Source: a virus. Taken from it: a stretch of DNA of 47,537 nt. The translations under genes were made by a program, and so were the position numbers. Positions within the stretch are counted from its first letter, which is position 1. Each line of letters begins with the position of its first letter. Below, piece after piece: positions 1-47,537 of this stretch. Below the pieces are notes generated by a model. The model did no database searches. It had not been told where the DNA came from and was given only the letters and a program-made list of their open reading frames with translations. Where the stretch lies: positions 1-47,537 of the IMG/VR virus record IMGVR_UViG_3300028548_005370, one strand, 5' to 3'.

Positions 1-96
1 GCAGGTACAAGAATTAGAAAAGCAATGCAATCAGTAAAAACTATGGCTCAAGGAATTCGAGTTGAAGTACAAGAGCAAAAAAATGCTGCGTTCTAG
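1..96 (+). CDS. Histone H1-like (Hc1-type) protein, C-terminal fragment
   Basis: Reading frame 1 is open from the window edge to a TAG at 94-96 and gives 31 residues, AGTRIRKAMQSVKTMAQGIR and then VEVQEQKNAAF. This closely resembles the C-terminal half of Hc1-family histone H1-like proteins of Bacteroidota and chlamydiae, whose signature is an A-A-G-T-R-x-R-K-x-M-Q block followed by an amphipathic basic helix. Such proteins bind and compact DNA in the cytoplasm. The N-terminus lies outside the window. It is the only plus-strand gene seen here, it converges on the long minus-strand late operon, and a hairpin terminator follows it. Its role in the phage is inferred; it could act on phage or host nucleoid. 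The family call is from recognition of a short fragment. Confidence 0.72.
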   Translation, partial: AGTRIRKAMQSVKTMAQGIRVEVQEQKNAAF

Positions 97-114
97 AAAC
101 GGTATTAAATTAAG

Positions 115-142
115 AAAGGGAGCTTAACGGCTCCCTTTTTTT
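115..142 (+). terminator. Rho-independent terminator after the histone-like gene
   Basis: AAAGGGAGC (115-123) pairs perfectly over 9 bp with GCTCCCTTT (130-138) around a 6-base loop, and the T-run continues to 142. It begins 18 bases after the histone-like stop codon, as expected for a plus-strand terminator. Read on the minus strand the hairpin is followed by only a short T-rich stretch, so it may also stop leftward late transcription, though less convincingly. Confidence 0.85.
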
Positions 143-204
143 ATATCTAATTGAATATAGTTTCACTTATTTTGATCAAATTATATCTCCTTGCGTATAG
201 TTCT
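141..204. repeat. Imperfect direct repeat, two copies 40 bp apart
   Basis: The stretch 141-164 recurs at 181-204 with the pattern TTATATCT-NN-TTG-NN-TATAGTT-NN. Eighteen of 24 positions are identical and the offset is exactly 40 bp. A third TTATATCT lies at 231-238. The repeat sits in the AT-rich gap between the convergent gene ends. It may be a protein-binding site or a small duplication; the sequence does not say which. Confidence 0.5.
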
Positions 205-252
205 AATGTCTATAATTAGATCTTCTTCCGTTATATCTATGTCAAATGTCAT
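181..252 (-). CDS. Possible 23-residue micro-ORF
   Basis: An ATG at 252 opens a 23-codon frame ending in TAA at 181-183, giving MTFDIDITEEDLIID and then IRTIRKEI. The composition looks protein-like (acidic start, amphipathic basic end) and the leader upstream of the ATG is A-rich like the other genes. It lies just downstream of the endolysin gene on the same strand. At this length chance is a serious alternative, and its 3' end overlaps one copy of the direct repeat. Apart from this frame and the repeat, nothing else was seen in the 143-342 gap. Confidence 0.25.
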   Translation of the reverse strand: MTFDIDITEEDLIIDIRTIRKEI

Positions 253-342
253 TTTTATATTTGTTTTTTTTATTAACCATACCCGTTAATGTTAAAGCGC
301 AAGAGCAGAATGCTATGTAGTATATTAATATCATTATACCCA

Positions 343-798
343 CTAGATAACCATATATTTAGTTTTACCATCTTCCTTGTATGCTTTTAAACATCTGTTT
401 CTATTGTCAATTTCATTAACGTAACTAACGTGTACCCAGTTAGGATTATCATCAGTACCAAACTCCCAGATCATTTGATCAAAGTTTAAGTTCTCTTTAA
501 TCCAAGCGTACATCTCAGCGTTAGTCTTCTTACAGCCTCCATCATCTATATCCATGGCTTGACCTTTGCAATGTTGAGATGTAGTTGATCCACCAATAGC
601 TTTGTTTAGGGCTGGACCTCTATAAAAACTATTAATTCTAATAGGTCCACTTACCCATTCTCTTAACGGCTCGAATACTTGCTCGGCTAACTCCTTCATG
701 TTTGCTAACTCGAATTGACTTGGATTATTATCCAAACCTCGGCGCGTAGCCGTAGTGCTATACACTCCTTCTTTATTGCTTATGTGTTTACTTATCAT
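343..798 (-). CDS. Endolysin, peptidase M15 family (D-Ala-D-Ala carboxypeptidase-like)
   Basis: A 151-residue protein that likely cuts peptidoglycan peptide cross-links at lysis. The zinc-site pattern of M15 peptidases is visible: His76 in SQHCKGQAMDID with Asp83 seven residues on, a probable catalytic Glu112 in the FDQMIWEFG segment, and His123 in NWVHVSY. The stretch RINSFYRG (54-61) precedes the zinc site, as in VanY/Peptidase_M15_3 relatives. There is no signal peptide, so access to the wall would need a holin; a holin-like gene end lies at the far right edge of the window. It is the last substantial gene of the leftward late operon. The length is normal for a single-domain phage endolysin. 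Confidence 0.85.
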   Translation of the reverse strand: MISKHISNKEGVYSTTATRRGLDNNPSQFELANMKELAEQVFEPLREWVSGPIRINSFYRGPALNKAIGGSTTSQHCKGQAMDIDDGGCKKTNAEMYAWIKENLNFDQMIWEFGTDDNPNWVHVSYVNEIDNRNRCLKAYKEDGKTKYMVI

Positions 799-809
799 TT
801 TATTTTATT

Positions 810-2789
810 TTATTGCGCTGCTATTGTTACTAATCCTCCATACACTTTACTGTTAGTTGCTGAAGCTGTTGTCACCTGTATGACTAGAAAATTTGTAGCT
901 GTTGAATTTGTATCTGTTATGTTGATGCTTGTGTTACAGTTACCCGTTTCCAGAGCTTCCATTGTTGTTGCATTTATTTGTGCCACGAAAACCGCAACCG
1001 CTAGTGTTTGTTTAGCGTGAATTATAACATCGGTAGCTTTCATTCCTTGTGGTATAGAAACGAAAGCGTATAATTCCGTGTCATTGTTTGCGGCTCTCAT
1101 ACCATAAAGATCACCTGCTGACTCAACATAACCAACCCCAAACTTAGTGTTACCACCATCATCATTAGCCATGAAATCTGATGGTATTAATTTTATAGCG
1201 GAACCAAAAACGTTAGGAGTAACACCCAAGGCTTTTGCAAAAGTAACCTGATCATCTCCAATATGAACTGTCTCAACAGCATCATCCGCTATGTTGGTGT
1301 TCTCAATAGCGTCAGCCCCAATATAATCATGGGCTATAGCCGTTCCATTCCACACTCCAGTTCCAATTGTTCCAAGAGTTGTTATAGCCGTAGTTCCTAT
1401 AGCGGCTATTGTTGCCCCAGCTATTGTTAAGGCATCTGTTTCTAAAGTTCCATTAACATCTATGTCTCCTTCTAAATCAATGTCACCAGGGATTGTAACA
1501 ACAGAATTAGCTCCTAATCCAACAGTTACATCAATTTCATTATCCGCACTTCCACCTGTTAATTTTAAACCCGTACCTAATCCACCATCGTGATTTGCTA
1601 CCTGAAGATTCAATATTCCAGATTCTTCTCCAGAAGTAGCATCATGTATTTGTGCTGTAATTGCCGCGTAAAAATGCAGGGCAGGAGTTCCCTGGTCATC
1701 ATAACCCTTAAAAAATATTGTTCCTAAATAATCATCATCTTCTCCTGCTTGAACGCCACTATCAATTCTTTGGTTTTGGAATATAAATTCTGGCGCCGTT
1801 GCATCATCTGTTTGGTTTATGAGGAAAATAGCGGGTTTTGAAGCTGTAGTATTTACCATTTGCAATTTATCTCCAAGTATACTCAAAGTATCACCATCAG
1901 TTCCTATGGATTCAATAGCGGGTTGTGTTGCTTGCGTGGTTGCTGTGTTAGGTGCTAAACCTGCGATGTTTAACTTCGCACTTGGTATAACACCTCCAAC
2001 CCAAACTCCACTGTTATCTATGGCAGCTGTACTACCCATTGTTAAAGTTCCAGCTATAGTAGTTGTTGAAGCAGCTCCACTTGCTATTACTACGTCTACC
2101 TCTCCGTCGGCTTCTGTTAGACCGTTAATATGTATTCCATTTGTTAAAACGCCATCGTACGAGGCGACTTGCAAAAATATACTACCCGCTTCATCTCCGT
2201 CTACCTCCTCAGAAACCTCAGCATATAGTTTTGCAAAAAAAGTCTGCTCTTGGTCTTCATTATCCCCCTTCCATAATATAGTTCCTATATCATCCCCATT
2301 TCCACCACCCGCACCTTTATCTTTGGTAAATTGAAGTATACTACCTTTGTTGTCGTTGGTGGTATTTAATAACTCTAACAAAGGTTGTGAGCTAGTTGCA
2401 GATCCAATAACAAAAGTATCTGTGACTACGGCTATATCATTACCTGTAGCAATTATTTCTAAATCAGCAGAAGCCGTTATCGTATCTCCATCTATGCTAA
2501 TATTATCTACCGTTAATTCGGTTAAAGTTCCCAGTGAAGTTATACCACCTTGAGCGGCATCTACGCTTAAAGTTGGTATTGGACCTGTTAAATTAGTTCC
2601 ACTTAAACCAGTTCCAGCCACGATAGACGTAAGATCACCTCCACCATCCACTGCTTTTACAATTTTATTATTTGAATCTAAACCTAGATGAGCGCCACTA
2701 GCTATTGTGCCGGTAGCTACATCTTCTAAGAAAACATCATTACGAAACCTTGACGCTAAATCATATACCTGCTGTCCTATCCATCTCAT
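810..2789 (-). CDS. Tail fibre or appendage-like structural protein with internal duplication
   Basis: A 659-residue protein rich in G, T, A, I and D with many short beta repeats, such as TITASADLEII, LEGDIDVNGT and IGTTAITTLGTIGTGVWNGT, a style common in marine phage fibres and baseplate appendages. Two long segments, about 135-255 and 318-445, look like copies of each other: both run through a GTI(L/F)(W/F)KG motif, a (F/L)LQVA(S/N)(Y/H)DG motif and an E(I/V)DV(V/T) motif. A segment with IGADAIENTNIADDAVE (about 500-520) resembles fibre linkers. The N-terminus MRWIGQQVYDLASRFRNDVF may attach it to the virion. It follows a small protein after one base and precedes the endolysin. Receptor binding is inferred from composition and position only. 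Confidence 0.6.
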   Translation of the reverse strand: MRWIGQQVYDLASRFRNDVFLEDVATGTIASGAHLGLDSNNKIVKAVDGGGDLTSIVAGTGLSGTNLTGPIPTLSVDAAQGGITSLGTLTELTVDNISIDGDTITASADLEIIATGNDIAVVTDTFVIGSATSSQPLLELLNTTNDNKGSILQFTKDKGAGGGNGDDIGTILWKGDNEDQEQTFFAKLYAEVSEEVDGDEAGSIFLQVASYDGVLTNGIHINGLTEADGEVDVVIASGAASTTTIAGTLTMGSTAAIDNSGVWVGGVIPSAKLNIAGLAPNTATTQATQPAIESIGTDGDTLSILGDKLQMVNTTASKPAIFLINQTDDATAPEFIFQNQRIDSGVQAGEDDDYLGTIFFKGYDDQGTPALHFYAAITAQIHDATSGEESGILNLQVANHDGGLGTGLKLTGGSADNEIDVTVGLGANSVVTIPGDIDLEGDIDVNGTLETDALTIAGATIAAIGTTAITTLGTIGTGVWNGTAIAHDYIGADAIENTNIADDAVETVHIGDDQVTFAKALGVTPNVFGSAIKLIPSDFMANDDGGNTKFGVGYVESAGDLYGMRAANNDTELYAFVSIPQGMKATDVIIHAKQTLAVAVFVAQINATTMEALETGNCNTSINITDTNSTATNFLVIQVTTASATNSKVYGGLVTIAAQ

Positions 2790-2790
2790 A

Positions 2791-3096
2791 TTAATTTATT
2801 ATTACATCTACCGTTGGCGTTTCTGATGCTGATTTTGTTAACTTAATAAATAAACTAAAACCATTTTCTCCACTATTAAACTTAACAGCGTCGAGCACTA
2901 GTGTTACCCCTATGGGTAGTGTTACGGCTTTTGCCAGGTAGAATTTACCAGTTAATTTCTTTTCAATATACATATCGACAGTGCACTTGGCACTAGCGTG
3001 GGTATTAACCAGGGAGATTGACGATACGCTACCGCCATCTCCCGCTTCTAATACTTCTTGCGTTAGTTCTCCGGATATGTTTTTTTGTAAAGGCAT
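2791..3096 (-). CDS. Small beta-rich virion-associated protein, unknown
   Basis: A 101-residue protein, MPLQKNISGELTQEVLEAGD at its start, with alternating hydrophobic strands and a KFYLAKAVTLPIGVTLVLD core (about 51-70). I recognise this type from marine phage structural gene clusters but cannot name a domain. It starts directly at the end of the upstream 141-residue gene and ends one base before the fibre-like gene, so the three are probably translated from one message. No signal peptide or membrane segment is visible. It could be a decoration, chaperone or attachment protein of the fibre. Confidence 0.55.
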   Translation of the reverse strand: MPLQKNISGELTQEVLEAGDGGSVSSISLVNTHASAKCTVDMYIEKKLTGKFYLAKAVTLPIGVTLVLDAVKFNSGENGFSLFIKLTKSASETPTVDVIIN

Positions 3097-3522
3097 CTAT
3101 TCGTGGAACGTCATGTATTCTATTGTAGTTACCTCAGCAGCAGTGCTAGGTGCCGCTACAATATTGTGACCAGTACCATTAGCTTCCCAAGGAATCAACA
3201 TCCAGTCCCCGCCATATAATCTACCTATAATTTGAACAGTAGTGTCAGCTGAAGCGTTTGCGTGCAAAGAAATTTTAACATGCTCTGCTTTGTTTGAGCT
3301 TGTATTTCTAATGTAAACTTTGTTAGCTCCACTTGCCGTTGCATCAGCTGCTAATTCCAAAACCACCGCCGTTGTTGATGATAAATTTTTAACACCTAAA
3401 CCATTAGTATTTTCAATACCAGTTGTAACGCCAGCTTTGGTCATAGTCATTGTTTTGGTTATTCCAAAACCGTACTGTGTAATATCACTTGTGAGATTTA
3501 TACTCGCTGTAATTGTTGCCAT
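3097..3522 (-). CDS. RLYAGDW-family virion protein, paralogue 1
   Basis: A 141-residue protein that belongs with the next two genes upstream on the strand: all begin MAT(I/T)TA(S/T), continue with hydrophobic strands, and share a KVYI-R/C/K-N segment followed about 25-30 residues later by IGRLYGGDWMLIPW or a close variant, then a short C-terminal strand. The repeated layout indicates gene duplication. The all-beta look, the dense late-operon setting and lack of a signal peptide favour a virion component such as an appendage or decoration subunit. The leader between 3523 and 3549 is mostly T and A on the plus strand, with no Shine-Dalgarno. Confidence 0.6.
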   Translation of the reverse strand: MATITASINLTSDITQYGFGITKTMTMTKAGVTTGIENTNGLGVKNLSSTTAVVLELAADATASGANKVYIRNTSSNKAEHVKISLHANASADTTVQIIGRLYGGDWMLIPWEANGTGHNIVAAPSTAAEVTTIEYMTFHE

Positions 3523-3549
3523 ATTTATTTATTTATTTATTGTTAATTA

Positions 3550-3996
3550 TTACGTACGAGCTACCATTGTTTCGCCTTCTTTAAATATTGCCCACTCATA
3601 ATGAACAGTACCACCCTCTGCCTCTAAAGATATTTCATCTAATAAATCCCCTGCTCCTGTACCACCTTGACTCCAAGGCATGAACATCCAGTCTCCTGCG
3701 TATAAACGACCTATAATAGCATCGTGAAGTTTTACCTGTATGTAATAAGTTGGATCTGTAGCTTTATTACATATGTATACTTTAGCTGCGGTGTTTTCCC
3801 CCGCTGCTGTTGATTCTTTTAAAACTACCCCATTGTTAGAAGCAGCTACTGTTAATTCTCCACTACCAGACTCCATCATTAGCAATCCAACAGAAGTACC
3901 AGCCTTCATAAGTGTTGAACTCGCAGAGATAGACAATGGACTACTAGGTAGTAAGTCGGCGCTACTTATAGATAGCGTTGCTGTTGTTGTTGCCAT
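3550..3996 (-). CDS. RLYAGDW-family virion protein, paralogue 2
   Basis: A 148-residue protein, the middle member of the three-gene family. It carries KVYICNKATDPTYYIQVKLH and then IIGRLYAGDWMFMPWSQGGT, and ends with a HYEWAIFKEGE strand. It lacks the two-residue Asn-Thr pair after the N in paralogue 1 and has a slightly longer tail ending MVART. Short A/T-rich gaps of about 27-29 bases separate it from both relatives, unlike the one-base spacing of most neighbours, which would fit recent tandem duplication with its own translation leader. The function is unknown and inferred to be structural. Confidence 0.6.
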   Translation of the reverse strand: MATTTATLSISSADLLPSSPLSISASSTLMKAGTSVGLLMMESGSGELTVAASNNGVVLKESTAAGENTAAKVYICNKATDPTYYIQVKLHDAIIGRLYAGDWMFMPWSQGGTGAGDLLDEISLEAEGGTVHYEWAIFKEGETMVART

Positions 3997-4025
3997 AATT
4001 TATTGTTTGTTTGTTATTTTGTTAT

Positions 4026-4751
4026 TTATTCGTTTATTAATATGTGTTCTAGATCCATAGTAGTTACTACGCTTGATTCAACCACTATATCAGCTTCAGA
4101 TCTTGTACCTACTGCTGCTGCTGTAATTGCCATTGTTAAATCACTACTAGCTAAATCTGTTATAGTGTCTCCATCTATCGCGTTGGTTGTCCCTGCTGTA
4201 ACCACCCCGTTAACACCAGCTTGCCTAGCTGTAAAAGTAACAGCAGCGGTAGCTATTGATGTTGTCCAATTAGGATAGTGTTGAGCATCTACAGCTATAG
4301 CAAAGTTTGTTGAGTCAGCATCAGCGCTAGTTGTGGTAATCCCATCAAAATTCCAAGAATCTCCAGCGGCAACAGTTCCAGCGGACGTCACCACAAAAGT
4401 TTCTAAAGTTCCTTGAGTTGCACTCCAAGGGAAGAAAGCCCAATCGCCAGCATATAACCTACCCATTTCTTCTTGGTCAATGTAAACCGTAAAAAACTCC
4501 GAATGATTTGCTGAAAGATTTTTTAAATATACTTTATTAGAGCCACCTGTAAGAGCGTCATCTGCTCGGTAAATAATTTTTGATCGAGAAGCCGGAGCGG
4601 CAATAGTGAAATTTGTTTTACCTAATCCAGATGTTAGTGATAAGCCAGTAGCTGATCCCGCTAGCGACAGTGCATTTGTAGTGGAAAAGTTTAACACGCT
4701 GGAAAGCAAGTCTGCACTAGAGAGTGTTATTGTTGCTGTAGTTGTAGCCAT
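4026..4751 (-). CDS. RLYAGDW-family virion protein, paralogue 3, with inserted domain
   Basis: A 241-residue protein. The first ~115 residues match the two shorter paralogues: MATTTATITLSSADLLSS, then KVYLKNLSANHSEFFTVYID, then MGRLYAGDWAFFPWSA. The last ~15 residues, VVTTMDLEHILINE, match their C-terminal strand. Between these lies about 100 extra residues that the others lack, with an AVTFTARQAGVNGVVT stretch of the sort seen in beta-sandwich insertions of phage tail proteins. So this is the same fold with a domain inserted near the C-terminus, or the ancestor from which the others lost it. It starts one base after the T9SS-tagged gene. It probably has a structural role. Confidence 0.6.
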   Translation of the reverse strand: MATTTATITLSSADLLSSVLNFSTTNALSLAGSATGLSLTSGLGKTNFTIAAPASRSKIIYRADDALTGGSNKVYLKNLSANHSEFFTVYIDQEEMGRLYAGDWAFFPWSATQGTLETFVVTSAGTVAAGDSWNFDGITTTSADADSTNFAIAVDAQHYPNWTTSIATAAVTFTARQAGVNGVVTAGTTNAIDGDTITDLASSDLTMAITAAAVGTRSEADIVVESSVVTTMDLEHILINE

Positions 4752-4752
4752 A

Positions 4753-7017
4753 TTATTTTTTTATAATTCGTTTGTTAATTGTTTTATTGTTGTATGTTAT
4801 TTGTAACATGTACATCCCAGAACTGACTTTAGAAATGTCTAAGACGTTTGTATTTTGTTTTGATATAATCATGTCACCAATATAATTTAACACGTTTACA
4901 TCAACTTTTTTGTTTATGTTAATCACACTGCTTACTGGATTTGGGTATATTATTATAGCCTCTTCTGGTGACAATCTAGCTGGAATACCACCGGCATAAG
5001 ACCCATCACAATAGCCGTAAGTTAATTGGCAAACGTCATCCCACTCGTTGTCACAACAGTAATCATCTACAGAGATAACCCAAGCATAGCACGGGTCGTT
5101 CAACCAATAAGGTAAACCAGGGCCAGTAATGCAACCAGCATTATAAAGGCAGTTATTATCACTAACATTGGCCTCAGCGATATAATTGTAGGCATTAAGA
5201 TCCATGCAACCTTCAATGATAGTAATGCACGATTGATTCTCTGTGTTAGCCAATGGGTCATAATTGAAAGCCGTCTCTTCCATGCACCCGTATATGAATT
5301 CAATACAACTAAAATCCTCTGTGTTTGACATAGGATCATAGTTGAGCATCGAAGGATCCGTGCAACCATATACATAAGGAGTACAGCTACTATTGTTAAC
5401 ATTTGCTAGTGGGTTATAATTAAACATTGTACTATCAGTACAGCCATATATAGGTAGCACGCAACTAAAGTCATCTGTATTGCAAGGCTCGCAATAATTC
5501 AGAGCTATTGGATCTGTACAGCCGTAAGCAAAAGCGATACAAAGATTGTTGTCTGTGTTTGCTAGTGGCTCGTAGTTAAACATCGTGGAGTCAGTACAGC
5601 CGAATATAAACGGAACACAAGTTCCATTGTTTGTGTTAGCTAGCGGGTTATAGTTAAACTGTGATGGGTTTATACAACCGTATATAAATGGTATACAGCT
5701 ATTGTCCTCTACGTTAGCCGTAGGATCATAATTATATGCTGAGGTATCAATACATCCATAAACAATTCCAATGCAACCCTCATCATCTATGTTAGCTAGG
5801 GGATCATAATTTAATGCTGCGGCATTCATACAACCATAAACTACAGCTATACAAGTATCTGAAACATTAGCATTAGGATTGTAATTAAAAGCCAGTGGCT
5901 GCATACAACCCGTAACAACAGAAATACAAGAACCTGTAATCTCCGTGTTTGCCAAAGCATTATAGTTAAATGCTAGTGGATCCATACATCCTAAAACAAC
6001 TAAGGTACTACAAGAGCCATCGTCATAATCAAAGCTAGCGTTATACTCCACGTAAGTAGGACTAGTACAACCTGGATTATAATAACAACTAACGTCATCC
6101 GTATTTGCTAAGCTATCGTAATTGATAGCTGTTGGGTAAGTACACCCGAATATCTTTTCAACACATAAGTTACCACAGTAAGTTGATGTCTTGTATTTAA
6201 ACAGAGGTTGTATAAATGGAGCTAAAACTTCTATCGTGACATCGCCTAGTGGATTTGTTAGTTTAAACCCACAGTGAGAAGCTGTCAAAGCAGCTTGTTG
6301 TGTGATGTTAAACGTAAACTCTACCTGCATTGGCGAGTTTAAATTTATTATAAAATCTTGTGTATATAAAGCAGTATCTATAGTATAGTACCACGTATTA
6401 GTATCTTGTTTTACTTCTAAGTATGAAGCTTGCCATCCATCACCTATTAGATCTGTTAGTGTTAATACATAATCACAATTAGGTATTAAAGCCATTGTAT
6501 TGGCTAGTGGGTTCCAATTATACATACTGTCATCTGTACAACCAAAAATCTTTAAAGTACTACATGAACCATCATCTGTGTCAGCTAAGTGATTGAATTC
6601 GATGTATGCTGGATCCGTGCAGCCCATGACGGGTGGACAGGCATCTGAAACGAAAAAGTGCATTGAGTCATTACCAAATGCGGGATCATCACCGTAAACT
6701 AAAGTATCATTACACTGTATAACATAATAAGATCCATCTAAACCACCCCATAAAGCTCCGTTCAACCCATCGCCATAACTATCATATATTGTAAACACTA
6801 AATCACCTTCAGGTAACATAACTGGTATCACCATTGATTGATAGTTAACAGCGCTGTAATAAGGTCCGTCATAAGCAACTATAGCTCCAGATGTATCTCT
6901 TATATCCCATGAAGTTTCAGACATGTATTGGTCTAAGTTTACAACGACCTCAGCGGGGACAGGTCCTTGGCTAAAAACAGTAAACGGTAATAATAATAGT
7001 AGTAGTATTTTTTTCAT
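4753..7017 (-). CDS. Secreted Cys-rich repeat protein with T9SS C-terminal sorting domain
   Basis: A 754-residue protein. Residues 1-17, MKKILLLLLLPFTVFSQ, form a Sec signal peptide of the Bacteroidota type ending in SQ. Asp/Gly-rich loops follow at 78-87 (YDSYGDGLNG) and 187-195. Fifteen modules of the form GC-[TMI]-x(5)-(N/E)Y-(N/D)-P-L-A-N-T-x(3)-C start at residues 132, 159, 291, 316, 343, 370, 395 and then every 26 residues to 603. A CCDNEWDDVC region (654-663) is next. Residues ~684-754 are a type A T9SS sorting domain: YPNP at 691, a DISKVSSGMYMLQI strand pair, and a basic end KRIIKK. T9SS carries such proteins across the outer membrane and usually anchors them to the cell surface. The gene lies inside the phage late operon, one base from virion-type genes on both sides. 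Its role (host-surface change, superinfection block, adhesin) is inference; the domain calls are strong. Confidence 0.88.
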   Translation of the reverse strand: MKKILLLLLLPFTVFSQGPVPAEVVVNLDQYMSETSWDIRDTSGAIVAYDGPYYSAVNYQSMVIPVMLPEGDLVFTIYDSYGDGLNGALWGGLDGSYYVIQCNDTLVYGDDPAFGNDSMHFFVSDACPPVMGCTDPAYIEFNHLADTDDGSCSTLKIFGCTDDSMYNWNPLANTMALIPNCDYVLTLTDLIGDGWQASYLEVKQDTNTWYYTIDTALYTQDFIINLNSPMQVEFTFNITQQAALTASHCGFKLTNPLGDVTIEVLAPFIQPLFKYKTSTYCGNLCVEKIFGCTYPTAINYDSLANTDDVSCYYNPGCTSPTYVEYNASFDYDDGSCSTLVVLGCMDPLAFNYNALANTEITGSCISVVTGCMQPLAFNYNPNANVSDTCIAVVYGCMNAAALNYDPLANIDDEGCIGIVYGCIDTSAYNYDPTANVEDNSCIPFIYGCINPSQFNYNPLANTNNGTCVPFIFGCTDSTMFNYEPLANTDNNLCIAFAYGCTDPIALNYCEPCNTDDFSCVLPIYGCTDSTMFNYNPLANVNNSSCTPYVYGCTDPSMLNYDPMSNTEDFSCIEFIYGCMEETAFNYDPLANTENQSCITIIEGCMDLNAYNYIAEANVSDNNCLYNAGCITGPGLPYWLNDPCYAWVISVDDYCCDNEWDDVCQLTYGYCDGSYAGGIPARLSPEEAIIIYPNPVSSVININKKVDVNVLNYIGDMIISKQNTNVLDISKVSSGMYMLQITYNNKTINKRIIKK
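5149..6147 (-). repeat. Tandem 78-bp (26-residue) Cys-pair modules in the T9SS-tagged gene
   Basis: Thirteen consecutive protein modules lie between residues 291 and 623, the last nine with GC starts at exactly 26-residue spacing (395, 421, 447, 473, 499, 525, 551, 577, 603). Each begins Gly-Cys and ends with a second Cys about 19 residues later, consistent with one disulfide per module once exported. DNA identity between modules is clearly lower than protein pattern identity, so the array is old or diversified and not a fresh slippage product. Confidence 0.85.
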
Positions 7018-7281
7018 TTATTTAGGTCTTTTTGCTGGGTTTTGATGTTGACAACTTCCTTTAGCGCCCTCTGTAGTTCCAGGCTTTCTCTCGTGTGACT
7101 TCCAACACTTTAAAGGAGAAGCATAGTGCACTTCTCTTAACTTAAATGGACCACCCGGTTTATGCGATACAGGTTTACTGTCATCACCATGCTTTTTACC
7201 CGTGTGAACTTTGTTACCAGGCATTTTATGTGTTGGCCCATCATACTCACCATCTTCCGTGTAATGCTTTACCCCTTTCAT
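7018..7281 (-). CDS. Small basic His/Lys/Pro-rich protein, unknown
   Basis: An 87-residue protein if translation starts at the ATG at 7281 (MKGVKHYTEDGEYDGPTHKM). A longer frame with an ATG at 7335 exists, but its extra 18 residues would overlap the upstream gene by more than 50 bases and do not look conserved in style, so the internal start one base after that gene's stop is preferred. The protein is rich in H, K, G and P, for example KMPGNKVHTGKKHGDD, and ends CQHQNPAKRPK. Histidine and cysteine pairs could bind metal, but no named motif is clear. It sits between a second small basic protein and the T9SS-tagged gene. Confidence 0.55.
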   Translation of the reverse strand: MKGVKHYTEDGEYDGPTHKMPGNKVHTGKKHGDDSKPVSHKPGGPFKLREVHYASPLKCWKSHERKPGTTEGAKGSCQHQNPAKRPK

Positions 7282-7282
7282 A

Positions 7283-7564
7283 TTATGATTTTTTATTTGC
7301 TCTACAAAACTTTGCCGCAGCACCCACACTACCAAACCCCCATTTCTTTAAAGCTATTGCTTTTCTAGTATCTCTTCCTTTGCTATCTTTCATTGGGCCT
7401 TTCATACCAGCGAACCTACAGGCAAAACTTACTCTTCTAGGACTAGTACCGCTAGTCTGTCTAGAGCCCAGTGACTTGCCAGTCTCACTCTTGTATTTAG
7501 ATCGCATTTCCCTATTTGATTTCTCGTAGGCTTGGTTTGTTAGCTTAAGTGGTGAATATGCCAT
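7283..7564 (-). CDS. Small basic protein resembling DUF6321
   Basis: A 93-residue, strongly basic protein, MAYSPLKLTNQAYEKSNREM at the start, with a C-terminal IALKKWGFGSVGAAAKFCR stretch (about 70-88). That pattern, with the preceding SFACRFAGMKGPMKDSKGR, resembles the DUF6321 family found in marine and other environmental phages. No function is established for it. High Arg/Lys content would suit nucleic-acid binding. It begins one base after the thioredoxin-like gene and is followed after one base by another small basic protein. The DUF label is from memory of the motif. Confidence 0.6.
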   Translation of the reverse strand: MAYSPLKLTNQAYEKSNREMRSKYKSETGKSLGSRQTSGTSPRRVSFACRFAGMKGPMKDSKGRDTRKAIALKKWGFGSVGAAAKFCRANKKS

Positions 7565-7565
7565 G

Positions 7566-7931
7566 TTAAAAGTCGCTCATTAATATATTATCTATTTCTT
7601 CTTGTACCTCTTCTCTCGTTGCCATCATCTTGAAACTAAGATCAGCCTGAAACCTAGCAACCTCAATATTATCTTTAAATATTATAATAGTAGGTATGGC
7701 TGCTATTTTATGTTTTACTTGTAACTTAGGGTTAGTTGCTATATCTACGTACGATATTGTTTGGCAGTCATCAAGATCCATTACCCAAGAAACTGCGTTA
7801 GCACCGTTCCACTCAGCGTTAAACTGCGCTACAGATATTTGACCTGATGCTTTACCACATACGCACACTAGCACTAGCACTAACAAGTATATACCTAAAA
7901 TTTTCCAAGCAACATCTATTTTACCCATCAT
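7566..7931 (-). CDS. Membrane-anchored thioredoxin-fold protein lacking the CxxC active site
   Basis: A 121-residue protein. Residues 8-25 form a hydrophobic segment (a signal anchor or signal peptide, followed by KASGQ), placing the rest in the periplasm. The remainder aligns by eye with thioredoxin: QFNAEWNGANAVSWV (36-50) sits where thioredoxins have WCGPC, KHKIAAIPTIIIFKDN (73-88) carries the cis-proline (Pro80), and an ARFQADLSF strand follows. The catalytic cysteines are replaced by Asn42 and Asn45, so it cannot work as a dithiol oxidoreductase. Cysteines 23, 25 and 56 remain. It overlaps the upstream one-TM gene by 4 bases (ATGA), implying coupled translation. A binding or structural use of the fold is inferred. 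Confidence 0.72.
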   Translation of the reverse strand: MMGKIDVAWKILGIYLLVLVLVCVCGKASGQISVAQFNAEWNGANAVSWVMDLDDCQTISYVDIATNPKLQVKHKIAAIPTIIIFKDNIEVARFQADLSFKMMATREEVQEEIDNILMSDF

Positions 7932-8209
7932 CTGTCGTAAAGTTTATCCTCTATTCTTTCGAGGGTTTTTTTCATAGCTTCCACGTCTTCCTGTGTGGTT
8001 AGAATTGTTTGCCTAATCATTTTATCCTTCATATCAAACTCCATCCTGCTTACGTCTTGAGGTGGTGGCTCGGGTAGTGTCCTCGCTTCAGCGATATCAG
8101 CTTGTAACATAAACCACATGCTTATAACAGTGGCCATCGCAGCGCCTATTCCTACTAAAGTTTTTATACTTACTTTAAAACCGCTATCCTCGTTTAATTC
8201 TTTTGCCAT
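7928..8209 (-). CDS. Single-TM small membrane protein with coiled-coil tail (possible holin or spanin-like)
   Basis: A 93-residue protein with a polar N-terminus, one membrane segment at about 15-36 (LVGIGAAMATVISMWFML), a short AEARTLPEPPPQ linker, and a heptad-like charged C-terminal helix from about 53 to 93 (EDVEAMKKTLERIEDKLYDR). This is the layout of a small lysis or membrane-associated phage protein; a holin, pinholin or i-spanin-like role are all possible. Its stop overlaps the start of the thioredoxin-like gene. It begins one base after the outer-membrane-like gene. No lipobox is seen. The function is not proven by sequence. Confidence 0.55.
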   Translation of the reverse strand: MAKELNEDSGFKVSIKTLVGIGAAMATVISMWFMLQADIAEARTLPEPPPQDVSRMEFDMKDKMIRQTILTTQEDVEAMKKTLERIEDKLYDR

Positions 8210-8210
8210 G

Positions 8211-9290
8211 TTAAAATATAACGTAGTTCATACCTAATTTAAAATCGTACCAAGTTCTGTTCCAGTACTTATTGTATTTTCCTTCAAGAAAATAACCTAA
8301 TTGTTTATTGTGCTTAATTCCATATATAAACCCAAGCGAGTAATCTGCCCACTGACCATCTACATAGTTGTGATAAGAAAACTCACTACCGTTGTCGTAG
8401 TGGTATGGCATAACGCTTCCCCAAGCGTGTATCCAAGTTGACTTGCTATATTTGTAGTAATCAAAACCCATGACAAGCGAGTGTTGTAGGGTTTTCTTTA
8501 ATTCGTTTCTTTTCTTTTCAGTGTAATCAGCTAAGACTTCTGGTATAACCACTGCCTCCCAAACTTCTGGGCTAGTAGCAACTAACTCACCTGAAGGTGA
8601 AAAGTATTCGCTGCTATACACGTCTACCGTGTAACCTTCTTGTAGTGCTAAATAAGTATAATGAATATCTCCATTATCTAACATCCACTCGTCTAGCGCG
8701 TTATAGCCGTATGGTTCAGCAAGTCTATGAGCTGCCCCAATATTCCAAGACAGGTTTCTATTTTTTCTAACTCTATATCTTTCCGATGCTTCAAAATATT
8801 TAATATCAGCAAATCCATCTTCTAAGTATTCTACTTTTAAAGCAAAAAAGTTTATACACATCTCGTCTGGACAGCCATCATCAGAACTATATCTAATAAA
8901 ATGGTGTTGATCCATGTAGTTTTTACCTTCTTGTCTTTTGTAGTCTACTTCAAATAAGTATTCAACCCCTCTTGACTTACCTACAATGGCTGCATCACTG
9001 TAATTCGTCTCAGTACCATCATAAAATGTTTGTGCTTTGTTTTCGTATCCGAATCTAGCTATTTTACGTAGTCCTATTGCGAAATTATAATCGTAAGGAG
9101 TTGAAATTGTTTGTGTTGATAACCCGTTGTTTACGGAAAACACGTCTACATCAGACAATGATGTACCACCATTTACCGCAGCATAAAACGTAGAGAACTT
9201 AAACAGCTTCTTAACGTCTTCTTTACCAAGTGTTTGAGCTGTTACTAGATTTGACACTAGTAAGAGCAGTATTATTAGTCTTTTCACCAT
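8211..9290 (-). CDS. Exported protein, probable outer-membrane beta-barrel
   Basis: A 359-residue protein. Residues 1-19, MVKRLIILLLLVSNLVTAQ, form a clear Sec signal peptide of Bacteroidota style. The mature part alternates aromatic and polar residues, for example FEVDYKRQE, WNIGAAHRL, SLVMGFDYYKYS and DYSLGFIYGIK, and ends in a strand closing on an aromatic residue, FKLGMNYVIF, as barrel proteins do. This suggests insertion in the host outer membrane. A CPDEMC pair (about residues 139-144) could form a disulfide. It lies between the giant internal protein gene and the one-TM gene, in the middle of the late operon. It may alter permeability, block adsorption of other phages or aid lysis; none is shown by sequence. 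Confidence 0.68.
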   Translation of the reverse strand: MVKRLIILLLLVSNLVTAQTLGKEDVKKLFKFSTFYAAVNGGTSLSDVDVFSVNNGLSTQTISTPYDYNFAIGLRKIARFGYENKAQTFYDGTETNYSDAAIVGKSRGVEYLFEVDYKRQEGKNYMDQHHFIRYSSDDGCPDEMCINFFALKVEYLEDGFADIKYFEASERYRVRKNRNLSWNIGAAHRLAEPYGYNALDEWMLDNGDIHYTYLALQEGYTVDVYSSEYFSPSGELVATSPEVWEAVVIPEVLADYTEKKRNELKKTLQHSLVMGFDYYKYSKSTWIHAWGSVMPYHYDNGSEFSYHNYVDGQWADYSLGFIYGIKHNKQLGYFLEGKYNKYWNRTWYDFKLGMNYVIF

Positions 9291-9320
9291 CTTTATATTA
9301 TCACTTATTTTTTAAATTGT

Positions 9321-12300
9321 TTACCGGATAACAGGGTATACTGTTGGTCCATTTTTCTTCTTCTTTTTATCCTCTGTTTCAACACCAACACTATAAGGTG
9401 TCCAACCAGCTGCCATGAGCATTCTCTGCCACGCTTCATACTGATCACTCAAGGCGTGCTGCATGTTAAAAAGGTTTTGATACGGAGAGTAAACAGGCGC
9501 ATTAGTAACAGCTTGTACTGTCATTAGTGAAGCCTCTAAAGATGGGTTGCCTAACTCAAATTTAAACTCATCATTTTTTTTGATTTTAGCCCACTTTTTT
9601 CTGTCACCAGCTCTATCCAACATTCCAAACTTAGACCCAATTGGAGGTGAAACATTTAGTAGTTTCTCAGCAACCTCACTATAATCAGCTGTGAAACCAG
9701 GTTTTGAATCTTGCTTAATGTATTCTTGTATAGCGTTTTTAACGGATGACAGTATAGCTCCTTGTATACCAAAACCTCTCAACATAGAATCAGCTGTAGT
9801 GTTTAACATCATTGATTTTGTGTTAGCTATTTTTTCATCAGACACATCATCGTCATTTAGTAACATAGCGAATAACGCTGATTGTAATCCAGCAAATATA
9901 GCCACTTGAGCTCCCATGTAGTAAGATATTCTACCTACTTTTTCTGACAACTCCCTACCTCCTTTAAACCTGCCTTTTGATATATCAAGTATATCTTTCA
10001 TACCAGCTCTATTCATCTGCATTGGAGTGTTGGCAAATGGTAGTATAAACCTACCAATTAAAGATGTTTGTTGTTTAGACAATAGATCTGCTCGTGATGA
10101 CTGTTGTGTTCTTTCTGCAATCATTTGAAAATCTAAAAATGCTTTGCTTTCAGCTTTTTTAGTTTTCATGCCTTGCTTCTCGTACATTTTAATTCTATTT
10201 CTATAGAATGTAGCTCCACCAAAAGATATTGCAAAACTATCCGCCATTTTAGTTGGTAAGTAACCAGCTTTAAGCACTTTTGATATTACTGATTGCACAG
10301 GGTTCTGTGAAGATGCGGCGGCAGAAGCGATTTCAGCTTCAGTTACATTCATAGCCAAACCATCCCTTCTTTGTTTCAACATGTCAGAGTTCATGATATA
10401 TTTGAAATCCTTAGCGAACTGCTTAACGTTACCCATTGCTTTTGCTGCTGCAATAGGATTGTTTTCTCTCATGTTCAAGAAGTTAGTGGTGGATATAGTT
10501 TGTAGCACCGCGGATCTAGTGTTAAAGTTCATAATAGTACCAATACCTCCGTTTAAGTAGTTCATCATAGCGGCACTACCTCTATCCATCTTTAAAGATC
10601 TAGTTCTACCGGTTTCCATACGATCAAACATATCTGTGATATTCTCTCTCCACTCAGTACCTAATTTAGATTCCATCTTATTTAGGTTTTCTTCAGTAAA
10701 TATTTCATTCTTTCTTTCTATCCACTCTTGAAGATATTGCTTTCTACTAACACCTCTGTTTATGTTGGTGACCTCACCGGCCATTGTTTCTCCCCACCAG
10801 TTTTCTCCCGGCTCTTTTAAACCTTTTTCTTGCTTTGTAATTGTAGCGAATTTCTCAGCGTAAGCTTTTAGCTTTGGGTTGTTTTCGATATGCTCTACAA
10901 GCCTACTCTCTGTTGTTTTAGCTAGATCTGGTATTTTATAACCAGCTTTATTCCAAAGGTAAACTCTCATAGCCATGTCATTAGTGAACGCCGTTCCTTC
11001 AACAGGTTTAGCAATATCCTTTATAACGTCTTTGTTCTGCTTACGAAGATTCATATAATCATTCTTAGCGGATTGTCTAGCCGTGTTATAATCCCTAGTA
11101 CCTCTTTCAAACGGCATTACAAGCTCTTCTTTAAACCATTCTTTGTTTTTAATACCTTCTTTACCCTTACCATATAATGGCTCTATAAGAAGCTCTAAAT
11201 CAGCGGCAGAATCCCTCATAAACACTCTTCTACGTTTGATATCTTTACCTCTAACTTTAGCCTCAGCTTTTGAGAATACTTTTTCAGATCCTATATCTAA
11301 AGAGTGTTCCATTATCTTGTTAACACCTTCATTTAGGTTTTCTGACATTAAAGCTTGTTGAACACTAGATTTTATATCAAGCTGACTTAAAACATCTTTA
11401 ACGGCTTTAACGTTACCAATCGCGTCATCTACAAAATACATATCGTTGTAGCCCTCAGCAAACTTCTCCAACATCCACATAGCTTTAGCTTCACCAGTAC
11501 TGTTACCTAAACCTGTTATGTTTTCTAAAGGTAGCTCAACACCTTCACTTTTTAAATACTCGTGAATAGCGCCTTGACTTTCTTTAGCTCTAGCTGTAAG
11601 TATAAACACGTTTTCATTGCCATACTTTCTAATCTGGTTTTTAAGCTTTTGCATTAAAGGACCAGGCCTACCATTCGTTACTTTGTTGAAGTCTGAAAAA
11701 TCCATCTTCCAACCTTCTTTCACCATAGTATCACCAACAACAGGCCATTCATTTGATGCGATTCGTTTTGTTTCTTTTCCTTTAGTAGCTATAACGAAGT
11801 TATCACTAATACCAGCTGTCTCGTCAAAATCAAAAGTAGACATACCCCTTGACTTCTTCTTCTTCATTCTACCTTTTGCTATAGCTGCATCCACAGACTT
11901 AGCTGCTAGATGTTTCTCTCCATTAGTCAAGTCTTCTGATTTTAAACCTCTATCTTCAAACTTTTTATTATTAACTTTATTTAGTATTTGTTTTCTTCTC
12001 AACAACTCTTTAACACCTCTACCACCAGTTATAATATCGGTCAGTAGTCTGTCATAGGTTTTGCCCGACTTTAAATCTAACGTTGTTTCAGCAAGAGCTA
12101 ACTCTCTCATCCAAGGGTATTTGCCAGACTCGGTTGTAAATGGAAAGTCATAACTAGTTGCGCCACCGTACTCTCTCCCATCATACTTTTTTTGCACAGA
12201 CTTGTCTATTATACTTTGTTTAAATATCTTTGATAGTGATTTTTGATTCTTTAAAAAAGTAGCCTTGTTACCAGAGTTCTTTAACATGTTGATCATAAAA

Positions 12301-15300
12301 TTAGCGTTCATGTTAAACAACTGGAAGTCATGCTCACTGTGTTTAGCTCCTTTGTTTAAAGATACAGCATCGTGAGTAGCTAACCCTTTTGCAAACCCAC
12401 CTTCTATATTTGTTTGCATTTGAAGAAACCTACGTATATTATTTAAAGCATCAGCCTTGTTATTAGACTTAGCATAAAAATCATAAAGCTTTTCATAAAC
12501 CTTAGCGTGCATTTTTTGATTAGCATCCACCGTCTGCTCGTACGTAGAGCCTTTTTTTGATAAATACTTTTTAGTATTTTCAGCAAACTCTTGTTTAAGT
12601 TTATCGCTGTTTTTAACATTTTTAAACTTAGGTAAATCTAAAGTTTCATTAACCTTCTTTTTAAAAGGCCCGTTAGAAGTTGCTTTAACATGCTTGATGT
12701 ATGCTGGAGGCTTACCAGCACCCTTATTTTCTGAGTACCATTTATCAGCCCACTCTTTACCTCTATACTCTCCATTGAGCAATTGTTTACCCATACCAAT
12801 AGCGAGAGCTTTTCTCATAACCGGATGCTGCATCTCCATGTCTGAGAATTTAGAATAAAAATCTTTTGTAAATGTATCAAATGACTCAACAGCTTTTGTA
12901 TCTTTATACCAAGCTTTCTCAGCCATTTTGCTTTCCCCACGTATGGCTTCTGGTAAAAACGATTCTACTGTTTTAATAAAGTTTTTATCACTGTAGTTTT
13001 TATAACCAAGCTCAGGCGCAAATGGTTTCATCTCTGGATTCGTCTCCAAGAACCTTTGTGCTTCAAAGTAATTTTGGAATGTTTTAAGATCAACACCCTT
13101 TAACTCGTATCCCATAGAGTTGAAGTACGCTTCAGCTCCACCGCTTCTCTCTAGCTCTTTAAAGTACTCTGGATTTCTTTCAACCAAAGCTCTCACATTA
13201 AACCCAGGAAACCTCTCGTTTGCATAATCTATGTTCTTAATTTCATTCACCATGTTATCAAGAATTTCAGACTTTAAACCCTCTGGCGTTGCTCCACGAA
13301 GTTTACGTAACGCTAACTCAGCTTTTAATCCCTCTAGCTTTGCTTTTGCTTCTGGATTTCCCTCTACTCTACTTGCAAACTCTGGACTTAGTATACGTTT
13401 TCTAAATATTTGTAAAGCAAATGGATCACCAATACCTTCTTTTAAAGTGTTTCTTTTCTTGTTTATAGTACCAGCATCTCTACCAGAGTTGGTTAGATCA
13501 ATAAACTCTTGCACTCTAGATTCTGTAGCTGGTAGTTTTTCCCACTTAGTAGTTCTAGCGTTAGTTTCTTTTGTTACCTCAACGGGTAGTTCTGTTGAAT
13601 TAAATTTCACACCAGTGTTTTTGTAGAACTTACTAAATATAGTTTTACCCCAGTTTGAGTTTTCATAAAACTTAGGGCTACTAAAATCTTTCATAGCCTC
13701 AAAGTTTATTGACCCGTTGTTATTGACAAAAGCATCTTCTGCTAGCTTAATATCCTTCGGTGTTTTAAGATCTGTCTTACCTCCTCTAAACAGTAAATCC
13801 ATCTCCGGCGAAGACTTAACCCTCATTTTATTAGCAACATTAACAAATGTTAATTGCTCTAAAGGTGTTTCAAAGAAAACATCTTCAGCGGCTTGTTCCA
13901 TTCTCTCAACAGATTGTGGGTTTATCTTCCTTTTAACTCCACCACCATAGTTAAATTCAAAATCCCTTAACTCAATACCAGTGTTTTCTGCAACAGTCTT
14001 ACCACTTTCACCTCCCTTAGCAATTCCACCACCAGCGTTTATATCTACTATATCAGTTTTTATATCAGATATATCTTGACCTGATACAACTGATCCTTCA
14101 GCTTCAGCTCGTCTAGATTCATACTTAGCATCAACACTCCTGAACTTTAACTCCTCCATTCTAGTTTTAAGCATACCAGTAACATGAGTGTACAGAGTTC
14201 CTTTAGCTGGGTCGTACGTTCTAAATATATCTTGAAAGCCACGTTTATCGGCTAGCGAAGCAGCTGCTAACTCAGCTCTTTCTCCATCCCAACCCTTGTT
14301 GTTGGCATCAACTCTATATCTTTCAGGTATAGTTCTTTGATACATATTCAAAGCGATATCAAACATTGGTCCAAATTTATTCCCTAGTATTGGGTAACGC
14401 TCAAAATCAGTGTGTGGCGAATTAATATCCATCTCCATTTTTCTATCACCACGTCTTTCTTTTTGACCCATCAACTCTCTATAGTCTTCTATCTTACCCT
14501 CACCCAGCTTTATGCCTTTGGCTTTAAAATATTCTTGCGTTTCGTTCTTAAGCTTTTCAGGATTATTTACTTTGCCACCACCCTCTAATTCTAGTATTTC
14601 TGAACTGTATTTGTTTTTACCAGTCTTGCCTTGAGCGGCAAGCTCAGCTTTTTTAAGCAATGGACCGTCCGCGTCTATAACAGACTCAAGCTCTTTAAAC
14701 ATTTTAGTTTGGTTTACGCCCTTTTTAACGTTTTTAGCATAATCTCTAAACCATCTTACAACATCTTTCTCTTGAGTTAGATCGTACTTTTGTTCACCTC
14801 TTTTACCAAACTCAGATATTACGTTTCTTAAACCTAAAAAACCATCAGATCCTTTTATGTTGTTGTAGTTAGATTTATCACCAATCCTCTCGGCTATATA
14901 AGAAAACAATTCCCACTGTTGTATCTTTTGATTTTTAACGGCGTCAGTTAAATCGAATTTCTTGAGCTTCATGGCTTGGGATAAATTCATTGTAGTACCA
15001 GCTAACATTGGTGTTCCAAGCTCTACCGCCTCCTTTTCAGATAAATTTTTATCTAGCTCAATTTTAGAACCTACACTTTCTAGCTTTTTAAAAAAATCAC
15101 CTTTAAAAACAGCGTTGTAACCAAACTCTCTTTCAAAATAATCATGACTCATCTCGTGAGCTTTTATATCTGGAGTGTAAAGTTCGGCGTTATATCTATA
15201 TTTAATTTTGTTTCCTTTTCTAATAACATCAGCATTAAAAGCGTTACCTTCTTTGTTTATCATTGCCTCTTGACCAAACTTTAACCTGTTGTTATTTACA

Positions 15301-18023
15301 ACTTCTATCTCAATGTCTATACCCTGTTCTTTAGCATCTTTAATTTCTTGCTTATGCTCTCTTTTAACTATCTCGTTAGCTCTAGATGGATCCATATAAC
15401 CTTCAGCTCTCACGGCATCTAAGTATCGTTTTTGCAAACCGTCTTTTACCTCCCAATGCTTGTAATACTCTTTTAGGTTTTTATCAGAAAGATTTTTTTC
15501 AATTTTAGCTTGTATTTCTGGATCAAAAAACCCTTGTTTAGATCTGTTGATTTCAAGCTGTGTTACCCCGCCTTTTTCAACAGCTATTTGTTGCATTAGT
15601 TTTTTAGACTTTTTAAAGCTATTTCTAAGCCCGGCTTTAGACTTATAGTCTCCAAAGCCTTTAAAATGAGTCATACCAAACCCAAGACCAATAAATCCAT
15701 TTGTAATTAATCTTTTTCCAACCTCACCATAATCACTGTAGTGCTCATCCATAAAATCACTAAACTGCTTATTACCCATAGCGTCTTGAGTAACAGCAGA
15801 CATGACTTCGCCAAACTCAGAACCAGCAACAAAACTAGCGGGTTGAGTTATAAATGTTTCAAATAACTTTCTAGTATTAACGTTTACGCTTCTTTGCTTG
15901 CCTTTTATCTTACCAAGTTTTTTGTCAAAGTCTTTTAACAAACCGTTCTTCTGCATGTAAGGAGCTAACGGCGCTAGTATTCTTCCACCCACTCCAAAAC
16001 CAAAACCAGTAGCAAATCCTTTTACGCTAACATCTCCCTCGTCAAAAGCTTCTATAGCGCTAAACTTAGCGCCTTCAATACCACCAGTTATAAGAGTTGC
16101 TACACCTCTGTCTCTTACACTGTTAGTAGTAAACCTCATACCTTGCAATCCTTTTGCAGAGTCAAAGCCAGAAACTCTTTTGCCAAGCGTTTTAATATAC
16201 TTGTCTGTAGACATACCTCTTGCCGCTGCTCTTGCTTTTATATTAGCGTCTGTAAATGTTTTACCATTTTTAACCCACCTACCACCGTTTAAAGTGTTCA
16301 TGTATTTAGTAAGGCCAGTAATAGCTTGTATTGGTTTAGCTATTTTGTTTACAGCATAAAACTCAGCTAGTATTCTAGCAGAGCCAAACAAACCCTCGTT
16401 AACCATTTCACCAACACCCCTCTCTAAATACTCCTCGTCCTCCGGTGTAACTTTAAAGCCTAGTTGATTGAATTTCTCTCCAACCTTATCCAATATAACT
16501 CTATCTGTTTGACCACCCATTAATTGGTCTGTATTGTATTCGCCTATAAACGGTTCAACAAAAGACTTACCAGAAGTAGCTAGGTGTCCCATGAAACCAA
16601 TATCTTGATCTTGTACTCCTTCGTTTAGGAAGTACATTCTTTTTAAAGCCTCATGATCAGAGTTGTAATCTACGGTGTCTTGTTTTAATCTAGCTTTTTC
16701 CTCTTCCCACTCATCTTGTGTTTGGTCGTTCATAACAACACCGCTATGCGCATCTTGCAACCAGTCTTTAGTGCTTTTTGTTATATGTATTTTCTTTTCT
16801 AAATCCCGCACTAGATCTTTGTCCCTACCTTGCACTGATGTATAGGCCGGGTTATCAACTAAAGCGGTTCTCATTACTTTTAATTCATCATTTAAACCAC
16901 CTAAAGCTAAAGCACTTCTTTGATACTCTTGCTTTAGTACATCGTAGTCTGTAATGTTTTCGTATTCCTTTTGCTTTCCCTCTATGTCTAAAGGTAAATG
17001 GCCTTCGTCTAAAAGTTTATCACGATGCTTGTCATCCGATGCTACTCTCAACATACCTGTTTTAGGGTCTAACACCATATGGTGCTTTCCCTCTATGGCT
17101 CTTAGCTCTTTAAATTGCTTTGACTTTTTTATCATGTCAACCTCGTTAAGGCTTCCACTTTTTATATCCTTGTACAGCTCCGCTAGCTTTTTATCGTTAC
17201 CGGTAAACGAAGATATGGTGGTATTAGAATCCTCACCCCAATAGTCCTCTAAAGAAATACCAGCATTAGATCTAGCTACGTTAGCAGCTGTACCTCTACC
17301 ATTACTAACATTGGTTTGCTCTTCGTATAACTTAGCGTCAAACTTCTGTGCTATAAGAGCATCCATATCACTGTTTGTGAGTCTGCTATACACGGTTTGA
17401 CCAGTGGTAGGATCTACCTTTCTATCGTCAAACCAGCCCATACCACCAATTTTATCCTTTATAATTCCCTTAAGATGTTCCGCTGAGTTTATTCCACCTC
17501 CACCTTCTATGTTTCTATTTTGTAGAGTCTCTTCATCGCCTAGTATTTTCTGAAACATTTCTGGATCTTTAAACATATCGTCTAAGTTTCTACTGAAGTC
17601 AGTAGATTGTGATGTCCAGGCACTATCGTTTCTTCTCGCTTCGTCAGCTTTTCTCTCGTCTTCAACCTCTTTCTTTACTCTATCTAAACCCTCTTGTTTT
17701 GTTAAACCATCGTTCGCAGGGTTTAAACTACCTGCTCTAAAGCCTTTCCCAAGCCAACTATCACGAATACCATTGTACAGTTTATCACCCCAACCTGTAT
17801 TGTATAAATCAGGATCTTCTTGCTCCGAACCACCAGCTTCCAATTTTAACTCCGTACTCTCTAGGCTTGACGTCGAGTCTTCCGCTAAGCCGTTCTGCTT
17901 TCCCTCCATAGAGAGCTCTGGCGTTTCCACCAGGTAATCTTCTATAGATATACCTTTTTTTCTAGCAGCTTCCTCTATCTCTTCTTGAGTGTAAGAAAAC
18001 CCATTACTGTGCATGTAATCCAT
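9321..18023 (-). CDS. Giant polyvalent internal virion protein with zincin and HAD-like segments
   Basis: A 2900-residue protein probably packaged in the capsid and delivered with the DNA. Visible parts: HEMSH at 956-960, a zinc metallopeptidase motif, with a likely third ligand Glu1038 in WELFSYIAERIGD; and a HAD-like hydrolase segment at about 2061-2215 with DFDET (nucleophile Asp2065, Asp2067), ILTAR (2141-2145), Lys2180 in STGEAKAMWM, and FVDDA (Asp2199, Asp2200). Helical, charged stretches lie between. Near the C-terminus are hydrophobic segments such as GAQVAIFAGLQSALFAMLL that could enter a membrane. Multi-enzyme giant proteins of this kind are called polyvalent proteins in phages and conjugative elements. 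I see no DxDGD RNA-polymerase motif of the crAss-like type. It follows two other internal-protein candidates. Confidence 0.75.
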   Translation of the reverse strand: MDYMHSNGFSYTQEEIEEAARKKGISIEDYLVETPELSMEGKQNGLAEDSTSSLESTELKLEAGGSEQEDPDLYNTGWGDKLYNGIRDSWLGKGFRAGSLNPANDGLTKQEGLDRVKKEVEDERKADEARRNDSAWTSQSTDFSRNLDDMFKDPEMFQKILGDEETLQNRNIEGGGGINSAEHLKGIIKDKIGGMGWFDDRKVDPTTGQTVYSRLTNSDMDALIAQKFDAKLYEEQTNVSNGRGTAANVARSNAGISLEDYWGEDSNTTISSFTGNDKKLAELYKDIKSGSLNEVDMIKKSKQFKELRAIEGKHHMVLDPKTGMLRVASDDKHRDKLLDEGHLPLDIEGKQKEYENITDYDVLKQEYQRSALALGGLNDELKVMRTALVDNPAYTSVQGRDKDLVRDLEKKIHITKSTKDWLQDAHSGVVMNDQTQDEWEEEKARLKQDTVDYNSDHEALKRMYFLNEGVQDQDIGFMGHLATSGKSFVEPFIGEYNTDQLMGGQTDRVILDKVGEKFNQLGFKVTPEDEEYLERGVGEMVNEGLFGSARILAEFYAVNKIAKPIQAITGLTKYMNTLNGGRWVKNGKTFTDANIKARAAARGMSTDKYIKTLGKRVSGFDSAKGLQGMRFTTNSVRDRGVATLITGGIEGAKFSAIEAFDEGDVSVKGFATGFGFGVGGRILAPLAPYMQKNGLLKDFDKKLGKIKGKQRSVNVNTRKLFETFITQPASFVAGSEFGEVMSAVTQDAMGNKQFSDFMDEHYSDYGEVGKRLITNGFIGLGFGMTHFKGFGDYKSKAGLRNSFKKSKKLMQQIAVEKGGVTQLEINRSKQGFFDPEIQAKIEKNLSDKNLKEYYKHWEVKDGLQKRYLDAVRAEGYMDPSRANEIVKREHKQEIKDAKEQGIDIEIEVVNNNRLKFGQEAMINKEGNAFNADVIRKGNKIKYRYNAELYTPDIKAHEMSHDYFEREFGYNAVFKGDFFKKLESVGSKIELDKNLSEKEAVELGTPMLAGTTMNLSQAMKLKKFDLTDAVKNQKIQQWELFSYIAERIGDKSNYNNIKGSDGFLGLRNVISEFGKRGEQKYDLTQEKDVVRWFRDYAKNVKKGVNQTKMFKELESVIDADGPLLKKAELAAQGKTGKNKYSSEILELEGGGKVNNPEKLKNETQEYFKAKGIKLGEGKIEDYRELMGQKERRGDRKMEMDINSPHTDFERYPILGNKFGPMFDIALNMYQRTIPERYRVDANNKGWDGERAELAAASLADKRGFQDIFRTYDPAKGTLYTHVTGMLKTRMEELKFRSVDAKYESRRAEAEGSVVSGQDISDIKTDIVDINAGGGIAKGGESGKTVAENTGIELRDFEFNYGGGVKRKINPQSVERMEQAAEDVFFETPLEQLTFVNVANKMRVKSSPEMDLLFRGGKTDLKTPKDIKLAEDAFVNNNGSINFEAMKDFSSPKFYENSNWGKTIFSKFYKNTGVKFNSTELPVEVTKETNARTTKWEKLPATESRVQEFIDLTNSGRDAGTINKKRNTLKEGIGDPFALQIFRKRILSPEFASRVEGNPEAKAKLEGLKAELALRKLRGATPEGLKSEILDNMVNEIKNIDYANERFPGFNVRALVERNPEYFKELERSGGAEAYFNSMGYELKGVDLKTFQNYFEAQRFLETNPEMKPFAPELGYKNYSDKNFIKTVESFLPEAIRGESKMAEKAWYKDTKAVESFDTFTKDFYSKFSDMEMQHPVMRKALAIGMGKQLLNGEYRGKEWADKWYSENKGAGKPPAYIKHVKATSNGPFKKKVNETLDLPKFKNVKNSDKLKQEFAENTKKYLSKKGSTYEQTVDANQKMHAKVYEKLYDFYAKSNNKADALNNIRRFLQMQTNIEGGFAKGLATHDAVSLNKGAKHSEHDFQLFNMNANFMINMLKNSGNKATFLKNQKSLSKIFKQSIIDKSVQKKYDGREYGGATSYDFPFTTESGKYPWMRELALAETTLDLKSGKTYDRLLTDIITGGRGVKELLRRKQILNKVNNKKFEDRGLKSEDLTNGEKHLAAKSVDAAIAKGRMKKKKSRGMSTFDFDETAGISDNFVIATKGKETKRIASNEWPVVGDTMVKEGWKMDFSDFNKVTNGRPGPLMQKLKNQIRKYGNENVFILTARAKESQGAIHEYLKSEGVELPLENITGLGNSTGEAKAMWMLEKFAEGYNDMYFVDDAIGNVKAVKDVLSQLDIKSSVQQALMSENLNEGVNKIMEHSLDIGSEKVFSKAEAKVRGKDIKRRRVFMRDSAADLELLIEPLYGKGKEGIKNKEWFKEELVMPFERGTRDYNTARQSAKNDYMNLRKQNKDVIKDIAKPVEGTAFTNDMAMRVYLWNKAGYKIPDLAKTTESRLVEHIENNPKLKAYAEKFATITKQEKGLKEPGENWWGETMAGEVTNINRGVSRKQYLQEWIERKNEIFTEENLNKMESKLGTEWRENITDMFDRMETGRTRSLKMDRGSAAMMNYLNGGIGTIMNFNTRSAVLQTISTTNFLNMRENNPIAAAKAMGNVKQFAKDFKYIMNSDMLKQRRDGLAMNVTEAEIASAAASSQNPVQSVISKVLKAGYLPTKMADSFAISFGGATFYRNRIKMYEKQGMKTKKAESKAFLDFQMIAERTQQSSRADLLSKQQTSLIGRFILPFANTPMQMNRAGMKDILDISKGRFKGGRELSEKVGRISYYMGAQVAIFAGLQSALFAMLLNDDDVSDEKIANTKSMMLNTTADSMLRGFGIQGAILSSVKNAIQEYIKQDSKPGFTADYSEVAEKLLNVSPPIGSKFGMLDRAGDRKKWAKIKKNDEFKFELGNPSLEASLMTVQAVTNAPVYSPYQNLFNMQHALSDQYEAWQRMLMAAGWTPYSVGVETEDKKKKKNGPTVYPVIR
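11379..11843 (-). other. HAD-like hydrolase segment in the 2900-residue protein
   Basis: These bases encode residues 2061-2215. All four HAD motifs are present in order: DxD within FDFDET, a Thr within FILTAR, a Lys within GEAKAMWM, and the acidic pair in YFVDDA. The spacing is short, as in capless phosphatases that act on nucleic-acid 5' or 3' phosphates or small substrates. That makes it probably catalytic; the substrate cannot be read from sequence. Confidence 0.65.
14910..15158 (-). other. Zincin motif region in the 2900-residue protein
   Basis: These bases encode residues 956-1038: the HEMSH helix with two zinc-binding histidines and the general-base Glu957, and, 81 residues later, Glu1038 within a helix of the WELFSYIAER type that is a suitable third ligand for a gluzincin. 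Both halves are intact, so an active metallopeptidase is plausible; its target could be the virion itself, host proteins or peptidoglycan peptides. Confidence 0.6.
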
Positions 18024-18024
18024 A

Positions 18025-19320
18025 TTATAAAACTGGTTTTAGTAAGTTAGTAAATAACGAGCTATTTCGTATAAAGCCTCTATCTCGATCTAAGGTGTTT
18101 ACCAAATGCTCTTTAGTGAGCTCTACACCATTTCCATCTAAATACCCACCATTTCCATCTGGGGTGTAAGTAGCTCCTTCAAAAACAACTTTTTTATCAT
18201 TCCTTATATTCTTTGCCACGTTGTTGATAACGTCTTTTGGCGCGTATTGGTAATCTCCAATTTGAAACTTATTAGAGTTCCCACCCTTTTTGCTTTCCCC
18301 TGCGCTGACTTTCTTTTGATAAGCATTGAGCCTTGTTTTATACTCTTTTTTAGCCATCTCCATCATTTTTGTTTTAGTATACTCTCTCATTTGAGTTTCA
18401 TTAAAACCGCTATTTGCTATAGTACCAGTTATAGCCTCATCCGACGTGGGTAGTTTATCATTCCATATATTCTGCCAGTCTGAATTTGAGCCCTTGTGGT
18501 CTGGGTCAGCCTCCCACATATCTTTTATACTTTGTTTTTCTCCAAATATATTATCGTGGAAAGAAGAGTACATAACATCCGTGTTGGCTAATGATTTATC
18601 TAACAATCTTTCTACTTGCCCTTCGTCAAACTCATAAACACCACTGGTTGTAGATTCTTTCACCATTCCCTTTATTAGCTTATCGTAGCCATTACCAAAC
18701 TCATCAGCTCTTTTAACGTTGCCTTTGTCTAAGTCGTCAAAGGACAACAACTGTACCCCACCATCATTGTCTTTTATTTTAAAAAATGGTTTTAAATAAT
18801 CTGGTTTTTCAGGATCACTTTCCATGTATATTTCATAATCCTCTGGTCCACCAGATAATAATTTATTTAACGTTGCTGTTCCCGCACCCTTAGAGTAAGA
18901 TCCACTTGAAAGATTTGCTGCGTGATCTTTTAGTATAGATTGACCTCTTCTAAATTCCGTCGCTACGGTTCTTGAGTCCATTTGTAAGCTAGATATTTTC
19001 TTTTTATCTTTTTGCTGAACAGCTATATTCATCTGCTCGTCAAAGTTAGATATAACCCCGTGCATAAGCTCTTTACCTTGGTCGTTATAACCATCAACAG
19101 CTGTTACAAACATTTCGTTCATATTCTCTGATATAGCCTCACCTTTCTTCCTAGCTTTTTCATTGTCTAGTTTTTTCTCGTGAGTCCACTCGTTAGCTGC
19201 CATTGTAGCTAGTTGAGACACCATGTAGAATGGATCGTTCATCATATTCGCTGTATCAAGCTGAGCTTGAGAGTCGAAGTATTGTTTATATGCGTTTACT
19301 AAAGTTGGATCTGCCGCCAT
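18025..19320 (-). CDS. Probable internal virion protein, unknown fold
   Basis: A 431-residue, mostly helical and charged protein, MAADPTLVNAYKQYFDSQAQ at the start, with no signal peptide or obvious enzyme motif. It contains Lys/Asp/Asn-rich stretches such as DNEKARKKGEAISENMNEMF and a KVVFEGATYTPDGNGGYLDG beta-hairpin-like segment near residue 380. It lies between the repeat-rich 575-residue protein and the giant 2900-residue protein with spacings of 3 and 1 bases. In podoviruses three consecutive genes at this place commonly encode the internal core or ejection proteins, which is the basis of the call. Confidence 0.5.
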   Translation of the reverse strand: MAADPTLVNAYKQYFDSQAQLDTANMMNDPFYMVSQLATMAANEWTHEKKLDNEKARKKGEAISENMNEMFVTAVDGYNDQGKELMHGVISNFDEQMNIAVQQKDKKKISSLQMDSRTVATEFRRGQSILKDHAANLSSGSYSKGAGTATLNKLLSGGPEDYEIYMESDPEKPDYLKPFFKIKDNDGGVQLLSFDDLDKGNVKRADEFGNGYDKLIKGMVKESTTSGVYEFDEGQVERLLDKSLANTDVMYSSFHDNIFGEKQSIKDMWEADPDHKGSNSDWQNIWNDKLPTSDEAITGTIANSGFNETQMREYTKTKMMEMAKKEYKTRLNAYQKKVSAGESKKGGNSNKFQIGDYQYAPKDVINNVAKNIRNDKKVVFEGATYTPDGNGGYLDGNGVELTKEHLVNTLDRDRGFIRNSSLFTNLLKPVL

Positions 19321-19323
19321 ATC

Positions 19324-21051
19324 TTATATCATTGTTTTTAATAATTCACTTATACAGAGACTTAATGCAGCAACGCTACTTTTTGCCTTTGCGCCACCTT
19401 TACTACCACCAGCCATTTGCCCAGCCATCCCCATCATCGCTTGCATGTTCCCCGAACTTGCCGCTGAGCTAGCTGCTGAAGCCGAGGCTGCTGCTGAGTT
19501 TGCAGACGATGCTTGACCTAGCGACCCAGCTAATAATGTTTGTATTCTATCCATCTCAAGTCCTCTTGAATAAATATCCCCTTGTCTTTCCATTGTTTGG
19601 ATCTGCCAATCTTTATCTCTAGACGCTTGATCAAGTATACCTTCTGTCGCGAGATAATTGTTTTGGTTTTGATTCCTCCAGTTATTTGATCGCTCTTCGT
19701 TTCTTTCGTTTGCTTGTGCTGTTTTAAAGTCTAACTCACCAGCATACTGTCTACTTTCTCTTTCCATCTGAGAAGCCTCACGCCTCATGTTGTCATCCAT
19801 ACGAGCTGCTTCCCCTCTTAAGTTATCGTCCATACGGGCAGCCTCTCCTCTTGCTAACTGATCATTTTGCATTGCACCTTGTGCTGTCAACGTGTCTAAT
19901 CTAGCATCCTCTCCTCTTATAAACTTATCCATGTCACCAGCATAGTTCCTTTCATTTTGATCTAACATAGATGCTTCTTGGGCTGTCAATGTGCCTAATC
20001 TAGATTTCTCCTGCAATTCCATTTGCTGCATTCTAGACTCCTCATTCATTCTACTCATATCTAATCTCTCCGCGCCAGATCTTTGAGCTCTATCTATTTC
20101 ACCAGCCTCACCTCTTTGTAGTTGATCTATTTTGCTTGATTCCCCTGCCTTCATTTGGTCTAACCTAGCGTCCTCACCAGCACGAAGCATGTCTAACTTA
20201 GAAGACTCGCCTCTTTGTAGCATATCTATTCTAGATGCCTCTTGTGTCCTCATTTTTTCATTCTCAACCTCTTGCCTCCCAATATCAGCAGAGCCTTGTC
20301 TAGCGTCGTTAGAAGCTTGGTTGGCTAGTGTTTGCGCTAAACCAGATATACCAGAACCACCAGCCGAACCAGATAAAGCAGACATAATATCCGCTCGTCC
20401 TTGTGCTTGTTTTTCGGAAGCAAATTCAGCTGCCTCAGTAGATATACCCATCTCCTCCATACTGTTCTCCATGCCGGAATACTGGTTTTTTAAACTGTTG
20501 TATTGATTGTCTAATCCAGAAAAAGCATTGTCCATTCCACCAAACTGACTCTTCATATCTGCCCATTGACTCTGTGCTCCGTCAAAAACATTCGTCTGTC
20601 CTTCAAAGGCATTTTCAACCCCTGCCATTTGATTGGTAGCTCCACTATGCACATTACCCATGCCCTCATAGGCATTACCAAGATTTGCATACTCATTAGT
20701 CATACCAGCGTAAGCGTTCCCCTGACCGGCATAAGCATTACCTTGACCGGCGTAAGCGTTACCCATACCAGAATATATATTACCCATTCCTTCATAAGCA
20801 TTGCTCTGATCACCAAAAGGATTCTCAGCATCACCATAAAAGTTGTGTGCTCCAGAAGAAGTGTTTTGAAGATTCTCATATGGATTACTATAATCCAAGT
20901 TCTTATATTGGTCTTCGTATTTTTTGATAGATGCCGCGCCTGCCGCTCTAGATTTATTTGCTTGGCTAGTAGCCGCTCTTCTATTTTTTTTAGCTGAGTT
21001 AGCTCCTAAAAGAGCTGCTCCTCCCATTACTAATGTACTTACTGCTGCCAT
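19324..21051 (-). CDS. Repeat-built internal/ejection protein (heptad plus hendecad arrays)
   Basis: A 575-residue protein. Residues ~5-20 are a Gly/Ala-rich hydrophobic segment (LVMGGAALLGANSA) followed by a basic KKNRRA stretch. Residues 70-198 are 19 seven-residue repeats of the form N-x-(Y/F)-x-G-x-x with Asn (occasionally Ser) at 70, 77, 84 and every seventh residue to 196. A Gly/Ser linker (~225-240) follows. Residues 271-446 are 16 eleven-residue repeats, consensus (E/Y)-A-x-R-(L/M/I)-D-x-L-x-R-G. The end is Ala/Ser- and Gly/Met-rich (GMAGQMAGGSKGG). Hendecads form long, nearly straight or slightly right-handed coiled coils. Similar N-terminal Gly/Ala segments occur in T7 gp14-like ejection proteins. 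The role in forming a channel or core is inferred from position and architecture. Confidence 0.65.
   Translation of the reverse strand: MAAVSTLVMGGAALLGANSAKKNRRAATSQANKSRAAGAASIKKYEDQYKNLDYSNPYENLQNTSSGAHNFYGDAENPFGDQSNAYEGMGNIYSGMGNAYAGQGNAYAGQGNAYAGMTNEYANLGNAYEGMGNVHSGATNQMAGVENAFEGQTNVFDGAQSQWADMKSQFGGMDNAFSGLDNQYNSLKNQYSGMENSMEEMGISTEAAEFASEKQAQGRADIMSALSGSAGGSGISGLAQTLANQASNDARQGSADIGRQEVENEKMRTQEASRIDMLQRGESSKLDMLRAGEDARLDQMKAGESSKIDQLQRGEAGEIDRAQRSGAERLDMSRMNEESRMQQMELQEKSRLGTLTAQEASMLDQNERNYAGDMDKFIRGEDARLDTLTAQGAMQNDQLARGEAARMDDNLRGEAARMDDNMRREASQMERESRQYAGELDFKTAQANERNEERSNNWRNQNQNNYLATEGILDQASRDKDWQIQTMERQGDIYSRGLEMDRIQTLLAGSLGQASSANSAAASASAASSAASSGNMQAMMGMAGQMAGGSKGGAKAKSSVAALSLCISELLKTMI
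19714..20241 (-). repeat. 16 hendecad (33-bp) repeats in the 575-residue protein
   Basis: Residues 271-446 fall into 16 consecutive 11-residue units beginning at 271, 282, 293 and so on to 436, with no insertion or deletion. Units such as EAARMDDNLRG and EAARMDDNMRR are nearly identical, others diverge but keep the hydrophobic position 5, usually Asp at 6, and the Gly or basic end. The exact register over 176 residues indicates strong structural constraint. Confidence 0.85.
20458..20844 (-). repeat. 19 heptad (21-bp) NxYxGxx repeats in the 575-residue protein
   Basis: Residues 70-198 form 19 units of exactly seven residues. NAYAGQG occurs twice in direct succession, flanked by NIYSGMG and NAYAGMT. 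Gly or a small residue is conserved at position 5 and an aromatic at position 3. Unlike a classical leucine heptad, the period places Gly and aromatic residues on one face, so this may be an unusual helical or beta-type fibre. Confidence 0.85.
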
Positions 21052-21052
21052 A

Positions 21053-21451
21053 TTATAATTTTTTAATCATTTCTATTGGTTTGTTACTGTGTATAAAACC
21101 GCAATCTTCAAACTTTTCTTTTAAACTTTCATTAATTAAGTAGGTGAAAACAAACTTACAACCTAGCTCCTTCGCTTGGTTGGTTAATGTTTCTATTAGT
21201 TTTTTTATTGCTTCTTTTCTAACAATTTTATCTCTAAAATTAGGGTTTGATATAGTCCACTCTATATACGCTAAATCGCTATTAGTGGTATATAGAAACC
21301 CCGCACAAACATCAACACCCTCGTGTTGAACCATAACCCCACCCTTACCCGAATCTGGTAGCGAATTTTTAAGAACAGGTGTCCACCTCCACCACCTCCA
21401 CCACTCGCATAGCGTTTCGTAATCCTCGTCTAGTAGCTTACGAATTTCCAT
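21053..21451 (-). CDS. GNAT-like acetyltransferase-fold protein, copy 2
   Basis: A 132-residue protein, MEIRKLLDEDYETLCEWWRW at its start. It shares its order of elements with the gene just upstream: an opening with a Trp-rich CEWW segment, GKGGVMVQHEGVDVCAGFLY, TNSDLAYIEWTISNPNF, a helix of KEAIKKLIETL, then FVFTYLINESLKEKFEDCGF. These are beta strands and helices of the GNAT fold; the family transfers an acetyl group from acetyl-CoA, but a clear acetyl-CoA loop is not obvious. It overlaps the upstream copy by 14 bases. Such genes occur in tail/internal gene regions of many marine phages; the substrate is unknown. Confidence 0.6.
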   Translation of the reverse strand: MEIRKLLDEDYETLCEWWRWWRWTPVLKNSLPDSGKGGVMVQHEGVDVCAGFLYTTNSDLAYIEWTISNPNFRDKIVRKEAIKKLIETLTNQAKELGCKFVFTYLINESLKEKFEDCGFIHSNKPIEMIKKL

Positions 21452-21884
21452 CCTGTAACTTACTTGCTACTTTCTCATGAGTATATATTACGCTGTACTT
21501 GTCTTCTAAAACCTCATACCCCAAGTCTCTACATCTTTTTACAACACCGTCATAAGTTGTCATAGCCCACATTAATCTACATCCTTCCTTTAATCCAACA
21601 GCTGTGCATAGATCTATCAAATCCAAAATCATGCTATACCTATCTCTGCCTTTGTAATTTGGATCACCAACTAAGTAATCAACATAAGCTACATCGGAAT
21701 TTGTAAAGTATAAGAAGGCACATGCCCTAATTTTTCCTTCTTTTTCTACTACATATCCACCTAGACCATTGTTGGGTAACAACCCAGAGTCAGGAACTTC
21801 AATGTGATCGTAAGAATCCCACCACTTATTTAAGGTGGGGAAATCCTCAACCCTCACGGGTCTAATTTCGTATTTTTTGTCCAT
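21438..21884 (-). CDS. GNAT-like acetyltransferase-fold protein, copy 1
   Basis: A 148-residue protein with the same layout as its neighbour: IRPVRVEDFPTLNKWWDSY, then a GLGGYVVEKEGKIRACAFLY strand pair, TNSDVAYVDYLVGDPNYKGR, a helix (DLIDLCTAVGLKEG), and a MTTYDGVVKRCRDLGYEVLE end. The shared TNSD-(L/V)-AY signature makes the pair paralogues. GNAT proteins modify amines of proteins, sugars or drugs. A 43-base A/T-rich gap precedes it. Two adjacent, diverged copies suggest distinct substrates or partners. No regulatory signal was found. Confidence 0.62.
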   Translation of the reverse strand: MDKKYEIRPVRVEDFPTLNKWWDSYDHIEVPDSGLLPNNGLGGYVVEKEGKIRACAFLYFTNSDVAYVDYLVGDPNYKGRDRYSMILDLIDLCTAVGLKEGCRLMWAMTTYDGVVKRCRDLGYEVLEDKYSVIYTHEKVASKLQDGNS

Positions 21885-21927
21885 TTTATTTGATTTAATT
21901 CAATTATATAGTCACACTTTTTGAGTG

Positions 21928-22374
21928 TTATTTACTACTCTGTGTTATTTCAGAGCCAACAGCGAATAATTTAGCAGGAGCTGTGGAGTCATTTCTCATC
22001 TCTACCTCTGCAAAATAACCTCTAACCCCAGACACGTTGACCTTGTTCTCTTTACCAAAAAATATAAAATCACCAGCATCTGGCGTTTGAGCCGTGGCAT
22101 CTACCTCTATAGTTACTATGTACGTTGTTGCCGAACTAACCTCGGTGTCTGCGATAGCTGGATCAGCATCAACCACTATGGTTTTGTTAGGTATAACTTC
22201 CACGCACTTACCCATACGCTTAATATCACCATTAGCTACGCCATTTTTAATTCTATTAAAGTACAGTATATCCCAAGCTCCGTTGTTTTCAACTAGAGTA
22301 TCTACCACTGTACTCGCTTTTGCCTGTAGTGATACATTTATAGGGTTTGTTAATACTATTTTTACTGTTGCCAT
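21928..22374 (-). CDS. Beta-rich virion-type protein, unknown
   Basis: A 148-residue protein, MATVKIVLTNPINVSLQAKA at the start, with regular hydrophobic alternation (ATTYIVTIEVDATAQ, VSGVRGYFAEVEMRN) and an acidic composition. There is no signal peptide, membrane segment or enzyme motif. It starts one base after the 352-residue gene and is the last gene before the GNAT pair. The MA(T/N)V start and strand-rich pattern are shared with that neighbour, which suggests both are small tail or capsid accessory proteins. The call is based on context. Confidence 0.5.
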   Translation of the reverse strand: MATVKIVLTNPINVSLQAKASTVVDTLVENNGAWDILYFNRIKNGVANGDIKRMGKCVEVIPNKTIVVDADPAIADTEVSSATTYIVTIEVDATAQTPDAGDFIFFGKENKVNVSGVRGYFAEVEMRNDSTAPAKLFAVGSEITQSSK

Positions 22375-22375
22375 A

Positions 22376-23434
22376 TTATGCGTGGTTTAATATATCATTT
22401 ATATTTAGTTGAATCAAAGTATGACCCCCAGAGTCATAACCATGCTGGATCGTTATATTTCCAGATATAACAACCGTGTTTGGTGAAACGTCATTGTTAA
22501 TGGTTATATTTAACCCGTTGTAAGTAACAACAGACGCGATGGTATCATCTGACAAGGTGGAATCTTGCCCGGTTACCTGTGTAAATCTAGCTGATGTAAA
22601 AGCTTGATCAGCAGATATGTCAGCGGTATGTGTACATGGGAAGCTAAACTCCCCATCAAGAGTCGTAGCGCCTAAAGCCTTAGAGTAGAAGAAAAAAGCG
22701 TTGTTGATGCTAGCCGCAGGTAGCACCCACGACTGCGATGTACCTGTTTCTATTATCTGTAGCTTAGTTTGTTGTAATGGGTTTTGTGTTAAAGTTGTAA
22801 TTACTGGTGACAAACCAATTGTGCTGGTAAACGTACCAACCACGTGTTCTGTGAGTATTACTTTGTAATCACAAGCTAGGGTTGATCCTGGAAAACCCAC
22901 CGTCGAACTATACCTACCGTCCAATCCAATTGTTATAATAGACTCTTTTAAAATATCAACAGTTGACGAGTTTGGAAGCAACCTGGGATTTTGAGTTATC
23001 TGCATTTTAAACTTAGCGCCAGGGTCTCCACTTATAGATATAAGTCTAGATTCACCACCGGGTTTTATATCTGCTCCACTCATATTTAGGTTGTATATCT
23101 TATCCCCAACAACCTTTTTGTTAGACACAGCTGTGCTGAAAAACTCTATGATATCCGCGGTTGGCATTAATAGCTGGTGGAGGTACTTTACTGTAAAACT
23201 GTAAGATCCATCAAGGTTTTTTAAAACAGTAGAGCTATAATTGTTTGGGTTACTTGTTTTAGTAAAGTTAATGCTTGGGATGTTCTTGAAAGTATAATCA
23301 ACTTGTGGGGTGAAAGTTCTACCACTAATCAACGTAGAGACTGTACCTGGAACACCACTTAAACTTGCGCTTGAAGTGGTTGGTTGGCTATCAGTTACGT
23401 TAGTTAGTGTTGTGTTTATAGTTACGTTTGCCAT
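22376..23434 (-). CDS. Beta-rich structural protein following the tail hub, unknown
   Basis: A 352-residue protein rich in Ser, Thr, Asn and Val. MANVTINTTLTNVTDSQPTT leads into multiple short strands with repeated TFTSTIGLSPVITTL-like stretches, and the end is GGHTLIQLNINDILNHA. A segment SYSFTVKYLHQLLMPTADII (~74-93) is more helical. It starts one base after the 3333-residue tail hub ends, so the two are probably made together. The position suggests a tail accessory, fibre or plug protein. No catalytic motif is seen. Confidence 0.5.
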   Translation of the reverse strand: MANVTINTTLTNVTDSQPTTSSASLSGVPGTVSTLISGRTFTPQVDYTFKNIPSINFTKTSNPNNYSSTVLKNLDGSYSFTVKYLHQLLMPTADIIEFFSTAVSNKKVVGDKIYNLNMSGADIKPGGESRLISISGDPGAKFKMQITQNPRLLPNSSTVDILKESIITIGLDGRYSSTVGFPGSTLACDYKVILTEHVVGTFTSTIGLSPVITTLTQNPLQQTKLQIIETGTSQSWVLPAASINNAFFFYSKALGATTLDGEFSFPCTHTADISADQAFTSARFTQVTGQDSTLSDDTIASVVTYNGLNITINNDVSPNTVVISGNITIQHGYDSGGHTLIQLNINDILNHA

Positions 23435-23435
23435 A

Positions 23436-26400
23436 TTATTGATCTATTGATAAGGTTGGTTTTCCAGAAACACTAACGTGCGATAACACATCCGTGTTTG
23501 GAAATAAACTACCAGAATTATAATCTATTATTAATTTTATTTCAACTACATTGCTGTGATAACCAGGTCCAGTTGCTCCAGATCCCAAATCCGTCAGCGA
23601 CCCAACTGTAACCTCAGCGATACTGCTTTCAACATAAAAGTTGCTCGCCGTCACCGCGTAATTAACATTGTTTACTTTCTGAGAGTGTATGTAAAAGTAC
23701 CTTGCAATTGTGCTTGGGTTTGTGCCTACTATTAAATCTGTTTTCACCTGAGTTGTTAATTGTGATCTATCTGTAGCAGAAGTGTTAACGGTGTATGTAG
23801 TGTTATCTATCTTGGGCGTTAGATTAATACATTTTATGTTTTTAACAGTACCACTGGTGCCAGCGTTTTTCCAGAAGTGTATGCCCTCTCCTGTTTTTCC
23901 AAACCCAGCTCCACTGTAAGCGTTGGGCTCATATTTGTTATCGTCATAAACAAAGGTGGTGAATATTTTACCGTTAGCATTAGTGTTTCTGGTTGATTCA
24001 TCCAACACTTCCACCATGTTTTTTATGCTGAAACCACATTTACCTCCCGCTGTGCCATCATCTGTAAAATCCTCTACATCAGCTTCTATATAGTACTTAT
24101 TACCGTTTACTAGACTGCCCACTACTCCTATAACATAATACGAGTACCAATCATTGGCAACTACATCGTGTTCCACCCAAGATATTTCGTTAGGGCTTTC
24201 TACTGTTATAGCGGAAGCCGGAGTTAAGTCAGCAAGAGTTGTAAACTCTACGCCTAAAGCATACGAGTATGTTTCACTCAAGTCGGGTGCTAGAAGATAG
24301 AATTGACCCGCACTCCATGCACCGCTACCAGCTCCTACTGCGTCTACAATAGGTGTTGAACTAGGTGTTAAGGCGCGTAGGTCTAAAGTCTTGTAGTTAG
24401 GGTGTGTACTCGTACCAATTAAAGATGTAATGCCTAAACCTTGAGACGTAAAGTCTTTTGTATCTATATTGTCAGCAGTTTTTGATATACCAGTTATACT
24501 GTTAAACCATTTGTTTTCTTTGTCTAAAAAGTTAATAACCTCAGCCGACTCTAGATCTGTTTTTATTAAGCTAGCATACCAACCTTGTCTAATCATTCGG
24601 TCACCACTTGATTTGTAGACTCTAGAGGTGCTGCCTTCGTAATTAAGTGTATCAAAGTTTTTCACCTCATCTACCATGTCATTGAACACGAGTTTGACAG
24701 AGCTTTCGTAAGAATTACCGTAGAAAGTGTTTCTACGAGCATTAACGTGGTGCTTCCAAATATCGCCGTTTTTAAAAGTATAGTACTGACTGTTTAAAGA
24801 AACGCCTGATTCTGGTAAGAATGACTTGAAACTAGTCCATCCATTAACTTTTTCAGAAAAACTAACGGTGGTACTATCTAATGTTAAGTTATAACAATCC
24901 CTACTTTCATCGTAACTACCAACCATCGTGTTAGAGATAGGTAGATTGGATTTAAAGTAACTAATCATGTCTTTATCCGAGATAGTTGTTAAACCATCGT
25001 TAGACAGTCTTAAAACAGCTCCTCTATCTCTATCTGTAAAGTAAACTCTATATCCAAAAGCGGCGAATGATTCTGGGTTTCTAGATATACCATACTCACC
25101 AACAAATGGTATTGCTTGGCCTAGAACTTTACTGCTCGACGTGACTTGTGAAGTGCCATCAGCGTTAAACAAAGCATCCTTGTTAGCTAACACTTTTAGT
25201 ATTTTATTTTCACAAAGAGCAACTATGTTAGTATTTCTAGTAAAAAGCTTTTGTATACTACCGTATTCTGGGTTTAGATCTTTAGTTATACTATCCGCTT
25301 GTATAAACTGGTTTAATTGATTAATAGAGCTTGTTGAGTTGTATATACCTGAGAATATCATACCACCACCTTTCTTCTCTTCCCTGTAAGTTTCTTCTAG
25401 TGTTGTTGAAACTCTAGGACCCTTGTCCATGGTAACAGCGTTGTAGTCATCTCTTATTCTATTAGACTCGACTCCATTTCCAAAAGCAAAACAGTTGTGC
25501 CACTTTAATCTATCTGGTTGTAGAAAAATATTAATATCAGTAGAGTAGATATCTGAAACGTTCTGCTCTTCGTTTAGTATATAATCCTTAAAGTATTTTA
25601 TTCTACCTAGCGCGTCTATCTTAGATATTCTTATTTTTATTCCAGCAGGTAAATCTTGGCCAGCATCATAAACATCATCGCTATACGCTTTCCAAGCTGA
25701 TCTATTTATCCTTATTTGATTAGGCGCGTTGCACCAAGCAAATTGCTTACCAGTAGATATCGTGGCTGTCGGAATACTTTGATCTCTAGCGATAGTCTTT
25801 AGGGAGATTTCTTCTAGTATTATTTCTTTATTGTTAACCGCACCTGGTAGTTCAATGTGGATTTTAACTTTGTTAAGTCCAGCTGCTTGAGATTGACTCG
25901 CCACCGTGGCACTGCTATCGTGCGTAAACTCAAAGAAATTTTTCCCTTGTAATAAAACCGGGGTAAGAACAGGTCTGTAAACACCACCACTAGCATCTAA
26001 TGATCCATCATCATTATAACCAGCCACATAACCCTTCGTTTCAGAAGCGTAAGTACCCAGGTTAGTGTTGTTATCAACCGACTGCACGTCAATAAGCACT
26101 TGATATGTTTGCCCATGTACCAATGTGATTAAATCGGAGCTCATGAATGGGTAATCGCTAGCTGTAGTATCCCTAACAAGCTTTATGGTACTAGCTGTTA
26201 AATCATGTGTAAGGGTAAAACCAGTACTAGTATTCAAACCAAAGCCCACAACGCTGTTAGCTCCATCACCATCGGTAAAGTCGCCATTGTTAACTTCTTC
26301 GCCACCTAGAACCAAGGCGTATGGTAAGGCTGGTTGCCCACCGGGTTGATATATAGTATCAACATCAGCAGCTGTGATATAGTTACCACCAGCACCGTAA

Positions 26401-29400
26401 TCATTAACGGAAGCGGTATTAAGCGCCTCAACAACCATTTCATTTTCAAGTACCATGCCCACTGAAGGCGTTTCGTAATACAAGTTTAAATCTGCTCTCT
26501 CTTTCGGTTCTATTTCAAAAACAGCTGGATTAAAGCTAGTATAAGTAGATTCACTAGGCCTTTTTTCTAAAATCTGTATTTGCGAGTGTGTGCCCGCGGT
26601 ACCTTCTTTAAACGGAACAATCGCCTCATGTAAACCATCGCTATTGTATCCGAACCCAGACACTATAGTTGAAGTTGGACTCCATACTATTGCTTTATCT
26701 AGTTGCAAATCTATTCTATAACCAAAGTTATGACCACCTTTACTTAAGTACTTGCCGTCAAGCTCGCCATACCTATCGCCATTCCAATGTTGAGCGTCAA
26801 ACGTTTTTACTCTGTTGGAATTCATAACTTTTTTAATAGTGTAGATAGTGTTACTGGGATCGTCTTGCCATCTAAACGCCGTGCCACTTATAGTAAGTTG
26901 CTGTAGTAACCTGTAGTTGTCAAACCATTGTGATGATAATTCATCCTCAGCGCCATCACTCCATGTGTTTGTATCAGTATTAGAGCCAGCGGTCGCGACG
27001 CCAGTTAAATCGATAGTAGCATCGTCACCAAGATCTACTTCTCCTATACCCTGAAATATAAAGCTGCAATAGTCATTACCAGCTATAAAACCTTGTCCAA
27101 CATTAGAATTAGTATCCGTGACAGATTGACCCTGATGGCCTAAAAAACTGGAGGACCAGTTCCAAATAAACGCGCTTAATATTGAAAACCTTTGTGGCAT
27201 TGTTGAAGTGGTATACGCTGTCGTACCATCAGTTGACAACCAATCCGCTTCGTGAACCGCTCCCGCCCAGGTAGTTATGTATGGGTTGTCAGCATTACCA
27301 ATCGCGACAGAATTAGAGGTTGCAGCTCCATGATCAACTGTATCGTCATTTGATGCTGGGAATCTAGTAACTCCAACACCGTTGTAGTTCCCCGAAGTAT
27401 TAGTTGAGCTCCACTTACCAACCGACCATGAGAAGTTAGTTCTATCTCTTAACCAAACATCTGTGTCTAATCCCCTATCGTCTCGATCATTTTTAGTGGA
27501 GTCACTTTCGTAAGCATGTGCCCAAAAAGTGTCTTGAGCATTAACTATGTTGTGACCTGTATCTTCTAGCCTTTGTTTTGACCCAACAAACCTGTCAAAA
27601 TTAGTGTCTTTAACTATTTTAATAAAGAATTTACCCTCAAAAGTGTTGTCGTTTTCATTTGTCTCTTCCCTGTAGTACTCTAAAAATAGTTTTCTACTGG
27701 CTTTATACTCATCACCAATAAAACTAGCATCAAAACCTAAGGGCTTGACTAAAGTAAACTCATAAAAATCTTCTTCACCTTCAAATTCAGCAATTCCATC
27801 ATCATCCTCACCCTCGTTGTTAGCTCTAGCTATGTGCAATATCTCATAGTAGTTAGAGAAAAGACTAGGCCTACCACCTATCTCTTGACCTATTCTAACA
27901 TATCTACCGGTTTGGTCGTCAATAACAGCTTCTTTAAAAGCTTTGTTAGAGTCAGAGTGTACTATTGAACCTTTTATTCTAAACGTAAGTTTATCTCTTT
28001 GTGGGTAACCAGCAGCTGTACCGCCATAACTAGATAGAGAAGCAAACTCTAAACCCTTGCCATCCAAGTTAAATATTCTACCACCCACTGCTTCCCTAGT
28101 AACTTTAATAAAGCTTGGTGCGTTTGCTTTTCTAGCTAAAACTTTATATTTAATCGTTTTGGATGGAATTACAGCCGCGTCACTGTTATGTTGTTTTTTT
28201 AATATTATGTAATCTTCTTCTTTGACTTTGTTATAATCACTAGAAGGGAAAGACAACCAAACGTGGCTACTCTCTTCTGCTTGCCAAAACCTATCTAAAG
28301 ATATATTGTAATAACTTGTAGCTGAATCCTTCACGTAATACTTATAATGCGTAACCCAATCTGGAGGGAAGTTTTCTAGAGCTGCTGTTATGGTGTTTGC
28401 AGTTGCTGATTGTTTATGAGGAACGCTAAGCAAGGCATTGTCGTTTGAAAACACCGGAGATTGTCTACCAAAAGCATCTAAATAAGAAACTCCAACTTGA
28501 TAGTCTCTAATAGATTTAATTGATCTACTAACCTGGTTAGATGCCGTTATAAAACTAGATGACAAAGTTGTTGAGATAACAGGCTCATCTGAAGGTGTTA
28601 TGTCATACTGCTGGGTATAGTTACCGAAAATTAACCTGTTCGCACTGACCTCTTGGGCTCTAGCTTTTCTAGGGATATTATCGTAAGGTCTTAGTATCTG
28701 CTTGCTTTCAACCAACCCATGAAACTTTTCCTTGTTAACCTCGTATTTATTAAAGTTCTCAACCTCAGAACCGCTTATAGTCGTTAAAGTATAGATATTA
28801 TTGCTATTAGACTCTTTATATAATATGTCTATTGCTACAACGCCACTAGGTGTGGTATCAAAATTACTAAGTATAACTCGTCTAGCGGTGTTTTCCATAG
28901 CTAAATTATACCCTTCAATCGCGTCATATTTGTATTCGTTATCTGGTAGAAAAGCAACCTCTGTAAAAGCTGAAATAGCAGAGTATTCTCCATCCTCATA
29001 CTTCCATCTATAAGCAAATCTAGGGAAAACTCGTTGAAATATAGGGTCTTCTCCCACTAATTCGCATTCCCAATTTCTATGCTGCGCTATTGGTAGTTGC
29101 GCTAGGTTGGAATCAATTGTATCAATCTCAACTTTAAACATTTTTCTTTGATCGTTAGAACCATGATTACCCCAATCGAAATGATTTACCGTCACTGGGT
29201 GTATTTTAATATCATCAATTCTACCTTCAAAACCAGGCCCAAAAGCCAGATCAAATTGGTTAACAGTTCCTTTTTGTTGCCAACACACTTCATGTGTCCC
29301 AACCTCTAAGTCCAACTCAATGTGAGAATCCATAGCTGAATCCCAAGTGGTGTAGTAATTACTGTGGTTGAACAGCCTGATATGACAACCCTTAGCTCCA

Positions 29401-32400
29401 ACCGCATCATCATAATCACCAGTACCACCGTCTTGGTCGACATAGTTAGTCTCTGCAATTCTGTACCTCATGTTGTAATACTCACCATGAACCAACTCAA
29501 ATACGCTGGCACCATTTTGAAAAGTACCACCATCTGATCTCGCCCCCGTGCTGCTTCTAGGATAAGATATAACCTGAGAGCAGTTACCTAAGGTAACTAT
29601 ACAACCCCCAGGACTACCACCCCAAGAAACTCTGTTTACATTGTTATTCGTCAGCACTCTTAAAAAAGCTACACCAGCACTTTCAACAAAACGAGTAGCT
29701 GTAGCATCGTCCATGGTAACAAGGTTTACGCCAGGGGCTTTAATAGTACCACCATTAGCTCCCCATGCATTGTTTATTGTTTTATCCCAAGTTATTGTCT
29801 GTGAAATGTCTGTATAATTTGCTACGTCCCCACTACCTGATGCTGCGAGCACTCTAGTAAGACACGCTGACTGGTAGGCATCTTTTGTTTCCAGCCTTAC
29901 ATACAAACCGGCCTCTCCCGTTACTTGCTGCTTGTATCGCATTTTGACCTGGTACTGACCTAAATCCTCAAAAAACATTTTTGGATGATCTTTAGCGGTA
30001 GCATAAACCTGTGGCCAACCATTTCCAGTGCCAGGTGATGGGTTGAGGTATTCTATTGTACCACTACCAGCAGTGCTGTGAATCCATCCATTAGAGTTAT
30101 TATAATTTAGAATCCAGTTCCCAGTTGTAGGGTGTAGTGATTTGCTGAAATCCTCTACTCTTGTAAAGTCGCCAGGAGAGTATTGAAATGGGAAAGTAGC
30201 GTCGCTTGGGGTCTCAGCGTGGTAGTCAAATATGTTTAAACTAGTAGTCCAATCAGCGCTGTTACCACTATTTGAGTTAAGCGTATCAGCCCCAACCTCC
30301 AGAGCCACATAAGTATCATTATTATCAAAATCAGAATCATCAACCATGTCGGATATGGTTTCTACCACGTCACTCCAGGACCGCGGCATGAATACAGCGT
30401 TATTAGCAGCATTAACATTATAGTCAGCACCACTATTATTAGCCCAACGCTTGCCCTTATTAGATCCGTTGACGATTTCTTCTATAAGTTTTACAGTTAC
30501 ATTTATATCATCGCCATTAGGGGCTTTTGACGTGTTTGTCATTTTTATTAAGTCTCCTACTTCATAATCTGGTTTTGGAGAAAAAACTATAGGTTGTATA
30601 TGTACAGGGTTAGATATCTTGTGTGCGCATTGTATAGATAATACTTCAACTTCTACATTGTCTCTCTTGTAAAACGAAATTTCTCCAGATTGTTCTGCCC
30701 CAAAGTGCTTTGTTAAAGTATAAGTCTGGCCTTCCACTAAATTCTGGGCTGTGTGGTATAAGGACGACCCGAGTTTTTTGTTTGTTACAGCGGTACGATC
30801 GGAAATGCCAAAAGGGGATCTATTAGGTTCCGCATTTCCTAGAGAAAGCATCTTGTATCTAACTACCACATAATAATTTGTGTTATTAACAATCCCTCCA
30901 ACAACTGTATGTAGATATTGAAAACCACAATCAGTTCCATAAGTATCAGCTTCCTTTGGTACCTCTAACGGTAACAAGTTACCGTTTGTATTGTAGACGT
31001 GATTAGTTGTATCACTACTCGAGCTTCTATCTCCAGGGGTTACGTATGGAACAGAAATTAACTTACCATCAACAACTTCCCAACCGCCACCAAAGTCGTT
31101 TGAAAAATTATTTTTCTTGTCCGTAAAGTTAGCTACTAAAGGCTGTTCTTCCATAAACTCACTACCATCGTCTAAAAGCATTACACCATCGGCATCAGTA
31201 TTTTTGTCATGATTTGTTCCTGGTGGTTTAACCCTGACTTCTCCATTAGAATCTTTGTATGTCCAAAATGAGTGGTTATTATTCCATTCCCAATAACCAA
31301 TAACTATTCTATCACCCTTTTTCCATTGTGTTCCAGCGTCTGCACCCCAATTACCCGCGGAAGCGGTCTTGCCTATCCAGATTCGACCTGCTATAAGATC
31401 AAGAGCATATACGCCACTGCTAAACCCCTTAGCGTTACCAGTGCTATCAACGCGCCAGACGTGGAAGCTATAATTATTGTTAAGTCCCGCCCAGCTTCTC
31501 CAAGCCCTTACATAGTAATCGTCGGCATTCGTAAACTCGTTGCTTGTTATCGGATTGTTTTTGTTGCCCCTAAGAACGCTAAACGGGTTTAATGGATCTT
31601 CAAAAACCGCTTGGTGCACTTGACTTCCATTGTTAGCCGTACCAATGCTGTTCCAATACTCAAACCCCCCAACATCTACCTGGGTATAAGGTAGATTTGA
31701 GTTTGCCATTTCATAATCTTTGTTTTTTTGAGGAACTACATCTTTTTGGCAGTATAAATGAATATAGTTTTGATACATCACTTCGTCTCCACTACCATCA
31801 GCAAAACCATGCATTACTGTGCCATTGTAAGTTGTGTTTAATGGCGTGAAACAACTTGTTTTAATAACAGATCCTACGGGTTTAACGGTGTTTATAACCT
31901 GCATCCCAGGAGCGCTTAGTGGATATCTTTTTATTAACGTTATGTCCTCCTCTTTAATACTTTTAGTATATTGACCAGAGTTATTTTTAATTTTTGTTGT
32001 TCTATTAAAATCAAAAGCTACTTCTTTAACCGAAACATTGTCAAAAGTCAATCCTACATTAACACCAGCATTGACTTCGTTTTGTAAGTAAAAGCGACTA
32101 GGAGTACCCCCATAGTCAGGTTTTGAATGAAAATCGTCGCCATCCACACCCACGGTAAAAGTCCACTTGTGAGTACCTACGCTAGTAGCCCATTTCTCAG
32201 ATCTTGCTTTTGTCCAACCACCCTTATCATCAAAAACTACTGGACCTATAGCGCCAGAGGAAAATGTACCACCTAAATCAACACTAATTTCATAAGTTTT
32301 ACCTCGCTTTATAGGTACGTTATTTTGTTTGATTTTTTGGTATATTGGTAATAAATCCTTGGTGGCCATGACCCCTGAGTTTATCTCTAAGTAATTTCCA

Positions 32401-33437
32401 TTAAATGCCCAAGAAGTAGGTACTACGCTAATACTAAAGTTCCCGTTTATTAGAAGCTCATCACCTAAAAATGAGGTTGAGCCAAAGTTAGAAACCCCAT
32501 ATGACCCAGCTTTACATTTATCTATATTTATTTTTTTAGGTTCGTTAACACCATCTGTCCAAAGTAACATTCCGTCTAACACATTGATACCAGTGATAGT
32601 GTCCACTGTGCCAAAATTTAAGAACCTACCAACCTGCCTAACTATAACATTATCTATTTCAAAGTGATCATTAGTGGAGGTTGAAAGAATAGAACTTTGG
32701 TACAACCAAAGCTTGGTGCTTCTAGAGGCAACATCACCTTGTGTCCATCTAACTGTTCTTGTTCCACTATTTTCTGAGTCTAACCTAATATTTTTATTCA
32801 CACCGTGGTTTGCTAGCAAGAAGTCGGCAGAAAATACTCCAGAGTTTCCAGTTACGGTTATATCATACTGTATTTCGTATTCAGAGCCCTCGATTAGGTT
32901 GATTTCATCTATAAACAACCTCAAGTAACCAGCTTTACCTTTAACAGCTATAGCTTTCCCACCAACCACATTCCAACTAGAACCCTCTACGTTATTTGCA
33001 CTAGGTGTTCCACTGCTCCAGCCATTACCAGGATAATCAATGTTGTTAATATCACTGGATGCCAGGTTGACATCAGCGTTATCAAAGGTTTGCACGTAAG
33101 TGTCTGTCATGCCAAAGTCTACTAACACGGGAGATACTAGCCTAGATTTTAAATCATACTCAACAATGGCATCTACTTCGCTACCATTTATAAACCAATA
33201 AATCTTTTCATTCCTAGTGTCAGTTACAGATCCAACAACCCTAGCATCCGCTATCACTTCTGTCAAGTTAGATTGCGCTGTGTTACCCCAAGTGTTTTGC
33301 AACGTACCTACATCATCACCAGCCGACGTAGAGACCTCAACATTTAAAGCATCTCTATATTCATTTTTAGGTATAAGTCTTTCATCAAGATCTTTATTCA
33401 TCTTACCCCCTAAGAAAGTGTTTTTAATTTCTGGCAT
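23436..33437 (-). CDS. Giant tail hub / stabilisation (muzzle-like) protein with many jelly-roll modules
   Basis: A 3333-residue protein. The N-terminus KNTFLGGKMNKDLDERLIPK, continuing into a (Y)RDALNVEV motif, is the signature of podovirus tail stabilisation or muzzle proteins, including those of crAss-like phages. Propeller-like stretches frame the molecule: KIYWFINGSEVDAIVEYDL near residue 95 and YRVYFTDRDRGAVLRLSNDG near 2800. Inserted are at least five segments of the form L-x2-G-x2-Y-x-(I/V) strands ending in a D-(N/D)-(V/I)-x-(V/I)-(K/R) motif, near 261, 466, 1407, 2544 and 3200, which resemble carbohydrate-binding jelly rolls. Typical muzzle proteins are far shorter, so the inserts account for most of the length. 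It probably closes the tail and binds surface glycans; binding is inference. Confidence 0.75.
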   Translation of the reverse strand: MPEIKNTFLGGKMNKDLDERLIPKNEYRDALNVEVSTSAGDDVGTLQNTWGNTAQSNLTEVIADARVVGSVTDTRNEKIYWFINGSEVDAIVEYDLKSRLVSPVLVDFGMTDTYVQTFDNADVNLASSDINNIDYPGNGWSSGTPSANNVEGSSWNVVGGKAIAVKGKAGYLRLFIDEINLIEGSEYEIQYDITVTGNSGVFSADFLLANHGVNKNIRLDSENSGTRTVRWTQGDVASRSTKLWLYQSSILSTSTNDHFEIDNVIVRQVGRFLNFGTVDTITGINVLDGMLLWTDGVNEPKKINIDKCKAGSYGVSNFGSTSFLGDELLINGNFSISVVPTSWAFNGNYLEINSGVMATKDLLPIYQKIKQNNVPIKRGKTYEISVDLGGTFSSGAIGPVVFDDKGGWTKARSEKWATSVGTHKWTFTVGVDGDDFHSKPDYGGTPSRFYLQNEVNAGVNVGLTFDNVSVKEVAFDFNRTTKIKNNSGQYTKSIKEEDITLIKRYPLSAPGMQVINTVKPVGSVIKTSCFTPLNTTYNGTVMHGFADGSGDEVMYQNYIHLYCQKDVVPQKNKDYEMANSNLPYTQVDVGGFEYWNSIGTANNGSQVHQAVFEDPLNPFSVLRGNKNNPITSNEFTNADDYYVRAWRSWAGLNNNYSFHVWRVDSTGNAKGFSSGVYALDLIAGRIWIGKTASAGNWGADAGTQWKKGDRIVIGYWEWNNNHSFWTYKDSNGEVRVKPPGTNHDKNTDADGVMLLDDGSEFMEEQPLVANFTDKKNNFSNDFGGGWEVVDGKLISVPYVTPGDRSSSSDTTNHVYNTNGNLLPLEVPKEADTYGTDCGFQYLHTVVGGIVNNTNYYVVVRYKMLSLGNAEPNRSPFGISDRTAVTNKKLGSSLYHTAQNLVEGQTYTLTKHFGAEQSGEISFYKRDNVEVEVLSIQCAHKISNPVHIQPIVFSPKPDYEVGDLIKMTNTSKAPNGDDINVTVKLIEEIVNGSNKGKRWANNSGADYNVNAANNAVFMPRSWSDVVETISDMVDDSDFDNNDTYVALEVGADTLNSNSGNSADWTTSLNIFDYHAETPSDATFPFQYSPGDFTRVEDFSKSLHPTTGNWILNYNNSNGWIHSTAGSGTIEYLNPSPGTGNGWPQVYATAKDHPKMFFEDLGQYQVKMRYKQQVTGEAGLYVRLETKDAYQSACLTRVLAASGSGDVANYTDISQTITWDKTINNAWGANGGTIKAPGVNLVTMDDATATRFVESAGVAFLRVLTNNNVNRVSWGGSPGGCIVTLGNCSQVISYPRSSTGARSDGGTFQNGASVFELVHGEYYNMRYRIAETNYVDQDGGTGDYDDAVGAKGCHIRLFNHSNYYTTWDSAMDSHIELDLEVGTHEVCWQQKGTVNQFDLAFGPGFEGRIDDIKIHPVTVNHFDWGNHGSNDQRKMFKVEIDTIDSNLAQLPIAQHRNWECELVGEDPIFQRVFPRFAYRWKYEDGEYSAISAFTEVAFLPDNEYKYDAIEGYNLAMENTARRVILSNFDTTPSGVVAIDILYKESNSNNIYTLTTISGSEVENFNKYEVNKEKFHGLVESKQILRPYDNIPRKARAQEVSANRLIFGNYTQQYDITPSDEPVISTTLSSSFITASNQVSRSIKSIRDYQVGVSYLDAFGRQSPVFSNDNALLSVPHKQSATANTITAALENFPPDWVTHYKYYVKDSATSYYNISLDRFWQAEESSHVWLSFPSSDYNKVKEEDYIILKKQHNSDAAVIPSKTIKYKVLARKANAPSFIKVTREAVGGRIFNLDGKGLEFASLSSYGGTAAGYPQRDKLTFRIKGSIVHSDSNKAFKEAVIDDQTGRYVRIGQEIGGRPSLFSNYYEILHIARANNEGEDDDGIAEFEGEEDFYEFTLVKPLGFDASFIGDEYKASRKLFLEYYREETNENDNTFEGKFFIKIVKDTNFDRFVGSKQRLEDTGHNIVNAQDTFWAHAYESDSTKNDRDDRGLDTDVWLRDRTNFSWSVGKWSSTNTSGNYNGVGVTRFPASNDDTVDHGAATSNSVAIGNADNPYITTWAGAVHEADWLSTDGTTAYTTSTMPQRFSILSAFIWNWSSSFLGHQGQSVTDTNSNVGQGFIAGNDYCSFIFQGIGEVDLGDDATIDLTGVATAGSNTDTNTWSDGAEDELSSQWFDNYRLLQQLTISGTAFRWQDDPSNTIYTIKKVMNSNRVKTFDAQHWNGDRYGELDGKYLSKGGHNFGYRIDLQLDKAIVWSPTSTIVSGFGYNSDGLHEAIVPFKEGTAGTHSQIQILEKRPSESTYTSFNPAVFEIEPKERADLNLYYETPSVGMVLENEMVVEALNTASVNDYGAGGNYITAADVDTIYQPGGQPALPYALVLGGEEVNNGDFTDGDGANSVVGFGLNTSTGFTLTHDLTASTIKLVRDTTASDYPFMSSDLITLVHGQTYQVLIDVQSVDNNTNLGTYASETKGYVAGYNDDGSLDASGGVYRPVLTPVLLQGKNFFEFTHDSSATVASQSQAAGLNKVKIHIELPGAVNNKEIILEEISLKTIARDQSIPTATISTGKQFAWCNAPNQIRINRSAWKAYSDDVYDAGQDLPAGIKIRISKIDALGRIKYFKDYILNEEQNVSDIYSTDINIFLQPDRLKWHNCFAFGNGVESNRIRDDYNAVTMDKGPRVSTTLEETYREEKKGGGMIFSGIYNSTSSINQLNQFIQADSITKDLNPEYGSIQKLFTRNTNIVALCENKILKVLANKDALFNADGTSQVTSSSKVLGQAIPFVGEYGISRNPESFAAFGYRVYFTDRDRGAVLRLSNDGLTTISDKDMISYFKSNLPISNTMVGSYDESRDCYNLTLDSTTVSFSEKVNGWTSFKSFLPESGVSLNSQYYTFKNGDIWKHHVNARRNTFYGNSYESSVKLVFNDMVDEVKNFDTLNYEGSTSRVYKSSGDRMIRQGWYASLIKTDLESAEVINFLDKENKWFNSITGISKTADNIDTKDFTSQGLGITSLIGTSTHPNYKTLDLRALTPSSTPIVDAVGAGSGAWSAGQFYLLAPDLSETYSYALGVEFTTLADLTPASAITVESPNEISWVEHDVVANDWYSYYVIGVVGSLVNGNKYYIEADVEDFTDDGTAGGKCGFSIKNMVEVLDESTRNTNANGKIFTTFVYDDNKYEPNAYSGAGFGKTGEGIHFWKNAGTSGTVKNIKCINLTPKIDNTTYTVNTSATDRSQLTTQVKTDLIVGTNPSTIARYFYIHSQKVNNVNYAVTASNFYVESSIAEVTVGSLTDLGSGATGPGYHSNVVEIKLIIDYNSGSLFPNTDVLSHVSVSGKPTLSIDQ

Positions 33438-33440
33438 TTT

Positions 33441-34313
33441 TTAGTGTTTAATCCATTTAGACATACCCCTAAGCGTCTGTGTAATTTCTTCTATCTTGAT
33501 GTTTGACAATCTTATTTTAGCTCTTCTTGTTTCAACTTGTTTATCCCTCTTAAGTCTCATTATAACATTGTCAGGTATACCAACTCTAGTTGATAGTATG
33601 CTATACGCTATCCACTTGTACATTGCTTCTTCAGCAAACTTATGCACTTGCATTTCACCATCAGTACCTAGGCTATCGCTAATATATTTTAGTATAATAG
33701 TTTTGCCTTTTATGTTTGAGCTAAAGTGTATTTTACCGGTATTATCGTCAATAAAAAATGAACCGTTAGTTTGCGCATGAGCGGGATCTATACCGTATCT
33801 TTGACCCATAGCGGTAACGTAGTAGTCATCATCATAGTCAAGCTCGTTTTCAGCTGGAACTGTGGAGTTGTAGTTTGCATTCGTTGTTGATAGCGCTGGT
33901 AAATGGTATAAGTCATTTCCAGTAAAAGTGTAATCACCATTAGCGTCTTGACCAACATCGGTTGGGTTTGAAGTTTTAATTGCCGGGTACAACACATGTT
34001 CTATACCAGCTCCATCAACCCACGTTAACTTAATATAATTAACATAGTCTTGCGGCAATAACATTGTTAAACTAGAAGGCACCACTATCTCTTGAGATTT
34101 CGTAGATTTAAAAGTATCGAATGATAGCTCTTGAAGAGATCTTTGTGCGTGAAAAGCCACGGTAGAAGTTTTAACTTTAGGTATTAAATTGTCTTCACCG
34201 GTATAAGCAAATATAAAGTTATTAATAATGTCGTTTAAAGAAGTAAATTGATACCCGCCATGGGCATTTCCTTGGTAATATTGTTTTTGTCCTTGACCGT
34301 CTAGTAATCCCAT
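33441..34313 (-). CDS. Tail tubular / ring protein (connector component)
   Basis: A 290-residue protein with a helical N-terminal part (FTSLNDIINNFIFAYTGEDN, KTSTVAFHAQRSLQELSFD), a central beta region (EIVVPSSLTMLLPQDYVNYI), a variable acidic loop (~150-165) and a C-terminal helical region (HKFAEEAMYKWIAYSILSTR) rich in Arg/Lys. This arrangement resembles tail tubular protein A/gp4-like ring proteins, which form a ring beneath the portal. It starts three bases downstream of the other ring protein and ends three bases before the tail hub, the canonical podovirus order. The assignment is by order and layout. Confidence 0.6.
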   Translation of the reverse strand: MGLLDGQGQKQYYQGNAHGGYQFTSLNDIINNFIFAYTGEDNLIPKVKTSTVAFHAQRSLQELSFDTFKSTKSQEIVVPSSLTMLLPQDYVNYIKLTWVDGAGIEHVLYPAIKTSNPTDVGQDANGDYTFTGNDLYHLPALSTTNANYNSTVPAENELDYDDDYYVTAMGQRYGIDPAHAQTNGSFFIDDNTGKIHFSSNIKGKTIILKYISDSLGTDGEMQVHKFAEEAMYKWIAYSILSTRVGIPDNVIMRLKRDKQVETRRAKIRLSNIKIEEITQTLRGMSKWIKH

Positions 34314-34316
34314 TTG

Positions 34317-35261
34317 TTATTTTCTTTTTGATTCTGCTTGTTGTGCCACTTGCATTAATTCAGGGTTTTTTATAACTATACCAGCAAGGGCTAATATTTT
34401 TATAACCAAAGTGTTTTCTTCTGATTGGTGTAGCTCAAAGTCAATTGACGATGCGCTATTGTAAAGTGCAACGCTATTTATTTCTGTATAACCCCAGGAA
34501 ACGGGGTTTGGTCTTCTAATATAATTACATTTAATATCATCAGAAGCGAAAGTCAAAGTAACATCCACTTGGGTTCCTGCTGCTGCTTGTGATAGTACTA
34601 AAGCTCCAGTGGAAGAATCTATACTAACAACAGTTGTGTTTTCTGGTATACCCGAACCAGTAACCGTTTGCCCTTCTTCAATAAAATCAATATTACCACC
34701 AACATCTACAGCGGCTGTAGTGTCATTGTCAGTGTCTCCATTTTGCGTAAAGAAAAGAGCCACTTGGTTTGCTGGGTCAGCGTCGTGTGGGTATATAGTT
34801 ATAAGTTGCCCATTAAGATCAAAATCACGCCTAACAAAAACAGGCCTGTCTTGTGTGTATTTTGCCAAGGGGGATCTAGCTTGTTGTACCAGCTCTTTCT
34901 CAGTAATCTCTTCTATTATTTTTGTCCCAGGATAAGCAGTACTACCAAGCCACTTAACCTCACCTAGTCTATATAGGTCGGATGGTAAATAGTGATTAAA
35001 TTGACTTGTGACAGTTACAAGCTCGGATCTTTTTTCAAACGGTTGGATCTTTTCCAACGTTATCTTTTTTATATCGTTGTATTCAGTGTTGTTTTTTTGC
35101 CCAAACTCAATACCAGCTAGTTTAAAGAAGTAATCTTCAAATATGTCAAACTGAACTTGGTTGGCTAATAAATTAAATTGCTGAGGATTAATATGCCCTC
35201 TCTGCTCTTTGTTAGCGAGATTTAAAACTCTTTGATATACTGTATCTATATTTATTGCCAT
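34317..35261 (-). CDS. Ring/adaptor protein below the portal
   Basis: A 314-residue protein. The helical N-terminus MAINIDTVYQRVLNLANKEQ leads to a QFNLLANQVQFDIFEDYFFK segment; a beta region (SQFNHYLPSDLYRLGEVKWL) follows; residues ~170-235 form a beta-sandwich-like insertion (GNIDFIEEGQTVTGSGIPEN). The C-terminal part is helical (EENTLVIKILALAGIVIKNP). This is what head-tail adaptor or ring proteins of crAss-like and marine podoviruses look like in my recollection. It is the first gene after the UUCG terminator at 35282-35305 and heads a nearly gapless group of adaptor, ring and tail hub genes. The inserted sandwich is typical of surface-exposed decoration of a ring. Confidence 0.58.
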   Translation of the reverse strand: MAINIDTVYQRVLNLANKEQRGHINPQQFNLLANQVQFDIFEDYFFKLAGIEFGQKNNTEYNDIKKITLEKIQPFEKRSELVTVTSQFNHYLPSDLYRLGEVKWLGSTAYPGTKIIEEITEKELVQQARSPLAKYTQDRPVFVRRDFDLNGQLITIYPHDADPANQVALFFTQNGDTDNDTTAAVDVGGNIDFIEEGQTVTGSGIPENTTVVSIDSSTGALVLSQAAAGTQVDVTLTFASDDIKCNYIRRPNPVSWGYTEINSVALYNSASSIDFELHQSEENTLVIKILALAGIVIKNPELMQVAQQAESKRK

Positions 35262-35281
35262 AATTTTTTTATTATAATAAA

Positions 35282-35305
35282 GTAACCACCCCGAAGAGTG
35301 GCTAC
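35282..35305 (-). terminator. UUCG-loop hairpin terminator or attenuator before the adaptor genes
   Basis: On the minus strand GTAGCCACTC and GGGTGGTTAC pair over 10 bp, two of them G-T, around a TTCG tetraloop, followed by a T-rich tract broken by A (TTTATTATAAT). It lies between the 273-residue gene (stop at 35319) and the adaptor gene (start at 35261). The broken T-run suggests partial termination. Confidence 0.7.
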
Positions 35306-35318
35306 TTCATTAAGGTTG

Positions 35319-36140
35319 TTACGAATTTAATCGTTTTTCAATATTGGAGTAAATCTCCATTCCTTCGTCAGTCTTAAACCAAGCGGCTAAAGCTGAGTAA
35401 GGATGCTCATCAAATGGTACGTTCATTAACTTTCTACCATTGCTAGTCCAAGAAAATGTTCTTTGGTCAGAGGATATGTTTATGATATTCATTTCAACTG
35501 CTCTAATACCAAAATTCCTAAGAACAACGTTATCGTCATTCGCTAGTTCTAAGAATAGATCTGGGTTTTTCTTAGCATATATAAGTAGATCTCTTCTAAG
35601 CTCCTTAGAACTCATCTGAGTAACTCTAGACCCTAACTCAACACGCATAATAGCTTCTGCCATATCTACATCCATGTTGTAAGCAGCGTTCAACGCTTCA
35701 ATCTCTAGTTCTATAACATCTAATTGATCAGCTGCGACTGCTTGTTGGTCTCTCTCGCCATACAGTATTCCTTTTTGTGGGTGGTACAGTGACAGTAATT
35801 TTTGTAAGACCGTTTTTTCCTTAGGTACATATAAACCTCCATTTCTAAAAATAATATGATCTAGCCTTTGATCACCTTTCATCTCATCAACAAAAGTTGT
35901 TTTTTGATTCTTAGTGTACTTTAGTTCTCTTTCATAACCCTTATCTTCGTCGAAGTAGTATATGTCAGCAGCTTTTATAATGTGACATAATGGTGCTTTG
36001 CCTCCTGTTAAAAAATACTGTCTATCTTTAATTACCCAATCTTGTTCTGCCTTTGGGCTTTTGTTTTCTATTTTTGTTTCATCAACATGCTCTATCGTTT
36101 CGTTAGAACTGTCTTCGAATTTTATCTTGTCTTTTGCCAT
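35319..36140 (-). CDS. Unknown protein between capsid and adaptor genes
   Basis: A 273-residue protein. The first ~35 residues are acidic and likely disordered (FEDSSNETIEHVDETKIENK). Then follow a compact beta part (KAPLCHIIKAADIYYFDEDK), a HIIFRNGGLYVPKEKTVLQK segment that reads like an N-terminal MuF/capsid-associated or zinc-free beta domain, and a helical C-terminal half (DVDMAEAIMRVELGSRVTQM, LLIYAKKNPDLFLELANDDN). I do not recognise the family. It is transcribed alone between two UUCG terminators, which is unusual in this operon and implies a level different from capsid and adaptor proteins. A capsid-completion role is possible. Confidence 0.5.
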   Translation of the reverse strand: MAKDKIKFEDSSNETIEHVDETKIENKSPKAEQDWVIKDRQYFLTGGKAPLCHIIKAADIYYFDEDKGYERELKYTKNQKTTFVDEMKGDQRLDHIIFRNGGLYVPKEKTVLQKLLSLYHPQKGILYGERDQQAVAADQLDVIELEIEALNAAYNMDVDMAEAIMRVELGSRVTQMSSKELRRDLLIYAKKNPDLFLELANDDNVVLRNFGIRAVEMNIINISSDQRTFSWTSNGRKLMNVPFDEHPYSALAAWFKTDEGMEIYSNIEKRLNS

Positions 36141-36172
36141 AATAATATAATATAATATAAGTTAGTAAAAAT

Positions 36173-36204
36173 AAAAGGACCGAGGCCGAAGCCCCGGTTC
36201 TTTT
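36173..36204 (-). terminator. Strong UUCG-loop terminator directly after the major capsid gene
   Basis: On the minus strand AAAAGAACCGGGGC pairs with GCCTCGGTCCTTTT over 14 positions (one A-C mismatch, one G-T) around a TTCG tetraloop, and is followed by a T-rich tail. It begins ten bases after the capsid gene stop. This is the best terminator in the window and probably caps the message for the most abundant virion protein. The AT-rich stretch at 36141-36165 with repeated TAATA units is the leader of the next gene; no confident promoter motif was found in it. Confidence 0.85.
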
Positions 36205-36213
36205 AAAAATTGA

Positions 36214-37692
36214 TTAGTTTAACATCATGAAGTTATTAGCTCCTTGTACAATTAAACATCTTTCTGATAAATAATGAACCATCATTTTATCAATGTCAGT
36301 AGTTTCAGCGCCAACAGAACCAGTAGTCCATGTTTTAAACTTTCTACTTTCCATTTGTGAAGCTCTGTAACGGATATGCAAGAATGGTCTCTTAAGATTT
36401 TTCCCTAACACCTCGTCATAAACAGAAGTTACACCCGCTGGAATCATAACACCTCTAACAGCGTTAACAGTATCCCTTGCGTTGATAGCACCTCTTGTAC
36501 CAGCATCGTTTAAATATTTCCAGTCAGACTTGTAGAAATCGTAAGATCCACGTCTAAATCCAGAGAAACCTAAGTTTAATGCCATATCTTCGTTGTTGTT
36601 GAATACTCCGTAAGAAGTACCTCCAGCGCCGTAAGAGTTCATAGAAGCTAGCATGTCATCCATCGCAAGAGAAGTTCCTCTATTAACGAACATCATATTT
36701 TCTTCAATAGCACCTTGCTTATCAAACTCAGTTAAGATAGCGTCAAATTCAGCTAAATCAGTAGCAGCATTGATACCAGTAATACCAGACGACTTGTTAC
36801 CTCTATCTTCGATAGCAGCAAACAAACCTTCAGTACCATGGATTCCAACCGCATTGTTAGCCGCTCCTTGAACGATAGAAGCTTCTTTAGCTCTTTGTCC
36901 CTCAACCATAGTCATCTCTAAGTGATCAGTAAAACGAGCTCTAGTATCACCTTCAGCTTTTAAATACCATAAGTATCCGTTTTGTCCTTCCTCACCTGTA
37001 ACCTCAACCCATCCAATCGCAGATGTATCAGATCCTGAAACTTGGTACATATCCTTGATAATAACTGGTTTGTTACTGTAAGATTTGAAAGAAGGTTCGT
37101 TAGCTGTAGTTTGACCAGCTTTACCTTTAGCATACTCAGAACCAAAAACCATCATAGTTATAAGATCAGCATCTCCAAAACCTGCGTTGTCTAAATGCTC
37201 AAAGTCATAAGGTGCAACTGTAATAAAGTCTGTTAACCCAGAATTTTGAGCACCACCTGTATCAGAATTGATTTGAGAAACAAATCCTCTAACTGTTTTC
37301 CCAGCTGATGAAGCTAATAATACTAAGTCGTTAAGTCTAACGCCGTGAGCAGTACCAACATCCTGTCCATCAACGTCAAAATCTAACTGAATTGTACTAA
37401 CATTAGCCGTACCAACTGTACCTGTAAATGTTAAGTGTAATCTACCTTGTTCTGACCAAACTACTTGGTCTGAGGACATTGCCTCTTCTGCACCTACCTG
37501 AGCTAAGAATCCTGAAACTGTTCTTTTTCCAAAGACTTCAGCTTCTTTCTCCATTAAATCCGGTAAGTATTGTTGTGCCCAACCGTCAGCTCCTGAGCCG
37601 TCAGTTGTTGTAAAATCAAGATAATTTGTAGATAACGTCGCTTGTCTTGAAGACGGCGTTATGTTTAAATTACCTCCTGGTGTAATTGCCAT
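36214..37692 (-). CDS. Major capsid protein
   Basis: A 492-residue protein of the length expected for HK97-fold capsid proteins of crAss-like and related phages. It lies directly after the scaffold-like gene and before a strong terminator. The N-terminal arm has WAQQYLPDLMEKEAEVFGKR; the body contains beta-rich P-domain-like and A-domain-like parts, including an NSYGAGGTSYGVFNNNEDMA loop (~348-367); the end runs RPFLHIRYRASQMESRKF to SERCLIVQGANNFMMLN, a pattern I associate with crAss-like capsid proteins. It assembles the icosahedral shell. The identification rests on order, length and recognition, not on a search. Confidence 0.8.
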   Translation of the reverse strand: MAITPGGNLNITPSSRQATLSTNYLDFTTTDGSGADGWAQQYLPDLMEKEAEVFGKRTVSGFLAQVGAEEAMSSDQVVWSEQGRLHLTFTGTVGTANVSTIQLDFDVDGQDVGTAHGVRLNDLVLLASSAGKTVRGFVSQINSDTGGAQNSGLTDFITVAPYDFEHLDNAGFGDADLITMMVFGSEYAKGKAGQTTANEPSFKSYSNKPVIIKDMYQVSGSDTSAIGWVEVTGEEGQNGYLWYLKAEGDTRARFTDHLEMTMVEGQRAKEASIVQGAANNAVGIHGTEGLFAAIEDRGNKSSGITGINAATDLAEFDAILTEFDKQGAIEENMMFVNRGTSLAMDDMLASMNSYGAGGTSYGVFNNNEDMALNLGFSGFRRGSYDFYKSDWKYLNDAGTRGAINARDTVNAVRGVMIPAGVTSVYDEVLGKNLKRPFLHIRYRASQMESRKFKTWTTGSVGAETTDIDKMMVHYLSERCLIVQGANNFMMLN

Positions 37693-37712
37693 AATTTTGT
37701 TTTTTTAAATTG

Positions 37713-38948
37713 TTATTTGTTGTTTTTAATTTTCCATTTAAAACTAGCAGAATCACTACCCAACACTTTAAAACTTGGACCACCAGTAGTTTCCGCCTCC
37801 CCGTGTGACTGGCGAGGGTTCATACTAATGTTCTTAGATTTGGTGACGCTGTTTTTTAAGCCATCAGCCTTACCTTGTTCATAAAAGTGTCTTGCGATAA
37901 CGTCAGGGTTCATAGCGGTGAATAGAGATTTGTGATATCCAGCAGCGTCCTCTAATTTCCCTGTTTTTTCGTTAAGAAACTTTCTTACGAAATTACTTGG
38001 GTTAGCGTTACTTTCTTTTATCTCATTAGCGTTGTTAACATTAAACCTAAATCTTTTGTCTCCGATTTTATATTCAAAACCTTTGAATTCTTCCCCAAAA
38101 AACTCTTCAGTTTTATTGCTGTAATTACTAGCTAAAACCTCGCTCTTGTCCTTGTTCTCCTGCGTAGTCTGTTTGTACCTATCAAAAAAGTTTACCGCTT
38201 TCTGTTGCTCTTCAGTGAGCCTCGATCCAGCTTTGATCTCGTGATAGTACTTGGACTTTAGCCCGTCCAGGTGGCTTTTAGCGTTGGCAACTTGCTCTTT
38301 TAACGCTAATTTTTTTCTTTTAACATCTCTCTCTTCGTCTACTTCTTCGTCGAAAGAGAATTGATCTTCCATAAGGAAGTTAATTTCTTCATCGTTAAGA
38401 TGTGTTTTTGTAGCCTTATAGTATTCTTTTAATAAAGAGTTATCGTCTAACTTACTATAGTCTTGAGTCAACTTAACATAGTCAACTAGATCACCTCCAG
38501 TTTCCTCCATAAAGTTAACTAACCTCTGAATGTTCTCGGGCAATGGTTTCCCCGTTTGTTCAGATTGAACTACTGCATCTTCAACCTTGTCAGCCAAAAT
38601 GTCTGCCTTTCTTTCCTCCTCTTCTGTGACTTCTTCTACAACTGGAGTTTCTTGTGTTTCAGCTTTCGGTTGTACTTCTTCTTGTTCTTGTGTGGCGTTG
38701 GCATCTTCAGTGCCTGCAACCACTCCGCTGTCGTCAGCGTTACCTTCTTTAGTTTCATCTTCTTTTGGTTCTGTTGGTTTTCGTAAGTCAACCTTTGTTA
38801 CTGTTGGCTCTGAGCTGTCTCTTACTTTAAATTTTTGCTTGTCAACTTTAGTGACGTTTTCATCGCCAGAGTCTTGTTGGTTGGTTTTTTCCTCAACCGG
38901 TTTTTGAGTAGTCTCGTCGACTATCTCCTCTATTTTGTTTTCTTCCAT
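37713..38948 (-). CDS. Scaffolding-like protein
   Basis: A 411-residue, very acidic protein. The first ~170 residues are Glu/Thr/Asp/Val-rich and low in complexity (KPVEEKTNQQDSGDENVTKV, EEVTEEEERKADILADKVED). The middle (~200-280) is a charged coiled-coil-like helix (RDVKRKKLALKEQVANAKSH). The C-terminal ~80 residues are more ordered, with RHFYEQGKADGLKNSVTKSK and an end FKVLGSDSASFKWKIKNNK. Acidic helical proteins directly between portal and capsid genes usually act as assembly scaffolds, binding capsid protein by the C-terminus and leaving or being cleaved before DNA packaging. No protease motif is seen in it. Confidence 0.68.
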   Translation of the reverse strand: MEENKIEEIVDETTQKPVEEKTNQQDSGDENVTKVDKQKFKVRDSSEPTVTKVDLRKPTEPKEDETKEGNADDSGVVAGTEDANATQEQEEVQPKAETQETPVVEEVTEEEERKADILADKVEDAVVQSEQTGKPLPENIQRLVNFMEETGGDLVDYVKLTQDYSKLDDNSLLKEYYKATKTHLNDEEINFLMEDQFSFDEEVDEERDVKRKKLALKEQVANAKSHLDGLKSKYYHEIKAGSRLTEEQQKAVNFFDRYKQTTQENKDKSEVLASNYSNKTEEFFGEEFKGFEYKIGDKRFRFNVNNANEIKESNANPSNFVRKFLNEKTGKLEDAAGYHKSLFTAMNPDVIARHFYEQGKADGLKNSVTKSKNISMNPRQSHGEAETTGGPSFKVLGSDSASFKWKIKNNK

Positions 38949-38975
38949 GATATAATATAATAATAATTAATAATT

Positions 38976-41366
38976 TTACAATTTGAATGCTCCACCTAGT
39001 ATATCATTACTTGATTGCTCAAAGTTTTTAGGTGGTTTGTTGTTATTTCTTTGGTCAATAAGCTCACTTTGTTGCGATGCTTGCATTTTTGTTCTACCAT
39101 CTTTACGATCGTCTTTTTGTACTTCCTTTCCCTTAGCTCCATCAACCTCTAGTTGCTTCAACTGCATCTGCAAAGTAAACTCATGATCCATTAGTTGTTT
39201 TGCTAATTGAAACTCGTGTTCTTTTGTCTTGCTAAGTATCTCGGCTTTAGCGGTCTCCAACTGTACGTCAGACTGAACTTTAGCTTGTTGTTTTTGAATT
39301 TCCATTTGAGCCGCGGCTTGTTGTGATTCAGTGTTTGACTTAGATTGAGCCGCCATGTTTTCTTGCTGAGTTTGTTGATCTTTAGCCGCCTTCTTTTTTC
39401 TACGTATTTTTAGAAGTTGATTTGCTAGTTTGATATTTTTAATCTCCCTAAGATCTATAGCGTCCTCTAGTTCTATTATTTGCTGCTGCAACGCCATTTG
39501 GATGTTGTTCTCTAGCTTAGATCTTTCCTCATCATCTGGTTGTAGGGCTAAAAATATACCGAAATCATATAAGTGTAACTGACCCATTTCTTTTAAGGTA
39601 GCAACGTTATGCGCTCCAATGGATTGTATGAAAGCATCTTTTGTTGGAGAGTACTCTATAATATCAGATATTCTAAGAGACAAACACTCTGCAACTTGCG
39701 ATGTTAAAAACAAGCCGGACTGTAGTATATGTCTAGTTGCTGTATTTGAATTTGCTGCGGCTAGTTTTTGTAAACCAACTAAAGAGCTAGGATCTGGAGA
39801 ATCAGCCCTAGCTTCATTAAGCCCAGTTACGTCCCTTATCATTTGCATATAATAGTTGTAGTTACCTATTAGTGATTGTATCTTTTGACCACCACCATTT
39901 GTAGTGATCTCTTGTATAGGCACTCTACCAGCGTTTTGATCGCCTTCAGCTGTTAAAGATCTACCAATAACAGAACCAGTTTGGAAATACATGTTTAAAG
40001 CTTCTTGCGGATTATAGTTTGTTCCATTACCTAGGTCAATCTCTGCTAATCCATCTGCATCTAAATAAACACCATCAGGTATCATCCTAGATAGTATTTG
40101 TTGTATTTTTAAGTGGGTTAGTTGTATCATGTCTGCAAAGCCAGTGATACGCCTTACTGTTGATTCGATTCTGCCCTCGTACATTCTTGGTGCTACAATC
40201 GAATAGTTCATTTTTACTTTAGTAAAATTGCTTTTAGGTCTAACCATGTTTTTAGCCATTTCCCACTTAAGCAACTTGTTTGAGCCTAGTATGTAAGCAC
40301 CTTCGTACAGGGTTTCTATAGATCTCATTAACTTGCTAAAACCACCTTCCATTCCTTCTGGTGGATTAAACTGATCGTCTTTTTCTAAAGCTTTTTCCCC
40401 ACCACTAGTACTTTCTTTTACCTTGTACACCTCGTTCATGTAAGTCTTATAGTTGAAATACAAAACCTTTATTTTGTTACCATCATTAGTTGAGCCACCA
40501 CTATACCTAGCACTGTTGTTGCTACCGGTTTTAACTATCTCCTCTAGGTCCTCGTGTTTTAAGTGTGGAAATTGTTTAGCTAACTCATTCATAGGGATTT
40601 CTTTCACTTCTCCAACGTAGTATATATCGTCAAAATAAGGTGAATCCGTGTGAGAGTAAACTAAATTAGCTGGATCAACATAATCAATAACAACTCCTTC
40701 AGATGTATTAAAAGTTGTTTTAACAGCACCAATACCAAGCACTGTTAAATCGTAGTAAAATCTTCTTCTTATTAACTCGTAGTCATTACCCTCAAACAAA
40801 GTGTTTAAAGCTTGCTCTTCCGCTATCTCAACAGCTTGCTTATAGTTTAGTTGCATATGTAGTTCCAACTCCTCTTTACTATCTGGTAGGTCTTCATCCT
40901 CAGGTGTTTTTGAGAGATCAAATCCAAAGCTCTGCTTTATCTCGGCATGATACTCTTTTAAACGCATATCCCTTAGAATATCCTCCATGTGTTTTGTTCT
41001 CTTATTTACTCCAAATGGATCTTGAGAAAACGCTTTTATATCATAAGCTCTTTCAGCCATACCGTTAACAACGATATCAACAAACTTAGGTATAATTGGA
41101 ACTGGCTTCCAGTCTAAATTTAAATAGGACAAATCACCGTTTATAGATAACTCATCCTTATATTTTTGAATAGACTGTTCGCCTCTAGCATATAATCTTA
41201 ACTTGTGAAAATCATTTTTATTAGCTACATACTTATTTCTATTGTTGTCTTTCTTAAACCACTCTGCTTCTATAGCTTTTGCTACCTTCGTGCCATAATC
41301 ATGACTCATTTTTTCAGCGTCACTTACTACTTGACTGGGAAAATAACTGTTAACAGGTTGTGCCAT
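38976..41366 (-). CDS. Portal protein
   Basis: A 796-residue protein of the size of crAss-like portals. The N-terminal half includes KLRLYARGEQSIQKYKDELS (~51-70), LDWKPVPIIPKFVDIVVNGM and ERAYDIKAFSQDP, a stretch I recognise as a crAss-like and marine Bacteroidota phage portal signature. Wing and clip regions follow, and a long helical end (about 640-760) is rich in Gln, Ala and Glu (KDQQTQQENMAAQSKSNTES), matching the crown or barrel. It forms the 12-subunit ring at one capsid vertex through which DNA enters and leaves. It begins two bases after the terminase stop and precedes the scaffold-like gene. Confidence 0.82.
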   Translation of the reverse strand: MAQPVNSYFPSQVVSDAEKMSHDYGTKVAKAIEAEWFKKDNNRNKYVANKNDFHKLRLYARGEQSIQKYKDELSINGDLSYLNLDWKPVPIIPKFVDIVVNGMAERAYDIKAFSQDPFGVNKRTKHMEDILRDMRLKEYHAEIKQSFGFDLSKTPEDEDLPDSKEELELHMQLNYKQAVEIAEEQALNTLFEGNDYELIRRRFYYDLTVLGIGAVKTTFNTSEGVVIDYVDPANLVYSHTDSPYFDDIYYVGEVKEIPMNELAKQFPHLKHEDLEEIVKTGSNNSARYSGGSTNDGNKIKVLYFNYKTYMNEVYKVKESTSGGEKALEKDDQFNPPEGMEGGFSKLMRSIETLYEGAYILGSNKLLKWEMAKNMVRPKSNFTKVKMNYSIVAPRMYEGRIESTVRRITGFADMIQLTHLKIQQILSRMIPDGVYLDADGLAEIDLGNGTNYNPQEALNMYFQTGSVIGRSLTAEGDQNAGRVPIQEITTNGGGQKIQSLIGNYNYYMQMIRDVTGLNEARADSPDPSSLVGLQKLAAANSNTATRHILQSGLFLTSQVAECLSLRISDIIEYSPTKDAFIQSIGAHNVATLKEMGQLHLYDFGIFLALQPDDEERSKLENNIQMALQQQIIELEDAIDLREIKNIKLANQLLKIRRKKKAAKDQQTQQENMAAQSKSNTESQQAAAQMEIQKQQAKVQSDVQLETAKAEILSKTKEHEFQLAKQLMDHEFTLQMQLKQLEVDGAKGKEVQKDDRKDGRTKMQASQQSELIDQRNNNKPPKNFEQSSNDILGGAFKL

Positions 41367-41368
41367 AT

Positions 41369-43585
41369 TTATTTTTTAATTTGTGATGTATTACCTTTAT
41401 TGTTGTAAGTGGCAATACTTATGTTTAACTTTGGTTTTTCTACTACAGCGTTTGGCCTGTACAAATGCCTGTTGCAAGCCATAACCGCCAATCCAGAACT
41501 TATCGTAGCATCAAACTTAGTTCGTTTGTTTATATCAAACTTAGCCCAATCGTTAAGTGTTTCGTTAAAATGCATGTTACCTATGCTGCCATCTTGCTTT
41601 AAACCAACGTGCTCTTGAATATACATTTCAATAGCAGCAGCATGAGCTTGTTTTATATCTTCACTTGAGTTAGGTATTCCACCTATCTCTTTTTCTGCTA
41701 CAGATAATTTGTTCCATATTTTATCAGGTCGATTCATGCTAAACCCTCTGTATCCTCTACGCCTTAAATAGTACAGTAGACGAGGTTTATTGTTCTCGCA
41801 TAGTAAAGGCATCCCATAAAATATTAAAGCCATTAGAACATCTTCAAAGAAGATGTCGGCTGTTGGAGGTCTTGCTACGTATTCTAGGAAAAACTGATTA
41901 GCAGGGGCCTCGTCCATACTAAACTTTGTTAATCCGTGTAAAGCTCCTTTAGATCCCTTGCCATCCACGGTGCCTGATATATCATAACTGTCACAACCAA
42001 AAGCCCCTAGGTGATCGTTAGAAGGGTATTTAATACCGTTTTTAATATGAAATCTATTTTGCATATTAACAGGTGGTACCCAACTAACCTTGAACCTACC
42101 TTTTTGATCAGGATAAAATATAACTTGAGAATCTTTAATCCCGTTCACCCATTGAAAATTACCTCTAGTAACACCTATGGTTCTAGACATCTCTTCATTG
42201 TAATCTATTTGCTCGTATAGTTTAACAAGGTTAAATATACTGTTTAGCGCCTCGTCTCTAAATGCATGCTCAGTGGTTCTAGGAAACTGACGGTAAAACT
42301 CATTTAAAGCATCGTGATCACCTTTTAACCCATCTGCTTCATTTTGCCAGTTATCTATTACACCTACGTCTATTAACTCTCCGTCTGGTCCGAGAACATT
42401 CCTATCAGGAGTAGTAAAGACAGGAACTCCGTGCTCGTCAATAAATCCTTCATAGTTCCATTCCATTGGGATAAACAAAGAGTATAAGCCAGATTTTGTT
42501 TGACCATTTCTATTTCTTTTGGTGACGTCGCTTGCATTGTATAATTTTTTAAAATTTTCTCCTCCCTTATCTAGAGCATTTGAAGTTGATCCCATCATAC
42601 ACTTACCAACTATTCTACTACCTAGTCTCAAGCATGTCTTTGTAACCCTCCAGTTGTTTAGGATGTTATCGGGTCTTTCCCATTTACCACTCTCATCGTG
42701 TACTAGAAGCGATAGTTTCTCACCATCATAACTATTGTCTCCTGTGTTCTTCCAATCTATAGTTGTATCTAATCCCTCTAGCTCCTCTAACTTCTCGTTA
42801 GCTGTAATCTTTTTCCTAGTAAACCTGCTTGAAGGAACCCTGTACGCCAGCTCCGTCTTTGGTCTATCCATACCATCTTGAATTGGTTTAAAGAAAAACG
42901 GATAGTTTATACTAATTGGAACTACTTTGTCAGTAAACATTTTTTTAGCGTCAGCCCCTGATTTAGATAGTATTCCATATCTACTATCACCTGCAAGAGT
43001 GGCTAAGTTAACTGTTTCAGCAGAAGACATAAAAGAAAATCCAGATCTTCTATTTTTAAGGTAACATATACCGTAACATCTTTTGTCTGCCTTGCAAGCC
43101 TCCCAAAAAATATAAAATAATCTATTTGCTTCTCTAAAATCTGGTGCACCTACATCAATCTTGCTCCATTGTAAGTACATGTAATGAGTACCTGTTATCC
43201 AGGTTGACTTGCCATTGTTTGTAAACCAAAATCCTTCTTCTCTTCTTTTAAATTCTTCATCTATATAGTCGTACCATTGTTCTTTTTGGTCTTCTGGATA
43301 AGCACGCCAATCAAAGATGTTGTTTAAGCGCTCCAATTCTTTAGGCTGCTCAAACTTAACCCATTTATCTTTCGTGTTGCTATACACACTCTTAGGCACT
43401 TTAGGTAGAGCTATTATAAGGTTTTGGATTTCTAATATTTCTCCTATCTGGCCGTTGTGAGAAAGAACAATAATGTCATGCTCTTTGTCATAACCATACT
43501 TCCACTTCTTACCCTTGTTCATCCGGCTTATGGTGGTTTTCTTTATTGGCTCGACAGTCTTAACTAAGCTTTGTTCGTATATCAT
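41369..43585 (-). CDS. Terminase large subunit (packaging ATPase/nuclease)
   Basis: A 738-residue protein. The ATPase part has a Walker-A-like KNRRSGFS (residues 177-184; the final residue is Ser instead of the usual Lys-Ser/Thr pair) and a Walker B LSLLVHDE with Asp297 and catalytic Glu298. The C-terminal nuclease part contains GAFGCDSYDI, whose acidic residues suit an RNase H-like active site, and an AAAIEMYIQEHV helix. The start KWKYGYDKEHDIIVLSHNGQ is typical of crAss-like and marine Bacteroidota phage terminases in my memory. It threads DNA into the capsid through the portal. Its ATG overlaps the stop of the upstream small gene by 4 bases. Confidence 0.85.
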   Translation of the reverse strand: MIYEQSLVKTVEPIKKTTISRMNKGKKWKYGYDKEHDIIVLSHNGQIGEILEIQNLIIALPKVPKSVYSNTKDKWVKFEQPKELERLNNIFDWRAYPEDQKEQWYDYIDEEFKRREEGFWFTNNGKSTWITGTHYMYLQWSKIDVGAPDFREANRLFYIFWEACKADKRCYGICYLKNRRSGFSFMSSAETVNLATLAGDSRYGILSKSGADAKKMFTDKVVPISINYPFFFKPIQDGMDRPKTELAYRVPSSRFTRKKITANEKLEELEGLDTTIDWKNTGDNSYDGEKLSLLVHDESGKWERPDNILNNWRVTKTCLRLGSRIVGKCMMGSTSNALDKGGENFKKLYNASDVTKRNRNGQTKSGLYSLFIPMEWNYEGFIDEHGVPVFTTPDRNVLGPDGELIDVGVIDNWQNEADGLKGDHDALNEFYRQFPRTTEHAFRDEALNSIFNLVKLYEQIDYNEEMSRTIGVTRGNFQWVNGIKDSQVIFYPDQKGRFKVSWVPPVNMQNRFHIKNGIKYPSNDHLGAFGCDSYDISGTVDGKGSKGALHGLTKFSMDEAPANQFFLEYVARPPTADIFFEDVLMALIFYGMPLLCENNKPRLLYYLRRRGYRGFSMNRPDKIWNKLSVAEKEIGGIPNSSEDIKQAHAAAIEMYIQEHVGLKQDGSIGNMHFNETLNDWAKFDINKRTKFDATISSGLAVMACNRHLYRPNAVVEKPKLNISIATYNNKGNTSQIKK

Positions 43586-43857
43586 TTAGACCTACCCTCT
43601 GCAAATCCTTTAAAAGTTTTTTCCTTAACCTCTTCTGGTGACTTACCGTCTAGTAGGTTGGCTTCTTCCTGGATTCTGTTTAATATCTCAAAAGCATCGA
43701 ATATGGCTAGCTTTTTAGTTGCAGCTGCATTCTTTAATTTATCTGCCGTTAGATCGTCGTTTGAATCTACTATTTCTTCTCTAGCTACCTTGATTAGCTC
43801 TTCAACTGCTTTGTGCCCAGCTAGGATTATGTGTCTCTTCGTTTCCTTGATGTTCAT
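43582..43857 (-). CDS. Small helical protein upstream of terminase; possible small terminase subunit
   Basis: A 91-residue protein if begun at the ATG at 43857 (MNIKETKRHIILAGHKAVEE). An ATG at 43944 exists in frame, but the extra 29 residues overlap further into the upstream gene and look less protein-like with it, so the internal start is preferred; it still overlaps the upstream gene end by 56 bases. The protein is almost wholly helical (VEELIKVAREEIV, KKLAIFDAFEILNRIQEEAN). Its place directly before the large terminase, with an ATGA overlap, suggests a DNA-recognition small subunit. The fold is consistent but no helix-turn-helix is certain. Confidence 0.55.
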   Translation of the reverse strand: MNIKETKRHIILAGHKAVEELIKVAREEIVDSNDDLTADKLKNAAATKKLAIFDAFEILNRIQEEANLLDGKSPEEVKEKTFKGFAEGRSK

Positions 43858-44392
43858 ATTTGATTGTAATAAAATTAGATAAAACTCTATATAGTCTCTC
43901 GCCGTCAACGATAAACTCGTATTCACTACTTGGCCTAAAACCAACTAGATCACCCACTTCAACTGTGCCATCGGAGTATTTGACTACACCTTGTAGGGGT
44001 TTTTCTGATTCAACGTTAAATTGATCAGTTGTTTTTAATGGAGCTACAAAGCAGTATCCCTTAGGGCAAATCCAATCTTTGTTTCTTTTGTATAAAAAAA
44101 TCTGATCCGCACCTATAAAGTAAGTTGATTCGTTAAAATAGCTCCTACTGTTTTTTTCATCACCTCTAACATCGTGCATTCTTCTAAAAACATTATGGTG
44201 AACTAAAACGGTATCACCAGCTCTCACCTCCGCGTGTCCCACTATTGGAGTAGATACCACTGTGGCTTCTCTATTAACGTACTGGTGATTTTTAATCTCA
44301 GTGTTTAATATAAGCTCTCCACCATCTAGCTTCTTAGTGTTATTGTATCTTTCTCCTTTTGGTGTTACAACAAAGTCGTAAACACTTTTCAT
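43802..44392 (-). CDS. Possible GroES-like beta-barrel protein
   Basis: A 196-residue protein. It carries GGELILNTEIKNHQYVNREA, VGHAEVRAGDTVLVHHNVFR (approx. residues 51-70) and FIGADQIFLYKR (~92-103), an order that resembles co-chaperonin 10: a barrel opening, a G-x-V-x-x-G-D-x-V-L segment and a final (D)QI strand, with the mobile-loop region replaced by a longer loop. T4 gp31 shows that phages use such co-chaperonins to fold capsid protein, which would fit the late operon. The last ~90 residues (KPLQGVVKYSDGTVEVGDLV, GERLYRVLSNFITIKYEH) repeat a similar barrel pattern. It starts within one base of the previous gene's stop (TAATG). Other beta-barrel functions remain possible. Confidence 0.45.
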   Translation of the reverse strand: MKSVYDFVVTPKGERYNNTKKLDGGELILNTEIKNHQYVNREATVVSTPIVGHAEVRAGDTVLVHHNVFRRMHDVRGDEKNSRSYFNESTYFIGADQIFLYKRNKDWICPKGYCFVAPLKTTDQFNVESEKPLQGVVKYSDGTVEVGDLVGFRPSSEYEFIVDGERLYRVLSNFITIKYEHQGNEETHNPSWAQSS

Positions 44393-44613
44393 TAGTACTG
44401 TAAGTTATACTCTACAGAGACAGCCATGTTTTTATTAAAGTCTTTCCAAGGCAGAACATCTTTACCTTTTTTAATATAAACAGAAAACTTATCGTTTTCC
44501 TCTAGGATATCACATATAGTATGACCACCATACACTTCTTGCCCCACGGCATAGTGCATGGCGTCATTCTTGTAATCTTTACCGATACTAATCTTTCTTA
44601 TCAGCTTCGCCAT
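44392..44613 (-). CDS. Small beta-rich protein, unknown
   Basis: A 73-residue protein, MAKLIRKISIGKDYKNDAMH at the start, with YAVGQEVYGGHTICDILEEN and SVYIKKGKDVLPWKDFNKNM, alternating strands and charged turns. No motif is recognised. Its start lies inside the end of the upstream 99-residue gene by 26 bases and its stop overlaps the next ATG by one base, so the three are likely coupled. Its position among packaging genes is the only hint of function. Confidence 0.6.
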   Translation of the reverse strand: MAKLIRKISIGKDYKNDAMHYAVGQEVYGGHTICDILEENDKFSVYIKKGKDVLPWKDFNKNMAVSVEYNLQY

Positions 44614-44887
44614 CTTCCTTGTAGTTTATTGTTCCGTTATTAATATTGATATCGTAAGTACCATACTCCTTCGTAAACTCATCTTGCATTGTAATCATTG
44701 CGTTTTGTTGAGCGGCCATATCGTGTATTAGTGAGTGTTTTTTTGACTCTATAACACCTATCTCGTGGTGCATCATATTTACATCCCTAACTAAAACTTG
44801 TAGTTTCTCTAATTGTTCATTAGTTATTTTTTCAGCTTTAATTCCTTTAAGCTCTTTGATTTTTGCGTTTGTTCCTTTTGTTGCCAT
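44588..44887 (-). CDS. Small coiled-coil protein, unknown
   Basis: A 99-residue protein. A basic start, MATKGTNAKIKELKGIKAEK, leads to a long heptad-like helix (ITNEQLEKLQVLVRDVNMMH, HEIGVIESKKHSLIHDMAAQ) and an acidic tail ending DGEADKKD. Short coiled-coil proteins of this sort are frequent upstream of packaging genes in marine phages, but I know no established function. It is preceded by an A/T-rich leader with repeated TTAAT units at about 44888-44906 and no Shine-Dalgarno. Confidence 0.6.
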   Translation of the reverse strand: MATKGTNAKIKELKGIKAEKITNEQLEKLQVLVRDVNMMHHEIGVIESKKHSLIHDMAAQQNAMITMQDEFTKEYGTYDININNGTINYKEDGEADKKD

Positions 44888-44900
44888 AATTTAATTTAAT

Positions 44901-45164
44901 TTAATTTAACTTCCATTGTCCCCAGCTAGAGCTTATTATTTTTTTTAACTCGCTGAGGTTGTACGTTTTGTACCCTTCTAGTTGCTTAGGGGCAAAACCC
45001 CTAATTTTAACAATTCCTTTTTTAGGTTGAAAAAAGAACTTATTCTTGTTGTATCTTAATTCTTCTTTAGCACCAATAAATACTTTGTGCTTACCTCTTT
45101 TGATTTCAAAATCTAAAGTATCAATTACCTTTGGTTTTAGAATACAATATCTAACTTGGTTCAT
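44901..45164 (-). CDS. Small basic protein, unknown
   Basis: An 87-residue, Lys-rich protein (MNQVRYCILKPKVIDTLDFE, GIVKIRGFAPKQLEGYKTYN). It has a beta-rich first half and a helical SELKKIISSSWGQWK end. Net charge is strongly positive, which would fit DNA or virion contacts. Its start overlaps the LamG-like gene upstream by 14 bases. It is not recognised. Confidence 0.55.
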   Translation of the reverse strand: MNQVRYCILKPKVIDTLDFEIKRGKHKVFIGAKEELRYNKNKFFFQPKKGIVKIRGFAPKQLEGYKTYNLSELKKIISSSWGQWKLN

Positions 45165-45873
45165 ACCCGTTTATTAAAGCGGTTGTTGTTGCTACTCCCG
45201 CAAAGTTATTGTTTGAGTCAAAGGTACCATAAGCGCTGTTTGTTTCGTCTTTTGGCTCTCCGTTATTATACACGCTAGCAACTTCTCCTGAACCTAATAC
45301 ACCTTGCCATATGTTTATATCGTGGATGTGGTACTCAGAAAAAGATATGCTTGCTCCACTAGCAGGGTTTAAATGCCCAAAATGTAAATAGTAATTTCCC
45401 TCCTCAACATCCCAATCCCCACTACTACCCGCTTGATTGGTTGTGAAGGCTGAACCATTTATATACCCCACTATTTGGGCAGGAGTGACCGAAACGACAA
45501 GGTGAAAGTCGGCTTCCCAGTCGTCATCATCAAATGTTCCATACACTTCATTAATTCCGGTGTTCCCCGCATTGGTTCTATTAATATTAATTCTATCAGT
45601 ACCATCGTCTTTGTAATACGCTGTTAAAAAGGGTCCACTGGATTTACCGATACCCCGCCTTAATCCAAAAATCGCAGCGTTTGGATCACCAGCATTATTA
45701 GAATATGTCTCGTTAGGTGTCTTGACCCACATGCTTATCGTGAATCCGTTAAGAATCTCATTAGGAAAAATTGCAAGTGCGTTATCATTTACTCCATCAA
45801 AATACAAGCCTGTGTCTGAACTCCAAACGGTAGCTGGGTTGTACATACCATGAGCTAGTCCACCACCTAACAT
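45151..45873 (-). CDS. LamG/concanavalin A-like lectin-fold protein, copy 2
   Basis: A 240-residue protein from the ATG at 45873 (MLGGGLAHGMYNPATVWSSD). A longer frame begins at 45939, but the ATG at 45873 lies in a TAATG overlap with the upstream stop, as in the sister cassette, so it is preferred. The LamG pattern is clear: LYFDGVNDNALAIFPNEILN, GFTISMWVKTPN, DFHLVVSVTPAQIVGYINGS and HIHDINIWQGVLGSGEVASV with a YNNGEP end. Such jelly rolls bind sugars or serve as spike domains. No signal peptide. It is probably an exposed virion protein that touches surface polysaccharide; ligand unknown. Confidence 0.78.
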   Translation of the reverse strand: MLGGGLAHGMYNPATVWSSDTGLYFDGVNDNALAIFPNEILNGFTISMWVKTPNETYSNNAGDPNAAIFGLRRGIGKSSGPFLTAYYKDDGTDRININRTNAGNTGINEVYGTFDDDDWEADFHLVVSVTPAQIVGYINGSAFTTNQAGSSGDWDVEEGNYYLHFGHLNPASGASISFSEYHIHDINIWQGVLGSGEVASVYNNGEPKDETNSAYGTFDSNNNFAGVATTTALINGYEPS

Positions 45874-46247
45874 TAGTAAGCGTAATAAGCAATTAAACCT
45901 CCATCTGGATCTGCTACTTGCATTGATACTGCTGACCACCTCCCATATATAGTCATACCAGCCGGAAACCTTTGAGCCGTGTCAACAGGTTCACTGTTAG
46001 CCCCATGACCATGTGTTTGTGTTGCAATACCAAAAGATAAATCTCCTGGATCAGCAGCTACAGAACCTCCACTGTTTACACCGTCTAAAGCTGGTGTTAA
46101 TACATCTACCTGTGTAGTTGCTAAAAAAGATATAGCTACAATGACCTTGCCCACTGGAGGCGTTAGACTGTTACCAAGAGTAGCTCCATCTAAGAACCCG
46201 CTGCCCAGTTGTCCAAATGCTAAATCAACGTGATTTTTCTTTGCCAT
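45873..46247 (-). CDS. Small beta-rich virion-type protein, cassette copy 2
   Basis: A 124-residue protein, MAKKNHVDLAFGQLGSGFLD at the start. It shares with the gene at 46955-47383 the order FGQ(L/M)GSG, V(I)VAI(S/T), a T(Q/H)-rich middle, and (M/L)TIYGRW(S/T)(A/S)VS followed by a G-(L/V)-I-(A/C)-YY end. The pair are paralogues. It is followed by a LamG gene through a TAATG one-base overlap, so the two products may be made in equal amounts and act together, for example as a base and a lectin head. Role inferred. Confidence 0.65.
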   Translation of the reverse strand: MAKKNHVDLAFGQLGSGFLDGATLGNSLTPPVGKVIVAISFLATTQVDVLTPALDGVNSGGSVAADPGDLSFGIATQTHGHGANSEPVDTAQRFPAGMTIYGRWSAVSMQVADPDGGLIAYYAY

Positions 46248-46271
46248 AGTTTTTGCTTAATTTAATTTGTT

Positions 46272-46955
46272 TTAATCGTCAGCTGTGTTCGCACTGAACG
46301 TTGCGTTACCGGCTAGTGTGCCGTTGTTTGTGTTTGAACTATAGTCTATAGCATCATTGTTCAATCTCCAATAACCTTGCAGGTTTGAAGCGTTATCATA
46401 ACTACCCCTATTATTAGTCAACTCAAATGGTTTGCCAGAGTTATAAACAGCAGCTATAGCATCAGCATCTAACGCAATATTCCACACCGCAAACTCATCT
46501 ATATTGCCATGAAAGTCTGTGTTTAAAGCCCCACCACCAATTGTCATTTCTTGAGGTGTTGGTCTTGATCCAGCTACATCGCCATCTGTGTGGACTGCAG
46601 CTCCATTTATGTATAGAACTCCACCACCTGATTGTGTGTAAGTTATGCCAACGTGATACCAAGTACTAGTAGATATTGCTGATGATTTTGTTAAGACAAC
46701 ATCTCCAACGTCTGTTCTAAAGTTAAGATCGCCATCTTCGTCCACCCAACATTCCCAATCATTACTGTCTACTGCGTTTTCAAATAATGTATTATAATTC
46801 TTAAGGGTGTCTATGTTAAACCAAAAAGAAAATGTCCCCACGTCTTTATTAGGTACAAAATCAGTTGTTACAAAATCACCAGTACCGTCTAGCAGTAAGC
46901 TGTAAAGATGCTCAACGCTTGAGCTGTTAGATGCAGAACCTCCTAATCCTAACAT
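46272..46955 (-). CDS. LamG/concanavalin A-like lectin-fold protein, copy 1
   Basis: A 227-residue protein from the ATG at 46955 (MLGLGGSASNSSSVEHLYSL). A longer frame begins at 47051, but the TAATG overlap with the upstream gene decides for 46955. Motifs: LLDGTGDFVTTDFVPN, GTFSFWFNIDTLKNYNTLFE, WYHVGITYTQSGGGVLYING and NIDEFAVWNIALDADAIAAV with YNSGKPFELTNNRG, all standard LamG_3 landmarks in order. It is a paralogue of the LamG gene at 45151-45873 with the same short MLG(L/G)G start. It likely binds carbohydrate on the host surface or decorates the virion. Confidence 0.8.
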   Translation of the reverse strand: MLGLGGSASNSSSVEHLYSLLLDGTGDFVTTDFVPNKDVGTFSFWFNIDTLKNYNTLFENAVDSNDWECWVDEDGDLNFRTDVGDVVLTKSSAISTSTWYHVGITYTQSGGGVLYINGAAVHTDGDVAGSRPTPQEMTIGGGALNTDFHGNIDEFAVWNIALDADAIAAVYNSGKPFELTNNRGSYDNASNLQGYWRLNNDAIDYSSNTNNGTLAGNATFSANTADD

Positions 46956-47383
46956 TACGATATAGCTGGTACAGTTGCTCCTACGTGTGCTGGTCCGTAA
47001 TAACAAATAACTCCGTGTGTTGAATCCGCTTGTAATGAAACACTTGTCCATCTACCATATATAGTTAATCCTTTAGGAAAAACCACAGAGGTAGCAACCG
47101 CTAAACTTTGTATAGCGTCTGTATCATCTGCATCAATACCATTAGCTAGTATTTGAGTTCCAGTACCAATATAAGCGGTACCATCACCACCTTGTTTAGC
47201 AGCTACGTTAGCACCGTTAAGATGTGTATCTGCGGTTAAAACCGCAAAAGAAACATCAGCTAACATTGTTATAGCCACTATGACTGAACCAGCTGGTGGT
47301 AGTAAGTCATTGGCAGCAGCCTTTATATGACCACTACCCATTTGCCCAAAACTGTATGCTACGTCTGTTGAATTTACTCCCAT
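46955..47383 (-). CDS. Small beta-rich virion-type protein, cassette copy 1
   Basis: A 142-residue protein (MGVNSTDVAYSFGQMGSGHI) carrying GSVIVAITMLADVSFAVLTA and FPKGLTIYGRWTSVSLQADS, then GVICYYGPAHVG. It is a paralogue of the gene at 45873-46247 and, like it, is coupled to a LamG gene by a one-base TAATG overlap. TIYGRW-type proteins are unnamed in my knowledge but appear in marine phage structural clusters. The product is acidic and strand-rich with no export signal, in keeping with a virion part. Confidence 0.65.
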   Translation of the reverse strand: MGVNSTDVAYSFGQMGSGHIKAAANDLLPPAGSVIVAITMLADVSFAVLTADTHLNGANVAAKQGGDGTAYIGTGTQILANGIDADDTDAIQSLAVATSVVFPKGLTIYGRWTSVSLQADSTHGVICYYGPAHVGATVPAIS

Positions 47384-47386
47384 AAT

Positions 47387-47537
47387 TTATTTTTTTACTT
47401 TCTCTAGTGATCTACCGCCAAAATAAGCACCGATCACTGTTATTAATACTAATTGTAATAAGTCTACCCACGTGGCTTTAACCTCAAAGGCTATAACTCC
47501 TGCGTCAATAAAAACTAACAGTATCGTAGATACTACT
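47387..47537 (-). CDS. Holin-like membrane protein, C-terminal fragment
   Basis: The minus-strand frame is open from the window edge to a TAA at 47387-47389. The fragment reads VVSTILLVFIDAGVIAFEVK and then ATWVDLLQLVLITVIGAYFGGRSLEKVKK. It has one hydrophobic segment at its start and another before a GAYFGGRSLEK ending. The YFG(G/S)RS-(I/L)-EK ending is a feature of three-TM holins of the GTA/Bacteroidota phage type. Holins make the inner-membrane hole that frees the endolysin. The start and first membrane segment are outside the window. It is the gene before the TIYGRW/LamG cassettes, 3 bases upstream of them. Confidence 0.65.
   Translation of the reverse strand, partial: VVSTILLVFIDAGVIAFEVKATWVDLLQLVLITVIGAYFGGRSLEKVKK

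Follow-up and report, generated by a model that had tools for sequence, protein, structure and literature searches.

Cargo proteins of the T9SS are exported by Sec, fold oxidatively in the periplasm, pass through SprA/PorV and are then released from, or attached to, the cell surface. Phage genes carrying T9SS type A sorting domains have been reported for Cryophage, and hijacking of the host T9SS together with superinfection exclusion was proposed for it (Bellas et al. 2020, PMC7468147). In Cryophage the cargo genes vary, occurring singly (endoglucanase, GH39, PA14) in flexible islands (PMC7468147). In crAss-like phages, too, T9SS sorting domains have been reported close to head genes (de Jonge et al. 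2019, PMC6949934), where the available portion of the report gives a gut setting and a BACON-domain context and describes no cassette. A bacterial arrangement is also relevant, in which the PorP/SprF outer-membrane barrel is encoded beside type B T9SS cargo (PMC10202324).

The locus described here resembles each of these systems in part. It shares with Cryophage the presence of T9SS type A sorting domains on phage genes, with the crAss-like phages a T9SS sorting domain protein near the head genes of a Bacteroidota phage, and with PorP/SprF the adjoining of an outer-membrane barrel gene and a T9SS cargo gene. Unlike in Cryophage, the gene for one conserved repeat protein stays together with three other envelope genes across hundreds of contigs from marine phages. 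Unlike PorP/SprF, the phage barrel matches no PorP/SprF or other barrel model and the cargo ends in a type A or short tail. Neither the type B CTD model (TIGR04131) nor a PorP/SprF model matched the cargo or the barrel in NCBIfam and Pfam, and a reading as PorP/SprF with a type B CTD was rejected for want of profile support. A preliminary description of the locus had presented phage-encoded T9SS cargo as a strategy not known to be described; given the Cryophage and crAss-like reports, that priority falls away. The new elements are a four-gene module that is conserved and broadly distributed, a pair of tails that replace each other, and a class of short tails in marine Flavobacteriales. A literature search of open-licence PMC texts found no description of the module, the tail interchange or the short-tail class.

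The window, meaning the whole stretch of DNA analysed, is the entire 47.5-kb IMG/VR virus record IMGVR_UViG_3300028548_005370 (47,537 nucleotides), and the record is probably incomplete. Its main genes lie on the minus strand and are almost gapless. The TerL, portal and major capsid genes matched those of Flavobacterium elemo phages, Cellulophaga phages and Maribacter phage Panino, with the uncultured podovirus MW202828 as a further relative (62.6% TerL identity). The TerL and MCP relatives, taken with bacterial homologues, suggest that the host would belong to the Flavobacteriia. SprA was present in 161 of 196 genomes of the order to which the genome of one bacterial homologue belongs. After the cargo gene, window positions 2791-4751 hold tandem short paralogues (MATTTATITLSSADL...GRLYAGDW), which had no Pfam match and of which 114 copies were seen in 66 of 89 loci. 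Elsewhere in the window (21053-21884), two adjoining small ORFs resemble duplicated acetyltransferase-type genes.

The cargo gene (4753..7017, minus strand) encodes 754 amino acids comprising a signal peptide, folded domains, cysteine-rich modules and a type A sorting domain; all minus-strand features below are given in window coordinates. The signal peptide occupies residues 1-16 (6970..7017), with cleavage predicted at MKKILLLLLLPFTVFS|Q. An N-terminal Gln on mature exported proteins is the Bacteroidetes "Q-rule" (PMC5837995), with which the predicted mature N-terminus, Q17, agrees. Signal peptides were called by a simple heuristic together with conservation; Q17 was invariant in 41 aligned homologues, and a small residue followed by Q occurred in 82 of 82 cargo homologues. 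Odd signal peptides ending ..ACSxPKKCCxQ, a mixture of a lipobox-like C and a Q-rule end, were seen in two cargo proteins (L061, L094) and three barrel proteins (L007:6833, L050:1433, L016:6812).

Beyond the signal peptide, an AlphaFold model placed one beta-sandwich at residues 20-124 (6646..6960) and a second, inserted among the GC modules, at residues 180-278 (6184..6480). The main array of GC...C modules, defined by spacing analysis, covers residues 291-627 (5137..6147) with a 26-residue period. The protein has 15 such modules, nine of which start at exact 26-residue steps (395, 421 ... 603). Seven consecutive GC pairs were spaced by 26 residues, as against a maximum of one in 20,000 composition shuffles, and the spacing is thus far beyond chance. 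The array is followed by a module at residues 628-670 (5008..5136) that is near-invariant across homologues and contains the CCxxxWDxxC motif (residues 654-663). About 20 disulfides are possible in the whole protein. AlphaFold gave no usable model of the repeats (pLDDT under 50).

The sorting domain lies at residues 690-754 (4756..4950). Its C-terminus matched PF18962 over the full profile (E=4.3e-11; 43.4 bits against a cut-off of 27) and TIGR04183 over the whole profile (E=1.5e-8; 34.5 bits against 23). AlphaFold modelled the CTD confidently (pLDDT about 80-87), and the best PDB match of the model was 8glk_D (E 8.8e-5, TM 0.73, 29% identity), the NucA CTD solved bound inside the F. johnsoniae T9SS. 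The next matches were the CTDs of FspA, RgpB and mirolase, with 8glj_D, 7pq4 and 8qb1 among the structures matched, and a profile built from the phage CTDs found 8glk_D at 2.9e-11. Profile and modelled fold both identify the C-terminus as a true T9SS sorting domain of type A. In common with the bacterial type A cargo proteins NucA, FspA and RgpB, the phage protein has a signal peptide, a C-terminal sorting domain and the CTD fold. It differs from them in being phage-encoded within a phage-specific cassette, in its roughly 20 possible disulfides, and in that two thirds of its homologues carry a short tail in place of the type A domain. The preliminary description had been drawn from the sequence alone, and the signal peptide, the 15 modules with nine at exact spacing, the CCxxxWDxxC motif and the type A domain all held up. 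Its proposal of a phage-encoded, disulfide-rich T9SS cargo is supported by both profiles, which scored above their cut-offs where an absence of profile matches would have spoken against it, and by the fold match to 8glk_D.

A first scan of IMG/VR found 16 relatives of the cargo and a second at least 363; the best-scoring 80 matches were taken per large scan, and the counts that follow therefore describe near relatives. Among 89 cargo loci, all 82 homologues with a 5' end had a signal-peptide-like start and all 82 with a 3' end had a sorting-type tail, of which 27 were type A and 55 were a tail of about 39 residues. These classes come from profile matches, which gave 55 short tails and, besides the window, 27 full ones; "..ILGR" tails are included. 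The expectation in the preliminary description that homologues would keep both ends was thus borne out in essentially all of them, although in two thirds the C-terminal end is the short tail and not type A.

The short tail is about 38-45 amino acids long, with a conserved G and a basic end, and its consensus reads ekkLimiTDLLGRpvkeikNklLlYIYdDGtVekkiikk. No NCBIfam model matched the short-tailed proteins tested. A tail of about 39 residues (TDLLGRE...LFYIYDDGTVEKKIIIE) was seen in loci L122-L150 and in genomes G015, G057, G163 and others, and no Pfam or NCBIfam model matched it in the proteins tested. In bacteria, the short tail occurred in 68 of 196 genomes in the order of a marine Flavobacteriales MAG (G001), with up to 38 copies per genome, at the C-terminus of extracellular PHB-depolymerase-type esterases and of SprB-repeat, PKD and arylsulfotransferase proteins. 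Among related bacterial esterases with the same catalytic domain, most carried the short tail and two (L233, L236) a type A CTD. SprA was found in 66 of the 68 short-tail genomes, an association that is partly confounded because most SprA-negative genomes are reduced (0.6-Mb). Alignment of short and type A tails by hhalign was collinear but weak (probability 7%), and the case for their equivalence therefore rests on their interchange in the homologues and in the bacterial esterases. A tblastn search of 50,697 phage records with the consensus tails returned nothing convincing, tblastn being weak for domains so short; one short-tail-like sequence was noted at E=0.05 in a 635-kb uncultured phage (LR745206.1 42658-42765, minus strand).

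Short CTDs have been described in Prevotella intermedia, where they measure 40-51 residues instead of 69 or more, have an absolutely conserved Gly in motif B and a basic C-terminal motif E, and are cleaved and glycosylated as long ones are (PMC11969387). P. intermedia was called the sole species seen with short CTDs (PMC11969387). In P. gingivalis, export of HBP35 needs the last 22 residues (PMC3120885). The marine tail shares with the P. intermedia CTDs its shortness, the motif B Gly and the basic motif E. It lacks their GxY/GxN motif D, in place of which it has [LF]xYIY, and unlike the Prevotella type it has its own consensus (TDLLGR...YIYDDGTVEKK) and is found in Flavobacteriales and their phages. 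Because motif D is missing, the marine tail is not filed as the Prevotella type, though it would work like it. The marine tail of about 39 residues is very probably an uncharacterised short T9SS tail, and such tails likely form an overlooked class of T9SS sorting signal in marine Flavobacteriales.

On a tree of the barrel gene that accompanies the cargo, tail type changed at least 14 times, at least eight of these changes being forced by well-supported branches, and the tail was never lost. The window, which has the type A domain, was sister with full support to a short-tailed phage (L017). The conserved feature is possession of a sorting tail and not the type of tail. Repeated swapping without loss is the pattern predicted by selection for a sorting signal. 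The two tail "dialects", type A and the undescribed 39-residue form, possibly track the tails of the host's own cargo.

The cargo gene does not stand alone. Directly upstream lie genes for a barrel, a coiled-coil protein and a thioredoxin-fold protein, and 78-79 of the 89 cargo loci contain them. The single-gene view taken in the preliminary description was in this respect incomplete, since the cargo gene is tightly linked to three other envelope genes, and its placing of the gene between virion genes is refined to a position in a conserved cassette of envelope genes close to the lysis genes. Cassette gene 1 (8211..9290, minus strand) encodes a barrel with a signal peptide, 12 predicted strands, a C-terminal F and, separating strands 7 and 8, a 75-aa insert that is conserved; its best PDB match was the 12-strand porin NanC. 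Homologues had the signal peptide in 137 of 139 cases and the C-terminal F in 129 of 139. With a signal peptide, an even number of strands and a C-terminal aromatic residue, the predicted product has the hallmarks of an outer-membrane barrel. Cassette gene 2 (7928..8209, minus strand) is predicted to encode 93 amino acids with one transmembrane segment and a coiled-coil-like tail, and its end is overlapped by the start of cassette gene 3 (7566..7931, minus strand), whose product is an exported thioredoxin-fold protein. No CxxC active site was found in the gene 3 homologues read, which have WNxxN there and retain the fold only. With WNxxN in place of CxxC the protein is unlikely to form disulfides, and a disulfide-isomerase role for it was dropped. 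Between gene 3 and the cargo gene, locus comparison identified two optional genes: a DUF6321 gene, named by profile search (7283..7564, minus strand; 8 of 89 loci), and a small gene whose likely start is an internal ATG (7018..7281, minus strand; 7 of 89 loci).

Linkage of the four genes was close from either direction. The barrel was present in 79 of 89 cargo loci, most exceptions being contig ends, and all four genes were present in 34 of 34 barrel loci fetched with sufficient flank; linkage among close relatives reflects common descent in part. IMG/VR held 575 relatives of the barrel. In tblastn searches of 50,697 phage records, the barrel and the coiled-coil protein had no match and the thioredoxin-like protein matched only unrelated thioredoxins. 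One marginal barrel match was found among 295 Bacteroidia genomes, so that the barrel is phage-specific as far as tested. A PHROGs search with the cargo, the barrel and their neighbours assigned the cassette to no family. A second small outer-membrane beta-barrel, PF13505-like below threshold and with a signal peptide, was seen near some cassettes (L100:20098-20511, minus strand, and 16 other viral loci). The cassette also occurred with other phage genes in L019, filed under a Sphingobacteriales MAG, which is probably a phage contig, mis-binned, or a prophage.

Among 50 cassette contigs, some TerL genes were 79-87% identical and others only 24-27%; where TerL was not detected, the contigs mostly measured 55-129 kb. 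The barrel tree required at least six changes of TerL background. These unrelated backgrounds and changes indicate that the cassette crosses phage lineages. It is quite probable that the four genes act as one functional unit. Our confidence is evenly balanced on the broader view of a mobile trans-envelope module in hundreds of marine Bacteroidota phages, without a cultured example, that would combine a barrel with a T9SS-exported, disulfide-rich coat bearing a dialect-switching tail.

We lean towards the reading that the product of gene 4753-7017 is cargo which the phage makes for the host T9SS, and that the gene is the fourth of a phage-specific envelope cassette. Export and display of the protein via the T9SS, as predicted from its two ends, is highly probable. 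The cargo would be exported by Sec, form its disulfides during periplasmic folding, and pass SprA with PorV to be released or attached at the cell surface. The phage barrel may hold or help the repeat protein, and the membrane and periplasmic cassette proteins would act together with both. The one indication of timing is operon position, from which late expression would follow, and, late in infection, cassette-bearing viruses probably reshape the surface of the host cell as it dies. The repeat protein may mask or alter that surface, such that the dying cell and its debris would not be adsorbed by other phages or by the phage's own progeny. Adsorption blocking is put forward tentatively as the purpose of the cassette; superinfection exclusion often acts early in infection, which counts against late adsorption blocking.

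The main rival is a spanin-like role in lysis and release, in which the coiled coil, the thioredoxin-fold protein and the barrel would breach the outer membrane as a spanin analogue while the cargo destabilised the surface layer. The three products that are not T9SS cargo would span the inner membrane, the periplasm and the outer membrane. In 68 of 89 loci the flanking sequence contains genes for an M15 endolysin, a 3TM holin or DUF5675, which would also suit a lysis role; in the window, the M15 peptidase endolysin is downstream of the cassette (343..798, minus strand; phrog_894). However, the coiled-coil gene is kept in 32 of 36 loci that have a separate 3TM holin and so need not be a holin, its product in the window (7928-8209) had no significant match to known spanin or holin profiles in Pfam and PHROGs, known spanin families were likewise unmatched there, and a large cysteine-rich T9SS cargo would be left unexplained. 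We regard this reading as unlikely.

Less likely again is an adhesin or matrix role, in which a sticky repeat protein would bind together infected cells, debris and virions, or bind cells to particles or new hosts. The number of repeats differs among the cargo homologues and similar GC...C modules occur in marine Flavobacteriales proteins, both of which would suit an adhesin, but a Pfam profile search found no known adhesin domain in the cargo, and an adhesin alone would leave the linkage to the barrel and periplasmic genes unexplained. A virion component, that is, a tail or capsid decoration merely resembling exported proteins, is very improbable. The gene does sit in the structural gene region, and a cyanophage S-CAM3 protein with a virion structural annotation (NC_031906 36382-37932, L262) contains cargo-like GC...C modules. 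Virion proteins of tailed phages assemble in the cytoplasm, however, whereas every complete homologue has a signal-peptide-like start and a sorting tail, and the linked barrel has the conserved signal peptide and C-terminal F noted above. A recently captured host gene without function, for which the related modules and both tails in marine Flavobacteriales might speak, was rejected as next to impossible, since selection is indicated by the hundreds of relatives, by the obligate linkage of the four genes and by the conservation of the domain plan, and the barrel is marginally present in a single Bacteroidia genome.

With a T9SS cargo acting within an envelope cassette as the preferred reading, phage use of the host T9SS moves from a single published suggestion to a four-gene module that is widespread and testable and is present in hundreds of contigs of ocean phages, two genes of the module, the barrel and the coiled coil, being unmatched in the phage records searched. 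The short sorting tails are missed by profile libraries, and the secretomes of marine Flavobacteriales are thus probably undercounted. If the cassette does block adsorption, it would represent an envelope-level system of phage-phage competition in an abundant group of marine bacteria.
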